A DNA stretch of 64,000 bases from Polystyrenella longa. GTDB taxonomy: Bacteria > Planctomycetota > Planctomycetia > Planctomycetales > Planctomycetaceae. Where the stretch lies: contig NZ_CP036281.1 in NCBI RefSeq assembly GCF_007750395.1, positions 5,541,001 to 5,605,000 on the forward strand, given 5' to 3'. Positions 1 through 64,000 of this stretch are shown one piece after another. Made by a program: the position numbers and the translations under genes. Within the stretch, counting starts at the first letter, position 1, and each line of letters starts with the position of its first letter. Below the pieces are notes generated by a model, which was given only the letters and a program-made list of their open reading frames with translations, was not told the origin of the DNA and ran no database searches.

Positions 1-519
1 GTTCCGGATGTTTAAATGCTTCAGTTTCCAGACTTTGCCCTCGCGAAGGCAGTAGCTGGGCTCATCTTCAAGCAAGAGGACGTGGTTCTCGGCGGGGAAG
101 ATACCCGCGCCACGATTGTGGTTCGCATCTTTTGTTTTATTATCGACCGGCAATACCGGCACGGCAGAAATTTTTGGATCGGGCGGGAGAAAAGCATGGA
201 CGTGCATCACGGTGCCGAGCGGGACGTCGTACAGATCCGCCGGTGCCCCATGATAGCGAATGATGCCGTAGGGGAGCATGGCAAAAGGGTGCGGATTGTT
301 TCGGCAAAACATTCCCGTTCCTTGCACACGAATGCTGCCACGGCGGTTGGCATGATCCACGAACACGAGTTCGCCCCGGTAGGAGTGCGCCTTTTCCAGA
401 GAGGGAAACTTTCCCGCCTCGGGGCGGAACGGCTCGTCGGCAGCGTTGGCATTGCCCGCGAGCAGGGACACACACAGGTACAGAACGGCGACATAGCAGA
501 TAGATTTGAGTTGTGTCAT
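1..519 (-). CDS. Secreted protein of unknown function (3' end beyond window)
   Basis: The minus strand is open from an ATG at 517-519 to the window edge, giving at least 173 residues with no stop. The N-terminus is a clear signal peptide (basic start, hydrophobic core, cleavage near NANA-ADEP), so the product should be exported. The start codon overlaps the stop of the DUF1552 gene in an ATGA arrangement, which supports the start and implies translational coupling in one operon. The mature part contains a [12 protein letters not shown]-type stretch and His/Pro-rich segments. I recognise no family. From its neighbours I infer that it works with the DUF1592/DUF1552 pair, but no reaction can be assigned. 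Confidence 0.75.
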
Positions 520-1871
520 AGTTCGATCACCTTGTTGCTATCGCCAAAATTGTCAGTTTCCACCCCCATGTGTTGGGCCATGAGGAGCAGCAGGTTACTC
601 ATGTGGGCGTTGGGGTTCGCGGGGCGGCTACAGAGCCCGTAATGTTCACGGGGTTTGTCGAGTTGGTAACCGCCGAAGTGCCCCTGATTGAAGTCGAGAT
701 GACTGCCATGCTTCAGGCCGAGGTCCGAACCGCCAGCGAATACTAGCGGGAGGTTAGCGTTTCCATGGCTGTGGCCGTAGGACATACCGCTGCCAAAGAG
801 TGCCATCGTCGAGCCAAGGAGCGGCTTGCCGTTGACGTCCTTCGTCTCCTTAAGCCGCGACAGGAAGTAGCTGAACTGCTCAATTGCGAACGTATCGTAG
901 TTGGTGAGCTTCTCCATGTAACCTGGATCGCCGCCGTGGTGGCTGAGCTGATGGCGGGACTCGGTAATGCCGATTTCAGGAATGGCAATCGCTTGACCTT
1001 CGCCGCCCAGGCTGAAGGTGACTACGCGTGTTACATCGGTTTGAAAGGCGAGCACCATCAGGTCGTAGACGGTGCGGAAATAGTCGCCTGCCTGGGTTTC
1101 GGCGATGTCCCGGTTGGTCCGTTTGCGGTCGGCGTCGGAGATGTCAGGTAGCGGCGTGTCGAGCCAGGCTTCGGCCCGCCGTGTGCGGATCTCTGCCTCA
1201 CGAACCGAGGTGAGGTATTGGTCGAGTCGTCCTTTGTCGGCCGCTCCTATCTTTTGCTCAAGCCGACGTACTTCCGCTAGGTTGTCATCGAGGACGCTGG
1301 CTTTACGACGCAGGGCCCTGCGTTGGACTGCGATGCCGCCTTTCGGTTCCTCGAAGAGAGACGCGAAGATCTCACTGCAACGACGCATCGCCGGAAGCCG
1401 AACGCCGTCTGCGGTCCAGGCGAGGGAATCCTGCGTAATGGCGATTTCCATGGACGGGTAGCGAGTGTGCTTCGCGGTGACTTCGGCCATCTTCTGGTCC
1501 ACGGAGATCGTGTTGCGGTCGGAAGGGCCGAGCTTTCCGCCGGTTAGCCAGATATTGATGCAGTTGTGGTGGTGGCCGAGGCTTCCCGGATGATGCAGAC
1601 CGCTGATAGGCGTGATGACCTGGCGGTGCTTCTCCAGAGGCTTGAGCGACTGGGAAAACTCGTAATCCCGGCCCGGCTTGGTGATCTGATAGTTCAGTGA
1701 ATGGACGCCGTTCGCGAGGTAGATAAAAGCGCTGCGCCGAGGCGTGGAGGGGTGTTCGGCCGCGTTGAGCGGGATCATGCATTCGAGCATGGGCAGGGCG
1801 ATGCAGGTTCCCATTGCACGGAGGGCAAGGCGGCGGTCGATCAACCAGGATTGAGTTCGAATGTTGCTCAT
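516..1871 (-). CDS. DUF1552 domain protein
   Basis: A 451-residue protein that matches the planctomycete/verrucomicrobial DUF1552 family in length and content. It has an N-terminal twin-arginine-like region ([11 protein letters not shown]), then the family's typical YLANGVH segment (about residue 52), a [12 protein letters not shown] histidine cluster near 92-103 and an SLGGEGQ/HHGGD region in the second half. These proteins usually lie directly beside DUF1592 cytochrome-like proteins, as here (66 bp downstream of one). Biochemical function is unknown. The histidine clusters suggest metal binding, which is inference. The stop codon overlaps the start of the next secreted protein gene. Confidence 0.9.
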
Positions 1872-1937
1872 TGCTATTATTCCTGTCTTACGCTTCGGGT
1901 TACCAATGTTTTGAAACTGGTGCTGACAGCGATTTGA

Positions 1938-4367
1938 TTATCGTTTTCTCATTAGATCCGACAAGGCCACGGCACGTACGATGTCTTTGATTCGGTATTC
2001 GTGTTTCTTCGCTTCTTCTTGAATTACATTGAGATCGTCCTGGTCATCGACGGTGAGGACACGGCGGAGCGCGTAGGTGCAGAGGTGTTCGATGAAGGCT
2101 CGCGCGACTTTGTCACGGTCCTCAAGCACCAACCGCTTGAATTGGACGGTATCAGTGAACGGACGACCGTCTGGCATGACGCCGGAGGCATCAACCAATG
2201 GATCTTCCCCCACGCCCGTGGGAACTCGCTCGCGGGTCCGCCACTGGCCGATGGCATCATACCGGTCAAAGGCCAGCCCAAACGGATCGATGTTGCGGTG
2301 GCACGAAGCGCAGTTTGCGTTCTTAGCGTGTGCTTCAATTCTTTGCCGGATGGTGATCTTGGTGCCCTTGGGCGGAATGGGTTCGATTGGATCGACATTG
2401 GCTGGCGGTGGCGGCGGAGTTTTATTGAAGATCGTTTCGCTGACCCAGACACCACGATGTACCGGACGGTGTCGCGTTCCGTCTGAGGTCAACCCGAGTA
2501 CCGCGCCCATGGTGAGTAAGCCGCCGCGATTGTCCTTAGGCTCGAGCGAGACACGTTGGAAGCCGTCCTGCTCTGGCTCGGTTAGTCCGTAAAAATCGCA
2601 GAGCCGTGCGTTGGCCATCGTCCAATCGGAATCGAGGAAGCCCTCGATGGGCAGATTATTCGCGAGCATCTCGCGGAAATACTCGACCGGCTCGGCGTGC
2701 ATACTTGTCTCGAGCCAGTCGTCGTAACTGGGGTAAAGCTTCTTATCCGGCGGGAACATGCCCACGCGGTGCAGCTGCAACCACTGCCGCGAAAAGTCGT
2801 CGATGAAGCGGTTTATCCGGCTGTCCGTCAGTATGCGGTCGACTTGTTTTTCCAAGCCCTCGCCATGCAAGGTACCGCTTTTGGCAGCGGCGTAGAGGGC
2901 GTTGTCGGGCATCGAACTCCATAGGAAATACGAGAGACGCGAGGCGAACTCCCAGTCGGTGAGACGTTCGCGAGTCTTTGGATCGCCCTCGACAAGGTAG
3001 ATGAAGTTTCTGGACGTCAGCACGCCCTGCAGTGCGATTCGATAGGCATCGGCGGTCTTTTCCCCCGCCTTGCGTTCGGCGTGATAGGATTGTAGATACT
3101 CTTCCAGTTCCTCCTTCTTCACTGGTCGCCGCCAGGCGCGTTCGGCAAAGCGTTGCAAGTGCTCGGCGACTATCTCGGGTGTGGCGTCGTCGGGTGGCAG
3201 CACGCCTTTTCGTCGTGATTTTTCGGTGTCCGCAACCAGGGGTCCTTCCCATTCGATCCAATCGAGGAGCACCGTCGAGAAAATGCCGTTCCCTTTGTCA
3301 TCGAACATCTGCGGGGCATTGGGGTTTAAGAGCAGGGTCTCGCTGCTGTGCGTGAATATATAACTACCCCTCTTGGAGAGTGCATTGCGGAAGGCAGCGC
3401 CACTTCTTCTGTCCACAACATCGGTAGCCACCACGCAGAAATACAGTGTCGCTGGCATCTCGAGGAACACCTCGAACTCATAAACCTGCGGACTGTCCTC
3501 TGGTGCCGTTATGTCAAATTCGATGAGGCCGTCTACGGTCTCCTCACCGGTCTTCTTCCCGATGCTAAAGTGGGCAGGCTGACCGCCGGGCGGGCGAGTT
3601 CCGCTGGCCTGAAGGCGGAGTTTATACAAACCGCTGAGCTCCGGGCCGGTCTTCCCAAACCAGTGAGGCAAAAGTGCGGGCTGAAGTTGACCGGGGAAGT
3701 GAAGGTAACGCAGTGGTCGTTTAATTCCCAACCGGTCCAGTGCCTCCTGCTGGATCTTCGCGCCGCCGTAACGCAACTCCGCAGCAGTCTTGTGGATTTT
3801 GCGAGCCTCGCCCGACGTGCCGGGGAATGCGCGTTCGAGCACGATGTCCGCCGCGCGGTAATAACGGTCCACATGCGAAGGCGAAAGCGAAAGTTGCGAC
3901 CCGATGCGCTCAATCCCGTGCCACAGCGTATCCTCATTCAACTCTCCTGGTTTGGCAGGGTCGTAACGCACTCCGAGTAGATCGTAGATTGTGTTTTGAT
4001 ATTCCTTCCGACTCAGTCGATAATGTGCCACCGTTGGCCGCGCCGCCAAGCGGGCCGCCCGGCCTTCCTTGAGCAGCGAGTTGAGATTCGTGACGAAGGC
4101 CGTAATCTCGTTTTGAGTCGGCTGCGGTTCATCTTCTGGTGGCATCTCGCCGCTGTTGACCTTATCGAGCACTTCTGCCCAATTGTGAGTGTCCACCCCC
4201 GCCTTGAAGTCGCGCGACAGTCGGTCGATCCGAATGTCGCCTTCCTCCCTCTGAGAGCTATGGCAGCGGACGCAGTACTTTTTCAGAAACGCCTCAAACG
4301 GTTCCGCAGCCGAGGCTGACGCGATGCCGAACAGGCATGCAATGATTAGGAAACACAATCGGATCAT
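1938..4367 (-). CDS. DUF1592/DUF1588-type cytochrome-like secreted protein
   Basis: An 809-residue protein with an N-terminal signal peptide ending near ASASA-AEP. A c-type haem motif CVRCH lies at about residues 32-36. The order then fits the planctomycete multidomain family: DUF1587 ([18 protein letters not shown] near 117-134), DUF1595, DUF1592 ([17 protein letters not shown] region, about 470-490), DUF1588 with a second CASCH motif ([19 protein letters not shown]) and DUF1585 at the C-terminus. Two CxxCH motifs predict two covalently bound haems, so an extracytoplasmic electron-transfer role is likely. The substrate is unknown. It is the first gene of the minus-strand operon with the DUF1552 gene. 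Confidence 0.92.
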
Positions 4368-4701
4368 GTTGATTCAGGTGAGTTTATTTGGGAGGAGAGA
4401 TTGAGACGCGACAGCAAAAACAGTAGCCTCATTCTACCGACACGGCTACCGTAATGTGAGCATTAAATTTAACCGAATCCCTAACTCTCACTCACCAAGA
4501 TTGGGCTTTAACAAGCGAAGCGGGACTTCGCAGACTCATGTTCACAAGACAATGAGCAATTTACCGCCCGAGATCTCTCTCCAAGAACAGATAGTGGAAC
4601 GACCACCGTCTTCCTCTTTAAAAGATCAAATCTGCAAGTCTCACGGCGAACATAACGCATACGCTCCACGCGATCAGACTCAAAGGGCATCACTTCGAGC
4701 G
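4368..4701. other. Intergenic region, no gene supported
   Basis: This is the 5' flank of the DUF1592 operon up to the IS boundary. A 91-codon plus-strand ORF (4456-4731) runs through it but ends inside the IS terminal repeat and resembles no family, so it is not called. No terminator or convincing promoter was recognised. Confidence 0.4.
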
Positions 4702-6210
4702 CGTATCGTAAATTTATTCAGCCGACGTTGAAAACGAGTGATTCCAAGCGGTTATATCTCTGGAGAGTGGTAGATTTCGCACGAGATCCGTTTCACGACT
4801 TGAACTCCGCCATCAGATTCGATGCAAAAATGACCTTCCGAGCGCAACGGTATCGCGGAATCACAACACTAGGACCGACATCTTTTCGAGGCTGATTCAA
4901 GCTGCGTCGCGGTAGTAATACTTGAGCAGACCGCCGAGACGTTCGCGGCATTCGATCTTGCCGGCAACGCATCCAACTTCTTCATCAGGATCAATCAACT
5001 GATTGTCGAGTCCCTGATGATTCCGCTCGAAATGGTAGTGAGCAACGTATTCTTTCAGGGCCCGTTCGAGTGAGTGTTGCCCGAAGAAAATCATCTTGTC
5101 CAGGCATTCGGATTTCAGGCTTCTCATGAATCGTTCGAGATACGCATTCATGTTGGGGCTCTTCGGTGGTAGAAGAACTGGTTCGATGTTGGTCATCTTG
5201 TGAAGATATGTACGGAATGGTTGAAAGCTACCATCGCGATCAAGAATAAGATGTGTGGCGTTCTCCAGGTATTCATCACTACCGGTCAGGTTACGTGCAA
5301 CCTGAGTTACCCATTGCTTGTTGGGATTAGTCGTAATTCCTGCGATCTCAACACGGCGTGATTTCAATTCCATTACCACCATGATGTAAAACGTAGTCAG
5401 CCCCGTTTTCGTCCAGACTTCGACCGTTGTGAAATCGACGGCGAAGATGGTTTCCCAATGAGCTTTGAGGAATGTCTGCCAGGACATCGAAGCGGGGCGG
5501 TTAGGTACGGGTTCGATTCCATTCGCTTTAAGTACATTCCTGACGGTTGTGTATGTGATGTGGTAGCCGACATTTGCCAAAGCACCCTGGATTCGATCAG
5601 CTCCCCAAGTGGGGTTCTGTTTCGCGAAACGAAGCATCTGTTCAACAACCTCCTGTCGAATGCGGGGTCGGCCTACACGCGGTTTGTCCGACGAATAATC
5701 CCACTTCCGGGCGATCAGTTCTCGATGCCAGCGGAGAATCGTATCAGGTGTGAAGATGGTTCCGATTTCACGCAGTAACTTCCGTCCGAGTGCCTTTCCT
5801 TTTGCAGCCAGACGTCCTCTCTGGTCGTCATTGAGCAGGATGCGTTTCTTTCCGAGCTTCTCCCGGAGGACGCGGTTTTCGGCCTGCAGGTACTCGATCG
5901 CCTGCTGTTGTTCGCGATTGATCCAGCTGGCAAGAGCCAGAACGAGCAGGTGCCAATGCTGCATCTGAAAATTCATGGAAGTGGTTCCAAAGCGAGGGAG
6001 TTGAAGTCACTGTGGAAACATAATAGTTCCCTGAGCCGACAGGGGAACTGAATTCAATATTGCAGTCAGTCTCGAATACTGGAAATGCTGTTTGTAACGA
6101 TTGAAGCGACGGGCGAGGTGGTCGGGTCGTCTGAGAGTGAACTCAATCAGAGTCTCACAGATGTCTTAAATTAGAGTGTTTTGCGTTCGGCTGAGTTTCT
6201 TTACGGTACG
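4702..6210 (-). mobile_element. 1.5-kb IS, copy A (intact, single DDE transposase)
   Basis: The element is bounded by imperfect inverted repeats of about 24 bp. On the plus strand it starts CGTATCGTAAATTTATTCAG and ends with the inverse of CGTACCGTAAAGAAACTCAG. It carries one transposase gene on the minus strand. Copy E (49448-50955) has the same length within 1 bp and the same ends. I could not see a convincing target-site duplication. Its left end (+ strand 6210) interrupts an ABC ATPase gene whose 3' part follows. Confidence 0.85.
4897..5976 (-). CDS. rve-type DDE transposase of the 1.5-kb IS (copy A)
   Basis: A 359-residue full-length transposase. It has an N-terminal coiled-coil/HTH region (INREQQQAIEYL, then TPDTILRWHREL at 77-88 and a GRPRIR recognition segment near 102-107). 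The integrase core follows, with D181 (FAVDFTTV), D246/D248 (LILDRDGSF) and E281 (NAYLERF) as the probable catalytic residues. There is no separate OrfA and no frameshift, unlike classical IS3 elements. The relationship is to the IS481/IS3-like rve superfamily; the exact ISfinder family is not determined here. The protein is very similar to the copies at 10.6, 23.9 and 49.7 kb. Confidence 0.9.
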   Translation of the reverse strand: MNFQMQHWHLLVLALASWINREQQQAIEYLQAENRVLREKLGKKRILLNDDQRGRLAAKGKALGRKLLREIGTIFTPDTILRWHRELIARKWDYSSDKPRVGRPRIRQEVVEQMLRFAKQNPTWGADRIQGALANVGYHITYTTVRNVLKANGIEPVPNRPASMSWQTFLKAHWETIFAVDFTTVEVWTKTGLTTFYIMVVMELKSRRVEIAGITTNPNKQWVTQVARNLTGSDEYLENATHLILDRDGSFQPFRTYLHKMTNIEPVLLPPKSPNMNAYLERFMRSLKSECLDKMIFFGQHSLERALKEYVAHYHFERNHQGLDNQLIDPDEEVGCVAGKIECRERLGGLLKYYYRDAA

Positions 6211-6463
6211 CGGTCAACAACAACGCATCGCCGTCGCTCGAGCAATTGCTAATCGACCCAGCGTCATTCTTGCCGATGAACCAACGGCAGCTCTTGACGG
6301 TCAGCGAGGTCGACAGGTGATGGAGTTGTTCGCGAAAGTCGCACACGAACAAGGAACGGGGGTTATTGTTGTGACACATGACCATCGTGCTCTCGACGTG
6401 TTCGACACGATCTACGAAATGGAAGATGGTCTTATGCATCGCCGATCGCTCGAAGTTAAGTAA
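6211..6463 (+). pseudogene. 3' fragment of ABC transporter ATPase (DevA/LolD-like)
   Basis: Immediately after the IS end, about 84 residues encode the C-terminal part of an ABC ATPase. It starts inside the signature motif ([16 protein letters not shown]), then has Walker B with the catalytic Glu ([13 protein letters not shown]), and the H-loop ([12 protein letters not shown]). The Walker A half is absent and is not found on the other side of the IS, so the gene has lost its 5' half. The sequence resembles ATPases of MacB/DevA-type exporters. It is non-functional as it stands. Confidence 0.85.
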
Positions 6464-6574
6464 AAACTCACTGGAGCTATGTTTCAACAACAATGAACTG
6501 GATCATTCGCAACCTTGATCAGTAAGTCTCTTCGGCTCGGATGTTAGGTGGTTGACGAACAGCACGGTAGACAA

Positions 6575-6802
6575 TTATTCAAACTCTTCGTCCCAACGCT
6601 CCTTCATATGTTCGCGGAGTCCTTGTTCCAATGCTTCCAGATACTCAGTCAGTGTTTTCTGGCGATTACTGACTTCAAAGATCATTCCACCACAATCATG
6701 GGCCATTGCTTTGGATCGAGTCCACTCCTGATCGCCAATTTCGATCCAGCCATGTTCTATCCAGGAGGCAATCGCCGGAAATCGTTTTTCGAGGTCTTCC
6801 AT
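6575..6802 (-). CDS. Small acidic protein of unknown function downstream of hipA
   Basis: A 75-residue ORF preceded by a good ribosome-binding sequence (GGGAGAAAAA then ATG). It starts 38 bp after the hipA stop on the same strand. The product is acidic and probably helical (MEDLEKRFPAIASWIEHGWIE... ending RWDEEFE). I do not recognise a family. Position suggests it is the last gene of the hipBA transcript, but it could be an unrelated small gene. Confidence 0.6.
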   Translation of the reverse strand: MEDLEKRFPAIASWIEHGWIEIGDQEWTRSKAMAHDCGGMIFEVSNRQKTLTEYLEALEQGLREHMKERWDEEFE

Positions 6803-6839
6803 TTTTTCTCCCTGTCACCTAAGCACTCATATCTGTAAA

Positions 6840-8096
6840 TCATTTATCTTCAAGAGCAAAGCGTAGATCATCATGCTCAAACGCTGACTCCATACGTTTG
6901 ATCTGCGATTTCGGGATCCCCACTGACGCCGCCTCTTGCCGCCAGCCTGATACAGCTCGGCCAACTTCATAAGCGATCTGTTTGGCTTCTATTTCATCAA
7001 GTTCAAAGTAGGCCGCGACACTGTATGCCAATGGGAGTGAGGCGGTACCGTCGTCCAGATCAATATTGGTGGACAGGATTCGGGGTTTGAGGTCCGTGGG
7101 TACGGGATTCAAGTCATAAGCGGGAGATAATCGCCATCCATTGGTTCCCTCGTACAAGAAACCATGATTTCTCAGATGATCGTCAGTATTCGAAATCAGT
7201 ATGCTGAAGACTACTCTTCTCCACAGAGCATGCATATCAGCGACAGGGGCCGCGCCGTATTGCCGTAATGCATCGACCATCTCCAGGTAACTTCGACGGT
7301 CATTGTCGCGGGCGTCCAGCATGCTCATCGCTGAAAGAAAAGGAATCCTGCTATTCGTAGCTCGATCGAATCGTCTCAGTAATATAACGGGGACTTCCCC
7401 CACATTCTCAATTCTCCAGTCGGGTACTACCAAACCTGCCTTACGTGCCAATCCCAAGGCGACCGCTTCCCATCGTACGATATCAATTTCATCATCCTGT
7501 TGGGCAAACTTGGCAATCAATAGATGGCCGTCGTGATCTCGAACAGACGCCTTCGGCCTCGCTCCCCCGAGAGACGATCCCGGGGCCAGCAATAGTCGTA
7601 ATTCCTCAGCGGTGTCGCTCTCATCTGCCATCTTGTCTGCGGCGGATAGTAATCGAGGCAGTTCCACCAGAGGCGGAATGCGCATTCCACCCGCTTCAGC
7701 CAGATAAGGACCTTCTTCCGATGTTGAGAAACGCAGTGCCCCCTGCCGAGCTTCATCATCGACTCTCAACAGGAAATCAATCTCTCTTAAAGTCCGGGGC
7801 GTCTCTCCTCCCTGCAGTGCCCGTTGGCGTTCTGCCCGTCGCATCAATGTTCTTCCCCACCGATCGGGTGCGGAGTCACCGATTGCTCCAAAGATGGCTT
7901 TATTGCCCGCTGTGTGAAACGGACCAGGCCCCAAGCTCAGGGCTGGTTCCAAGGCGAAGCGTTCCTCATGCGACAACCAGTTGCCATCGTATTCAAAACT
8001 GGCACTCTCGCGAGCCCCACGTGAGCGAGTCCAGAGTCTCCCAACTAGAATCGGTGAGTCCGCAAGGTCGACGTAAACAAAAACTTCCGTGTCCAT
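6840..8096 (-). CDS. hipA: HipA-like serine/threonine kinase toxin
   Basis: A 418-residue protein of the HipA family, the toxin of type II hipBA modules. HipA of E. coli phosphorylates glutamyl-tRNA synthetase and induces dormancy. Visible family features are the N-terminal FVYVDL...VGRLW subdomain, GDSAPDRWGR near residue 75, the ARPKASVRD nucleotide-binding segment, ISNTDDHLRNHGF (about 300-312, catalytic loop) and SPAYDLNPVP (about 320-330, metal-binding Asp). Length and motifs are complete, so the toxin looks intact. It starts 3 bp after the hipB stop. The target in this organism is unknown. Confidence 0.93.
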   Translation of the reverse strand: MDTEVFVYVDLADSPILVGRLWTRSRGARESASFEYDGNWLSHEERFALEPALSLGPGPFHTAGNKAIFGAIGDSAPDRWGRTLMRRAERQRALQGGETPRTLREIDFLLRVDDEARQGALRFSTSEEGPYLAEAGGMRIPPLVELPRLLSAADKMADESDTAEELRLLLAPGSSLGGARPKASVRDHDGHLLIAKFAQQDDEIDIVRWEAVALGLARKAGLVVPDWRIENVGEVPVILLRRFDRATNSRIPFLSAMSMLDARDNDRRSYLEMVDALRQYGAAPVADMHALWRRVVFSILISNTDDHLRNHGFLYEGTNGWRLSPAYDLNPVPTDLKPRILSTNIDLDDGTASLPLAYSVAAYFELDEIEAKQIAYEVGRAVSGWRQEAASVGIPKSQIKRMESAFEHDDLRFALEDK

Positions 8097-8099
8097 AGC

Positions 8100-8426
8100 C
8101 TACTCCGGTCGCTTCCGTTTTGATCGAATTCGCTGGGGCAATCGCTCTTCCTCCAAGGCTAGCCCAATGTCATCATCGCGCACGTCGACAAGCTGCGCTA
8201 TCCGGTCCGTCATCCCGAGAACAAACAGGACGGTAGCATAGGTGCCCATGGCAACGCTCGGTTCCCCTTTTTCTACCCGATTGAGTGTCATACGACTGAT
8301 GGAAGCGCGCTGGGCCATGATCGCTACAGGGATACGCCGTCGACGTCGAGCAGAGGCAATATCTTGTCCCAATTTTCGCATAGCTCGCTGCACGGGTAGC
8401 GGCAGCTTCGAAGGGTTAGCTTTCAT
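8100..8426 (-). CDS. hipB: HipB-like XRE antitoxin
   Basis: Helix-turn-helix protein upstream of hipA. The HTH segment reads VAIMAQRASISRMTLNRVEKGEPS, typical of the Cro/CI (XRE) fold, and the C-terminus is basic (IRSKRKRPE). HipB binds HipA and represses the operon. An upstream in-frame ATG at 8456 falls inside the predicted -10 box, so I prefer the internal start MKANPSK at 8426, giving 108 residues. Gene order hipB-hipA with 3-bp spacing is canonical. Confidence 0.88.
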   Translation of the reverse strand: MKANPSKLPLPVQRAMRKLGQDIASARRRRRIPVAIMAQRASISRMTLNRVEKGEPSVAMGTYATVLFVLGMTDRIAQLVDVRDDDIGLALEEERLPQRIRSKRKRPE

Positions 8427-8455
8427 AGTACGTCTCGTATCTAGAGCACAAAGCA

Positions 8456-8478
8456 ATTATACGTCTATTATATTAGAC
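8456..8478 (-). promoter_or_regulatory. Candidate hipBA promoter -10 and operator palindrome
   Basis: On the minus strand a perfect TATAAT lies at 8461-8456, about 30 bp upstream of the preferred hipB start. Directly upstream, 8463-8478 is GTCTAATATAATAGAC, an inverted repeat with 5-bp arms GTCTA/TAGAC, a plausible HipB operator positioned over the -10/-35 spacer. Function is inferred from position. Confidence 0.5.
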
Positions 8479-8566
8479 CATAAATACGTTTGTTGCCTAC
8501 CAATTTCGGAAAGATTTCAACAACGGCAGCGTTTGTGGTCCATAACCGGTTGTCTTTTAGAGACTT

Positions 8567-8923
8567 GTGAGCAAATCCTTTTCCCATACTGCGAAGAATT
8601 CCCTCAAGGCTAAGTCCGCTGAAATAGTAACATTGGCCATAGTGAGGATGGAGTTAGGCAATCTTGGTGATCAAAAATCGGTAGGCGGAGGCGTTTGGGA
8701 ACGTCGCCTCAATTTTGAGAAGGGTTACCGCATTTACTATGCAAAGGATGGAGAGGATCTGGTTCTGCTTTTATGTGGTGGCCCCAAATCTCGTCAACAT
8801 TCGGATATCGAAGAGGCCAAACGATACTGGAAGGACTTCAAGCAGCGTAAGGCGAAGATGAAGGCTGCAGAGAAAGCCAAGCTGAATACGCAATTAAAGA
8901 AGAAATCCAAGAGGAACAAATAA
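8567..8923 (+). CDS. HigB/RelE-like toxin (addiction module killer family)
   Basis: A 118-residue protein from a GTG start. The central part is characteristic of the RelE-superfamily addiction module killer proteins: RMELGNLGDQKSVGGGV, then GYRIYYAKDGEDLVLLLCGG, then KSRQHSDIEEAKRYWKDF. These are ribosome-dependent mRNA interferases in the toxin-first HigBA arrangement. The first about 15 residues do not fit the usual family N-terminus, so the start may be degraded or shifted. The C-terminus has an extra Lys-rich tail. A near-identical 121-bp segment of this gene recurs at 59063-59183. Confidence 0.85.
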   Translation: MSKSFSHTAKNSLKAKSAEIVTLAIVRMELGNLGDQKSVGGGVWERRLNFEKGYRIYYAKDGEDLVLLLCGGPKSRQHSDIEEAKRYWKDFKQRKAKMKAAEKAKLNTQLKKKSKRNK

Positions 8924-9273
8924 TGGCATTAACGCGAGATTTTAAAGAAACCGTGAAAGATCGCGCCGACCGTGATCCAGAGTTTCGCAAAGAGCTGCTG
9001 ACTGAAGCATTAGAAGCGATCGTTTGCGGGTATGTAGATGAGGCGAAACTCCTCCTCCGGGATTACATCAATGCCACAGTTGGCTTTGAAACCGTTGGCA
9101 AGGCTGTTGCCAAGGACCCGAAGAGTGTCATGCGAATGCTGAGTAGTCGTGGAAATCCAAATGTCGAGAATTTATTCAGCATCTCTCGGTTCCTGCAAAA
9201 GAAAGCAGGAATGCAGTTTAAAGTGGTACCTTCCAAGCTGAACGATGTTAAAAAGCGAAAGCTTACCCGCTAA
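8923..9273 (+). CDS. HigA-like antitoxin / DNA-binding protein
   Basis: A 116-residue partner of the upstream toxin. Its ATG overlaps the toxin stop codon (TAATG), which indicates translational coupling. The C-terminal half contains an HTH of the kind found in these antitoxins (VGKAVAKDPKSVMRMLSSRGNPNVENLFSI, where Ser-Val-Met-Arg-Met-Leu forms the recognition region). The N-terminal half is helical and acidic. It should neutralise the toxin and repress the operon, by analogy with the family. Confidence 0.85.
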   Translation: MALTRDFKETVKDRADRDPEFRKELLTEALEAIVCGYVDEAKLLLRDYINATVGFETVGKAVAKDPKSVMRMLSSRGNPNVENLFSISRFLQKKAGMQFKVVPSKLNDVKKRKLTR

Positions 9274-9355
9274 CAGACAAGGCATATTCTGTGTAGCTTT
9301 AGCAATGAGTACTTCAAAATCCCGTTCGATATCAGGCGATGGCAGTGACGCCTGG

Positions 9356-9703
9356 TTATGGGTGCGGCGTTATCGCGATTATAGTCAACTCTTTAGAATC
9401 GGGACCGTAGCACCAAAAGACGCGATACGCACCGGGTGTCTTATTTTGTACGTATGCCTCAAAAACTTTTTTCTTTTTGTCGAATGGATTCTCAATCGAA
9501 TCGTATTCGTGTGTATTCAACCCTGGATGCCGTGGGTTGGTCCTGAGCAGAGCGAGTGTTTTCGCAACTTGTTTGAATAGCCCCTCGTCTTGAGACGACT
9601 TCTTGATATTTTTCTTCTCCCGCGCGGTCCTGCGAGTCTTGGCATTCGCCTTCAATCGATCGTACTGATCCTTCGCGGTGACCGTCCATTTCACATTGTG
9701 CAT
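9356..9703 (-). CDS. RelE/ParE-like toxin candidate
   Basis: A 115-residue basic protein. It has the pattern of RelE-type plasmid-stabilisation toxins: a basic N-terminal helix pair (WTVTAKDQYDRLKANAKTRR), a middle LRTNPRHPGLNTHEYDSIENP segment and a C-terminal strand region GAYRVFWCYGPDSKELTIIAITPHP. It lies 75 bp downstream of an AbrB-like antitoxin gene on the same strand. RelE-type toxins cleave mRNA on ribosomes; the exact subfamily is not assigned. Confidence 0.7.
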   Translation of the reverse strand: MHNVKWTVTAKDQYDRLKANAKTRRTAREKKNIKKSSQDEGLFKQVAKTLALLRTNPRHPGLNTHEYDSIENPFDKKKKVFEAYVQNKTPGAYRVFWCYGPDSKELTIIAITPHP

Positions 9704-9777
9704 CTGCCTGCATACCTATCACAAAAGCAAAATCTCAAAAAGTCGATTGCCTGTGCTTCTTCTGAAACATTGAGACA

Positions 9778-10047
9778 CTACTCCTCAATGTCGTCCAGCC
9801 AATCCAAGTCGCCATCAACGTCAGGACTTGCCACTGCGAAGTTACCGCTGCGTGCATCATCCAATCCTTTCCGAACTAAACCGAGCGCCGTTTGGTTGTG
9901 GTATAACCAAGCTTCGTCAGCTGGAATCAGAACCATGGGCCTGATAGTGATGCAGGTTGGATCGGAATCGTCTATGACTACAGTTTGTCCGGCAAATTTT
10001 GCACCAAGTGTAACTCGCCCTTTGGTGTCCAAAGTCTTTGTGGCCAT
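9778..10047 (-). CDS. AbrB/MazE-like antitoxin
   Basis: The start at 10047 (MATKTLDTKGRVTLG) is preferred over the longer ORF start at 10143 because a strong ribosome-binding sequence GAGGAGCAG precedes it and the AbrB swapped-hairpin signature (TLDTKGRVTLGAKFAG) begins there. That gives 89 residues. The C-terminus is acidic (DVDGDLDWLDDIEE), typical of the toxin-neutralising part. It lies upstream of the RelE-like gene, the usual antitoxin-first order. Confidence 0.78.
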   Translation of the reverse strand: MATKTLDTKGRVTLGAKFAGQTVVIDDSDPTCITIRPMVLIPADEAWLYHNQTALGLVRKGLDDARSGNFAVASPDVDGDLDWLDDIEE

Positions 10048-10283
10048 TTTCTGCTCCTCGAGAGAAAGTTCAATTAACTGATGCAATAATACGCCATGAT
10101 GGGATACTGGCCAAGTGGGATATACCCACTTTTGTGTCGTCAAAACAATGGAAACATCTTTAGGAAATGTAAGTTCCTGTTACGAAAAGCCTTGTGACTG
10201 AGAGAACACCAGCCTTTTCCACTGAAAATCAGCTAAAGATGTGGTTTTGCGACAAACAACAGAGCAAAAGTCATTTTATTAAG

Positions 10284-10368
10284 TGTTACCTGAAATGTTA
10301 CCTAAACGCGAAATAAACACGCTATACAGGCCGAAAGCCGGTTTTCGAAAATGCGACCTGTATAGCGT
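10284..10368. repeat. Short direct repeats and a 12-bp inverted repeat beside the tRNA scar
   Basis: TGTTACCT occurs at 10284-10291 and 10296-10303, followed by a perfect 12-bp inverted repeat ACGCTATACAGG / CCTGTATAGCGT at 10319-10330 and 10357-10368 with a 26-bp loop. No gene covers this stretch. Lying 50 bp from a truncated tRNA gene, it could be recombinase-binding DNA of a departed element or an RNA hairpin; this is inference. Confidence 0.55.
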
Positions 10369-10418
10369 TTAAAGGGTTATGTGATACTCAGGCGAGGCTG
10401 AATTGAGGTCAGCCGTGT

Positions 10419-10478
10419 ATTGCTAATCCAGTGAGTCTAGCAATAGGCTCCACGGGTTCGAATCCCGTTCTCTCCGCT
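10419..10478 (+). pseudogene. 3' half of tRNA-Ser(GCU), attachment-site scar
   Basis: From the anticodon loop onward the sequence is tRNA-Ser: loop and 3' stem ATTGCTAATCC (anticodon GCT), a long variable arm GAGTC-TAGCAATA-GGCTC that pairs over 5 bp, a T arm ACGGG-TTCGAAT-CCCGT and the acceptor strand TCTCTCC. The 5' half is missing: no GGAGAGA acceptor or D arm lies upstream, and the anticodon 5' stem does not pair. Integrases that target tRNA genes leave exactly such 3' fragments. The crossover would lie at the anticodon loop, with element-derived DNA to the left. Confidence 0.8.
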
Positions 10479-10482
10479 ATAT

Positions 10483-10516
10483 AAGGACTTACGTCGAAAG
10501 ATGTGAGTCCTTTTTT
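10483..10516 (+). terminator. Rho-independent terminator of the tRNA-Ser scar
   Basis: Hairpin AAGGACTTAC / GTGAGTCCTT with a 10-nt loop (one G-T pair) followed by six T residues, directly downstream of the tRNA 3' end. The identical structure accompanies the second tRNA scar at 46306-46363. Confidence 0.85.
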
Positions 10517-10530
10517 CATTTCTCAAGCAA

Positions 10531-10554
10531 AGTGATCCATCAAGTGATCCATTA
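10531..10554. repeat. Tandem 12-bp repeat next to tRNA terminator
   Basis: AGTGATCCATCA at 10531-10542 is followed at once by AGTGATCCATTA at 10543-10554. The second tRNA scar has an equivalent tandem pair (AGTCCTCCATCA type, minus strand of 46269-46292) at the same distance from its terminator. The positional match suggests a recombinase-related site; no function is proven. Confidence 0.6.
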
Positions 10555-10566
10555 TTGCCTTGAGTG

Positions 10567-11370
10567 CTAACCAATAAGCACGTCTTGGACTCGCAGTGGT
10601 AGAAAGGACGTGTCGCGATCCAAGATCAGATGCGAAGCATGCTCCAGAAAACCATCGTCGCCGGTCAGATTGCGTGCAACTTGTGTCACCCATTGTTTAT
10701 TCGGGTTGGTAGTGATGCCTGCGATCTCGACTTTACGGGACTTCAGCTCCATCACCACCATGACGTAGAACGTCGTCAAACCCGTTTTCTTCCAGACTTC
10801 TACCGTGGTGAAATCAACGGCGAAGATCGCTTCCCAGTGAGCTTTCAGGAACGTCTGCCAGGACATCGAAGCGGGACGGTCTGGTGCAGGCTCAATACCG
10901 TTCGCCTGGAGCACATTCCTGACAGTTGTGTCGGTGATGTGAAAACCAACGTTGGACAAGGCACCTTGAATTCGATCAGCTCCCCACGTGGGATTCTCTT
11001 TCGCGAACCGCAGAATCAGTTCGACGATCTCCGTTCGAATACGAGGTCGACCAACACGAGGGTTATTTGAAGTGTAATCCCATTTCCTCGCAATCAACTC
11101 CCGGTGCCAGCGGAGAATGGTATCGGGAGTGAAGATCGCGCCGAGTTCACTTAGTAACTTCCGGTCAAGCTGCTTTCCTTTGACTGCCAGGCGACGACGC
11201 TCATCGTCATTGAGCAGAATGCGTTTCTTGCCGACCTTTTCGAGGAGGATACTATTTTCAGTCTTCAGGTATTCAATCGCCAATTGCTGTTCGCGATTCA
11301 CCCAACTTGCCAGAGCGAATACCAGCAGGTGCCACGGATGCATCACATATTCCATTAATTCACTTACCAA
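10567..11370 (-). pseudogene. Truncated transposase of IS copy B
   Basis: The ORF gives 267 residues. About 258 match the other transposases, including FAVDFTTV and LILDRDTSF, and the last about 9 come from flanking DNA. The catalytic-Glu segment NAYLERF and the C-terminus are lost, so the protein should be inactive. Confidence 0.88.
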
Positions 11371-11587
11371 AGTGCAGGGGAGGGTTACTTTGGAACTATA
11401 GCCATTCCCTGAGCCGTAGCTCTAAAAAATCGCATATCGCCGCCAGTCTCCAAGACCGGAGACAACGGTTGTACTGATTGTAGCGGCGAACAAAGTCAGG
11501 AGATCGTCCGAGAACAGGGGTAGCCCGTCTCTCTCAGACACCTTATTTTGTAGAGTATTAAGTTCGGCTGAGTTTTTTTACGGTACG
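10591..11587 (-). mobile_element. 1.5-kb IS, copy B (right end deleted)
   Basis: The left terminal repeat (inverse of CGTACCGTAAAAAAACTCAG) is at the 11587 side. Similarity to copies A and E stops abruptly at 10591 within the codon run for 'TSF-PLR'. About 500 bp, including the C-terminal transposase part and the right repeat, is missing, and the break lies 37 bp from the tandem repeat beside the tRNA scar. Confidence 0.85.
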
Positions 11588-11648
11588 GTATTAGCATCAC
11601 TTCTCTTAACAAAATCACCAACGGAAGCGGATAAAGTAAAGGTGCCCA

Positions 11649-12167
11649 TTATATCACTGTAAAGTAGTCCTGATTTTTTATAGTCCCATCGTCATTAATA
11701 GGTACGATTACATTATCCACACGCATAAATGCAGTAATGCGGGTAGCCTCCAGATTGAATGTGACTTCTGTTTCCAATCCAGCACTGTCCGTGGATGTGA
11801 TCTTTACTGTTTGATTCTCGTCTGAATTGGCAGTGGTGTTGTATGCCCAGCTCCAAGTTCCATTATTGTTATCGGTGACCGTACCAATTGATGCTGATAA
11901 GCTCGCGATGTTGTTACCTACTTCATAATACGTACCGTTATTACTGGCCGTCTCCCCTTGTTCTACAGTGACCGATGCGGAATCAACGGTCAACGTTGCA
12001 GAAAGCATTACACGTTGTTCCAAAATTTCGGCGGCAAAAGCAATAGGCACCTGCTTCCGGCGCGGCGCTTGGATCAAGACATGATTGATTCGACAAAAAA
12101 GAGTCACCAGAAAATCCATTGCAAACAATCTGTCTATAATAAAGAACGAATCACTTTGATAATTCAT
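11649..12167 (-). CDS. Short LEPR-motif secreted protein, possible remnant
   Basis: A 172-residue protein with the planctomycetal export-associated motif AAEILEQRVMLSATL near residues 45-59, preceded by a hydrophobic/basic leader (MDFLVTLFCRINHVL could be the true start at 12119). After it comes one Ig-like repeat with the common pattern VDSASVTVEQGETASN...GTWSWAYNT...VKITSTDSAG. Members of this class are normally far longer surface proteins with many such repeats. This one stops after about one repeat, 62 bp from IS copy B, so it may be the amputated start of a large adhesin. Confidence 0.65.
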   Translation of the reverse strand: MNYQSDSFFIIDRLFAMDFLVTLFCRINHVLIQAPRRKQVPIAFAAEILEQRVMLSATLTVDSASVTVEQGETASNNGTYYEVGNNIASLSASIGTVTDNNNGTWSWAYNTTANSDENQTVKITSTDSAGLETEVTFNLEATRITAFMRVDNVIVPINDDGTIKNQDYFTVI

Positions 12168-12223
12168 TCAGCTCATCGCTATTAAGAACAACCATTACCA
12201 GACTTAAGGTAAATGAACAAATA

Positions 12224-12664
12224 TTATTCAGGGTGGTCCACAATCATTATTGAAAGCTGGTACCCTCCGTCACCCCGATGCAACTTCGTCTCTCTATCAA
12301 TACTTGTCGCATCAATCACCAAATGATCGAGATGACGTTCCCGAACCCATGCATGAGCGATGTTACTTGATACAAACACTGCATAGTTAGTGTCAGATCG
12401 TTGGTTTGAAAAACGTATAATCGACGAATTGTCGTCGCCCGGCTCTATCGGATCTATACCATATTGTCTTATTACTTTGCAGCTTTCTGGGGATGCACTT
12501 CTGGAAAGAACCCCCCAAGCTGAGATTGAAGGTTGGCGTTCCAATCTCTCAATCCGCTCTTTAAGCGATATCCCTTCACTGGAGGGAGCCCCCATTCCGT
12601 CGCTCCAATTAATAAAGACAATGGCTATCAACACACAGAAGACGACTTGAAAGATTCTTACCAT
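12224..12664 (-). CDS. Secreted/membrane-anchored protein of unknown function
   Basis: I prefer the internal start MVRIFQVVFCV at 12664 because AAAGGAA precedes it and a signal peptide/anchor follows directly (hydrophobic to about residue 20). The longer ORF start at 12754 would overlap the upstream gene. The mature part is about 120 residues with ISLKERIERLERQ, probably a short coiled coil, and ends IMIVDHPE. No family recognised. It follows the 569-residue protein by 47 bp and is likely co-transcribed with it. Confidence 0.6.
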   Translation of the reverse strand: MVRIFQVVFCVLIAIVFINWSDGMGAPSSEGISLKERIERLERQPSISAWGVLSRSASPESCKVIRQYGIDPIEPGDDNSSIIRFSNQRSDTNYAVFVSSNIAHAWVRERHLDHLVIDATSIDRETKLHRGDGGYQLSIMIVDHPE

Positions 12665-12710
12665 TTTCGAGATTCCTTTTCTCCACTCTTTAGTGTCAAG
12701 AATTACAGTA

Positions 12711-14420
12711 TCAGTTAATAACAAAAAAACGTCTGAATTCACCAGGAATATCATCTAGCAGCCAGATATGTTTACAGTGAATAGTTGCCTTGATTGTGAA
12801 AACACCTTTTTGAAGATCATATTTCATTTCGTCTACGTCAGAAGAGGAGGCGTTACCGAGTTTGATTTTATTGAGGACTTTTTCTTTGAGCTGTTCATCC
12901 ATCCCGAACTTAGCCAGGTCTAAAGATGTGAATGCGTCCTCAGAGGAAAAGGCGGCACACAGTCCTTTAACATTGTTCGGCATGCGGCGCAGCAGGCTGC
13001 TGACTGGATCATCGAAAAAGTCCAGACCAATCACATCTTTAATCAGCCGTTGAATTGCAGCTTGCCCTCCTTGAAAAATCTCCTGACCCTCCGAGATAGA
13101 TTCAAGGTTCTTTCGATATTTCTCTGGCAACTGATCTCCAATAGCGCTCACGAGTATATTTCGATTTTCCGAAACGCCTTTGAAGCTACGGAGTTTACTT
13201 TTGATCAGATCATTTATCTGTCCTTCAAGCTCATTATTCAGCTGATCAGCAACGTCTCCTCTCAGGTCTCCGAGATTCAAACGATTGATGACTTTAATCA
13301 TTTTATTGAATTTGGAATTACGCCATTCCGGAGGTGAAACTACTACTGCGAAACCCAGATGAGAAAGTCTGCCATTGGAGGGAATGTTTCGCTCGTTGAG
13401 TTCTATTTCAATCGTTGACTTTAGATCGTCAATCATCTTGTTGATCTGTGCAGATAACCAAGCATTAGGGATATTTATTTTTCCGAGTTCCACCTTGTAG
13501 TCGGTATACAAGTCAGTGTCTTTATAAAACCCGTGGAATTCTACATTAACGTTGAGTATTCCGGCCATTTCCTCTGTTGCTGAATCGAAATCTCTATTAA
13601 TCACGCTATCTATGAAAACCCCAAGCAACTTTCTCGGAAGCCCTTTACCAGTATTCCGTTGAAGTTGAAGTGTTTCCCGCTCACACCATTTCACGAATGT
13701 GTCTAATTCGTTCTCAGCTACTTGCAGCATGGTCTTTAACTCGTCGTCAAGTTTGTTCGTGAAATATGCGAGTAGGAGATTTCCAACCTGACGGGCTGCG
13801 AACATCTTTACAAATTCTTCAGAGCAGAAATATACGCTCCGACCAGTTCGTTCGCTTAGAAACTTTTTGCGAAAATCAGAATAGGACGATCTGGAAACGA
13901 GTTTTACTGATGCAGCCGACGCAATTACTTTGTCCCAATTGATTCTAAGCGACTGTTTCAGGTCTATTTCCACTCCATTGATCGCTGCCAGCAGTTTCTC
14001 TCCGGTCAGTTCGAACCCTGCTGGCATCTCAATCGTGAGATTAGGGGACGGCGAGTCAGGGGCAAATGAGCAACTAAAGACAAGATCGAAGTCCCATGCA
14101 ACCACTGAATTCGGGACCAATGAAGACAATAGCCTCTTCCCTTCCTCACTGATATCACCGCCAAACTTTTCCGAGGATTCCCGCCAGTGTTCAAAACTAC
14201 TTTGACCTATGTGATACCAACGTTTCTTGCTTTTTCGGCTCTTTATTATTTCATTCTGAATCTCGCCGAGTTTCTTGTTTGTGTCATCTAGTTTCTTATT
14301 TGTTTGAGCAATTTCTTGCTTGATCTGTTTCAAGGTGCCAGAGTTATCTTCTGCTCCAACAACAGGTGCGTGTTCGAGCAACGACCAGACCAATGCCATC
14401 ACAATAACTGCTTCACGCAT
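12711..14420 (-). CDS. Exported coiled-coil protein of unknown function
   Basis: A 569-residue protein with an N-terminal signal peptide (MREAVIVMALVWSLL, cleavage near VVGA-EDN). A heptad-rich segment follows at about residues 28-62 (LKQIKQEIAQTNKKLDDT... KLGEIQNEI). The remainder is mixed alpha/beta, rich in Lys, Asp and Asn, with repeated 'LNNELEGQINDLI' type helices. I do not recognise a domain. It heads a two-gene minus-strand unit with the 12224-12664 gene. The lower G+C than in the flanking conserved genes is consistent with an accessory origin. Confidence 0.65.
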   Translation of the reverse strand: MREAVIVMALVWSLLEHAPVVGAEDNSGTLKQIKQEIAQTNKKLDDTNKKLGEIQNEIIKSRKSKKRWYHIGQSSFEHWRESSEKFGGDISEEGKRLLSSLVPNSVVAWDFDLVFSCSFAPDSPSPNLTIEMPAGFELTGEKLLAAINGVEIDLKQSLRINWDKVIASAASVKLVSRSSYSDFRKKFLSERTGRSVYFCSEEFVKMFAARQVGNLLLAYFTNKLDDELKTMLQVAENELDTFVKWCERETLQLQRNTGKGLPRKLLGVFIDSVINRDFDSATEEMAGILNVNVEFHGFYKDTDLYTDYKVELGKINIPNAWLSAQINKMIDDLKSTIEIELNERNIPSNGRLSHLGFAVVVSPPEWRNSKFNKMIKVINRLNLGDLRGDVADQLNNELEGQINDLIKSKLRSFKGVSENRNILVSAIGDQLPEKYRKNLESISEGQEIFQGGQAAIQRLIKDVIGLDFFDDPVSSLLRRMPNNVKGLCAAFSSEDAFTSLDLAKFGMDEQLKEKVLNKIKLGNASSSDVDEMKYDLQKGVFTIKATIHCKHIWLLDDIPGEFRRFFVIN

Positions 14421-14796
14421 CTGATCAATCCTTCAATGCTTGTGAATCGTAAGGGAAAAAATGAAAAGTTCGGTTCCCGTAGCCGGCCTGAAATTGTGGT
14501 TGTCCCTATTCGATTTCGCTGCGACCTGCTTCAATAGCAGTGTTGAAATCGACACGAAATATTAGTTGATGTTCCTCGTTCCCTGTTGAGGTAATTACGT
14601 TGACACTCACATGCAGAGTGATCATGTTGCAGATCATAAAATGATCGCAGTACTTCGCACGAGGCTCTTTTATGATTGAGTGACAGTCTATTTGTTTTCA
14701 TGGAGCCTTGCTTCAACTATTACAACCGGGCATCAATGCATTGCATATTGTATAAGTACAAAATGAATTGACCACAGACGAATGTCCACCATCTGC
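14421..14796. other. Intergenic region, no gene supported
   Basis: About 375 bp between the 569-residue gene and IS copy D. Only short shadow-like ORFs occur. I see no tRNA, terminator or recognisable repeat; the promoter of the minus-strand pair should lie here. Confidence 0.4.
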
Positions 14797-15658
14797 CGTA
14801 CCGTAAAAAACTCAGCCGAATTAAATACCCAGTGAATTTAGAGGTCTGTGAGATACCGACAGCCTGTATTCTCAGCCGAGTTGGTAACAATTTGCGTTGC
14901 TACATTCAGTATAGCCGTTGTCTCCGATCGTGAAGAATAACGACGATAACGATTTGCGAGTGCTAGGGCTCAGAGAATGTTTATAGCTTCAAAGAAACCC
15001 TGCCATTCACATTGATATCTGATTTGATGGAATAAGTGATGCAGTCTTAGCACCTGCTGTTATTTGCTCTCGTAGGTTGTGCAAGTCGTGAACAGCAACA
15101 CATGATCAACTACCTGCAGACGGAGAATAACATCCTCCGCAATACAGCAGGCAAGCCTGAACGATCAGACTCAGGTTGAGCCGGTGCTGCTTCCTCCGAA
15201 AAGTCCGAACATGAATGCGTATCTCGAACGATTCATGAGAAGTCTGAAATAGGAGTGCCTGAACAAGATGATCTTCTTCGGTCAGTACTCACTTGAACGA
15301 GCGCTGAGAGAATACGTCGCTCACTATCACGCGGAAAGGAATCATCACGGACTCGATAATCAGTTGATTGAACCGGATGAAGAAGTTGGATGCGTCCCCG
15401 GCAAGATCGAATTCTGTGAACGTCTCGGTGGCCTGCTCAAGTATTACTACCGCGACGCGGCGTGAAACGACTTTGCTCGCCGGCCACATTTATTGTAACG
15501 ATCTCCGCTATCGCTGCACCCGGAAGGTCCTTTTCGTGTCTTGTCCGACAACAGACTTCAGATAGCGAAACGAATCTCGTTCGAAATCCGCCACTCGCCA
15601 GAGATAAAACCGATTGGAATCACTCGTTCTCAAAGTCGGCTGAATGTTTTTACGATAC
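14797..15658 (+). mobile_element. 1.5-kb IS, copy D (internally deleted)
   Basis: Both terminal repeats are present (left CGTACCGTAAAAAACTCAGC, right ending TTTTTACGATACG), but the element is only 862 bp. Early transposase codons are degenerate, and the sequence jumps near 15160 from the N-terminal coding part straight to the QVEPVLLPPKSPNMN part. A 65-residue C-terminal piece (15268-15465, IFFGQYSLERAL... KYYYRDAA) survives. The catalytic Asp residues are gone. It could still be moved in trans if the ends are recognised. Confidence 0.85.
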
Positions 15659-15883
15659 GGGATACATGGCGTCAGTACCCTACCAAGATTTTAAGTTACC
15701 AAGTTTTGAGTTCGGTTAAGTTCTTCTTTCAATACGCGAAGGAGATTCCCTTCGTCTCCTGAGGAAACTAGAACCTATCTCGAAACCGATGTTTTAGTGA
15801 ACAGCCTGGCCTGCCAAGTGCATGGTTGGTTCCTCAAATAAGAGGACTGGCTTATGTCTATTCGATTCCAGAAGAAATAAGTA

Positions 15884-16816
15884 CTACCGCTTGTCCAGCC
15901 GCTGAGCGAAGAGCCAGTCCCAGACATTCTCCGTTTTGTCACACTTATCGCTACTGTATTGAGTGACGTAGCCTTTCTCTTGACTGTCGCCGTTGAAGGA
16001 AAAAGCATATTGCGCGGCCCCGTGGCCCACATGCTTCAGTTGGGTGAACTTCACGTTTCCGCCGACGTCCTTTATGCGTCCGAAGATTTCCCAAGTAAAC
16101 TCCGCTGGGACTTTCTGGTCGAGTCTACCGTGAAATGTCCAGACGGGGACGTCCTTGAACTCTGCAGGATCCTTCCAGGGTAGCATTCCGCCCGCGCTGG
16201 GGATCGCTGCGGCGAATCTCTTCGGCGCTGCCCAAATCGCGTTCCATGTTCCAAACCCGCCCATCGAATGACCGATTACATAAACGCGATTCGTATCGAC
16301 GTTGAACTCTTCGGAAAGATGATCGATCAATCCTAAGACTTTGGTGAGCGACCCATTGGAGATGGGGCCCGGCGGATAGTTTCGCTCTTCAATCCGTTCT
16401 TGCCATGCTTCGGAATACGTTTTCTTGAGCGATTCTGTCAGTTCCGGAATTTCCTCATCTGTAATCAACCAGCGGCCTGGTGACTGAGGAACCACGATGA
16501 TACACGGATACTTCGCCCGCCAGTTCTTATCGACAAACGAAGCGCACCAGTTTCGCAGATTGCTAATATTATCATTACCCACTCCCGCCCCACCATGCAG
16601 ATTCAAGATGAGTGGGTATTTCCTGGTGGGTTTATAATCAGCGGGGAGCAGCAGACGGTATGGTATCCCATCGAACTCGTGAGGCTCAAAGGCCTTGATG
16701 ATTTTCTGTGGAACTCCTGCCCCCCTGTTTGGCACTCGGGGTTTGTCTTGTTGATCAAGGGTCTGAGCCGCGCAGGCAGAAACAATCAAAAACGCGCACG
16801 CGAAATAGATTTTCAT
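15884..16816 (-). CDS. Secreted alpha/beta-hydrolase esterase
   Basis: A 310-residue protein with a signal peptide (MKIYFACAFLIVSACAAQ, possibly a lipoprotein at Cys15). It has an alpha/beta-hydrolase fold: oxyanion region LILNLHGGAG, nucleophile motif GHSMGGFG (Ser near 190), acid in HGRLDQKVP (Asp near 240) and His in HVGHGAAQY (near 270). This resembles the prolyl-oligopeptidase/PHB-depolymerase-like esterases (LpqC type) common in planctomycetes. The substrate is unknown; a carbohydrate-bound ester is a reasonable guess. The gene stands alone between IS remnants. Confidence 0.85.
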   Translation of the reverse strand: MKIYFACAFLIVSACAAQTLDQQDKPRVPNRGAGVPQKIIKAFEPHEFDGIPYRLLLPADYKPTRKYPLILNLHGGAGVGNDNISNLRNWCASFVDKNWRAKYPCIIVVPQSPGRWLITDEEIPELTESLKKTYSEAWQERIEERNYPPGPISNGSLTKVLGLIDHLSEEFNVDTNRVYVIGHSMGGFGTWNAIWAAPKRFAAAIPSAGGMLPWKDPAEFKDVPVWTFHGRLDQKVPAEFTWEIFGRIKDVGGNVKFTQLKHVGHGAAQYAFSFNGDSQEKGYVTQYSSDKCDKTENVWDWLFAQRLDKR

Positions 16817-17073
16817 GATTAGATCCTGTCCAGGATAAGTGTGGCAGTTGTCGGTCCTGAAAAGTCTTTAATAACAGTAGGCTACGCCGCCAGAATACGC
16901 TAGGATTATCTAGAACCCCGTTAGTCTAAGCTGACACTCGATAGTGACTTCCACAAATCTGGATGGACGTCGCCCGTTGAACGGCAATGTTATCCTATCC
17001 TGCCTCTGAACTTACCAACAATGGGATTTGCCTGTGCCCATCTCAAAATAACGCATTCTAAGTTCCCCGAGGG

Positions 17074-17245
17074 CTTATCGTAAAAAACTCAGCCGAGCTC
17101 GATAATAGGTAGTTCTAATTGGTTGCGTTGCTGACGAACTGCGGATTTCGAACTAGCCTCGTTTCGCAGCCTATCGATTGTTGTCGGATTCGAAGCGAAA
17201 ATGAATTTCGGAGCGCACAGTAGCTGAGAACCACAAGCAGATCGG
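17074..17245 (-). mobile_element. Degraded right-end remnant of the 1.5-kb IS
   Basis: CTTATCGTAAAAAACTCAGC at 17074 matches the terminal repeat. The following 150 bp can be aligned, with many changes, to the inverted right end of copy A (TTCGAACTAGCCTCGTTTCG, then ATTGTTGTCGGATTCGAAGC). It is an old relic in the 600-bp gap between the esterase and the secretion genes. The rest of that gap (16817-17073 and 17246-17417) shows nothing I can name. Confidence 0.7.
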
Positions 17246-17417
17246 TGACTTGCTCAACCTGAATTACATACAGAATCAAACTCGCCCTGAGTATTGGGGA
17301 TCACTACACAGTCCCAGCCAGAAAAGCCCGCGTAATCGCTAAAAGCGAACCGTCATATGATGCAAACCTTCCGGCTCGACGGGATTTACCGGTACGGTTG
17401 CAATAGATACGCCCGAA

Positions 17418-19277
17418 TTGCCGATGTTTCGCTATGTACCGCAACTTCGGATTTTACCTACGGGCAGCCTTATGTCTCTTCAACCAGTTAAGATACGAAG
17501 CATCTCCAGCCGTTTCGCTGCGAGACTGAGTATGGCTATGGGAGCGTGGACCGTCGCCCTGATACTGGTTACTCATTGTGGGTGCACAACAGTGCGTGAG
17601 TGGACGGATAGTCGATCACCAAAAGTTACTGAAGACGACCATCTAATCGAAACTGATTTCCAAAGGTTTCTCTCAGAAGATTCGCCAGAGGAAGAACTTG
17701 TCGCATCTGATTCACACCAATCGGAGGTGGAGTTGAATGTCCTTGAGGAATCAGCATCAGAGGAAAAAAAGGAAGAGAGTCAGAATTCAATAAAGTTAGT
17801 ATCGGAAGAGGTCGGCAATACGGCCATTGCATCCGCCAGCGATAATGAAGCAAGTGAAGCAGAGATCAATGCTCTCGAATTCAGTGGAGTCACGCCGGGT
17901 GAAATCGACCAAGTTAACCAGGAGTTAGAGTTCTCAGAGACGTTGCAATTACTCGACGTCGTTCGGTCGGTTCATGACACATACCCTGCGTTGGAGATTC
18001 TTTATCTGGAAAGACAAATCGCCAATGGTAAACAGCTTTCTGCCTGGGGTGAATTCGATACGAAACTCAAAGGGTTCAGCGAGAATCAACCGAGTGGCTA
18101 TTACCAGACCTACCGCCAGAATGCAGAGGTTTATCAGCCCATCTACCATGGAGGTGAATTCTTCGGTGGTTATCGAATTGGTCGCGGTGATTTTGAACCC
18201 TGGTATCTTGAGCGTCAAACTAACGACGGTGGGGAATTTAAATTAGGAATGCGAGTTCCCCTGTTACGAAACCGTGAGATAGACAATCGCCGGGCTGAAT
18301 TATGGCGTGCAACTTACGAACGTCAGCGGGTCCAACCCGAAATACGCTCAAATCTCATTTACTTTGTTCGCGACGCGTCTGTCGCTTACTGGACATGGGT
18401 TGCGGCTGGTCAGCAAGTAAAAGTGTATGAAGCTGCTTTAGAACTATCCAATAAGCGGAATAGCAAACTCAAACGACGTTTGGAAACGGGCGACCTCGAC
18501 CCTCCCGTTTTCCAGGACAATGTCCGGTCGCTTCGACTTCGAGAAGCCAAGCTGATTGATCGCAAGCGAAAACTGGATCAGTCCGCAGTAAAACTATCTC
18601 TTTACTATCGATCTCCAGGAGGCGACCCGCTCCTCCCCGTGCCAGCACTTCTTCCCGAACTTCAAAACCTGGAATTAATACCCTCCGGAGAACTCGAAGT
18701 CGGACTCCAGAAGGCACTTGCCAGCCGACCTGAAATCCAAGTGATCAACGCAGAAATTCGCAAATTCTCGGTCGACTATGCGGAAGCCAGAAATGACCTG
18801 CTCCCGAATCTTGATACACAGATTCAAGGGAAGCAAGACGTCGGTGAGCCGACCAGCAGCAAGCGAGATAAATCTGAATTCGAATTAGAAGCGGGGATCT
18901 ACGTTGAAGTCCCTTTGCAGCGTCGGAAAGCACGGGGAAAAATCCAGACTTCGTCGGCGAAAATCGCTCAGTTGAATATTAAACGAGAATTCTTAAAAGA
19001 CAAAATCATCGCGGAAGTTCAATCAGCCTACGCAGGGGTTAAGGCAGCAGAAGAACGAATTGAAAAGGCGGTTGAAGCCCGAGAACTGGCGGAATACATA
19101 TCCGAAGTGGAACGACGAAAGTTTGATCTTGGGCGAAGTGACCTATTAGCTGTCTTCCTTCGTGAGCAGTATGCAATTGAAGCTGCGGATGGTGAAATTG
19201 AATCTCGTCTGGAATACCAACTGGCACTCGCAGATTATCTGGCTGCATTAGCGGACGACCTACTTTCCACCTTCTGA
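17418..19277 (+). CDS. TolC-like outer membrane efflux protein
   Basis: A 619-residue protein. The N-terminus has a hydrophobic signal (ALILVTHCGCTTVREW) with a Cys pair that may be lipidated, then a Glu/Ser-rich acidic linker of about 130 residues unusual for TolC. The outer-membrane efflux fold follows from about residue 180: a YPALEILYLERQIANG helix, beta-strand region GEFFGGYRIGRGDF, long helices and the second repeat ASRPEIQVINAEIRKFSVDYAEARNDLLPNLDTQ. It ends with LEYQLALADYLAAL. It precedes ABC and HlyD-like genes on the same strand, so it is the likely outer-membrane channel of a type I secretion or efflux complex. Confidence 0.88.
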   Translation: MPMFRYVPQLRILPTGSLMSLQPVKIRSISSRFAARLSMAMGAWTVALILVTHCGCTTVREWTDSRSPKVTEDDHLIETDFQRFLSEDSPEEELVASDSHQSEVELNVLEESASEEKKEESQNSIKLVSEEVGNTAIASASDNEASEAEINALEFSGVTPGEIDQVNQELEFSETLQLLDVVRSVHDTYPALEILYLERQIANGKQLSAWGEFDTKLKGFSENQPSGYYQTYRQNAEVYQPIYHGGEFFGGYRIGRGDFEPWYLERQTNDGGEFKLGMRVPLLRNREIDNRRAELWRATYERQRVQPEIRSNLIYFVRDASVAYWTWVAAGQQVKVYEAALELSNKRNSKLKRRLETGDLDPPVFQDNVRSLRLREAKLIDRKRKLDQSAVKLSLYYRSPGGDPLLPVPALLPELQNLELIPSGELEVGLQKALASRPEIQVINAEIRKFSVDYAEARNDLLPNLDTQIQGKQDVGEPTSSKRDKSEFELEAGIYVEVPLQRRKARGKIQTSSAKIAQLNIKREFLKDKIIAEVQSAYAGVKAAEERIEKAVEARELAEYISEVERRKFDLGRSDLLAVFLREQYAIEAADGEIESRLEYQLALADYLAALADDLLSTF

Positions 19278-19448
19278 AAATATTTTGTTTCCAGACTGGA
19301 AATCCTTTTGACACGACATATAACTCACCTATTCTATGACACTTTTTTTCGGTTCCAGTAGTGCTCTTCAAATCCTTGGCACCATAATTCTGCTCTAAAA
19401 AGGGTGGAAAAAACATTCTAATCAGCTGACTCTCAGGGTACGACGCTA

Positions 19449-21599
19449 ATGAGTATATGGGACAACAATTCGGAAACCGATCGAGTTGTCTGGATATTTG
19501 AGCAGTTGATGCTTCCGCACCATCTCCCTGACCGAAAAACACCTGAACGGGCATTTCTGGATGCCGTTCAAGCTTGGCCGGGACCGTTTCAGGAAAAATG
19601 GAACATTTGGTTTAAAGAAGCGTCAACCACACTGGGCGTACGCTGCCGACAAATTGAATGCCATCGGGAAGATATTCAGGCATTCGCGGAAACGGGTGCC
19701 GCAGTTGTCATTCTGTCCGAGCGCAAAGAACCGGAACTGATATTAATTCGTCCAGAACCTGGATCGAGCGATGTCCTTCTCTATTATCAAAAGGGACTTC
19801 GAGAACGACGATTAAGTTCCTCACAATTCCTCGACAAGCTAGAAAAAATTACTAGCACTGCCCTCACTCCAGACAGGTCTGTAAAATCGTCTCCAGAAAA
19901 ATCAATTCAATGTCTGGTTTTCGATCCTCTGGCTCCTATCGACATCAGCCAAACCGCGAAACGTAAGTTGACACCATTCCAGAGACTTTACCGATTACTG
20001 CGTCCTGAGTGGCCGGACATCTGGTTAATTCTTGTGTTTTCATTCGTCGTCGGACTCCTCTCGTTAACGACACCGATCGCAGTTGAAGCCCTCGTGAACA
20101 CGGTTGCCTTCGGGCGATTTCTACAACCGGTGTTTGTATTAGCGATCATTCTCTTGATTTTTCTCGGGCTCCAGGGAGCACTTCGAGGCATCAATACCTA
20201 CGTCGTCGAGATTATTCAACGTCGATTATTCGTGCGAGTGGCGGCGGATTTATCCGACCGACTTCCACGTGTCCGTTTCGAAGAGACAGAAAAACATCAT
20301 TTGCCCGAAATGGTAAATCGCTTCTTTGAAGTCGTAACATTGCAAAAAGTGACTGCTCAGTTATTGCTTGATGGAATCCGACTCTTATTAAGTACCATCA
20401 TCGGTATGGCTGTCTTGGGATTTTATCATCCCTGGTTACTTGGATTCGACTTGTTTCTTCTTGCCTCGATTGCGTTCATCATTTTCGTGCTGGGCTATGG
20501 TGCCGTCGACAGCGCGATTAAAGAGTCCAAGAACAAATATTACATGGCTGCCTGGCTGGAAGAGATAGCCTCTTCCCCTCTTGCATTCCGAACTTTTGGT
20601 GGACATGATTTTGCGTTAAATCAAACCGACCGACTGATTTCCAATTATTTAGTCACACGTAAAGCTCATTTCCGGGTCCTTATCCGACAAATCCTTTTTG
20701 CCTTGGGACTTCAGGCGGTCGCGAGTACGGTCTTGCTTGGACTTGGTGGATGGCTAGTCATCACTGGAGAACTGACGTTGGGTCAACTGGTCGCAGCAGA
20801 ACTGATCGTGACGGTGATCGTTGGAGCATTTGCCAAAATTGGCAAGCACATGGAGAGTTTTTATGACCTGCTAGCAGGCATCGATAAACTCGGTGTACTG
20901 TTTGACTTGGATCTCAACCGACAAGATGGAATTGTCGGGTTGGGGAAAAAAGGACCTGTCGAGGTTATTCTTCGAAACATTAGTTTTAAGCGGACCGGCG
21001 AGTCCCCCCTACTGAAATCCTGTTCGCTGCAAATTGACCCTGGAAAGTCTACCTGTATTAGAGGCATTTCAGGAAGTGGTAAAAGTACCCTACTGGAAAT
21101 TATGTGCGGCCTACGAAAACCGAGTTCCGGTCAGATTACATTAGACGGATACCTCCCTCAGGAAATTCGACCGGACATTCTGCAAAAGCGAGTCGCACTC
21201 GCAAAGCCGAATGAAATATTTCACGCGACTCTGGAAGACAACATTGTATTACATCGTTCAGATATCGGAGCGTCAGATCTACAAACTTTGCTTCAACAAA
21301 TTGGTTTAAGTGAATCGATCCTTGAATTACAAGATGGTCTGGGAACCGTGTTAAGTTCCACCGGGGCACCTTTGAATGAAAAACAGAGGAATCTCGTCAG
21401 TCTGGCCAGGGCTATCGTGGCTCATCCTGGGCTAATCATTCTGGATGGTCTGCTTGATGCAATGGAAAAAGACGAAGCAGCGAAGATCGTTCAATATCTT
21501 TCTCGACCAGAACATCAGTGGACGCTCGTTGTCGCGACGAGCCAATCACATGTCGCGGATTTGATGCCCCGTGTCATTCACATGTCTGACCTGAATTAA
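19449..21599 (+). CDS. ABC transporter, TMD-NBD fusion with degenerate ATPase motifs
   Basis: A 716-residue protein: an N-terminal soluble domain of about 190 residues, a type I exporter transmembrane domain (about 195-490, several hydrophobic helices such as WLILVFSFVVGLLSLTTP) and a nucleotide-binding domain. Walker A is normal (GISGSGKST, near 539). The signature region reads APLNEKQRNLVSLARAI instead of LSGGQ. Walker B reads LIILDGLLDAM (near 663), so the catalytic Glu is Gly, and the H-loop position reads ATSQSH instead of ATHR. ATP binding is likely, hydrolysis doubtful. It lies between the TolC-like and HlyD-like genes and is probably the inner-membrane part of the same exporter. Confidence 0.88.
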   Translation: MSIWDNNSETDRVVWIFEQLMLPHHLPDRKTPERAFLDAVQAWPGPFQEKWNIWFKEASTTLGVRCRQIECHREDIQAFAETGAAVVILSERKEPELILIRPEPGSSDVLLYYQKGLRERRLSSSQFLDKLEKITSTALTPDRSVKSSPEKSIQCLVFDPLAPIDISQTAKRKLTPFQRLYRLLRPEWPDIWLILVFSFVVGLLSLTTPIAVEALVNTVAFGRFLQPVFVLAIILLIFLGLQGALRGINTYVVEIIQRRLFVRVAADLSDRLPRVRFEETEKHHLPEMVNRFFEVVTLQKVTAQLLLDGIRLLLSTIIGMAVLGFYHPWLLGFDLFLLASIAFIIFVLGYGAVDSAIKESKNKYYMAAWLEEIASSPLAFRTFGGHDFALNQTDRLISNYLVTRKAHFRVLIRQILFALGLQAVASTVLLGLGGWLVITGELTLGQLVAAELIVTVIVGAFAKIGKHMESFYDLLAGIDKLGVLFDLDLNRQDGIVGLGKKGPVEVILRNISFKRTGESPLLKSCSLQIDPGKSTCIRGISGSGKSTLLEIMCGLRKPSSGQITLDGYLPQEIRPDILQKRVALAKPNEIFHATLEDNIVLHRSDIGASDLQTLLQQIGLSESILELQDGLGTVLSSTGAPLNEKQRNLVSLARAIVAHPGLIILDGLLDAMEKDEAAKIVQYLSRPEHQWTLVVATSQSHVADLMPRVIHMSDLN

Positions 21600-21665
21600 G
21601 TCTACTCACTCCAGTTTTTGATTTTTTCGGCGACTTAAGCCCAACAAAGAATAATGTGATTCCTT

Positions 21666-23084
21666 ATGTTATCTCCCGTTGCCTATGATGAAAAAGCAAT
21701 GCCGTCGTTGCAGCTGGCCAGGTCATCCCGGTTAGCTCGACGGACGGGTCGTGTTCTATTTGTGATGATCGTCATTAGTTTTATCGTCGTCGCAGTTTCA
21801 CCATGGCAGCAATCTGTCCGTGGTAGTGGCAACGTCGTGGCGTATGCGCCACTCGAACGCCAACAGACGTTAGAAGCTCCAATCAAGGGACGAATTGTAT
21901 CACTCGGGGAGAATATCGTTGAGAACTCGCTTGTCGAAAAGGGAGAGCTCATCGCGATTATTTCAGACATCGACGAAAACTACCTGGGCCGTATTGAAGG
22001 ACAGTTGACTGCAACTCAACAACAAGTCGAAGCCACGCGTACTTTATTAAAAGCGAGTATGCGAAGCCGCGATGCGGCAGAGATGATTGTGACTTCTTAC
22101 GAAGAGCAATTGAAAACTTATCAGACTGTTAAAGCACAAATCATTGGATCAGCAGAAGCCGCCGTCGAAGCCGCCGAAAATAAACTAGAAGCGGAAAAGC
22201 AACAATTGGCAGAACACCAGGCAGCGCTTTCGCAAATCAAAGCGGATTTTTCCCGTCAGAAAACATTGTTCGAAGAGAATATTATTTCCCAGCTTAAATT
22301 CCAGGAATCAGATCGTAAACTAAAAGAAGCGATCGCTAAAGTGGCCAAGGCGGAGGCCTACATCAAAGCTGCCGAGAACGATCTGGTTGGAAAACGAAAC
22401 GACCGAAATGCCAAGGAGCAGAAAGCCCAGATTGATATCGATTACGCCAATGCCGCACTGCGAAAGACACTCGGGGACGTGGCCAAAGCTGAAAGCGACA
22501 TTGCCAAGGCAGAGAGCGAAGTAAGCAAGGGAGAAAAAAGTCTTTTCGACATCGAAACCAAACTGGCAAGGCAACGGAATCAGGAAGTAAGAGCGCCATT
22601 TAAAGGTTATTTGACGCAGATCTATGCCAACCAAGGGAGCCAAATCCTCAAGGAAGGGGATCCGATATGTGTTATTGTTCCAGAAACTTCCGATCGAGCT
22701 GTTCAAATCTGGTTGGATGGGAACGACGCTCCGCTGGTCGAAGTGGGAAGACATGTCCGTCTTCAGTTTGAAGGATGGCCGGCCGTCCAGTTCGCCGGAT
22801 GGCCGTCAGTAGCTGTAGGTACTTTCGGAGGCGATGTTGTTTCGATTGATGCGACGGACAATGGCAAAGGTAAGTTTCGAGTGATGATTTTACCTGACCC
22901 CACCGATGGTGATTGGCCACAAGACCGTTTCCTTCGACAAGGGGTCCGAGCCAACGGTTGGGTCATTCTGGAGAAAGTTCCACTCTGGTACGAACTGTGG
23001 CGAAACATGAATGGTTTTCCGCCCGTCGTCTCAATGGATGAACCCAAAGAGAAAGTTAAACCACCGAAAATCCCCAAGCCTTAA
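21666..23084 (+). CDS. HlyD-family membrane fusion protein
   Basis: A 472-residue adaptor with a single N-terminal membrane helix (VLFVMIVISFIVVAVSPW, about 30-48) and the first half of a lipoyl/barrel-sandwich domain (VVAYAPLERQQTLEAPIKGRIV). A long Ala/Glu/Lys-rich coiled coil follows (about 110-300, with repeated AKAESDIAKAESEV heptads), then the second lipoyl half (VRAPFKGYLTQIYANQGSQI) and a beta-barrel region. The C-terminal tail is Pro/Lys-rich. It would bridge the ABC protein and the TolC-like channel. It starts 66 bp after the ABC gene, in the same operon. Confidence 0.9.
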   Translation: MLSPVAYDEKAMPSLQLARSSRLARRTGRVLFVMIVISFIVVAVSPWQQSVRGSGNVVAYAPLERQQTLEAPIKGRIVSLGENIVENSLVEKGELIAIISDIDENYLGRIEGQLTATQQQVEATRTLLKASMRSRDAAEMIVTSYEEQLKTYQTVKAQIIGSAEAAVEAAENKLEAEKQQLAEHQAALSQIKADFSRQKTLFEENIISQLKFQESDRKLKEAIAKVAKAEAYIKAAENDLVGKRNDRNAKEQKAQIDIDYANAALRKTLGDVAKAESDIAKAESEVSKGEKSLFDIETKLARQRNQEVRAPFKGYLTQIYANQGSQILKEGDPICVIVPETSDRAVQIWLDGNDAPLVEVGRHVRLQFEGWPAVQFAGWPSVAVGTFGGDVVSIDATDNGKGKFRVMILPDPTDGDWPQDRFLRQGVRANGWVILEKVPLWYELWRNMNGFPPVVSMDEPKEKVKPPKIPKP

Positions 23085-23275
23085 TCAAATGAAACATTCA
23101 ATCACAGTCTACCTGAGACTTCTGGTTAATCGCGTAACGTAATAATTCACTAACGACGTCAGGTTAAGCCATTTGCAATTAAGTTCAGGAATTGGGATTG
23201 ACGCAATTACTGATTTCTTAGTAGAAACAAACGGAAAGATTCCACACACTTTTCAGGGATGAAAGAACAGGGTCA

Positions 23276-23661
23276 ATGGGTGATCGATCCTTCAGACAAC
23301 GCTTGCAGATCTGCTGGTTGAAGTGCGACAACGCTTCAATAAGCAGGACGCGTTGTCGGCGTGCTTTTACCGTTTTGGAACTGATCACGGTCATCGCCAT
23401 TCTGACTGTGCTTCTTGCGCTTCTATTACCTTCTCTCGGTTCCGCCAGGGAATCAGCACGGCGGATCCAATGCCAATACCAGTTGCGACAACTGGGAACA
23501 GCCTTGCAGGGATATCATGAGCTCAACCGCAGTCTTCCCCCCGGATTTCAATGGGAAGAAACGGAGCAGTCGGCGTATGGCTGGTCGGTACCACTGTTAA
23601 GTTTCCTGGAACAGCGTGCCGTTTATGATCAAATTCATTCAGAACGACTTTTGACAGATCC
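23276..23661 (+). pseudogene. DUF1559-like prepilin/pseudopilin, cut by IS copy C
   Basis: The reading frame encodes a basic leader and a type IV pilin-like N-terminus, RRAFTVLELITVIAILTVLL, with cleavage expected before Phe (Ala instead of Gly at -1) and Glu at position 5. Then come SLGSARESARRIQCQYQLRQLG, YHELNRSLPPGF and YGWSVPLLSFLEQRAVYDQ. This is the pattern of the abundant planctomycete DUF1559 prepilin-like proteins. The IS terminal repeat begins at 23662, and no continuation is recognisable after 25168. About two thirds of the usual length is missing. Confidence 0.78.
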
Positions 23662-25168
23662 CGTACCGTGAAAAAAACTCAGCCGTATTGAAAACACTAC
23701 AAATCAAGGTGTCTGTGAAACGCTGAAGGCATGTATTCTCAGACGAGTTGGCAACAGCTTTCGCCGTCACATTCATTACAACCGTTGTCTCCGGTCGTGA
23801 AGACTGGCAACGATACACGATTCGCTAGTGCTACTGCTCAGAGACTGGCTATAGTTCCAAAGTAACCCTCCCCTGCACTTTGGTAACTGATTAGATGGAA
23901 ATGGTGATGCAGCCCTGGCACCTGCTCGTCTACGCTCTGACAAGTTGGTGGAATCGCGAACAGCAATTGGCGATTGAATACCTCAAGACCGAAAATAGTA
24001 TCCTCCGCGATAAACTTGGTAAGAAACGGGTCCTGCTGAATGACAATGAACGTCGCCGCTTGGCAGTCAAAGGAAAACAGCTTGGTCGGAAGTTACTGAG
24101 TGAACTCGGCGCGATCTTCACTCCCGATACCATTCTCCGCTGGCACCGGGAGTTGATTTCCCGAAAATGGAATTACACTTCAAATAAACCTCGTGTTGGT
24201 CGACCTCGTATTCGACAGGTGATCGTTGAACAGATCCAGCGGTTCGCGAAAGAGAACCCCACGTGGGGAGCCGATCGAATTCAGGGGGCTTTGTCCAATG
24301 TTGGGTTTCACATCACCGACACGACTGTCAGGAATGTGCTCAAGTCGAACGGTATTGAGCCTGCCCCCGACCGTCCCACTTCAATGTCCTGGGAGACGTT
24401 CCTTAAAGCCCACTGGGAAGCGATCTTCGCCGTCGATTTCACCACGGTAGAAGTGTGGACTAAAACGGGTCTGACGACGTTCTACGTCATGGTGGTGATG
24501 GAGTTGAAGTCACGACGCGTTGAGATCGCAGGCATTACTACCAACCCGAATGGAGACTGGGTGAAACAAGTCACCCGTAATCTGACGGGTAGCGACGGTT
24601 TCCTCGAAAACGCGACGCACCTGATTCTTGATCGCGATACTTGTTTCCAGCCGCTGCGATCTTTTCTGAAGGAACAGAGCGATGTTGAACCGGTGTTGCT
24701 TCCTCCGAAAAGTCCGAACATGAATGCGTATCTCGAACGATTCATGTGAAGCGTAAAAGATGAGTGTCTGAACAAGATGATCTTCTTCGGTCAACACTCT
24801 ATCGAACGAGCGCTGAAAGAATACGTCGCTCACTATTACGCGGAAAGGAATCATCAGGGACTCGACAATCAGTTGATTGAACCTGGTGAAGAAGTCGTAT
24901 GCATCGCAGGCAAGATCGAATACCGCGAACGTCTCGGCGGTCTGCTCAAGTATTACTACCGCGACGCGGCGTGAAACGACTGTGCTCGCGTACCACAATT
25001 CTTGTGTCAATCCGAGCTACCGCTGCGCTCGAATGGTGCTTTTGGCATCGAATCCGATCACAATCCTCAAGTCGCGAAACGAATCTCGTTCGAGATCCTT
25101 CGCTCTTTAGCTACATAACCAATTGAAATCACTCGGTTTCAACGTCGGCTGAATAAATTTACGATACG
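23662..25168 (+). mobile_element. 1.5-kb IS, copy C (transposase with nonsense mutation)
   Basis: Full-length element with left repeat CGTACCGTGAAAAAAACTCA and right repeat ending AAATTTACGATACG. Its size equals copies A and E within 2 bp. It disrupts the prepilin-like gene. No clear target duplication is visible. Confidence 0.88.
23895..24974 (+). pseudogene. Transposase of IS copy C, interrupted by one stop codon
   Basis: The frame is intact for 284 residues to NAYLERFM and then hits TGA at 24747-24749, where copies A and E have AGA (Arg in ERFMRSLK). The same frame continues after the stop to KYYYRDAA at 24974. A single base change therefore inactivates an otherwise full-length transposase just after the catalytic Glu. 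Confidence 0.88.
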
Positions 25169-25435
25169 GGACTATCAGAAAAAAACCTCTCAAACTGGAA
25201 ATTCCAGATACTGTCTGCAACAAGAAGGCTGTACACTAAAAGAGATTCGATTGTCTGATTTCATCTATCATCCGAGAACAGGCACCATGTGGACGATTTA
25301 TGCAATCTTCACACGTCTGATCGTCGCTGATGAAAACCGCCGTGCACCGCTCAATGCCAGCTGAAGCAACCGAGCTCGCGTTACGCTACTAGCTGCTGAT
25401 CGTCGCGATGAGGTACATGACAAAGTACGACACCA

Positions 25436-26968
25436 ATGAAAGAAACTCCATTGAAAAAAATATCAAGATTCAGCTCCCTGCCATTCGCCGCCATTGGCGC
25501 ATTGGTCCTCGGCGCCTGCGGTTCCGTGTTCGCCCAGATTTCAGAAGAAGCGATGAACGTCATTGCCATCCCCGACAAGGTCGAGACAGCGATCGGCCAA
25601 CTCGAATTCTTCGACGGTGTGCCGAACGATTACACCATCGACAAGCTTTACGACAATCTCGACCGGATGCGGGGAGTTGAGGTTTACCTGAATCACTCGG
25701 GTGCAGGTTCACTCAATGCCATGCGTAAAGGCAACGCCAGCATCGGTGCGGACTCATCGAACAAAGTCACGATCACCGAGCAACTCCTCAAACCCGCGTC
25801 GCTTTATCTTACCGGCAACACCTCAACCTTATATGCCCTCACCTACCTCGACCTGAAATCCGACGGCCCGCTGGTCGTCGAGCTTCCTCCTGGTATGTTG
25901 GGATTCCTCGATGACGCTTGGTTCCGTTTCATCGGCAACCTCGGCGTGATCGGTCCGGACAAAGGCAAGGGGGGCAAGTATTTGCTGCTTCCCCCGAACT
26001 ACAGCGGAGAAGAACCCGAGGGTTACTTCATCGTCAAGCTCCCCACTTACAACAACCTGATGTTCCTGCGAGGCTCGATCGCGAAGGGACTGGATCCTGC
26101 GGTGGAGAACATCAAATCGAAGCTCCGAATCTACCCTCTTGCCAAGGCGAAAAATCCTCCCGCCACTGAGTTCATTAACATGTCCGGCAAGAGCTACAGT
26201 ACGATCGTTACCCACGATTTCAGTTTCTTCGAGGATCTCAACGAGTTGGTGCAAGTCGAACCCATCGATGCGATCGGGCCGGAAATGCGTGGTCAACTCG
26301 CGGCGATTGGCATCGTCAAAGGCAAGCCTTTCAATCCCGATTCCCGCATGCAGAAACTGTTGAATGAAGCCGCCATTCTCGGCAATGCTACAGCCCGCGC
26401 CATCTCCTATCAGCCACGCATTGACGGCGTATTCATCTATCCTGATACCAATAGCTCGTGGACGACGGCCTACGCGAACAAAAACACTTCCTTCGAGGCC
26501 GATGGAGTAATGAATCTGGATGCTCGACCGTTGTTTTACTTCAACGCAACCGGCGTCACGCCCGCCATGGCGACAAGCCACCCCGGAGCAGGTTCCGATT
26601 ACGCACTGGCGTATCTTGATGCAGACAAGAAGGCATTCGATGGCTCGAAAACCTACAAGCTCCATCTACCGCCCCACGTTCCGATCAACAACTTTTGGGC
26701 AGTCACGCTCTACGACACGCAAACGCGGTCGTTACTTCAAACCAGCCAGACTTTTCCAACTGTCGGCAGCCAAAGCGAAGGATTCCAGAAAAACAAAGAT
26801 GGCTCCTACGACGTCTATTTTGGCCCGAAAGCTCCGGAAGGTAAAGAGAGTAACTGGTTGGAAACCATTTCTGGTAAGAGCTGGTTCACGATTCTGCGCA
26901 TGTATGGGCCTCTGGAGCCATGGATCAAGAAGACCTGGCGACCCGGTGAGATCGAGCCAGTGAAATAA
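25436..26968 (+). CDS. DUF1254/DUF1214 secreted protein (1 of 4)
   Basis: A 510-residue protein with a signal peptide (FAAIGALVLGACGSVFAQ, possible lipobox LGAC). The N-terminal half is DUF1254-like (VETAIGQLEFFDGVPND, NTSTLYALTYLDL, GPLVVELPPGMLGFLDDAW). The C-terminal half is DUF1214-like (TYKLHLPPHVPINNFWAVTLYDTQTR, WFTILRMYGPLEPW). It is closely paralogous to the fourth gene of this cluster (29693-31222). The family is periplasmic or secreted and its biochemical role is not established. It is first of four same-strand genes with spacings of about 60-110 bp, suggesting one transcript. Confidence 0.9.
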   Translation: MKETPLKKISRFSSLPFAAIGALVLGACGSVFAQISEEAMNVIAIPDKVETAIGQLEFFDGVPNDYTIDKLYDNLDRMRGVEVYLNHSGAGSLNAMRKGNASIGADSSNKVTITEQLLKPASLYLTGNTSTLYALTYLDLKSDGPLVVELPPGMLGFLDDAWFRFIGNLGVIGPDKGKGGKYLLLPPNYSGEEPEGYFIVKLPTYNNLMFLRGSIAKGLDPAVENIKSKLRIYPLAKAKNPPATEFINMSGKSYSTIVTHDFSFFEDLNELVQVEPIDAIGPEMRGQLAAIGIVKGKPFNPDSRMQKLLNEAAILGNATARAISYQPRIDGVFIYPDTNSSWTTAYANKNTSFEADGVMNLDARPLFYFNATGVTPAMATSHPGAGSDYALAYLDADKKAFDGSKTYKLHLPPHVPINNFWAVTLYDTQTRSLLQTSQTFPTVGSQSEGFQKNKDGSYDVYFGPKAPEGKESNWLETISGKSWFTILRMYGPLEPWIKKTWRPGEIEPVK

Positions 26969-27074
26969 TCCGGCAATTTAGTTTAGATCGACTTAGGCCA
27001 GTTCCACAACGGAGCAGCCCGCGCAGTCAAATTCGATTACATCACATTAAAATAAATACCAGAAACCAAATACA

Positions 27075-28517
27075 ATGAAACTAAACACCATCGCCTACGT
27101 TGCGCTCGCAGCCGTCGCGCTCATGTTCACTGCCTGTAACCAAAAGAGTACTAATTCCGTCGACATATCGGCACCTCCTTCACCTGAGGAAACCAAAGAC
27201 CTCGCCGAGGAGGGCTTCATCTACGGCCTTCCAATCGTGATGAACTACGCAGTGATGTATGAATACGCAGTCGATAAGGGGGGCAGCCAGTTCAAGGCAC
27301 CGTTCAACCAACTCAAGAACGAGCCGCGTGTTTACACTTACAAGGACACGGCGGTCATCACACCGAATAGCGACACGCCCTATTCCTTTACCTGGCTCGA
27401 CCTGCGAGCCGAACCGATCGTCCTGACCGTTCCTGCAGTCGAAAAGAAACGCTATTACGCCGTTATGATGTGCGACGGTAATACTTACAACTACGGGTAT
27501 ATCGGCAGTCGCGCCACCGGCAACGATCCCGGTAGCTTCATGGTCGTCGGACCCGATTGGAAAGGCGAAAAGCCTGAAGGCATCAAGGAAGTCTTCACTT
27601 CCACCACGCCCTTCTCCCTCGTAGCTTACCGCACCCAGCTCTTTGACCCTGAAGACATGCCGAACGTGATCAAAGTTCAGGAAGGCTACCAAGTTGAGCC
27701 GCTTTCCGCCTTCCTTAAACAACCCGCACCTGCCGCCGCTCCCGCGATCGACTTCAGTCCAGCTACCACCGCCGGCATCAAGGAGAACTTCTGGAGCTAC
27801 CTCGACGCCGCACTTGAATACGTTCCTGAAACGGAGATGGACAAGGACATCCGCACCAAGCTCGCAACCATCGGCATTGGCCCGAATAAGAACTTCGACA
27901 TGAAGGAACTTTCGACGGAGCACCAACAAGCCATCGTTGAAGGGATGAAGGCCGGTGACGAAAAAATCAGCACATTCCTGGCCTCGGGAATGACTGACGT
28001 CAATGGTTGGCAGATTGGCTCCCTCCCGGGTGACGAAGCTCACTACAACGGCGATTGGCTCAAACGTTCCGGCACCGCCAAAGCAGGCCTCTATGGCAAC
28101 AGCGCTGTCGAGGCCGTTTATCCGTTGACCCGCGTGGACGGCAATGGCGAGACACTCGATTGCAGCAAAAGCAACTACACCATCACCTTTCCTGCAGGGC
28201 AGTACCCGCCGGTGAATGCTTTCTGGTCGGTTACCATGTATGATGGCAACTCCCAGTATCTGATCGAAAACCCGATCAATCGTTACCTTATCAACTCACC
28301 AATGATTCCGAACATGAAAAAGGGCGAGGACGGATCTCTCACTCTTTATATTCAGAAAGACAACCCCGGAAGCGACCTGGAGGCCAACTGGCTCCCCGCT
28401 CCAAACGACACCGTCTATCTCGTGATGCGACTCTACTGGCCGACAACCGAGTCACCGTCCGTCCTCCCTCCTGGCAAAGGGAGTTGGAAACCACCGGGCA
28501 TCGAGAAGTCAAAATAA
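27075..28517 (+). CDS. DUF1254/DUF1214 lipoprotein (2 of 4)
   Basis: A 480-residue protein. The leader ALMFTAC ends at a lipobox-like Cys (near residue 21), so membrane anchoring is likely. DUF1254 features are EEGFIYGLPIVMNYAVMYEY and ITPNSDTPYSFTWLDLRAEP. The DUF1214 end has YTITFPAGQYPPVNAFWSVT and a VMRLYWPTTE segment. This is the family member closest to the canonical DUF1254 form, while genes 1 and 4 form a separate pair. Function unknown. Confidence 0.9.
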   Translation: MKLNTIAYVALAAVALMFTACNQKSTNSVDISAPPSPEETKDLAEEGFIYGLPIVMNYAVMYEYAVDKGGSQFKAPFNQLKNEPRVYTYKDTAVITPNSDTPYSFTWLDLRAEPIVLTVPAVEKKRYYAVMMCDGNTYNYGYIGSRATGNDPGSFMVVGPDWKGEKPEGIKEVFTSTTPFSLVAYRTQLFDPEDMPNVIKVQEGYQVEPLSAFLKQPAPAAAPAIDFSPATTAGIKENFWSYLDAALEYVPETEMDKDIRTKLATIGIGPNKNFDMKELSTEHQQAIVEGMKAGDEKISTFLASGMTDVNGWQIGSLPGDEAHYNGDWLKRSGTAKAGLYGNSAVEAVYPLTRVDGNGETLDCSKSNYTITFPAGQYPPVNAFWSVTMYDGNSQYLIENPINRYLINSPMIPNMKKGEDGSLTLYIQKDNPGSDLEANWLPAPNDTVYLVMRLYWPTTESPSVLPPGKGSWKPPGIEKSK

Positions 28518-28590
28518 TTGCCGCTTCGATCCTAAACAACCCGACCCGCGCATTGAGTAACCAACGACAATAAGAAAGTCCATCAATTCA

Positions 28591-29634
28591 ATGAACATGA
28601 AACTAAGCATCATTCCTCTGGTTCTCACAGGCACATTCTCCGTGGCGATCGCCGCCGCGCAGTCACTTCTAGCCAGCGAATCCGAGACTCCGATAGTTGT
28701 TAATGTGGACAATTTCAATAAAGCACAGACAGACTTTGAATTCGCCGGAATCATCAAACAGTCGGGCATCAATAAAGTGCACAGTAATCGGACGCCCACG
28801 CCGATCGATAAACAGAATGTCATTCGGATGAACCGGGATACGCTTTACAGTCTCGGCGTGATTAATATTTCAAAAGGCGCGACGGTCACTATGCCCAACT
28901 GTGGCAAGCGATACATGTCCCTGATGGTGATTAATAATGACGGGTATGTGAATGACGTCTATTACGGCGCTGGATCCTATGAATTGACGATGGAGAAATT
29001 TGATACGCCGTACGTCGGCGTGGTCATTCGCACTCTTGCAGACCCGGAAGATCCAGCAGATCTGGAGATCGCCCACAAACTCCAGGACCAGATTCATATT
29101 ACGACAGAGTCCGACGAGCCATTTGTTTTGCCGAACTACGACAAAGCCAGCTATGAGGCGACTCTTGATGCGATTCTTGATTTGGCCAAGGGGCTGAAAC
29201 GATATACCCAGACCTTCGGCTCCAAAGCTGATGTTGATCCGGTTCATTTTATGATTGGGACAGCATCCGCCTGGGGCGGCCTACCGGACAAGGACGCACA
29301 ATATGTGAATGTTCAACCGAACCTGCCCGTCGGCGAATACGAGATTACTGTAAAGGATGTTCCTGTGAAGGGGTTCTGGTCTATCAGCCTCTACAACGCT
29401 AAGGGATACTTTCAAGAAAACCGATATAACGCATACAGTCTCAATAGCCTGACTGCCAAGCCAAACAGTGATGGCTCCTACACAATCCGGTTTGGTGGGA
29501 ATCCGGATACCACAGAGAATTGTCTGCCGATCATGGAAGGCTGGAACTACGCCGTTCGAATGTATGAACCGAGTCAGGCGATCATCGATGGAACTTGGAC
29601 GTTCCCCGGACCGCCTCAGAAGCGAAGCGAGTAA
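28591..29634 (+). CDS. DUF1254/DUF1214 secreted protein, short form (3 of 4)
   Basis: A 347-residue protein with a signal peptide (SIIPLVLTGTFSVAIAAAQS). It retains a short DUF1254 part (FAGIIKQSGINKVHSNRT, RMNRDTLYSLGVINI) and the DUF1214 part (GEYEITVKDVPVKGFWSISL, YNAYSLNSLTAK, WNYAVRMYEPSQ). It is about 130-160 residues shorter than its neighbours, mostly in the central region. Its stop is 58 bp before the ATG of gene 4. Confidence 0.88.
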   Translation: MNMKLSIIPLVLTGTFSVAIAAAQSLLASESETPIVVNVDNFNKAQTDFEFAGIIKQSGINKVHSNRTPTPIDKQNVIRMNRDTLYSLGVINISKGATVTMPNCGKRYMSLMVINNDGYVNDVYYGAGSYELTMEKFDTPYVGVVIRTLADPEDPADLEIAHKLQDQIHITTESDEPFVLPNYDKASYEATLDAILDLAKGLKRYTQTFGSKADVDPVHFMIGTASAWGGLPDKDAQYVNVQPNLPVGEYEITVKDVPVKGFWSISLYNAKGYFQENRYNAYSLNSLTAKPNSDGSYTIRFGGNPDTTENCLPIMEGWNYAVRMYEPSQAIIDGTWTFPGPPQKRSE

Positions 29635-29692
29635 TCGACGTTGTTTTCGTCATGAAAAAGCCAACTCCATTTCTACAGAAGAATTATTTGTA

Positions 29693-31222
29693 ATGAATAG
29701 CCACCTCAACAGAATAAAACCAAACATCATCACGATAGCACTTAGCATTATGCTCGCGATGGCGAGCGTCTACGCACAGGACGACCCAGCCCGGGAAGAA
29801 GCGAAAACGAAAGCAGCGTCGATCCCGGATAAAGTCCAGACGGTTGCTGGAGAACTGGAATTCTTCGATGGCGTGCCGATCGGCGACACGAACGATCTCG
29901 TCTATGATTACCTGATTCGTTCGCGTGCGCTCGCAGTCTACCTCGATAACGTCGGTGCGGTTTCCATCTACAGCGTACTCGCGGGCATGGCGGAACAAGG
30001 TGCCGATGCACCAAACAAGATTGCCATCTGGGAACAGATGATGGATTCCCGGACGCCAGTTATCACTTCGAATACCTCCACAATGTATGCCTACGCTCCC
30101 ACGGATCTGGCTAAGGATGGCCCGACAGTCATCGAGATCCCACCCGGCATGCTCGGCTTTCTCGACGACGCCTGGCAACGATTTGTCGGCAACATGGGTG
30201 TCACCGGTCCGGACAAGGGCAAGGGAGGTAAATATCTCCTGATTCCTCCTGGCTACGAAGGCGAAATCCCGGATGGGTATTTCATCCTGAAGCCGCCTAC
30301 CAACCGTAACTTCCTTTTCCTTCGCGGGTCCGTCAAGAATGGCCTGGAGGCCGCCGTTGCAAACTTCAAATCTGGATTGAAAGTCTATCCACTGAAGGAT
30401 GCTGAAAACCCAGAGCCGACCGAGCTCATTAACATGTCCGGCAGATCGTTCAGCACGATCTTCCCGAGCAACTTGGACTACTTCAAGGTCTTGAATAACA
30501 TCGTCCAAAACGAACCGATTGAGGCGGTCAGCCCGGAAGTTCGTGGTTACATGGCGGCCATCGGCATCGTGAAAGGAAAGCCCTTCAATCCTGATGAGAA
30601 GATGAAAAAGCTGTTAACCGAAGCCGCGACGCTCGGGAATGCAGCAGGCCGTTCCATCACTTACGATCCACGCATCGATGGTGTGAAGATCTATCCCGAT
30701 TCGAAGAGCCAGTGGGTGACGGCCTATGCAAACCGAAATACGTCCTTCGAAGCAGACGGAACCATGAATCTTGATGCTCGTGTGCTGTTTTACTACAACG
30801 CCGGCGGTGTAACCCCCGCGATGGCGACGACTCATGTCGGAGCTGGCTCCGATTATGCATTGGCCTTCCTGGATCAAAACGATCAACCCTTCGACGGCTC
30901 AAAGACCTATAAGCTGCATTTGCCTCCGAATGTTCCGGTCAACAACTTCTGGGCAGTCACTCTCTATGACACTCAGACTCGCTGCCAACTCCAGACCGGC
31001 CAGCTTTTCCCAACGGTCGGTAGCCTGACAGAAGGGATGAAGAAGAACGAAGACGGCTCCTATGATGTCTACTTCGCGCCGAAAGCCCCCAGTGGGAAAG
31101 AGGGCAATTGGCTGCAGACCATACCGGGAAAAAGCTGGTTTTCTATCTTGAGGATGTATGGGCCTCTGGAACCATGGATCAACAAGACTTGGCGACCCGG
31201 TGAGATTGAATTGGTAGAGTAA
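29693..31222 (+). CDS. DUF1254/DUF1214 secreted protein (4 of 4)
   Basis: The in-frame ATG at 29693 (MNSHLNRIKPN) is chosen over the ORF start at 29468 because the latter overlaps gene 3 and a signal peptide follows the internal start (IIIALSIMLAMASVYAQ-like, ending YAQ-DDP). That gives 509 residues. It is strongly similar to gene 1 throughout (VAGELEFFDGVP, IPPGMLGFLDDAWQRF, NFWAVTLYDTQTR, MYGPLEPWI), so the cluster arose partly by duplication. The downstream neighbour is IS debris. Confidence 0.9.
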   Translation: MNSHLNRIKPNIITIALSIMLAMASVYAQDDPAREEAKTKAASIPDKVQTVAGELEFFDGVPIGDTNDLVYDYLIRSRALAVYLDNVGAVSIYSVLAGMAEQGADAPNKIAIWEQMMDSRTPVITSNTSTMYAYAPTDLAKDGPTVIEIPPGMLGFLDDAWQRFVGNMGVTGPDKGKGGKYLLIPPGYEGEIPDGYFILKPPTNRNFLFLRGSVKNGLEAAVANFKSGLKVYPLKDAENPEPTELINMSGRSFSTIFPSNLDYFKVLNNIVQNEPIEAVSPEVRGYMAAIGIVKGKPFNPDEKMKKLLTEAATLGNAAGRSITYDPRIDGVKIYPDSKSQWVTAYANRNTSFEADGTMNLDARVLFYYNAGGVTPAMATTHVGAGSDYALAFLDQNDQPFDGSKTYKLHLPPNVPVNNFWAVTLYDTQTRCQLQTGQLFPTVGSLTEGMKKNEDGSYDVYFAPKAPSGKEGNWLQTIPGKSWFSILRMYGPLEPWINKTWRPGEIELVE

Positions 31223-31262
31223 AGGCGACTCACTTCTCAAGTGGCAGAGCTGCATGATATCA

Positions 31263-31603
31263 CGGCTGAGGGTGATTTTTTTAAGATACGGGGACTCGAT
31301 AATCAATTGATTGATCCTGGTGAAGAAATTGGATCTGTCGCCGGCAAGATCGAATGCAGAGAACGTCTCGGTGGGCTGCTCAAGTATTACTATCGCGACG
31401 CAGCTTGAATCAGCCTCGAATAGATGTCGGTCCTCGTGTTGTGATTTCCCGCTACCGTTGCGCTCGGAAGGTTATTTTCGCATTGAATCTGACAATCAGC
31501 TTCGAGCAGTGAAACGAATCTCGTCCGAAAACCATCGCTCATCAGCAACATAACTACTTGAAATCACTCGTTTTCAATGTCGGCTGAATATGTTTACGAT
31601 ACG
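31263..31603 (+). mobile_element. Right-end fragment of the 1.5-kb IS behind an IS-end stub
   Basis: From 31293 the last 311 bp of the IS are present, nearly identical to copy E (coding tail to KYYYRDAA, then the non-coding right end and terminal repeat). It is preceded at 31263-31290 by a degraded terminal repeat ending AAGATACGGG. The same junction, a terminal repeat joined to 'G-CTCGATAATCAATTGATTG', occurs at 54119-54150. Confidence 0.82.
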
Positions 31604-31637
31604 GGGTCGAAAGTCGTCTATTCCGGATACTTTCGGA

Positions 31638-31859
31638 ATGAACGCCAGCCCCGACATCCTGAACCGCTTCGGCAACCGGGTGAGAAAACTGAGAAAAGCT
31701 CAGGGATACTCACAGGAAAGCTTTGCTGCGGAATGCGGTCTCGACCGGACGTATATGGGAGGTATTGAGCGGGGAGAACGGAACCTCGCTCTGCGGAATC
31801 TGGAACGGATCGCCCAGGCACTTAAAATCAGCCTGTCTGAACTTCTGAAAGGGCTCTGA
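31638..31859 (+). CDS. Small XRE-family transcriptional regulator
   Basis: The start [12 protein letters not shown] at 31638 is preferred because the longer ORF reads into the IS terminal repeat. The product is 73 residues, almost entirely an HTH_3 domain: [40 protein letters not shown], then [19 protein letters not shown]. Size and form match Cro/CI-type and restriction-modification controller proteins, but no restriction genes are adjacent. Being 35 bp from an IS end, it may have lost its original promoter. Confidence 0.82.
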
Positions 31860-32004
31860 CTGGCGATCTTTATGGGTGCCCCGTTTTTTCTTCTGGGATT
31901 CTCCCACCCCTGTCACACCGACTCTGTTTTATCTGATCCGGCAGCGGACGAATTCGCTCCGTTGGATTAACTTCGAAACATCTTTTGAGTCGAGTGTAAT
32001 TGAA

Positions 32005-33099
32005 ATGCAACAAGACATCCGCAAGGTCTACTTGGAAAAACGTCCGAGTAAATCCCCCAACTGGTACATTCGCTTCTGGATCCGTTGTAATGGCGGAAAT
32101 GGCTGGAAAGAGATTCGGGAATCAACCCGAACGAGCGTAAAGAAAAAGGCGGAGCAGATTCGACGGAACAAAGAACAGGAGCTTGCGGCGTCCACTTTGA
32201 CGGATGGAATGATTTCCTGGGACGATTTCATCCAACAGTTCCTAAGCAGCCAGCGGAGTCGCAAACCGAAAACGACGGTGGATTGTTACGCGTTCAGCCT
32301 GAAGACGTTTACAGGACTGATGAACCCCGCGCTATTATCAGGCATTACCCGGGCGGTTTTGGATCGCTTTGTGACGATGCGTATTGAGAAGGTTGCCAAG
32401 GCTACGGTCAATAAAGACCTGCGGCATCTCAAAGTCGCTCTCAAATGGGCCGAACAACAGGAGCACATTTCTAAGGCTCCCAGCTTCTCGGGAATCTTCA
32501 TCAAAGAAGATCGAAAGCAGCCGACATTCATCCCTGAATCTGACTTCATCATGATAATTCAGGTATTGGAGAATCCGGAACTGAAACTACAGGTTACGAC
32601 TCCCGAATGGTGGCGGGCCTGGCTGTACGTGGCCTACTACGGAGGGCTTCGACGGGGGGAGCTTTTTGGCTTGGTTTGGGAGGATATCGATTTCGACTTC
32701 CTCGAAATCCGTGTTAAAGCACCGACCTCCAAGAGTCGGAAGGAGCGAGTTATTCCCATTCAGCCGGGGATTGCGGATATCTTGAACGGATGGAAGACTA
32801 TCGCAGATCCTCCACGTTCTAAGACCCCCGTTTTTCCATGGGACTACGATAATTACCGCAATCTTTACCACGACTGGCACCATCTGATGGACGTGGCAGA
32901 GTTCGAGAAGGAAGACCGATACACACTTAAAGATTTCAGGTCCTCCTGTGCGTCCGCTTTGATTGCTGCCCAGACTCCTACGGCAGTCGTTCAGAGAATC
33001 CTTGGGCACGAGTCGATGTCAACGACGGCGAATTACTATATCAACGCGCAGCCAGCACTGCGGCAAGCTGTTCAGAATCGACCGATACGGATTGAGTAA
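32005..33099 (+). CDS. Tyrosine recombinase/integrase
   Basis: I chose MQQDIRKVYLEK at 32005 as start (364 residues) because the 43 preceding codons lack integrase features. There is an N-terminal SAM-like core-binding domain (SWDDFIQQFLSSQRSRKPKTT) and a catalytic domain with Arg in GLRRGEL, Arg in LKDFRSSCAS, His in ILGHESMSTT and the nucleophile Tyr in TANYYIN. The usual first His of the box II HxxR is Lys here (LKDFR). Proteins of this type integrate genomic islands. Intact tRNA genes are not adjacent, and the nearest tRNA scars are 13-22 kb away. Confidence 0.88.
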   Translation: MQQDIRKVYLEKRPSKSPNWYIRFWIRCNGGNGWKEIRESTRTSVKKKAEQIRRNKEQELAASTLTDGMISWDDFIQQFLSSQRSRKPKTTVDCYAFSLKTFTGLMNPALLSGITRAVLDRFVTMRIEKVAKATVNKDLRHLKVALKWAEQQEHISKAPSFSGIFIKEDRKQPTFIPESDFIMIIQVLENPELKLQVTTPEWWRAWLYVAYYGGLRRGELFGLVWEDIDFDFLEIRVKAPTSKSRKERVIPIQPGIADILNGWKTIADPPRSKTPVFPWDYDNYRNLYHDWHHLMDVAEFEKEDRYTLKDFRSSCASALIAAQTPTAVVQRILGHESMSTTANYYINAQPALRQAVQNRPIRIE

Positions 33100-33417
33100 A
33101 TTTCTGAATATTCACAATAGGGATCTTCAAAAAGCGAAATTATTTCTTTGACAGAATATGAAGCTTAGCGAATTCTTCAAAATAAATTGAAGCGAATGTC
33201 GGTGCGATAAGAACTCAAGGGAAATTAAAGATTTCTGCGAGAACGCTTCTATTGCGTATCGGATAAAAATCGGGAATTACTGAATTACATATTGACAGGT
33301 TGGTAATATTTATACAGTCTATGTGCTCCTTTCTCTACGTCCCGTCTGATAGTGAAAATGGACTTTCAATCTAGATAGTCTGCCATTCACTGATTCCTCT
33401 GAAATAGGCCGACTCTG
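33100..33417. other. AT-rich upstream region of the giant surface protein gene
   Basis: 318 bp without a gene. TTGACA at 33292-33297 is followed by an AT-rich stretch with TATACAGTCTATG, a possible promoter with poor spacing. No strong ribosome-binding sequence precedes the ATG at 33418. No terminator for the integrase was recognised. Confidence 0.35.
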
Positions 33418-36400
33418 ATGATCTTGACGGATTGGTTGTCTAAGCTGCGCACAGCGAAACGCTCTTCGAACCCGTTTCAATTTCGACCCGGAAAACGTAA
33501 GCACATCCAGCGTGCTGAACAGCGAATAGGTCAGTTCGATGCGCTTGAGCAACGGGTGCTCCTCTCAAACATTACGTTTAATATCAGTAGCGACTCCAGT
33601 ACCGTAACCGAAGAGGATACCGATGGTGACAACAACCGAGTTGCCTATACGATAGGGTATTCCGGATCGCTTGCTCAAGGAGATACCGCGAGTGTTGACG
33701 TGGGGCACCTTCCGGGAACGACCAGTGCCGGAGATTACGCAATCACGGATCCGGTCTTAACTGCCCTCGACTCCTTGGCAGACGGAACCAATGGGATAGA
33801 CTATGTCGGAAATAGCCTTGTTTTTACGGGTGGTTCGCAAGTCTCAACCACCGATTCTCAGTACGCCGGAGATTTTTCGATTGGTGCGGCGGGAGACGCC
33901 TCCTGGTCAAATCCGTCCAATGCACTGACAAATTCATTGTCAACGCACGCTTTCGCGGAAGTGGATCGGGATACCAGCGATCAGCTGATTTTAAGGGATT
34001 TCAATTTCAGTGTTGATCCGAACGCGGTGATCGAAGGGATCGAAGTCACGCTTAAGACCAATGGTTCGGATAATGGAAACTCGATACCGGTCAAAATCAC
34101 TAAAAATGCTTCGACTTCTGCGGGAATCGCCGCGTCAACCAGCGGCTCGTGGGAGTCGGGGACTTTAGTCGCGGGAAGTTCCACAGACCTTTGGGGAACG
34201 ACCTGGACGGCAGCCGATATTAATTCGTCCAACTTTGGGGTCATTGCACAGGTAGATGGCAGTTCTAATGGTGATATATTCAACCTGTACACGGTGAATA
34301 TTAAGGTGACCTATACTGAACCGTCGCTTCCAACGAGCATTACTTTTTACGTTGATATAGCCAATGATGGTGATACCGAAGGGAATGAAAACTACAGTGT
34401 TGAGCTGAGCTCTCCCTCGGTTCCCTCCGGATATACAGCCTCTCTGGGGGCAAGTATTGCGGCAACGACCATTGTCGATGACGATGATGACCTGATCTTT
34501 TCTATTAGCAGCTCGGCGACCTCGGTGACTGAAATCACGAGTGATGGTGACAACAATCAAGTCACGTTTACGGTGGATTACACGAATGTTTTGCCTCCGA
34601 ACGAAACTGCCAGTATCAATATTGCACATGCACTGGGCAATACTGCTCCCGTAGATTACGTGGAAGACCTTGCCACGGCCATCAATGATGCTTTGGTTTC
34701 CACAACAGGGATTGTTTACAGCAATGGAACGCTTACCTTTACCGGAGGGTCCGGAAATGACACCAGCCTCGACTTCGTGTTGGAGCTGGTTTCGGATCAG
34801 TCCGAGGAAGGACCGGAAAACTTCAGTCTGTCAATCAATACCCCTGCCACCTCGTCCGACGTTGGCAAGCGTCTCGGAAATGAATCTGTTCAGGTTAATA
34901 TCGTTGATGATTTCATTCCCAACAGTGCTCCGGCAATAACGAATAAAACCCTGACAGTGGTGGAGGGGACGACTGGATATGCTGTCGGAATCCAGGCTCC
35001 GACTGACACTGATGGGGACACGTTAACGACCACGGTGACGACATTGCCCAGCCTGGGCGTGATTAAACTGGCATCTGGATCCGTAGTTTCCGTAGGTCAG
35101 ACGCTAAACAACACCGACCTGACAGGCTTGATCTACGATGCTCCCGTGGCGTATTCAACCGGTCAGGCTGTGGGAGACTTCATCTACAGCGTGTCGGATG
35201 GCGAAGATTCAACAACAGGCACTGTTGATATTGTCATTACTGAAAACAGCAATCCGGCGTTGCCCAGTTTTAATTATCTGGCGTTGTTGAACGACACGGG
35301 TGTCTCGGACATCGACAAAATTACCACTGATCCAACCATTACTGGAGATGTGGATACTCCGGGAAGTACACGTGATACGGCGATTCAGGTTGACTGGAAC
35401 GGCGACGGGATTGTTGATGATTACAAGCCCACAAGTCAAAATGGTGAGTTCCAGTATTTGGCTCCGAATCTGGCTCCCGGTTCAATCACCCTTCATGTCC
35501 GTGTCATTGATGAAGAGGATAGCCTGATTGGAGACTGGATTCAGTTCAGTTTTACATTGGAAGAGATCGATAACGGAATTAACGATCCGCCAACCGCTGT
35601 GGATGATAGTGCGACTCTGTTTTCCACCGCAGCCGGGACATTTAACCTGCTCAGTAACGATACCGATCCAGAGAACGATGCCCTGAGTGTTGTTGCTCTC
35701 GATACGTCTCGACTTGCCTGGGGAACGTTGCAAAATAATAACGACGGGACGGTGACCTACACGGCAAGCGATCCCAACTTGCAGGCGATTGTAACTGAAG
35801 GGTTTTCCTACACCATCGACGATGGGAACGGAGGCCAGAGCACAGCTAACGTTACCCTGAAAGTCCTCCCAGCAGGGCTGACCGAAGCGGATCCGAAAAT
35901 TACCACTATCTCCCTGGTCGAAGATACTGGATTATCAGGTACAGACCGAATTACACAAAACCCGGATGTTCAGGGGGTCTTCTCTGGTTCAGATTACCGG
36001 GATACGGGCATCGAAATTGATCTCAATGGAGATGGAACGGTTGATCAGACCACCTATCCGGAAAGCTCGGGGGCATTTTTGTTTACTCCTGCAGGAATTA
36101 ATCCAGGTCTGCAACAAATCTTTCTCCGTGCTCATGATGAAGAAGACTCAATCCTGGGAGCCTGGTATGGTTTTGCCTTCGAGTATCAGAATCCGAATGC
36201 AGTCAATGATCCTCCGACAGCAGTGGCCGATGATCTCGAAGTGCACGAGGGAACCCCGGCTACGATTAACCTGCTGGCCAATGATAGTGATCCCAACCTG
36301 GACCCGCTCAGCCTGATTGATCTTAACTATTCAGGACAGTTCGGTACGGTTCAAAATAATGGGGATGGGACGGTTACCTTCACTCCGAATGATGACGCTA

Positions 36401-39400
36401 TTGATTTTGCGATCGTCAAGGACTCCTTCTCGTATGTCATTGATGATGGGCACGGTCATACCAGTGTCGGAATGGTGAACCTGACCATTATTCCCTCAGG
36501 GACGTCTTTAAATGGGCCGCAGCTGATCAGTTTGAACTTGGTGAACGATACGGGCGATTCGGACTCAGACTACATCACTCATGACCCGACTTTTTCCGGA
36601 GAAGCAATTGATGCCGATTGGCGGGACTCGGAGTTTCGTATCGACACAAATGGAGATCAGATTAGTGATGTGTCGTTCTACATGGACAATAGTAGCCGCA
36701 CATTCACCTATACGCCGACCGCTTTGAATTCGGGACCGGTTGTTTTTTACGTTCAGGTTTACGATGAAGAAGCGGAAGCCGCCTCTCCCTGGTACGCCCT
36801 GTACTTTACCTATCAAGGTACTGGAAACGATCTCCCTGATGCCGTCGACGACTACGGTGCGGTCTACGAAGGGGATACGCTGACGCTCAATTTGCTCAGC
36901 AACGACACGGATCCAGATTACGACGCCTTGTCGATCTCTTATTATCAGGCAACTGGAAGTTATGGTTCGCTGGCTCAGAATTCAGATGGTAGCTTCACTT
37001 ACACTCCCAACGCCACAGCGGTAACGGATCAGGTCGTCACCGAAACACTGACTTATACGGTCATTGATGCTGCCGGAAATAGCGATACCGCAACCATCTG
37101 GATCACGGTGACACCTGGCCAAACAGTCTCTCGAAATGACAACTATTACATCTCGCCGGACGAACTTTTCTATACCGATTCTCAAACGGGTGTCTTGTCG
37201 AACGATGTAGCGGGCTCCACGCTAACAGTTACACTCGTCACTGATGTCAATCATGGTGCGCTGACCCTTAATGCAAATGGGGCATTCTCCTACCAGCCAG
37301 ATGCTGGTTTCGTGGGCACGGATACATTTACCTATGAAGCAACAAATGAGTTGAATGAAGTCGATACTGCTACCGTTACTTTTTTTGTGATCGAAGCCAC
37401 TCCAGCAGATGATTATTACACAGTTGCGCATTATCGACGACTGCGTACAGGCAGCTTTGTTGCTGACGTTGAGGCTGAACGCTTCCTTGTGAGTGCACTG
37501 GATAATGATTATTTTCCTACCAACAGTGTGCTAAATGCAAAACTGGTTGATGCCCCTGCACACGGTACCGTTTTGTTTGACTTGGACGGATCATTTCTGT
37601 ATCGGCCTTCCAATGGGTTCGTAGGAATCGACACTTTCACTTATAAGCTTGTCATCGGTGAATATGAGTCTGCACCAGCAACCATTTCAATCGAAGTCAC
37701 AAATGACTCGCCTGTAGGTAATCCGGACTCATACACTATCTTGCACGATACTCAGTTGGCGGCATTGAATTTCAAAGAAGGCGATGGGGATCAAGGCACT
37801 ATTGAGGTTCCTCATGGAGTGTTGGAAAATGATACAGATGGAGATGGTGATCTTCTTCGGGCAGCATTGATTTCAGGGCCAGCCAACGGGACCTTGAACT
37901 TCAGTGAAACAGGGTTATTTCTCTATAAACCAAACCTAGATTTCTTGGGCACAGATTCTTTCAGTTACTCGATCACTGACGGGGTTATTACATCAGACTC
38001 GATCCTTGTAACCATCGATGTCACTGCACCAGAGATGATCGCTTACGATGACACATTCAATCTCGCTCATGGAAATATCTATTTTGGGGAGCTTGTAGCT
38101 GACCCCAACAATCCAGGACAGGAAATCCTGAATAGTCCTAACGTGTTAGATAATGACACTTATACGGACGGTCCACTTATTGACGCTGTGGTTGTTGATC
38201 AACCCCTTCATGGAACAGTCTCACTGTCTGTTTCAGGTGATTTCATTTACATCCCAGAAGAGGGGTTCACTGGACAGGACTCGTTTGGGTATCAACTAAC
38301 AGATGGCTTGGTAAGTGGTAATACTGCAACAGTGGTTCTGATTGTCACTAACGAGCCTATTGTAGCTGTGAATGATACATACAATATTTCTCACGTTAAT
38401 CAATTGTACGCTGGCTTCAGTTCCTATGAATCTCCCGATAGCTTTCTTTACAACACGCTCACAAATGGTACGGAAGAAGAGCAGCAAGTACTGGACTCGT
38501 TAGACGCAATGAGCCAAGAGGGTTTGGTGACTATCTATAGTAATGACATTCTGGTGAATGAAATCAATAATGATGGGGATTTGTTGAATGCGGTCTTGGT
38601 AACTTCTCCTCAACACGGAGAATTTATATTTTCGAAAGACGGGAACTTTATCTACATTCCCGAAGAGGGATTCATTGGGACAGATGTATTCACTTATCAA
38701 GTGAGCGATGGAGTATCCCTGAGCAATATTGCAACTGTTGTGATCAATGTTAACAACAGTGCCCCTCAAGGAGCAGATGATGTCTATTATACACCTCACA
38801 ATGTCTGGCTTAGTGGGGGTGATACGAGGATCATTGACCCTGCAAGTGATGGGGCGACACAACCTGTTATCGAAGTGGATCCTGTCTTAGCGAATGATGT
38901 AGATCTTGATGGGGATGAATTGATAGCGACATTAATCACTGGGCCAGTGAATGGTGTTCTCTATTTTCATGATGATGGAACTTTTACCTACTCGCCCAAC
39001 TTCAATTTTGTGGGAACGGATACTTTTAGTTACAGTTTGTCTGATGAATATACGACAGGGGTGCCCGTCGATGTCACAATCCATGTGACCAATGCTACCC
39101 CGGTTGGCGCCGTGGATTCCTATGAGATTGCTAGTGGGACATATTTAGTAGCCAATCCAGACATTTCTGCAGGTACAGCGACCGTCTTAGAGAATGACGT
39201 TGATGCCGACAACGATATCATGACCTCGATCATGGTGACGAGCACCACTCATGGGAGTCTCGTGTTTGAATCTAATGGGTCGTTTGTGTACACACCGAAT
39301 GAAGGTTTCATTGGGACTGACAGTTTCTCATACAAAATAAGCGATGGCTTCACTAACAGTGCTCCAATTATTGTCACAATTTCTGTGGTCAATGGGGCTC

Positions 39401-42400
39401 CGCAAACTCAGCCAGATGTCTACGAAGTGTCGATGGATGAAATGCTGACCATCAATTCGCAGGACGCATTGGGCCAGCAAAACTTGTTGGAGAATGACTA
39501 TGACGCCGATGGAGATAGCCTGACTGTTGAATTAGTCACTGATGTTTCGCATGGGCAGCTTCTCCTGAATACAGACGGTACTTTTGAGTACACACCCAGT
39601 ACAGGATTCTACGGAACAGACTCCTTTGTCTACAAAGTATTTGACGGACAAAAATACAGTCTGGATACCTCAGTACAGATCGAGGTAATCGAGACCAGCT
39701 TTAATGCTGTCTACGACCAATATGAAATTGCTATCGACGAGGTACTCAATGCTAACGGTACGATAGCCTCCACAGTTATGGATAATGATGACAATGCCGG
39801 AGTTGTCGGTGTTCAAGCAGTCCTGGTTAGTTCTACCAGTAACGGGGTACTGACCTTAAATAATGATGGGTCGTTCGTTTACACACCTGACACTGGTTTT
39901 ACTGGAGTAGATACCTTCTCCTACAGGCTAACTGATTCGGTCGAGACAAGTAATACAGCAAACGTGACAATCGTCGTTGGCGACCTCGCAACGGTCGCAG
40001 CGAATATGAGTGGTTCAGGTTCAGGTTCAGGTTCAGGTTCAGGTTCAGGTTCAGGTTCAGGTTCAGGTTCAGGTTCAGGGTCAGGGTCAGGGTCAGGGTC
40101 AGGTGGAAGCACAGTGTCTGCTCCGATGACCCAGACAGAACTGGCAAATCAAATCACTTCATTGAATCAAAGTATTGCTCGACTGATTGTTGAGGATGTT
40201 GCTGTACGCGGGCATGCTGATAACCAAACGCTTTATGTTGCTTTTCAGAATATAAGTGAAACCTATTCTCAGCAGATTAGTGAGGCTCAGTTTGGCTATA
40301 TCACAGCTTCCATTGAAAATCGTGCCAGCTTCTCGCAAGCGTTTGATGCCGCTTATGGGGACCATGCTTCTGAGTACGATCAGATAAATAGTGCTTTTCT
40401 AACGGGTAAAACAGAGGCCATGTCTCTCTACAAAACTAATCTGGGTGAGAACCTGGATCAGTACGACACAGATTTCGTTGAAGCCCTCTCTAGTTTCAAT
40501 ACCGATAAAAGTACCGCTCTCAGAACGTTTGATACCACCCAGGAAAATTTAGATTCCATCTACAATGAACAGTATTTAGAAGCGGTCTTTAATTATTCTA
40601 ACGAGCTTCACGCGATTCTTCAGACGTACTCTTCCATCCGTAGTTCTGCGGAAGATAGCTATGACGATGCCTGGGATGGCAATCTGATCGCATACAACAA
40701 CACCACCCAAGCGGCATTTTCTCAACTCCGATCTCAATTGGCAATCATCGGTGATACTCACTACAACCCCAATATATATTACAGTTCAAGCGGATTTGTG
40801 ACTTCTAAAGCCCAATACGATCAAACGTTAGAAGATGCAATCCAAGATGCCATTGAAACATTCACTCAAACAGTGGAAGCCGCCCTTGACACTTATGAAG
40901 CCAGCAAAGATGCAGCGGAACTGGGGTATTATGAAGACCTCGCGGCAGCTGCTCTCATTGAAGGCGATGCAATAACAGCGGCTGAAGACGCATACGATTC
41001 TGCGAAAGATGCAGCAAAAGAAACTGAAGATGAGTCCATTCTTGCAGCCGGCCATACCCTCAGCCAGGGCGTAGGTTTACTTGAAGCTACTCAAGAGAAT
41101 GCTGAAAGCCTGGCAAAAGAGAATTACTCTGCTGCTTTTAGCTTGGCTATTTCTACTTTTTACAGTTCTGCAGAAGCTGTTTACAGCGAGTATCAAGATG
41201 AAGAGGTGATTGCATTTGGGAATCACTTGACTGCGTATCAGTCCGCCCAAACACAACACTCCGCAAATATCGATAGTCTGAAAGAAGAGGCAATAACACT
41301 TGCCCAAGAGGCTGCTGACAGTTTCGGGGCAACTGTCGAAGGCCAGAACAATCTAATTCTCGATCTGCCGTCAGACCTTGACGCTCGGCTGGACGCGACT
41401 GTTTATCTCGCTAACCAAGAGTTCGAAAACGCAGTTGCAGCGGTTGACGATGAATACAAGTATACACTGATGCTCTATGTGGCAGGCATGGAATCAAACG
41501 AAGTAATGGCTGACGTCCGTTATCGTCGGGAATTAAAATATCATCAAGAAGACATTCCTTATACAGATGTGGTCGCAGACAAAACTCTGGAACTCGCTGA
41601 AGAGGACCTGGAGGCAGATATCAATCGAGCAATTGCGATTCTTGATGCTGCGCTGGATGAGTTTAATGACCTGACAGATGAGGCTGTCGAAAAGCATAAA
41701 GCAGTCGCGACTGCAGTCCGGAACTATGCGGCACAGATCATTCCTATTGATGCCGCTATGGGGCGAGAACTCGTTCCAGCTTATGTGGAATACCAGTTCC
41801 AGATGGCACACGTGTTTCTCGATTTCGCCCATGCGTATACCGACGCCATGTCTGAGTTAAGTACTCAACAATTACAAATAGACGATAATTTCGAGACAGG
41901 AAATGTTCTCCTGGAAAAAGAGTATGATGACGCCGTGATATTAGCCAATGCGAACTATGCTCGTGAAATGAATGAGGCACTTCGCATTAAGGAACACGCG
42001 GTACAGGCTGCCGAATACAACTATGTCGTATCGATGATCGACGCCGGTGAAGACTATGGAAACGAACTTGCTCTGGCACTTAGGGCATACGAGAACAGTT
42101 ACATCAATGCCTCAGATGCGGCGGTCCAGGCACAAGTCTCTGCTGCGCGTACCTGGGTTTCACAGATTGAAATCGCCCAACTCCAGGCCGTCAACACTGC
42201 CAATAGTGGCAATGCCGTTTACGGAGGACCCAATAATGTTCTCGAAGACTTGACTGATGTCGAAAAGAATATTTATTACGAATATCAGCTCTATTACGGA
42301 AAACTGGCTCGGGCCATGTTAACTCGAATCAGTTCCAATGCCTCAGCTGAGGCTGCTTACGCCCAAACGGAATCCGTTGCCTGGAAAGATCGGCTTCTTC

Positions 42401-44982
42401 AGGAGCATGCTGCTTTATCACGAGAACTCAAGAGTTTTAATGATGCGGAAGATAGCTACAACACCGAAATTATTGAAGCGAACCATATCTTCAACGAAGA
42501 AATGGTTGATGCAGAGAAGGCAAAAAGGGAAGCAATCAATCAGGCTCTTGCTGAGTTTGACACTCGGGATATCAGTGATTTAGTTGAGCGAGAGTCGGCT
42601 ATCGTGGCTGCAGAAACTGTATACTACCATGCACTGGCGGAATGGAATTATGAGGTTCTCACTGAGTTTTACACAACCCATGCCTCTGATGCTATATTGA
42701 GCGATATCGCTGCTAACGAGCTGGCTCAGCTGCAGAAACTCCCCGATCTTGAGCAGAAAGAGCACGACAAGGCAGATGAACAGGGGGTATTCATTAAAAA
42801 CCGGGCTCAGTCCGCTCACACTCGCTACGCAGGGCAATTCCCTTTGGAGAAAGAGCGGCTTCTGGAAATTATGGAAGACCAGGTCGCTCGTCGAAAAGCG
42901 GAAGCCAGAGATAAATATGACGCAGTGATCCAGCGCGGTGTTCGTAATGTCGATGGGACTCGAAAGTCCGCCTCGATGAGATGGACCCACTCCATTGGTT
43001 GGTTTGTTGACGACTTTATTCAACCTCTTGCTCGCTATGCCCTTAATGGGGCAAGCATGGGTTACCTGGGCGGCCGATTGTCTTACAAAGACATGATGAT
43101 GGGCAGCAACGACCCGCTTTTAGAAATTACTTCTGGCATATTTTCCCGTGCCCCCCTGATCGCCGCATCTACTTTGGGAGGCCCGCTGGGGGCCATTACG
43201 GGGGGAGTCCTCGCTCTTGAAGCCATCGACGACACGTACGACTCCGTAAAAAGTATCGCTGCCGGAAATGGGAATGGTTGGGATTACTTCACCGTCGTCA
43301 CAGCCGCAGTCGGACTCGGAGCCGCCTCGAAAAATATCGCGAAATCAACCGCTAGAATCGGTGGAAATAAATTCGCGAAACTAGGCGATGATGTCATGGA
43401 TGATGTAGGCGTTCTGCTAAATACCTCCCAAACGGGTTGTTTTGTATATGAGACTCCCCTGATTGTCACTCCTGAATCTCTATTACTAACAAACGAAATG
43501 ATGGATCTCCAGCCGGTTGAAACCGAACAGATTGAATCTAAATTCCCTCTATTATTTACGATCCTGATAGGAGTCGGTGGTTCTTGGCTTCTGAAGAAAC
43601 CAAGAAATTCCCGTAAACATCATGATGAAAAGAAACGAATTCACACATCAATACTTCAAGACCACAATTCGATGGAATCGGAAGAGAGTCTCATGAAAGC
43701 CAGGTTCGATGCCGTAGACAGCTTGTTTAGCGATTACGATTCTACAGACGATGAAGAGGAAGCTTTGTACGACACTTCAAATCATTCCTCTTTACATATA
43801 GAAGATTACGCTGAGGACGCTCTTAATCCAGCTCATGAAAGCCAATCGAGAGAAAAACTCTCTGTTACTGCTGTCAGAAAACCCGACTCCCGTAAACGCT
43901 GGTCACTGGCAACCATGTGGTTAATTCTCTGGGGGTTGATTGGTGGATTCTTCTGTTGGCCGAACGTGGGGCCAGATACGGCACCGGAACTACAAGCGTC
44001 CGTCGCTTCCACCGGTTCTCACGCTACAATCAACATTGGCGATGCCAAAGTTGGCATGAAGACGGTTGGCACCAACCCGCTCCGGGATGAATACGACACC
44101 AGCCTTCCCGACGTGGATCCGAAGACCTGGCAGTTAATGACTCTCAAGGCGCCGAAGAAAGATGGCTCCTGGTCCGACGTCCAGATGCTTCGCCCGGTCG
44201 AATGGATTGAGGAGCAGGCGGCCCGCGTCGGTCACTCGATCTACGTCTCCGTTCCGGAGTGCGGTATCGATGGTGACGCCGAGATCCTCGACATCAGCCC
44301 CTGCCCACCAATCGCTCCCGGTGATGGCGAAGTGATCACGGCGACGTACAAGCACCAGAACGCTTCGATCATCGATGTCAAAATTGCTTCCGAACCAGTC
44401 GCTCTCGGTTCCACCCCGAATCACCCCTTCTGGTCCGAGGACCGACAGCAGTTCGTCCGGGCAGATGAGCTGAACCTAAACGAGAAGGTGCGGACTTTAA
44501 CCGGCGTTTCGATCGTCGAACAAATCCGCCTACGCCCCGGTCGGCATATTGTCTACAACATAGAAGTTAAGGGGGAACATGTTTATCATGTGGGCACCGG
44601 CGGGGTCTTGGTGCATAACGCGGTGCATTGTCCAAGGGGGCTTCCTTGGGGGAATCCTGGCGCTAGCCAGACAGCCAACTGGATGTATAAGACTGGTCCA
44701 GGAGATTTTCGTGTTAATTCACGGGATGAAGCTTCTGAAATTCTATGGAGGATGTTTACTGGACGAGATAACGGCTACGTCAACACAACGGGATGGCACA
44801 CAAATGATGGTGTAAGAAAGCAGTTGGGGAATAAGTTAAAGACTTATCATTGGGATGATGCTATAGAAACAGACGGGCGTGTCGGAAGCCATGGAATCGA
44901 TAACCCACACGGTCTTGGTCCTCATCTTCAAATTCACGATCAAGAAGGTGATATCTTTCGTATATTCTGGCTATCCGATTAA
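33418..44982 (+). CDS. Giant LEPR-motif surface protein with HINT domain and C-terminal toxin tip
   Basis: A 3854-residue protein. The N-terminus has the planctomycetal motif [15 protein letters not shown] (about 40-55). Domains follow: Calx-beta repeats (about 60-500), the first holding an inserted beta-domain; cadherin/Big-like repeats (about 510-2190, recurring HG-L--N-DG-F-YTP--GF-GTD-F-Y); a Gly-Ser linker (about 2199-2232); an Ala/Glu/Tyr-rich helical rod (about 2245-3215); a hydrophobic pretoxin part; and HINT from Cys3341 (CFVYETPL) to VLVHNA (3732-3735) with TPNHPFW at 3666-3672. Two membrane segments (about 3376-3392 and 3495-3514) interrupt the HINT. The last 119 residues form a tip with [14 protein letters not shown], which I cannot assign. 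HINT modules in polymorphic toxins release the tip by self-cleavage. Candidate immunity genes follow. Confidence 0.9.
40009..40104 (+). repeat. Hexanucleotide repeat encoding Gly-Ser linker
   Basis: About 15 tandem copies of GGTTCA, shifting to GGGTCA in the last four, encode (Ser-Gly)n between the beta-repeat stalk and the helical rod of the giant protein. The unit is two codons, so copy-number changes keep the frame. Near-perfect DNA repetition suggests recent expansion by slippage. Confidence 0.95.
44296..44494 (+). repeat. HINT coding segment, parent copy of a 200-bp duplication
   Basis: This part of the giant gene, encoding [20 protein letters not shown] to NEKVRT, is repeated at 45921-46124 downstream of the two immunity-like genes. 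Nearly all differences are single bases. Confidence 0.9.
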
Positions 44983-45090
44983 CCTGAACCTTCTGTTTTG
45001 GGACAATTAATACCTCTGAGCAAGTATTGGGTAAGAGTTCGGTTTGCAACTATTTTGACTCCGTTAAGATCATAAAAGGGACTATAGAAC

Positions 45091-45453
45091 ATGGGATTTC
45101 CTCCTTCTATGAATGATGCGCTGTCAGTATTTGGCAGCACGGCAACGGAGATACACTGCAATTATCCGGACGAACGCGAGTTCGTTTCATTGATAATGTA
45201 CAACCCAGGAAATGATCCTTTTTATTTTCTCCGTTTCCCTTTTCTGCTCCCTGATGAAAACAATTATCGGCTGAGGCGATATCGAGTTCTCAAGCAGAAC
45301 ATCGATAGCAACAAAGAAATAATTATCTACGACTTGATAGAGGTTCAAACATTGAACTTACCAACATTTGAAGCTGTTAGTTTCATTCTCAACCAGTGGG
45401 GAGTGCCTATTAATTCATTCGGCGACCCTCGTAAATGTGACGCCCCTCTTTAG
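45091..45453 (+). CDS. Candidate immunity protein 1 for the giant toxin
   Basis: A 120-residue acidic protein encoded 109 bp after the toxin stop, same strand, A+T-rich like the tip. No signal peptide, so cytoplasmic. It aligns along its whole length with the next gene: PP-M--ALS near the start, a shared RFP-L...YR--R-R-L segment in the middle and a shared EAV--(I/L)L--W--P---F end. Position directly behind a polymorphic-toxin tip is the standard place for the cognate immunity gene. I know no named family for it, and the role is inferred from context. Confidence 0.65.
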   Translation: MGFPPSMNDALSVFGSTATEIHCNYPDEREFVSLIMYNPGNDPFYFLRFPFLLPDENNYRLRRYRVLKQNIDSNKEIIIYDLIEVQTLNLPTFEAVSFILNQWGVPINSFGDPRKCDAPL

Positions 45454-45535
45454 GGGTAGAAGGTGATGAGGTTAGTTTGTAGTTTGACAATGTCTGTCAT
45501 TCATTAGCTCGAAACCTTTCATTCAAGTGTTAACC

Positions 45536-45904
45536 ATGAAGCTGCCTCCGAATATGCTTTCCGCATTATCAGAACATGGTCGTCTGGTTGCTGAATTACA
45601 GAATCTCCTCGAAGAGGATCGTGTTTATGCGATGATTTTCCACTTCGATACGACTGAAGACCCGGAATTAATAAAGCGATTCCCATACCTCAAGGGTCAA
45701 AAATTCGGTTATCGCGTCATGAGGTTTCGAATTCTGCAGGATGATCTCAACGACAATTCGACTCTTTGCAACATCAAACTTATGGACTTGCAGGACGTGT
45801 GTGTTGCTTCAGATGAAGCTGTTGCATACCTGCTGCATCTTTGGAATACCCCTCTGGAGCTATTTAAGTCGCCCGACCAGTCAAGCATACCGAATTTAAA
45901 GTAG
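45536..45904 (+). CDS. Candidate immunity protein 2, paralogue of the preceding gene
   Basis: The ATG at 45536 (MKLPPNML) is preferred over an upstream GTG at 45527. The product is 122 residues, homologous to the 45091 gene (shared RFP-L---YRV-R-RIL and EAV-YLL--W-TPLELF) but clearly diverged, roughly a quarter of positions identical by eye. It may protect against a related tip from a different lineage or be the immunity gene left from an earlier tip. It is followed 16 bp later by the orphan HINT fragment. Confidence 0.62.
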   Translation: MKLPPNMLSALSEHGRLVAELQNLLEEDRVYAMIFHFDTTEDPELIKRFPYLKGQKFGYRVMRFRILQDDLNDNSTLCNIKLMDLQDVCVASDEAVAYLLHLWNTPLELFKSPDQSSIPNLK

Positions 45905-45920
45905 ACCCAGAGGAGCGATA

Positions 45921-46124
45921 TCGCCCCCTGCCCACCGATTGCTCCCGGTAACGGCGAAGTGATCACGGCGACGTACAAGCACCAGAACGCTTCGATCATC
46001 GATGTAAAAATTGCTTCCGAACCAGTCGCTCTCGGATCCACACCGAACCATCCCTTCTGGTCTGAAGACCGACAGCAGTTCATCCGGGCAGATGAGCTGA
46101 ACCTCAACGAGAGGGTGCGAACGT
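45921..46124 (+). repeat. Orphan duplicate of the HINT coding segment
   Basis: About 200 bp nearly identical to 44296-44494 of the giant gene, in the same orientation. It translates as [20 protein letters not shown] and continues through [14 protein letters not shown] to LNLNERVRT, then meets a stop. It has no start codon context and no toxin after it, so it is not a gene. It looks like the residue of an older toxin cassette. From its end to 46268 I see nothing recognisable. Confidence 0.9.
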
Positions 46125-46268
46125 AAAAGGGGCGGTGGCTTACGGAACCTCGAATTGAATGAATCCGATTTCGTATTTCGACCGCGGCGTGGTGCCGACT
46201 GCGTTCTGGATTGCGATTATGTTTAATTCCTTCCCGATAATGTGCTCAATAAGCAGCACTGATAAGAA

Positions 46269-46292
46269 AAGTGGAGGACTTGATGGAGGACT
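46269..46292. repeat. Tandem 12-bp repeat next to the second tRNA scar
   Basis: AAGTGGAGGACT (46269-46280) and TGATGGAGGACT (46281-46292) form a tandem pair. On the minus strand it lies beyond the tRNA terminator at about the same distance as the pair at 10531-10554. Confidence 0.55.
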
Positions 46293-46305
46293 TTTCAGTA
46301 TCAAC

Positions 46306-46363
46306 GAAAAAAGGACTCACATCTTTCGACGTAAGTCCTTATATAGCGGAGAGAACGGGATTC
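46306..46363 (-). pseudogene. tRNA-Ser 3' end plus terminator, second attachment scar (inverted)
   Basis: These 58 bp are identical, in inverse orientation, to 10460-10517. On the minus strand they read from the T loop (GAATCCCG) through the acceptor strand TCTCTCCGCT to the GGACTTAC/GTGAGTCC hairpin and six T residues. Upstream of the T loop the tRNA sequence is lost. The missing side is plus-strand 46364 onward, towards the serine recombinase gene, which is where an integrated element would lie. Confidence 0.82.
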
Positions 46364-46521
46364 TCTAAACGCCAGTTGGCGTACCGTTTGTATAAAGGTA
46401 TTTTTGGCTGTAACAGCTTATTTGCCAATAGTATGCGTTTCAATCGTGTTTTCTTGTTTGATGATTCGCAAGAGTAAATATTGTAATTTCTGGCACACCG
46501 TGCCAAACCGGTTCGTTTGAT

Positions 46522-46540
46522 GCCTCCACATTTTGGAGGC
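46522..46540 (+). promoter_or_regulatory. Hairpin covering the recombinase ribosome-binding site
   Basis: GCCTCCA (46522-46528), a 5-nt loop, then TGGAGGC (46534-46540) form a perfect 7-bp hairpin. Its 3' arm contains the GGAGG Shine-Dalgarno sequence 7 nt before the ATG at 46547. In mRNA this would hide the ribosome-binding site; as DNA it could also be an operator. Confidence 0.6.
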
Positions 46541-46546
46541 TTTCAA

Positions 46547-48889
46547 ATGAAAGACTTTTCTAACGATTCTGAGTCCAATAAATCAAGTAAGCCCAACAGT
46601 TCGGGGCCGTATCTGTCCAAGAGCGAAAGGAGAAAAATCGAACAAGGGTTACCCTCTGAAGAGACGCGGCTGGCTATGGCCAGAACCTATCTTGATTTGC
46701 AGACACAATACTGGCCCGAGTTGGTTGAAGCGGGCGTATTACCTCAACTGACCGAAGCAAATGTAAAACAACTCGCCGACGAGTTTAAATCCGCATTCAT
46801 TACGGATTCACAACCATTTCCGAAACCACTGTCCGGAAAGGCGAACTGTGTGTACTTGCGGTATTCCGACGAAAATTCCAATAAACGGTCACTCGCTCAG
46901 CAGCTTAAGAATGTCCTCAGTAGAGCGAACAGTGACCGAAAATTCGTGTCTTGGAATCATATCTGTGCCGACGCCGCGATAAGTGGGACGACTCCTTTTC
47001 GTCGAGATTATCGTAAACTGCTGAATTGGATCACTAATAATTCTGATCAGATCGATCGGGCATACGTGGATGACCTGAGCCGGCTCAATCGAAATCTGGC
47101 AGAAAGCGTCAGCCTTAATCAACTCGCTATGGATAATGACGTATCGCTAATAGGTGTCACAGACGCGACGGACACTTCAGATCCGAATCTCATGATGATG
47201 AGCGTTTTTAACTCTTTACAGAACGAACAGTTCATCAACAGCCTTCGGCAGAAGGTAGAACGAGGTATGAACGACAGTTTTGAACAGGGAGGAAACCTGC
47301 ACCCGCCGTCATTCGGGTACAAGCTTGTCATGCTCAGGGATGCCGATGGCGAGCCTAAATTATCGCGTCAGGGAAAACCGATTAAGGAAAAGGTAATCAA
47401 CGAAGATGAAGCTGAATGGGTTAGAAAAATCTTCGACTGGTTCGTTTGCCAAAACTGGTCCCGCCAGAAAATTGCCAAGAAATTGAATACCAAAGAGGTT
47501 GGCGGCAAAAAGACCTGGGATTCTCGGAAGGTCCTGCAATTGCTCGAACGATCGGTTTATCGAGGTATTGAGTGTTATCGAACGTCTACTCAGAAGAAGG
47601 ATCGCAGATCGGGTAAAGTGAAGGTTATTCCTAAACCTGAATCTGAGTGGTTGAAAAGAGACGTCCCTCACCTGAGAATCACCTCTGACGATCTCTGGAA
47701 CCGTGCTCAGATCAAGTTGCAGATAACCAGATCGTTATACACTAAGAATCGGAAACCACGAGGGAGTCGTACAACCTTATCACCCACTCTGCTTGTCCGC
47801 CCAGTTTGTGGATACTGTAGTGCACGATTGCTATTGGCCCATTCCTCCAAATATCAGTCGCTGAGCTGCATGAATGGTCGCGAAAAGAAACATGACTGCC
47901 AACTGTCGACGCATAAATCAGTTCGAATTCTCAACAAAGCAATTCTGTCGAAGCTGCATCAAGAAATCTTCACCGAAGAATTCCTGCAAGCATTCTTTGA
48001 ACAGGCAAATCGAGAGCTCGAGCAGTTATTAAACGAACCTGCGGAAGATCTTACTCCTCTGAAGAAAAGGCTGGAGAAGCTGCTGAAGCAGGAAGCGAAA
48101 CTCACGACACTATTAACCGAGGAAGACGATTTGAATGCAATTCTGGAAGCTCTCAGAACCGTTCAGGCGGAGAAAGGTGAGATCGAGAGGAGATTGAGTG
48201 ACGCAGAAAAACATTCCTCTACACCTCCCAGCCCAATCGATCCACAATTCGCGATCGAATGCCTCAGAGATATCGAGACCCTTTTAAAAGAGGACGTGTC
48301 GCATGCTGCTCCAATCCTGGAGACTCTCACTGGTCCGATCCGGATCACCCAGGGAGAAATCGTCTCAGGGAAACGGAGTGCTGTATGGCATGCTGAGTTC
48401 ACGATCAACACCACTCAATTCATGGTCGAACTGAGCCGCGCCAGGAATTATCCAACGGCCGGTACTTGGGAGTTCCTGAATACTCGTAGTTGGACAATCT
48501 CCAAGGCTATCTCTACGGAGGTCGATCTCGTTTCTGTTCACGAAAAAAGAGCTCTGGAATTCCGAAGACTCCACGACAAAGGAATGAGTGTTTCGAGCAT
48601 TGCTCAGAAGGTGCGATGGAACGAAGAGTATGTTTCGGAGCTAATCCGGGCGTGTCAGGAAGACAGAAAGCCTGATCTCATTACACCTTTTTATCGAACT
48701 GACGCAGCTTCCAGACCACCAAAGAAGTCCGTGTTGATTAAAGATGACGTCCTGAGGCTTCGAGGGAACAAAGGTATGGCGTTCCGAAAGATCGCTTCCT
48801 GGCTGAATGCGAACAAGTCGATCAAAGTGAGCGCTCAGACAGTGAAACGGACTTGGGATGCTTACGCTCGATCTGAGCCCGAAGGCTGA
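46547..48889 (+). CDS. Large serine recombinase
   Basis: The start MKDFSNDSESNKSS at 46547 is chosen because GGAGG precedes it; an ORF start at 46517 has no such site. The product is 780 residues. A resolvase domain begins near residue 100 (CVYLRYSDENSNKRSLAQQL, where Ser in RYS is the likely nucleophile, then AISGTTPFRRDYRKLL and VDDLSRLNRNLAES). A recombinase domain follows (PPSFGYKLV, WVRKIFDWFV, WSRQKIAKKLNT) and a zinc ribbon (CGYCSARL... CMNGREKKHDC). A coiled coil precedes a long C-terminal extension with two HTH-like segments (SVSSIAQKVRWNEEYVSELI; AFRKIASWLN). It sits 184 bp from the tRNA scar and probably mobilised the adjacent island. Confidence 0.9.
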   Translation: MKDFSNDSESNKSSKPNSSGPYLSKSERRKIEQGLPSEETRLAMARTYLDLQTQYWPELVEAGVLPQLTEANVKQLADEFKSAFITDSQPFPKPLSGKANCVYLRYSDENSNKRSLAQQLKNVLSRANSDRKFVSWNHICADAAISGTTPFRRDYRKLLNWITNNSDQIDRAYVDDLSRLNRNLAESVSLNQLAMDNDVSLIGVTDATDTSDPNLMMMSVFNSLQNEQFINSLRQKVERGMNDSFEQGGNLHPPSFGYKLVMLRDADGEPKLSRQGKPIKEKVINEDEAEWVRKIFDWFVCQNWSRQKIAKKLNTKEVGGKKTWDSRKVLQLLERSVYRGIECYRTSTQKKDRRSGKVKVIPKPESEWLKRDVPHLRITSDDLWNRAQIKLQITRSLYTKNRKPRGSRTTLSPTLLVRPVCGYCSARLLLAHSSKYQSLSCMNGREKKHDCQLSTHKSVRILNKAILSKLHQEIFTEEFLQAFFEQANRELEQLLNEPAEDLTPLKKRLEKLLKQEAKLTTLLTEEDDLNAILEALRTVQAEKGEIERRLSDAEKHSSTPPSPIDPQFAIECLRDIETLLKEDVSHAAPILETLTGPIRITQGEIVSGKRSAVWHAEFTINTTQFMVELSRARNYPTAGTWEFLNTRSWTISKAISTEVDLVSVHEKRALEFRRLHDKGMSVSSIAQKVRWNEEYVSELIRACQEDRKPDLITPFYRTDAASRPPKKSVLIKDDVLRLRGNKGMAFRKIASWLNANKSIKVSAQTVKRTWDAYARSEPEG

Positions 48890-48929
48890 TGATCACTCAA
48901 AGAAAAAGACTGTCTGTCTTTTCAGAAAT

Positions 48930-48967
48930 AACCTCCTTTGACTTCACGGGCAAGGGAGGTTGTTTTT
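48930..48967 (+). terminator. Terminator after the serine recombinase
   Basis: AACCTCC / GGAGGTT stem (7 bp, extendable by the TTT/AAG flank) followed by GTTTTT, 41 bp after the recombinase stop. The rest of the 48890-49282 gap contains a 103-codon ORF (48889-49200) that I cannot support as a gene. Confidence 0.72.
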
Positions 48968-49282
48968 CGCTCGTTTGTGTGCTCCCTGAGTCTGTGCTCC
49001 CTGAGTTACTGATTTCAACGCTGACTCCCGCAAGTTCAATGTCAAATAACGGGATCCTAAACGCCTTGACAATCGGCGATCAGTCCTTTGATTTTCGTTC
49101 TTTGGTCGGGTATAAATTGAACACTTGGATACGATTTTTGCTCAGTCTCGAGTTTAAGACGTTTGCAAAGGAGCGCGAACTCTACACCCACGTTGAGTAG
49201 GGGATATCGATCACGGAGTCGGTTAAAGTATAGCGTCTTCCGCATCATGACATTTTAAACTACTTGGACAATTGCAGCCCCT

Positions 49283-49447
49283 ATGGAACTGATCGATAAC
49301 ATTAATACGCTGCTGGGAGAGAATCTCAAACGCACTATAGAGCCAGGGGCCAGACTCAAAATTGCCGCCTCCTGCTTTTCAATATATGCTTACGAAGCTC
49401 TCAAGAAGGAACTCGAGTCGATAGATTCTCTCCAGTTCGTTTTTACC
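49283..49447 (+). pseudogene. N-terminal fragment of a PLD-like/helicase protein
   Basis: 55 codons starting MELIDNINTLLGENLKRTIE and continuing LKIAASCFSIYAYEALKKEL and IDSLQFVFT, then IS copy E. From memory this is the start of large proteins combining a phospholipase-D-like nuclease with an SNF2/DEAD helicase, often found in defence or mobile contexts. The remaining coding sequence is not found after the IS at 50956. Assignment rests on a short stretch. Confidence 0.6.
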
Positions 49448-50955
49448 CGTACCGTAAAAAAACTCAGCCGAACTGAAAACACTACAAATTAAGGGGTCTG
49501 CGAGACACCATCGGCCTTGATTCTCAGACGAGTTGGCAACAACTCTCGTCGCTACATTCAGTACAATCGTTGTCTCCAGTCGTGAAGACTGGCAGCGATA
49601 CACGATTCGGGAGTGCGACGGCTCAGAGAATGGCTATAGTTGCCATAGTAACCCTCCCCTTCACTTTTGCAACTGATTAGATGGAAATTGTGATGCAGCC
49701 CTGGCACCTGCTGGTTTTCGCTCTGGTAAGTTGGGTGAATCGCGAACAGCAATTGGCGATTGAATACCTCAAGACCGAAAATAGTATCCTCCGCGATAAA
49801 CTCGGTAAGAAACGGATCCTACTGAACGATAACGAGCGTCGCCGCTTGGCGGTCAAAGGAAAACAGCTTGGTCGGAAGTTGCTGAGTGAACTCGGCGCGA
49901 TCTTCACTCCCGATACCATTCTCCGCTGGCACCGGGAGTTGATCGCCCGTAAATGGAACTACACTTCAAATAAACCTCGTATCGGTCGACCTCATATTCG
50001 GCGGAAGATCGTCGAACATATTTTAAGGTTTGCGAAAGAGAATCCCACGTGGGGAGCTGATCGAATTCAGGGTGATTTGTCCAACGTTGGATTTCACATG
50101 ACCGACGCGACTGTCAGGAATGTGCTCAAGTCGAACGGTATTGAGCCTGCCCCCGACCGTCCCGCTTCAATGTCCTGGGAGACGTTTCTCAAAGCTCACT
50201 GGGAAGCGATCTTCGCCGTTGATTTCATCACGGTAGAAGTCTGGAAGAAAACGGGTTTGACGACGTTCTACGTCATGGTGGTGATGGAGCTGAAGTCTCG
50301 TAAAGTCGAGATCGCAGGCATCACTACCAACCCGAATAAACAATGGGTGACACAAGTTGCACGCAATCTGACCGGCGACGATGGTTTTCTGGAGCATGCT
50401 TCGCATCTGATCTTGGATTGCGACACGTCGTTTCAACCACTGCGTTCGTTTCTGAAGGAACAGACTCAGATTGAACCGGTGCTGCTTCCGCCGAAAAGTC
50501 CCAACATGAATGCGTATCTCGAACGCTTTATGAGAAGTTTGAAATCGGAGTGCCTGAAAAAGATGATCTTCTTCGGCCAGCATTCTCTCGAAAGAGCATT
50601 GCGGGAATACGTTGCTCACTACCATTCTGAACGAAACCATCAGGGACTGGAAAACCAGTTGATTGATCCTGGTGAAGAAATTGGATGCGTCGCCGGCAAG
50701 ATCGAATGCAGAGAACGTCTCGGTGGGCTGCTCAAGTATTACTATCGCGACGCAGCTTGAATCAGCCTCGAATAGATGTCGGTCCTCGTGTTGTGATTTC
50801 CCGCTACCGTTGCGCTCGGAAGGTTATTTTCGCATTGAATCTGACAATCAGCTTCGAGCAGTGAAACGAATCTCGTCCGAAAACCATCGCTTATCAGCAA
50901 CATAACTACTTGAAATCACTTGTTTTCAATGTCGGCTGAATATGTTTACGATACG
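49448..50955 (+). mobile_element. 1.5-kb IS, copy E (intact)
   Basis: 1508 bp from CGTACCGTAAAAAAACTCAG to the right repeat ending ATGTTTACGATACG. The transposase is full length, so with copy A this is one of two apparently intact copies. Its right-end 310 bp are nearly identical to the fragment at 31293-31603, suggesting recent common origin. Confidence 0.9.
49681..50760 (+). CDS. rve-type DDE transposase of the 1.5-kb IS (copy E)
   Basis: 359 residues, uninterrupted, with TPDTILRWHREL, FAVDFITV, LILDCDTSF and NAYLERFMRSLK. The segment LILDRD of the other copies reads LILDCD here. If the first Asp is the catalytic one the enzyme may still work, but the Arg-to-Cys change is at a conserved place. 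It ends KYYYRDAA like the others. Confidence 0.9.
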   Translation: MEIVMQPWHLLVFALVSWVNREQQLAIEYLKTENSILRDKLGKKRILLNDNERRRLAVKGKQLGRKLLSELGAIFTPDTILRWHRELIARKWNYTSNKPRIGRPHIRRKIVEHILRFAKENPTWGADRIQGDLSNVGFHMTDATVRNVLKSNGIEPAPDRPASMSWETFLKAHWEAIFAVDFITVEVWKKTGLTTFYVMVVMELKSRKVEIAGITTNPNKQWVTQVARNLTGDDGFLEHASHLILDCDTSFQPLRSFLKEQTQIEPVLLPPKSPNMNAYLERFMRSLKSECLKKMIFFGQHSLERALREYVAHYHSERNHQGLENQLIDPGEEIGCVAGKIECRERLGGLLKYYYRDAA

Positions 50956-51017
50956 AGTTTCACGTTATCGCTGAGGTCGTTCGGACTATGCTCACATGAT
51001 TATGAGTTATATATCAA

Positions 51018-51344
51018 CTAGTCTATTGGCGATGATCTTTCAAGAGTCTTAAGAATGTGATCAAGACGATAATATAATCTGGAACAACGCATTGGAGGAA
51101 AAGGTTCCAAAGTACACACCATTCGAGTTTTTACTTGATGTGGATGATGCGTATCTACAATAATACCAATTGTTACGCATTCGCCTTCAGGAGTACTCAC
51201 CGTAATGAGCTTTGCGGATTCATCATTGCCAATATCTCGTATCTCTGTTTTCAGATCAATGCTATCTGCTCCATGCATATCTAAAATAATGTCTTCTAAT
51301 TTATCCGTCACTCTCTTGTCGAAGCGATAACCTCTCATCCCCAT
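51018..51344 (-). CDS. Candidate immunity protein for the Rhs tip at 51.3 kb
   Basis: 108 residues, starting one base after the Rhs stop codon (TAATATG arrangement), so translation is probably coupled. No signal peptide; mixed alpha/beta with segments such as VTDKLEDIILDMHGADSIDL and ECVTIGIIVDTHHPHQVKT. I recognise no family. Tight coupling to a toxin tip and A+T-rich composition like the tip support an immunity role. Confidence 0.65.
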   Translation of the reverse strand: MGMRGYRFDKRVTDKLEDIILDMHGADSIDLKTEIRDIGNDESAKLITVSTPEGECVTIGIIVDTHHPHQVKTRMVCTLEPFPPMRCSRLYYRLDHILKTLERSSPID

Positions 51345-51345
51345 A

Positions 51346-53877
51346 TTAAAAACCCCATCCCCTGAAAAAAGCTCTAGCAGCAGCAGTTACGCAACTGAAT
51401 GCGAAACCCGATTCTCCACCAACGATAACACTTTGAGGAAACAACACTGGAATTCCTGTAATCAAGCCACTGCTTGGAGTCCATGTATTATAGATTTGCA
51501 TGCGTCCGAGAGCACCAAAACCACTTTCTGATGTAGCCACTGCATGCTGCCATTGGCCATTTGCGCCGTATTTTACATGGAGGAAGAAGGGTTTTCCAGA
51601 TCGGCTTAGGGCAAGGTCCATTGTACCACCACCGGCTGCATTCCATGTCCAAACGGCCGCGGCGGCATACCCAGAAATTGTCGAGATCCATGCTAGAGAA
51701 TTTGTAGCGGTACCCAACCAGGAATTATTCAACCCTGTATGATTCCAATAAAAGTCACGTGCTTCATGCAGGTTATCAATGGAACGAAAAGTGAATGTGT
51801 CCAAGAGATTTAGATAACCAGCCATTGCTCCGTCTCGAAAACCTTTCCAAGCTCTGGAAATCTGGTCACGTGTAACAGTGCCTTTAAACACAGAGGTAAT
51901 AATGCCATTCTGTTCAGCGTTATTCAATGTGCTTACTGAATGATTATATGCATTTCCAACTGCTGGGATAAGAATAGACGCAAGCCCTGAAATAAGTGAT
52001 GTTGTTATAAGAAAGTTTGTCAATGAAAACATCCCCGTCGGATCAATCCCGTTCACCGGATCGCCGTGCGTATACAAATACTTGTGCAAACTCTGCGGAT
52101 CTCTCAGGTTTCCAAAGAACGGGTCCAGCCTATTGAAGCCACCCGTATCCGCATTGTAATACCTGGCTCGCAGGTATTGCTGCTGGATGCGGGTGTCAAA
52201 TTGTTCGCCGCTGTAGAGCATGCTCGTAACAGCAGTGGCTTCGTTGAATCCAATCGCGATTCCATAAGCATCATAGGTAAAGATTTGTGGAATGCTGTTC
52301 ACGACCGTCACCGCCGCCAACATGTTGGTCAACATACGAACGGAACCGTGACCATCGTGGAGCATGATGCTGTTCAGGCCGGTCGGGTTTGCGCTATCGT
52401 ATTTGACCTGTTGCAGAACATCGAGGCCGAGCGTGTAGATCACCCGTTCCGTTTCGGCCTGGCTGTTCAGGTTGTCCACGGTGACTTCTTCAATGACCTG
52501 TGAATAACCTGTGTGGTTCATCGGATCATTGAGATACGTCGTCGTTTCGTCAACTTCCAGGTTACTGTCGTAATCCGAGTCCACTGCATGATGGGCCGAA
52601 ACACGAATGCCCCGGTCATCGTACTCGAACGTAGTGATTTCCTGCCCACTGATCGAACCACTGGTGTAGGTGTCAATCGTGACTGTTTCCAACCGGCCTT
52701 GCAGGTTGTAATCGAACGACGTGTCGGTCAATACCGTGTTGGCATAAGTCGCTTTGACTTCCTTGCCCGTTTGCAGCGTGTTGGTGTAACTGTACGTGGT
52801 GGTCGTGTCGTCCGTTTCGAGGTTGGTACCATCGTCAACATTACCCACGACCTTGGTTTCGGTCAGCAGTTGATCGGAATCGTTGTAGGTATAGGTGTAC
52901 GTCTCATCGATATCCAAATCGAGATCCTGATCGACCGTCTTCTTCAGCCGGTTTCCGACGAGGTCGTAGGTGTAATTGGCTTCGAAGTCCAAAGCGTTAT
53001 CATGGCTGTCAAAGACTTCGGTTATTAACCGGCCCAAATCATCGTAAGTCCAACTGAACGCATCCACCAATGGCGTCCCGTTGTCCCAGCGGGTCTCGGT
53101 GGCAGCCGTTCGTTTGCCATCCGCCCGAACCGTGTAATCGTAACTAGCCAGTTTATCGTTATCGGAGAGATCGTTGGGCGTGCTGTCCGGTTCGTAATGT
53201 GTTAACACATCCAGCCGGTACAGGTCATCATATTCATAAGTGGTAATCAAGCCGTTCGCGAGATCAGTTCGGACGAGGTTCCCGACGGCATCATAAGAAT
53301 ACGTCGTCACCTCCGGTGTTGAGAGCGCGGAATCGTTGCGTTCATGCACCTCGACGGTTTTCAGGCGATTGAGCGAATCGTACGTGTACCGGAAATCGTT
53401 TTCGACGTCGCTCGGGTCACCAGTCGTCACGCGAGTCTTCAGGCCCGTCAGGTCGTCGTACTCGTAATTAAGGATCCCTTCGGGCGAACTGATCCTGGTG
53501 ATGCGGCCATCATCGTCGTACGTGTAATACGTTGTGCCCCGGTCATCGGTCATACTCGTTTTACGGTACTGATCGTCGTAGGTGTAACTGACCGTTTCAT
53601 CCGGTGTATCGACATCGGGATCGGCGGACGAGTTGAAGTATTGCAGTTCATCGAGCAGACCTTCGTCCGTGAAGAGCCGGTCCATCACGTTTCCTTCGAA
53701 GTCTTCGCTCCGGTACTGGCGATCCTCATCGTCGTACCAGGACTGTTCATCCCCCGTGACGGGCAGGGTGCGCGTCAGTTGCTGGTTCTGCGCATTGAAG
53801 GTGAAGTCCGTTTCCCGATCGAGCGGATCGGTGATCTGCGTCATGTTCCCGTAGACATCGTAGTCGTACTCATACAC
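51346..53877 (-). CDS. Rhs/YD-repeat protein, N-terminus lost, unassigned C-terminal tip
   Basis: The open frame gives 843 residues from a GTG at 53877 and in fact stays open to about 53972, where IS-derived sequence begins, so the true N-terminus is deleted. YD repeats fill residues 1 to about 560 (TYDDLGRLITEV, YEYDDLYRLDVLTHY). The Rhs core end follows: RARYYNADTGGFNRLDPFFG, then YLYTHGDPVNGIDPTGM near 600-617. After this the composition switches to A+T-rich and a 227-residue tip follows with two hydrophobic stretches (LITTSLISGLASILIPAVG; WISTISGYAAAAVW) and a C-terminal FSCVTAAARAFFRGWGF. The conserved-looking Cys might be catalytic; the toxin class is unknown. A small gene follows after 1 bp. 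Confidence 0.85.
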   Translation of the reverse strand: MYEYDYDVYGNMTQITDPLDRETDFTFNAQNQQLTRTLPVTGDEQSWYDDEDRQYRSEDFEGNVMDRLFTDEGLLDELQYFNSSADPDVDTPDETVSYTYDDQYRKTSMTDDRGTTYYTYDDDGRITRISSPEGILNYEYDDLTGLKTRVTTGDPSDVENDFRYTYDSLNRLKTVEVHERNDSALSTPEVTTYSYDAVGNLVRTDLANGLITTYEYDDLYRLDVLTHYEPDSTPNDLSDNDKLASYDYTVRADGKRTAATETRWDNGTPLVDAFSWTYDDLGRLITEVFDSHDNALDFEANYTYDLVGNRLKKTVDQDLDLDIDETYTYTYNDSDQLLTETKVVGNVDDGTNLETDDTTTTYSYTNTLQTGKEVKATYANTVLTDTSFDYNLQGRLETVTIDTYTSGSISGQEITTFEYDDRGIRVSAHHAVDSDYDSNLEVDETTTYLNDPMNHTGYSQVIEEVTVDNLNSQAETERVIYTLGLDVLQQVKYDSANPTGLNSIMLHDGHGSVRMLTNMLAAVTVVNSIPQIFTYDAYGIAIGFNEATAVTSMLYSGEQFDTRIQQQYLRARYYNADTGGFNRLDPFFGNLRDPQSLHKYLYTHGDPVNGIDPTGMFSLTNFLITTSLISGLASILIPAVGNAYNHSVSTLNNAEQNGIITSVFKGTVTRDQISRAWKGFRDGAMAGYLNLLDTFTFRSIDNLHEARDFYWNHTGLNNSWLGTATNSLAWISTISGYAAAAVWTWNAAGGGTMDLALSRSGKPFFLHVKYGANGQWQHAVATSESGFGALGRMQIYNTWTPSSGLITGIPVLFPQSVIVGGESGFAFSCVTAAARAFFRGWGF

Positions 53878-53972
53878 CGGGGCGGTCAGTGTACCGCCGT
53901 TCTGCGGATCCGCGACTTGCGGTAACGTGACCGTGCTGAGCCGGCCTTCGCTGTCGTAACTGAACGTGCGCG

Positions 53973-54441
53973 TGAGCTACCGCTGCGCTCGGAAGGTCAT
54001 TTTAGCGTCGAATCTGATAGCAGAGTTCAAGTCGTGAAACGGATCTCGTTCGAAATTTGCCACTCTCCAGAGATATAACCGCTTGGAATCACTCGTTTTC
54101 AACTTCGGCTGAATATTATTTCGATACGGGGGCTCGATAATCAATTGATTGAACCTAGTGATGAAGTTGGATGCGTCGCCGGCAAGATCGAATGCCGGGA
54201 ACGTTTCGGTGGGCTGCTCAAGTATTACTATCGCGACGCAGCTTGAATCAGCCTCGAATAGATGTCGATCCTCGTGTTGTGATTTCCCGCTACCGTTGCG
54301 CTCGGACGGTCATTTTCGCATTGAATCTGACAATCAGCTACGAGCAGTGAAACGAATTTCGTCCGTAAACCATCGCTCGTCTGCAGCATAACCACTTGAA
54401 ATCACTCGGTTTCAACGTCGTATGAATATTTTTACGATTCG
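53973..54441 (+). mobile_element. Two right-end fragments of the 1.5-kb IS in tandem
   Basis: 53973-54128 is the terminal 156 bp of one IS (from GAGCTACCGCTGCGCTCGG to CGATACG). Two bases later, 54131-54441 is the terminal 311 bp of a second, more diverged one, starting at the same internal point (CTCGATAATCAATTGATTG) as the fragment at 31293. Both face the same way. The first abuts and truncates the Rhs gene. Confidence 0.82.
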
Positions 54442-54498
54442 AAGTTGTTGTCGAACATCATGTTGGAGTTGTCATGGAATCAGAAATACAGCCCGATT

Positions 54499-54762
54499 TC
54501 ATATGGAATAGAGGATTTCCGCTGTTCCTGTTATATCATTAACTTTAATGGTTAATAAATCCGCCGACTTTGCAGGGCAATATGGAATTACTACCTCCAA
54601 CTTGACTAGATAATTCCCTTTAGAACGGGGGCTTCCCATCTCCCTTTCGTAATCTTCTTTGGATAAATGAACTACACGTTTACAGCCCATTACAGTCTCG
54701 CCCTGGTTGGTTGCAAACTCAGATGCAAGCTGGACGGCTGTGTCTTCCGAAATAACTACCAC
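54499..54762 (-). CDS. Small protein of unknown function, possible orphan immunity gene
   Basis: 87 residues from a GTG start that lies directly at the edge of an IS right-end fragment, so the N-terminus may be truncated. Sequence begins VVISEDTAVQLASEFATNQG and contains YLVKLEVVIPYCPAKSADLL. Compact alpha/beta pattern; family not recognised. It lies between the two Rhs toxin loci on their strand, where displaced immunity genes are often left. Confidence 0.5.
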   Translation of the reverse strand: MVVISEDTAVQLASEFATNQGETVMGCKRVVHLSKEDYEREMGSPRSKGNYLVKLEVVIPYCPAKSADLLTIKVNDITGTAEILYSI

Positions 54763-54764
54763 AA

Positions 54765-54980
54765 TAAAATGCCGATCCTCGTGTTGTGGTTTTCCGCTAC
54801 CGTTGCGCTCGGAAGGTTATTTTCGCATTGAATCTGACAACAATCTTCAGGTCGCGAAACGAATCTCGTTCGAAATCAGTCGTTCGTCTGAAACATAACC
54901 AATTGGAATCATTCGTTTTCAACATCGACAGAATATTTTTACGATACGCGTACGTATAGTCGGCTGAATATTTCTAAGAT
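54765..54980 (+). mobile_element. Further right-end fragments of the 1.5-kb IS
   Basis: 54765-54948 matches the terminal 184 bp (from ATGCCGATCCTCGTGTTGTG to TTACGATACG). Directly after it, about 54959-54980 (TAGTCGGCTGAATATTTCTA) is a scrap of another right terminal repeat. With the two at 53.97-54.44 kb this makes four right ends in 1 kb, all in one orientation. Confidence 0.75.
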
Positions 54981-54991
54981 GCACCAGTTTC

Positions 54992-55882
54992 TTACTTTGA
55001 TTTGTCCCATATGTACCTTTCATTTCCCCACTTTTGAAATTCACTAGAAGGCTTAACCTGAAACTTCACTGAATTATCAGGATTGATAATGAAACCGAGT
55101 GTTTGTCCATTTAGGTCCTTAGGCAATGTTTCATTCATCTTGATTGTCTTTTCATGAACCTTGCTTTCAGCAGTAGTCCAAGAAAGGACTGCTGTGTCAG
55201 TAACTGGAAATGGAAAATAATGCTTTCCTTTCCAGCCAGTTGGATTTGACTGATTTGGTGCGCGTAAGGGAGCTATTGTTTCTTGGAAAATATAATACTT
55301 GCCAAAACGGAGTGTAAGATCGGTTATATCTTGTTTGGTATTGTTTTTCACACCGACAGAATAGGTTGGCTGGTTTTGAGACCAGAAATTGGGTATTGCC
55401 TGTTTGTCATCATACTCTTTTTTTGTAAACTCTTTTATGGCTATCTTATCTTCAGGCAAAAAGAGAATGCATACGACATACACATTCTTCCATCTTTCAA
55501 GTGAAACCGAAGGCAGTTTTTTTGAGACAACTTTGCCAGTGGGGACTTTGTCATGAGTCATCCACTTAAAAGTTACTTCTGTAGGCCAAGGTTCGCTGTA
55601 ACTTCCAAAGCTTGTATTGCCTCCGCAATACAAGATTTCTTGCCCCCATTCACAAACTATTTCATGCTCGCCATATAATTTGCTTCCAGTTCGATCTTTA
55701 CACTCGAAATCATATAACACACCTACTATGGACGTTTTTAAGAGATTCTTTGGCTCTGTTTCTGCAACTGTATTTATTTGTGAAGGAGATTGAGGTTCAT
55801 GACATCCCTCGAGAATAAACATAAGGAACATCACTAAACATATTTGTCCATGACCACATTGCGTATTGATGTTGAATTTCAT
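54992..55882 (-). CDS. Lipoprotein, candidate immunity protein for the Tle1-like Rhs tip
   Basis: 296 residues with a lipoprotein signal: hydrophobic core ICLVMFLMFILEGC with the acceptor Cys near residue 28, then HEPQSPSQ. The mature part (about 270 residues) is beta-rich and Lys/Trp-rich (VTFKWMTHDKVPTGKVV; WKGKHYFPFPVTDTAVLSW). It follows the Tle1-like toxin gene by 198 bp on the same strand. Immunity proteins to Tle lipases characterised elsewhere are periplasmic or lipoproteins because the toxin acts on membranes from outside the cytoplasm. That parallel supports the role; no sequence family was recognised. Confidence 0.62.
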   Translation of the reverse strand: MKFNINTQCGHGQICLVMFLMFILEGCHEPQSPSQINTVAETEPKNLLKTSIVGVLYDFECKDRTGSKLYGEHEIVCEWGQEILYCGGNTSFGSYSEPWPTEVTFKWMTHDKVPTGKVVSKKLPSVSLERWKNVYVVCILFLPEDKIAIKEFTKKEYDDKQAIPNFWSQNQPTYSVGVKNNTKQDITDLTLRFGKYYIFQETIAPLRAPNQSNPTGWKGKHYFPFPVTDTAVLSWTTAESKVHEKTIKMNETLPKDLNGQTLGFIINPDNSVKFQVKPSSEFQKWGNERYIWDKSK

Positions 55883-56080
55883 CTTAGAATGACCTTCTCA
55901 AAACAATTCTTACAAATCGCCTCAAAGATAGTTACCGCTCCATGCAAAAATAGCAGAGTACTGCTTTCTCTTCTTGAATCCCTTTTATTGAATTCGAATT
56001 TCAAAGTTTCAGTCCCACTGATCTCATTTCTGTTTTCAGCAGAATTATGGGATAGTTTTCTCCATGTGTCATCGGCACGA

Positions 56081-57820
56081 TCACGAATTACTCATGAATT
56101 GCTCATATGTTAATAAAGCTTGATACTGCTTAACCCTTGCTAAAAGACTGGTTGCAGGTCCAAATTCATTCTGGGAAACCGGCCCAATTATAAGCTTCAC
56201 TCTACTCGGGTGCATCGGGATGTTAAACACTGGTCGTCCTAAGGCGATTGTCGGATCGCTGACGCCTGTTCGGAGCTCGGCCATCTGTTTATTGTCAATC
56301 CAATCCAGGAACGTATATAGCGGCAATGTCCAAGATAGTCCTTGCTGAATGGTAGGTCTATTATAATTTGTCGGGCCAAATCCACCTCGATACGATTTCG
56401 CCCACTTAGGGAGGTTTTGGTTGATAATAGCCCTGCCATCTTCAGATCCAGGATAATTGTTTGCTAAAATTATCCCGCTTTTCCGCAGCATTTCTCTCAT
56501 CCATTTTCGCGTGAAATCTTGTTGTGTTAAAGAGGTGTCATCCCAACCTCCACCTATGTCCGAGTGAACACCACGGAACAGTCGTTGGTATATACGTGAT
56601 GAAGCCACATTTGTCGCTGGAAAGAAATTTCTATTTTCATCAAATGCCATTGCGTGGTAGGCAGTTTGAACATTTGCAGCCAGAGATAAATCTACCCCGG
56701 GATTGACTGGGTTGCCTGGATCTAATGAGCCAACGACATCAAATAGTCCCATGAATTTAATCGGATTTATAATTCCCCTGTTCTTCAAAAGTTCGTGCGC
56801 AAAATCTAATGTTTGCATTGCTCCCCTACTGAAGCCAATCGCAATAATATTTTGTTGTGCTCCCCAGGGCGAAAGCGCATCTTCCACAAAATCTAAACCA
56901 CGATCGATAATTCTGCGATACCCATGCCCCAATCCTCCCCCAAGAAGCTCATCGGGTCCCCATGCATCATCATCTAAAGGATTGCCAACTCCACGGAAAT
57001 ATCGATTGGCAACAGCATCACCTGATAGACTATAATCCTTCCATATTTTCCACACGTTTGTCATGTAATTTGTTGAGCCATCTGAGTTTGTTGGACCATC
57101 ATGATTTCCTGTTCCATCAAAAGCCACAAATATTTTCCCGCTCGGATCTCCATAATGAATTGGGTCGTTCTTTGCATACGAATATCGATGAAGCGTACTT
57201 GGAGTAAGTTTGTCGCCTTGGTATGGATCAAGTGCGAAAAATCTTCCTACATTAGTGTCGTAGTATCTTGCACGTAAATACTCCATATCCAATGAGGTGT
57301 CGAAATACTCACCTGTGAACAATCGGTCTGTTTGAGTTGCATCCGTTGTATTAGCCGTTTGCGTGAAGCCAATCGGGCTCCCATACGCGTCATAAGAGTA
57401 CGTTTCCGCTATGTTCAATGACTCTTCGACCAGCAGACGCGTCGATCCGCGTACGTCGGACAAAAAGAACTCTGACACTGTTCCCGCACCAGTATCGTGT
57501 TGAGCCAATACATTTAATCCGTAGCTAAAAGTCCGAATGGGATCCATCGTAGTGACATCCCGTTCTTCCAGCACCTGGGAATGGCCTGTGGGGTTAAAAT
57601 GACCTATCAGATAAGAGACAGATGTCGTGACAGGCGTTCCTCCATCAACACTAACAGTCTTGTCACTTCGAATCCGTTCATCACTGGAATCGTAAACATA
57701 GGAAGCTGTAATATCCAGCAAATAACCATTATCGTTCCGCGTAGAAGTAGTGTCTGTTAAACGCCCTTTAGCATCATAGTGACCTGCCCCCTTTAACCGA
57801 GTCCAGATCCTGATATACAA
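56081..57820 (-). CDS. Rhs C-terminal fragment fused to Tle1-like (DUF2235) lipase toxin
   Basis: 579-residue frame; real homology starts at about residue 14 (HYDAKGRLTDT) because the first codons lie in the IS3 left end, so the Rhs N-terminus is gone. Rhs core end: SDVRGSTRLL, RARYYDTNVGRFFALDPYQG (184-203), YSYAKNDPIHYGDPSG (213-228). The tip begins at once: FVAFDGTGNHDGPTN (231-245), TNVWKI, GLGHGYRRIIDRGLDFVEDAL, nucleophile motif GFSRGA (Ser331), LFDVVGS (Asp361) and RGVHSDIGGGW (His419). This is the DUF2235/Tle1 phospholipase arrangement known from type VI effectors. With the triad intact the lipase could be active if expressed and delivered, but the truncated gene lacks an obvious start and promoter. 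Confidence 0.88.
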   Translation of the reverse strand: MYIRIWTRLKGAGHYDAKGRLTDTTSTRNDNGYLLDITASYVYDSSDERIRSDKTVSVDGGTPVTTSVSYLIGHFNPTGHSQVLEERDVTTMDPIRTFSYGLNVLAQHDTGAGTVSEFFLSDVRGSTRLLVEESLNIAETYSYDAYGSPIGFTQTANTTDATQTDRLFTGEYFDTSLDMEYLRARYYDTNVGRFFALDPYQGDKLTPSTLHRYSYAKNDPIHYGDPSGKIFVAFDGTGNHDGPTNSDGSTNYMTNVWKIWKDYSLSGDAVANRYFRGVGNPLDDDAWGPDELLGGGLGHGYRRIIDRGLDFVEDALSPWGAQQNIIAIGFSRGAMQTLDFAHELLKNRGIINPIKFMGLFDVVGSLDPGNPVNPGVDLSLAANVQTAYHAMAFDENRNFFPATNVASSRIYQRLFRGVHSDIGGGWDDTSLTQQDFTRKWMREMLRKSGIILANNYPGSEDGRAIINQNLPKWAKSYRGGFGPTNYNRPTIQQGLSWTLPLYTFLDWIDNKQMAELRTGVSDPTIALGRPVFNIPMHPSRVKLIIGPVSQNEFGPATSLLARVKQYQALLTYEQFMSNS

Positions 57821-57852
57821 TTCAGGGTTCTGGATCAGAAAAGGAGGCCCTC

Positions 57853-58131
57853 ATGCCCGCAAAACGACATTCATCCGAACAGATCATCACCATGCTCCGG
57901 GAAGCGGAGGTCCATCTCTCTCAGGGGATGACTATCCCGCTGATGTGCAAAAAGCTCGGCATTCACCAGCAGACCTATTACAAATGGCGTCGGGAATACG
58001 GCGGACTGCGAATGGATCAAGCGAAGCGTTTGAAAGAACTGGAGAAAGAGAATTCACGCCTCAAGAAACTATTGGCTGAATCCGAGCTCGACAAAGCGAT
58101 CTTGAAGGAAGCTGCCTCGGGAAACTTCTGA
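57853..58131 (+). CDS. IS3-family OrfA
   Basis: 92-residue HTH_Tnp_1 protein: HSSEQIITMLREAEVHLSQG, MTIPLMCKKLGIHQQTYYKW, then a leucine zipper RLKELEKENSRLKKLLAESE. Preceded by AAAAGGAGG. It provides the DNA-binding part of the OrfAB transposase. Confidence 0.92.
   Translation: MPAKRHSSEQIITMLREAEVHLSQGMTIPLMCKKLGIHQQTYYKWRREYGGLRMDQAKRLKELEKENSRLKKLLAESELDKAILKEAASGNF
58119..58125 (+). promoter_or_regulatory. Programmed -1 frameshift heptamer of the IS3 element
   Basis: G GGA AAC, a canonical X-XXY-YYZ slippery site in the orfA frame, 3 nt before the orfA stop codon. After a -1 slip the frame stays open (LLSPAKRSKAVNFVRD) into orfB, which gives the fused transposase expected for this family. 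Confidence 0.75.
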
Positions 58132-58154
58132 GCCCTGCGAAACGGAGCAAGGCG

Positions 58155-59027
58155 GTGAACTTCGTACGGGATGCTTTAGGACAGGACCGGGTGTCAGAAC
58201 GCCGGGCCTGTCGCGTACTGGGACAGTCTCGCACGACTCAACGGAGAAAGCGGGCTGTTCCTACTGACGAACCGAGACTGATTCGGGAGATGGTGGAACT
58301 GGCAACACAGTATGGCCGCTATGGCTATCGTCGTGTAACAGAACTACTCCGCCGGAAAGGGTGGAAGGTGAATCATAAACGCATCGAACGGCTCTGGAGA
58401 CAGGAAGGGTTAAAAGTCCCTCCTAAACAGCCTAAACGACGACGCTTGTGGTTTAACGACGGATCCTGTGTCCGGCTTCGTTCAGGATATCAGAACCATG
58501 TCTGGAGTTACGATTTTGTCCATTGCCGCACGCACGATGGTCGTGCATTCCGGATGTTGAATCTCCTGGATGAGTACACGCGGGAATGCCTGTCGATTGA
58601 TGTGGAACGCAGACTCAACAGCGAACACGTACTGGAACGTCTCAGTGACCTGTTTGTCAGACGTGGGGTGCCTGATCATATTCGGAGTGACAACGGACCG
58701 GAATTCACCGCCGAACGAGTTCGTGAGTGGCTTCAGAAGGTGGAAGTAAAGACCTTGTTCATCGAGCCCGGGAGCCCTTGGGAGAACGGTTACATTGAAT
58801 CGTTCAACGGCAAGCTTCGAGACGAATTGCTTGATGGCGAGATCTTCGATACGTTATTGGAAGCGAAAGTGTTGATCGAGCGTTGGCGAAAAGAATACAA
58901 CTCGATCCGACCACACAGTTCCCTGGGCTATCGAGCTCCGGTACCGGAAACAAAACAGCTCTATCCGCCTGCATCGCTACGCTCACGCAGGCGGATAGAG
59001 CTGTCCCCTGATACAGTCGAACACTAA
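58155..59027 (+). CDS. IS3-family OrfB (DDE integrase core)
   Basis: 290 residues counted from the internal ATG; in the fusion it continues from orfA in the -1 frame. Features: VSERRACRVLGQSRTTQR, YGYRRVTELLRRKGWKVNHK, then the catalytic core with Asp in SYDFVH, Asp in RSDNGPEF and Glu in NGYIESFNGKLRDELL, ending RPHSSLGYRAP. This is a complete IS407-type transposase, so the element may be mobile. Confidence 0.93.
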   Translation: MNFVRDALGQDRVSERRACRVLGQSRTTQRRKRAVPTDEPRLIREMVELATQYGRYGYRRVTELLRRKGWKVNHKRIERLWRQEGLKVPPKQPKRRRLWFNDGSCVRLRSGYQNHVWSYDFVHCRTHDGRAFRMLNLLDEYTRECLSIDVERRLNSEHVLERLSDLFVRRGVPDHIRSDNGPEFTAERVREWLQKVEVKTLFIEPGSPWENGYIESFNGKLRDELLDGEIFDTLLEAKVLIERWRKEYNSIRPHSSLGYRAPVPETKQLYPPASLRSRRRIELSPDTVEH

Positions 59028-59062
59028 GTCATGTGACTGGTGTCATTCATGGGGGCAGGTCA

Positions 59063-59183
59063 CTTCTTTGATTGCGTGTTCAGCTTGGCTTTCTCTGCAG
59101 CCTTCATCTTCGCCTTACGCTGCTTGAAGTCCTTCCAGTATCGTTTGGCCTCTTCGATATCCGAATGTTGACGAGATTTGGGG
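59063..59183 (-). pseudogene. 121-bp fragment of the HigB-like toxin gene
   Basis: The reverse complement is collinear with 8782-8902 over 121 bp, with about two differences. It encodes the PKSRQHSDIEEAKRYWKDF part of the toxin. It is trapped between the right end of one IS3 copy (59062) and the left end of another (59185), showing that this IS once flanked a copy of that toxin locus. Confidence 0.9.
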
Positions 59184-59184
59184 C

Positions 59185-59275
59185 TGACCAGCCCCCTTTA
59201 ATTGAGCCCAGATCCTGATATACAATTCAGGGTTCAGGACCAGGAATTGATGCCATTTTATGCGACCGAAACAAT
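59185..59275 (+). mobile_element. Left-end fragment of a second IS3-family copy
   Basis: TGACCAGCCCCCTTTAATTG and the following CAGATCCTGATATACAATTC match 57781-57842. After about 59240 similarity fades, and the transposase genes are absent. Confidence 0.78.
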
Positions 59276-59330
59276 GGTTAAACCGATTGTGTCGGCGTGC
59301 AATGGGAGAAGCTCGCTTGAAAATAGGAGC

Positions 59331-59396
59331 GGACGGTGTTTCGCAGAACCCTTATTCTGCAGTGTTTTCAGTTCGGCTAAATATTTTCACGATACG
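59331..59396 (-). mobile_element. Left-end remnant of the 1.5-kb IS
   Basis: About 65 bp matching the inverse of the copy E left end (AGTGTTTTCAGTTCGGCT, then the terminal repeat ending CACGATACG). Confidence 0.72.
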
Positions 59397-59843
59397 GCGT
59401 CATGCTCCATTGACCCGCTATTGGGTGACACAATGCGAGCCTCGACGCCCGAATGTGACTGAGCGTATCTGGACAGCAGCTATTTGCTGACATGAATCTC
59501 ACTTCGTGAAATTGACGCAGATTCCAACCTACCGAGAGCTGTCCATCCGACATGACTTCGGTTGGAGTGCGTCTAACAGTCGGGGCACATGTCCGGCGAA
59601 TCACGTTGAAGTTCGGCAACTCTTCAGGGGACGAGTGCTTCGTAGTTGCTGAAGAGCAGGTCAATTGGGCATGCCTAGGGAAACCGAGGTTCACGGCAAC
59701 GGATCCACAACGCGAACGACCCCATTCATGGAATTAGTGCGCCGGAAATTCATATTTTCTGACAAATCTGAAAAATGTGGTCATGAAATGGATCGTTCGG
59801 ATAAGTAAAGATATACGATCTTCTTCTTTAAGTGGAGCAATGT
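59397..59843. other. Intergenic region upstream of the sigma-factor gene
   Basis: About 450 bp with only short unconvincing ORFs. The promoter of the sigma/anti-sigma operon should be in the last 100 bp, which are A+T-rich; I could not identify a clear -35/-10 pair. Confidence 0.4.
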
Positions 59844-60362
59844 ATGGACGAAACGACCCGGCAAGCAGCTCGACAATGGACACTGGCTCAGCCAGCAGTT
59901 TCGGCATTCGTTACGTCTGTGGTTCGAGATTTTGGTGATCGCGATGATGTGCTACAGGATGTCGCCGTGGCTGTGATTGAGTCATTCGACTCTTACGATC
60001 CTGACTATCCGTTTGTCCCCTGGGCGATCGGAGTGGCTCGTAATCAAGTAGGGATGTATTTGCGAAGCCGGCGTCGCGATCTGTTGGTATTTGACGACGA
60101 TACGGTCACTTGTCTCGCAATTGCAATTCAGGACGTTGAGTATGAGAAATCAACGCAATTTGACTTCTTATATGACTGCCTTGGTACTTTGGAGAGCCGA
60201 TCGCATCGATTGCTCGAGTTGCGATATCAGCAAGATATGAAACCTGCCGCGATTGCTTTACGCGTCGAGATGTCCGCTAACTCTGTCGCCAAGGCGTTGC
60301 AACGAATTCGCGACCGATTGAGAGAATGTCTTGAGCGAAAAAATGTGGAGGCTACTCAATGA
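59844..60362 (+). CDS. ECF-type RNA polymerase sigma factor
   Basis: The ATG at 59844 (MDETTRQAARQW) is preferred because GGAG lies 6 nt upstream; the GTG at 59832 would place that site inside the coding sequence. 172 residues. Region 2: AFVTSVVRDFGDRDDVLQDVAVAVIESFDSYDP and PFVPWAIGVARNQVGMYLR. Region 4: LESRSHRLLELRYQQDMKPAAIALRVEMSANSVAKALQRIRDRL. This resembles the sigma factors of Rhodopirellula/Verrucomicrobium type. It overlaps the anti-sigma gene by 4 bp (ATGA), so the two are coupled. Confidence 0.92.
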   Translation: MDETTRQAARQWTLAQPAVSAFVTSVVRDFGDRDDVLQDVAVAVIESFDSYDPDYPFVPWAIGVARNQVGMYLRSRRRDLLVFDDDTVTCLAIAIQDVEYEKSTQFDFLYDCLGTLESRSHRLLELRYQQDMKPAAIALRVEMSANSVAKALQRIRDRLRECLERKNVEATQ

Positions 60363-61369
60363 GCCCAGATATTCAAGATTTGATCGATGGATACTTCGAC
60401 GGTTCTCTATCAAGTAAAGAACTGCAGCGGCTTAGTCATTGGATCAAATCAGATGTACTGCATGCTCGGCAATTTGCCTCTGACTTAATGCTGCATGACA
60501 GACTGCGCAATCAGTTCAAAATTCAGGAAGAACTGGTGAATCAAGAATGCTATGAACTGAGCGTGGTCTCGTTGTCTAAAATTCATGCCAATAGTTGGGT
60601 GCGTTGGCCTGTTACTTGGACGACGACGGCATGCCTTGTGTTCCTCGGCGCCTTCCTTCTCTGGCATAGCCTGGGGACTTCCTCGGCGTCGGCTGCAGTA
60701 ACTGAACTAAACCGAATTATCGAGGCCAATCGCCATTCTTTGGATCGCAGGTTTTTACTTTCTGTGGAGAAGACAGTTGTTCCTGAGGGAGAGCGAGAAC
60801 GTAAATCACCCGAGCATGGACGTCCAGCCAAGCCGTCTCTTGATAATGCCATTCTCGATGTTCGTGGCTCGAATGAGTTCGTGCTCAAGCGAATCGTCGA
60901 TCCGGGTGAGTTCTTTATCACGGGAAGCAATGGAGTCACGAGCTGGGCAGTACGACCGGACGGGCCGGTTCGCTACAGCGATGATCTGACGCGATTCAAT
61001 CGAGATCTGCCTGGACATGAGCGATCCTTGCCAATCAATAATCTTCAAGATGGACTCGATGCATTACACAAAGCCTATGATCTGAAAGTGTTGCCAGTGG
61101 AAAGCAGTGAATCAGACATCGAGCCAGATGCTGAATCGAATAGACGAATGGTGGCTGTTAAGAAACCAGGATTCCTTGGGCCTGTCCAAATTGAAATCAT
61201 GTACAACGATTCCACTGGTCAAATTCGTCAAATGCGATTCGTCGATATGCCCTACGGGCCTGAAAACGTCTCGTTGAAAATGACTTTAATCGACGAACGA
61301 ACGCTCCCCGTCAACTATTTCGATCATCAATCCCATCACGACCCCAAACGCATCGTGGAATTCGAGTAA
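60359..61369 (+). CDS. Anti-sigma-factor-like membrane protein
   Basis: 336 residues. The N-terminal about 65 residues resemble the cytoplasmic part of FecR-type anti-sigma factors (IQDLIDGYFDGSLSSKELQRL, then DVLHARQFASDLMLHDRL). One membrane helix follows (TTACLVFLGAFLLWHSL, about 96-112), then a periplasmic domain of about 220 residues ending HDPKRIVEFE. The start overlaps the sigma gene, the usual partner arrangement. The extracytoplasmic signal it senses is unknown; the two secreted proteins downstream may be part of the response. Confidence 0.8.
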   Translation: MSPDIQDLIDGYFDGSLSSKELQRLSHWIKSDVLHARQFASDLMLHDRLRNQFKIQEELVNQECYELSVVSLSKIHANSWVRWPVTWTTTACLVFLGAFLLWHSLGTSSASAAVTELNRIIEANRHSLDRRFLLSVEKTVVPEGERERKSPEHGRPAKPSLDNAILDVRGSNEFVLKRIVDPGEFFITGSNGVTSWAVRPDGPVRYSDDLTRFNRDLPGHERSLPINNLQDGLDALHKAYDLKVLPVESSESDIEPDAESNRRMVAVKKPGFLGPVQIEIMYNDSTGQIRQMRFVDMPYGPENVSLKMTLIDERTLPVNYFDHQSHHDPKRIVEFE

Positions 61370-61375
61370 TTAGAA

Positions 61376-62113
61376 ATGACATTTAAACGATCAGTTGTTA
61401 TCGCAATCGTGAGCATCGCTATTGTTTGCACGGCGATATTCGCAAGACATGTATGGACGCAACCCGCGTACAGCCAGTCTTCCACTCTAGGCAAGAATAG
61501 TAAGCCACAAATGAAAGACACCGTGCAAGCGAATATCTACGCTGACAATTGGTTCATCTTGTATATCAATGGCGAACTCATCGCAGTCGATTCGATTGAT
61601 TTCATCCCACACAACGTCATCTCGGTTGATATCCTGCCAGCTTATCCGATGACGATTGCCGTTATGGCGAAAGACAATGCAGATGCCAAAACAGGGATGG
61701 AATACGCCAATACCAACATCGGTGATGCCGGTTTTATTTTGAAATTTGGTGATGGCACGGTAACCAACGCAAGTTGGAAAGCACAGGTGTTTTCTCGCGG
61801 ACCGATTGATCACGATAGCAAGAACCCGCGGGTCGAAAATATGCCGATTCCCGAGAATTGGTACGCAATCGACTTTAATGACAGTTCCTGGGCGAACGCT
61901 AAGGAGTATACGCAGGCTCAAGTGGACCCGAAGGATCCATTCTTTGAACATGATTTCAAGGGGGCGAAGTTCGTTTGGACTGACGATATCGAACTCGACA
62001 ATACAGTCGTATTTCGGAAATTCGTTGCCGCTCCGCCGGATGGCAAATCTCGCGTTGACTATTCAAACCTGAACAACATCATACCCGACGCTCCACCTAG
62101 AAAACAAAAATGA
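61376..62113 (+). CDS. Secreted protein of unknown function, sigma operon
   Basis: 245 residues with an N-terminal signal/anchor (VVIAIVSIAIVCTAIFA). The mature part has a repeated pattern typical of carbohydrate-binding-like jelly rolls: NIYADNWFILYINGELIAVDS and NWYAIDFNDSSWANAKEYT, and VFRKFVAAPP. Starts 6 bp after the anti-sigma stop, so almost certainly co-transcribed. Not assigned to a named family; the following gene is a YHYH protein, and the two may be exported together. Confidence 0.75.
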   Translation: MTFKRSVVIAIVSIAIVCTAIFARHVWTQPAYSQSSTLGKNSKPQMKDTVQANIYADNWFILYINGELIAVDSIDFIPHNVISVDILPAYPMTIAVMAKDNADAKTGMEYANTNIGDAGFILKFGDGTVTNASWKAQVFSRGPIDHDSKNPRVENMPIPENWYAIDFNDSSWANAKEYTQAQVDPKDPFFEHDFKGAKFVWTDDIELDNTVVFRKFVAAPPDGKSRVDYSNLNNIIPDAPPRKQK

Positions 62114-62153
62114 TCATGCTATTCAAAAACTCTACAACGAAGATACCAATTTC

Positions 62154-63965
62154 ATGAACGTTCATTTCCTAGCTCCAATCATTGGGAGCCTGTTGCTCTT
62201 TACAGCAATAACCAACCTGTCTGCACACGAGGGTGGACATCAAGACAATTCAAGAGTTTCCCAAGCCTCGCGGACTTGGTCGCTCGCCGCTGAAGGTTCG
62301 CATTTGCATGGATCGTTTGTCTCAGCGACAGAAGACCAAGTCCAAATTCGTAAGGATGATAACCAGCTCACTCATATCGCGGTCAATCGCCTGATCGATT
62401 CTGACCAAGCTTGGATCAAGTCTCGACTTGAAGAAATTAATCGTCTCAATCAGCAACAGGAGATCCGGCTTGTCATGTTCAACCAATCAGAGGAAGGAAA
62501 CAACGGGAACACTGCGGTTGACAAGACGATGCCATCCATCGGCGAGCACTTCAAGCCTTTCGAGAAGGTACTACAGCTTCGTTGGGATCAAGATTATTTC
62601 TACGTTGGCTCTAATGGCTTTCCGGACCACCCCATGATGATCGGCATTCGCTCATGGCAACAGCAAGTTCCGATCCCGCAAAAATATCTTGGTGACAACG
62701 CATGGCGTATCCCGTTGCATCCTGTTCCTGCGAAGAATCCGATGTCCACCAAGAACAACTTCTTGCGTGGAGCGATCGCCTTGGCTGTTAATGGTGTGCC
62801 AATCTTCAATCCCTTGAATAATCGTGGCGACGACGCATTTTTGTTCGGCGAACTGGATGAGTACGGGGGACACTGCGGTCGCGCTGACGATTACCACTAC
62901 CACATCGCACCCACTCATCTTGAAACAATGACAGGCAAAGACAACCCGCTTGCCTACGCCTTGGACGGCTATCCGATTTTTGGATTTCAAGACGAGAATG
63001 CGACGGATTTCGCTCCGCTCGACAATCTGGGTGGCCACAAAGATGCTGCGGGCAACTACCACTATCATGCACAGAAAACCTATCCCTATTTGAATGGTGG
63101 TTTCTATGGCGAAGTGACCGAACGCGGTGGTCAAGTGGATCCGCAGCCGCGTGCCGAACCGATTCGACCTGACTTACGACCACTACGCGATGCAAAGATC
63201 ACTGGCTTCAACAGAACCGACAATCGTTTTAAACTCGAGTACGACGTTTCAGGACGCAAAGGGACGATCACTTATGTGGTCAAGGATGATGGCGGAGTTG
63301 ACTTTACGTTTCAGGAACCGGACAGAGAAACTCGAAAGGAATCTTATCGCAGTCGCATGGGCAAGCCGTTCTTGCCGCAATCCAATACATCTGGAACCGA
63401 TGTTAACTCCAACGAAGGCCAGGCATCCAATCTGCCTCAGTTGACCGTCTCCAGTCCAGCCTTTGCTGCAGGCGAAGAGATGCCTGTTGAGTTCACTGGA
63501 GATGGAATCGGGCAATCGCCGCCAGTTGTGTGGACGTCAGGGCCACCGGGAACTCAATGCTATGCGCTCAACCTGTGGCATGTGCCCGGCACCGGAGACG
63601 TAAAATCTTACTGGGTACTCTACGACATCCCCGCTGATGTCACGAGCCTCCCGAAGAACACGCAGGGTATTGGTACGGCAGGTTACAACGACAAGGGGCA
63701 TCAAGAATACGATCCAATGAGATCGAAGGGACCGGGCGTCAAGAAATACCACATCACGGTCTACGCCTTGTCCGAGAAACCAAAGTTTACTTCTGCTAAA
63801 GTCACGCGGGCTGAATTGCTCAAAAGCATCTCGGACATTACGTTAGCCGAAGGTACGATGAACTATCGATACACGCGATCACGAGATGGAATATCGCTGA
63901 TTATTCCCGGCTCGATTGTGGGTATCATTGTTGCAATCGCGTTATGGTTCGGCTATCGAAGCTAG
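62154..63965 (+). CDS. Secreted YHYH-domain protein with PEBP/YbhB-like domain
   Basis: 603 residues. Signal peptide (IIGSLLLFTAITNLSAHE). Next an SHD1-like segment (RTWSLAAEGSHLHGSFVSAT... LIDSDQAWIKSRLEEI, about 40-105). A YHYH domain follows: GGHCGRADDYHYHIAPTHLE (about 238-257), NPLAYALDGYPIFGF, then AAGNYHYHAQKTYPYLNGGF (about 300-320). A PEBP (phosphatidylethanolamine-binding, YbhB-type) domain is near 425-555 (LTVSSPAFAAGEEMPVEFTG, NLWHVPGTGDVKSYWVLYDI). A C-terminal membrane helix (LIIPGSIVGIIVAIALWFG) anchors it. The paired His-rich motifs suggest metal binding, by inference. It is the last gene of the sigma operon visible here. Confidence 0.85.
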   Translation: MNVHFLAPIIGSLLLFTAITNLSAHEGGHQDNSRVSQASRTWSLAAEGSHLHGSFVSATEDQVQIRKDDNQLTHIAVNRLIDSDQAWIKSRLEEINRLNQQQEIRLVMFNQSEEGNNGNTAVDKTMPSIGEHFKPFEKVLQLRWDQDYFYVGSNGFPDHPMMIGIRSWQQQVPIPQKYLGDNAWRIPLHPVPAKNPMSTKNNFLRGAIALAVNGVPIFNPLNNRGDDAFLFGELDEYGGHCGRADDYHYHIAPTHLETMTGKDNPLAYALDGYPIFGFQDENATDFAPLDNLGGHKDAAGNYHYHAQKTYPYLNGGFYGEVTERGGQVDPQPRAEPIRPDLRPLRDAKITGFNRTDNRFKLEYDVSGRKGTITYVVKDDGGVDFTFQEPDRETRKESYRSRMGKPFLPQSNTSGTDVNSNEGQASNLPQLTVSSPAFAAGEEMPVEFTGDGIGQSPPVVWTSGPPGTQCYALNLWHVPGTGDVKSYWVLYDIPADVTSLPKNTQGIGTAGYNDKGHQEYDPMRSKGPGVKKYHITVYALSEKPKFTSAKVTRAELLKSISDITLAEGTMNYRYTRSRDGISLIIPGSIVGIIVAIALWFGYRS

Positions 63966-64000
63966 AATGAGAGCAAACAGAATTGAATACGCATGCAAAC

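Follow-up and report, generated by a model that had tools for sequence, protein, structure and literature searches.

The cassette and its flanks

The window analysed here is a 64,000-nucleotide stretch of the Polystyrenella longa chromosome, and positions are counted from its first letter. On the minus strand, the list of open reading frames gives an Rhs frame of 843 codons with a GTG start (51346-53877), in which RHS/YD repeats and the Rhs-associated core were detected with Pfam and NCBIfam up to the start of a C-terminal tip. The features of the locus are as follows:

49681..50760, plus strand: insertion-sequence transposase (rve_3; PF13683, E 1e-12), downstream of the cassette
50643..50942, plus strand: direct repeat of family D2 (transposase 3′ end and tail), the cassette's downstream flank
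51018..51344, minus strand: immunity candidate, 108 aa, ATG start, gap of 1 nt, no 19-residue hydrophobic window above 1.2
51349..51633, minus strand: candidate toxin domain, tip residues 133-227, with H151 at 51577-51579 and C213 at 51391-51393 (five-member family, leave-one-out)
51634..51858, minus strand: pretoxin-like module, tip residues 58-132 (GFRDG...GYAAAAVWTWNAAG), with a relative in a G284 protein (E 8.4e-10)
51349..52029, minus strand: exchangeable C-terminal tip, 227 residues; DNA identity to the genome's other Rhs copies stops at about 52026
52030..52275, minus strand: Rhs-associated core domain, residues 535-616, directly before the tip (TIGR03696, E 5.4e-13; coordinates derived from residue numbers)
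51346..53975, minus strand: 5′-truncated (orphan) Rhs gene (RHS_repeat PF05593, E 5.1e-18); stop-to-stop open frame 51349-53976, 876 aa; first listed start GTG at 53877
53949..54131, plus strand: insertion-sequence tail copy where the Rhs frame opens (repeat family D1, 66%)
54129..54428, plus strand: second copy of the D2 direct repeat, 91% identical, the cassette's upstream flank

We found that the 5′ part of the Rhs gene is missing: the frame opens at 53976, within the insertion-sequence tail copy, and the N-terminal delivery part of a complete Rhs toxin is absent from the same gene. For these two reasons, the locus was filed as an orphan module and not as a complete Rhs toxin. Both sides of the cassette carry a 300-nt direct repeat, 91% identical between the copies, which includes the end of the transposase gene.

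In the surroundings, a large serine recombinase (790 aa; PF07508, PF00239) is encoded close to the cassette (46517-48889, plus strand), and the insertion-sequence tail is present in four near-identical plus-strand copies (31451, 50803, 54289 and 54796; 0-2 mismatches over 45 nt). Two of them, at 54289 and 54796, stand between small frames and are not accompanied by a complete transposase gene; an 87-aa frame between two of the tails (54499-54762, minus strand; no Pfam match) is possibly an orphan immunity gene. In addition, a second Rhs fragment lies on the minus strand at 56081-57820, and its tip matches a Tle1-like phospholipase catalytic domain (PF09994, E 5e-23).

The tip and its planctomycete relatives

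The tip comprises Rhs residues 617-843 (227 aa), after GIDPTGM, and its C-terminal end is CVTAAARAFFRGWGF. Counting itself, the Rhs core is matched 11 times in its own chromosome. Two copies near 2.34 Mb (L093) share 77% and 82% DNA identity with it up to the tip boundary (about 52026) and bear tips different from that of the window; for one of the two, a weak resemblance to HNH nucleases was seen (WHH, Colicin-DNase), under curated cut-offs. Weaker core matches at two further loci (L094, 68%; L096, 63%) likewise end at the tip boundary. The earlier note had called the tip an exchangeable module, marked by a switch in composition at the core boundary. Exchangeability is borne out by the end of DNA identity to two other Rhs copies with differing tips. 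The switch in composition holds in part: GC content shifts from 53.5% in the core to 41.3% in the linker and pretoxin-like module, with 39.1% in the 108-aa gene, but the toxin part itself (48.3%) lies at the window mean (48.8%). Near the other Rhs cassettes at L093 and L094, look-alike transposase frames of 359-379 aa are found, as though the element and Rhs tips moved together, and at L096 (about 5.761-5.765 Mb) a related Rhs core stands inside one open frame of 9080 residues.

The frame, its length and the two hydrophobic stretches that the same note had seen after GIDPTGM agree with our hydropathy analysis, in which 19-residue windows exceed a mean Kyte-Doolittle value of 1.2 at two separate peaks, tip residues 6-24 (2.0) and 187-205 (1.36). 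An alanine-rich stretch at residues 113-131 stays under 1.2 and aligns with alanine-rich stretches of the relatives. The tip opens with a linker (residues 1-57) that includes a hydrophobic stretch, followed by a module (residues 58-132) for which the name pretoxin is our own reading. In the G284 protein, the relative of this module is followed by a C-terminus without a match to the toxin profile, and the toxin domain was not found there (351 of 2000 shuffles score as high). Since a relative of the pretoxin-like module precedes a different C-terminus in G284, the hydrophobic stretch of this module is more plausibly a part for translocation or linkage than the toxin. The remaining segment, the candidate toxin domain, has conserved glycines, a G[IV]PxLxP motif and a final helix-like segment with [NS]C. 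Cys213 is the sole cysteine of the tip and is aligned in all five members of the family described below, and His151 is kept in four of the five (His in three of the four relatives, Gln in G299).

The last ~95 residues of the tip have four distant relatives in the planctomycete genomes searched (G299, G509, G716 and G810), of which G509 is the same as the Schlesneria record JAQGHU010000049.1 (L062). In a leave-one-out analysis, each of the five members, scored against the profile of the other four, outscored all of its own 5000 shuffles (0/5000). With the joint profile, which contains the members, the five reached 112-122 bits and the next frame 15.9 bits (5498 frames, 102 loci); after rescoring of all 102 loci, the best frames below the five members were in L074 (15.9 bits), L102 (15.7 bits) and L077 (14.6 bits). 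The carriers are Rhs proteins in the window and in Schlesneria, whereas in G716 and G810 they are proteins of ~300 aa whose hydrophobic N-terminus is signal-like; in planctomycetes, the domain occurs on both Rhs and small secreted carriers.

The homologue-search draws overlap, and their counts are therefore not additive. One draw matched 13 of 392 genomes at E ≤ 0.01; the own genome and G299 were accepted, G284 was accepted for the pretoxin-like module only, and the G327 match was dropped because it looks like chance. Of the other matches of this draw, which were left out as well, five resemble what we take to be pilin-type proteins, and four what we take to be biotin carboxylase. The further draws gave 18 of 392 (own and G299 accepted, G284 for the pretoxin only, 15 dropped), 16 of 170 at E ≤ 0.1 (own, G299 and G509 accepted, 13 dropped), 13 of 397 (own, G299, G509 and G716 accepted, 9 dropped), 5 of 130 (own and G299 accepted, 3 dropped) and 3 of 119 (G716 and G810 accepted, G799 dropped). 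L033, L040 and L044, which belong to the 13 dropped from the draw of 170, were over the HMMER inclusion line in a small set and were dropped because they matched only in part; L100-L102 were also dropped though over that line in a small set. L102, which covers the Cys segment, could be a remote relative of the toxin domain.

Neither the tip nor the 108-aa protein gave a credible match in Pfam, NCBIfam, PHROGs, PADLOC or PDB sequences, the best sub-threshold rows being from PHROGs for the tip (E 0.048) and from Pfam for its neighbour (E 0.16). The best PDB sequence matches were an antibody chain for the tip (E 0.056), which is not credible, and ranaspumin-2 for the 108-aa protein (E 0.086), taken as chance. 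These profile and PDB sequence searches agree with the earlier assignment of the tip to an unknown class. In addition, none of the five family members had a Pfam match at E ≤ 10, the best PDB profile match was a phage baseplate protein at E 0.8, and AlphaFold returned no fold for the tip from a two-row alignment (pLDDT 32.6, pTM 0.25). A contig scan with one pattern confirmed 1 of 467 stretches, that of Schlesneria (G509). Relatives of the tip were found in 0 of 170 viral contigs in both searches, and the tip had no match in the plasmids or phages searched. The toxin-domain family is absent from the libraries searched and is so far found only in planctomycetes, a provisional range, as the searches beyond planctomycete genomes covered the one-pattern contig scan and the viral, plasmid and phage sets.

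The gene downstream of the tip

A 108-residue immunity candidate one base after the Rhs stop had been proposed before, and the coordinates and the 1-nt gap to its ATG are as claimed. The 108-codon stretch was stop-free in frame in 2 of 5000 dinucleotide shuffles. A same-strand downstream frame is present beside all five family members (93-124 aa; gaps of 1, 6, 8, 15 or 17 nt), which speaks for the immunity assignment; in G716 and G810 the listed frames are longer (190 and 116 aa), and an ATG within them was chosen as its start. Translational coupling of the tip and the 108-aa gene is a candidate feature, with the 1-nt gap as its sole basis.

The neighbours of G716 and G810 are related to each other (E 2e-10). 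That all five neighbours form one family was rejected, as this holds only for the G716-G810 pair: against the G716+G810 profile, the number of shuffles scoring as high, out of 5000, was 106 for G509, which is suggestive, 394 for the window's candidate, which is thus not measurably related to the other neighbours, and 1526 for G299, for which no relation was seen either. The divergence fits fast-diverging immunity genes, and the window's candidate is identified by its position. A homologue draw with the 108-aa protein gave 4 of 392, namely the own genome and three weak matches (E 0.005-0.009) inside long frames. AlphaFold modelled the protein alone as a low-confidence helix, three strands and a helix (pLDDT 57.4). 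Of 633 Foldseek matches of this model at E ≤ 10, none was at E ≤ 0.001, and no fold is therefore claimed for the 108-aa protein. Judging from the sequences, it is highly probable that the tip and the 108-aa protein form a toxin-immunity pair.

Possible mode of action and closest known systems

Taken together, the results make it likely that the orphan Rhs cassette holds a new toxin/immunity family, although one whose general kind is well known. In the explanation that we prefer, a 5′-truncated Rhs core carries a tip built from a hydrophobic linker, a module of pretoxin type and a toxin domain of ~95 residues, and the gene one base further downstream would encode a cytosolic immunity protein. 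The toxin domain would probably be a thiol enzyme that acts in the cytosol of the target cell, with Cys213, which seems to open the last helix, as the nucleophile and an upstream histidine (151, or 162) as the base; the order of these candidate residues is that of circularly permuted papain-like toxins. Of this picture, the anatomy, the module boundary, the family, the invariant Cys and the paired frame are shown by the sequences, and toxicity, neutralisation, site of action, helix and chemistry are inferred. The cytosol is our guess for the site of action because the 108-aa neighbour shows no membrane segment by hydropathy. Since there is no delivery part, the cassette in its present place would have to gain a complete Rhs core by recombination, or else be kept as an immunity reserve. 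A small cytosolic Cys/His enzyme toxin is thus our best guess from sequence, and we put the chances at about even that the frames at 51346-53877 and 51018-51344 form an orphan Rhs toxin/immunity cassette with all of these properties jointly, that is, a truncated core, an exchangeable tip, cytosolic immunity and a Cys213/His thiol enzyme. This confidence was slightly higher before a recheck; it was lowered because the neighbour starts of two members had been chosen and because only its position pairs the neighbour in the window with the tip.

Other explanations were weighed with the help of parts of the published descriptions (PMC3482391, PMC12994826, PMC3142127, PMC10318531, PMC3150448 and PMC7043789). 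The tip might act on membranes, with the linker, the Ala/Gly-rich stretch and the hydrophobic GIPVLFP segment forming a pore in the target membrane and the cysteine being structural. The hydrophobic windows of the tip and its relatives and the Gly/Ala-rich sequences of G716 and G810 are consistent with a pore, but we consider it unlikely: a neighbour that lacks a membrane segment by hydropathy is a poor fit, the Ala-rich stretch is part of a module that also precedes another C-terminus (G284), and one cysteine is invariant across five divergent members. It is doubtful, though conceivable, that the domain is an enzyme of another kind (a nuclease, or a deaminase-like or protein-modifying enzyme) whose cysteine is not a papain-type nucleophile. 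The toxin domain has no recognisable fold or family, and its remaining invariant residues are Gly, Ala, Pro, Leu and Trp, as such an enzyme would allow; against it, the five-row alignment has no invariant acidic residue, His, Lys or Arg, unlike most of the nuclease signatures compared from a table of PMC3482391.

The state of the locus bears on two further explanations. That the cassette is merely a recombination fossil, decayed after loss of its 5′ part, would agree with an Rhs frame that opens at an insertion-sequence tail and with further short Rhs pieces in the genome. We find this improbable, as the tip and its neighbour are both intact open frames, the latter free of stops in so few shuffles (2/5000), and as the orphan CDI modules tested in the work covered by PMC3150448 are functional toxin/immunity pairs. 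By analogy with Salmonella Rhs toxins, which according to PMC7043789 act also as internal toxin-antitoxin loci, a promoter within the frame could drive expression of the orphan, which would then act on its own cell; the lack of a delivery part and this precedent would suit such a role, to which we give a small chance.

Within the preferred explanation of a cytosolic thiol enzyme, a papain-like mechanism like that of the permuted papain-like toxins Tox-Act1 and TseH is suggested by analogy and is held only tentatively. Permuted NlpC/P60 enzymes, which include these two toxins, have the His first and then the Cys near the C-terminus (PMC12994826, PMC3142127), as with His43 before Cys151 in Tox-Act1 (PMC12994826), and the order of His151 (4/5) and Cys213 (5/5) fits this. 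The His-Cys spacing is 62 residues in the tip and 105 and 108 in two permuted examples. The GD motif is described as highly conserved across NlpC/P60 (PMC3142127), and the GD dipeptide, the first-strand motif, is absent from the tip. hhalign to the genome's own C92 protein gave nothing, and LRAT (PF04970) had no match in the own genome. Because of the lack of a profile match, of a C92 match and of the GD motif, the short spacing and the unusable model, the toxin domain was not filed as permuted NlpC/P60. In a bolder version, which seems unlikely to us, the domain would represent a new fold class of compact (~95 residues) Cys/His enzyme toxins that has spread among planctomycetes on unrelated carriers with fast-diverging small immunity proteins; such a toxin might be a minimal permuted papain-like enzyme that modifies proteins or lipids. 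For this candidate toxin-domain family outside the libraries used, Cys213 is a clear residue to mutate and the paired gene the one to test.

Among known systems, Tox-Act1 and TseH, as described in PMC12994826, share with the tip a candidate His before the Cys, the Cys near the C-terminus and the toxin context, but the spacing in the tip is much shorter, and comparison with permuted families detected no similarity to any of those tested; in addition, the Tox-Act1 neighbour is membrane-associated, and that of the window has no membrane segment by hydropathy. The likeness to Peptidase_C92/YiiX-like permuted papain enzymes (PF05708; PMC3142127) is in the candidate residue order only, with neither the GD motif nor a profile match in the tip. 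The polymorphic toxins compiled by Zhang et al. 2012 (PMC3482391) have the same arrangement of Rhs repeats, pretoxin, C-terminal toxin and immunity gene, although the papain-like toxins compared from it are given Cys first; Tox-HDC does have the order H, D, C, but its description is that of a Rossmann-like domain that typically lacks immunity genes. The orphan rhs-CT/rhsI and cdiA-CT/cdiI modules (PMC3150448) are a further close system, where orphan CDI modules keep functional toxin/immunity pairs and Rhs loci are described with similar orphan modules. The cassette differs from them in being planctomycete and in that its candidate toxin and neighbour are unrelated to any profile searched; it resembles them in the truncated carrier, the variable C-terminus after a conserved DPxG-type motif, the small gene directly downstream and the mobile elements nearby.
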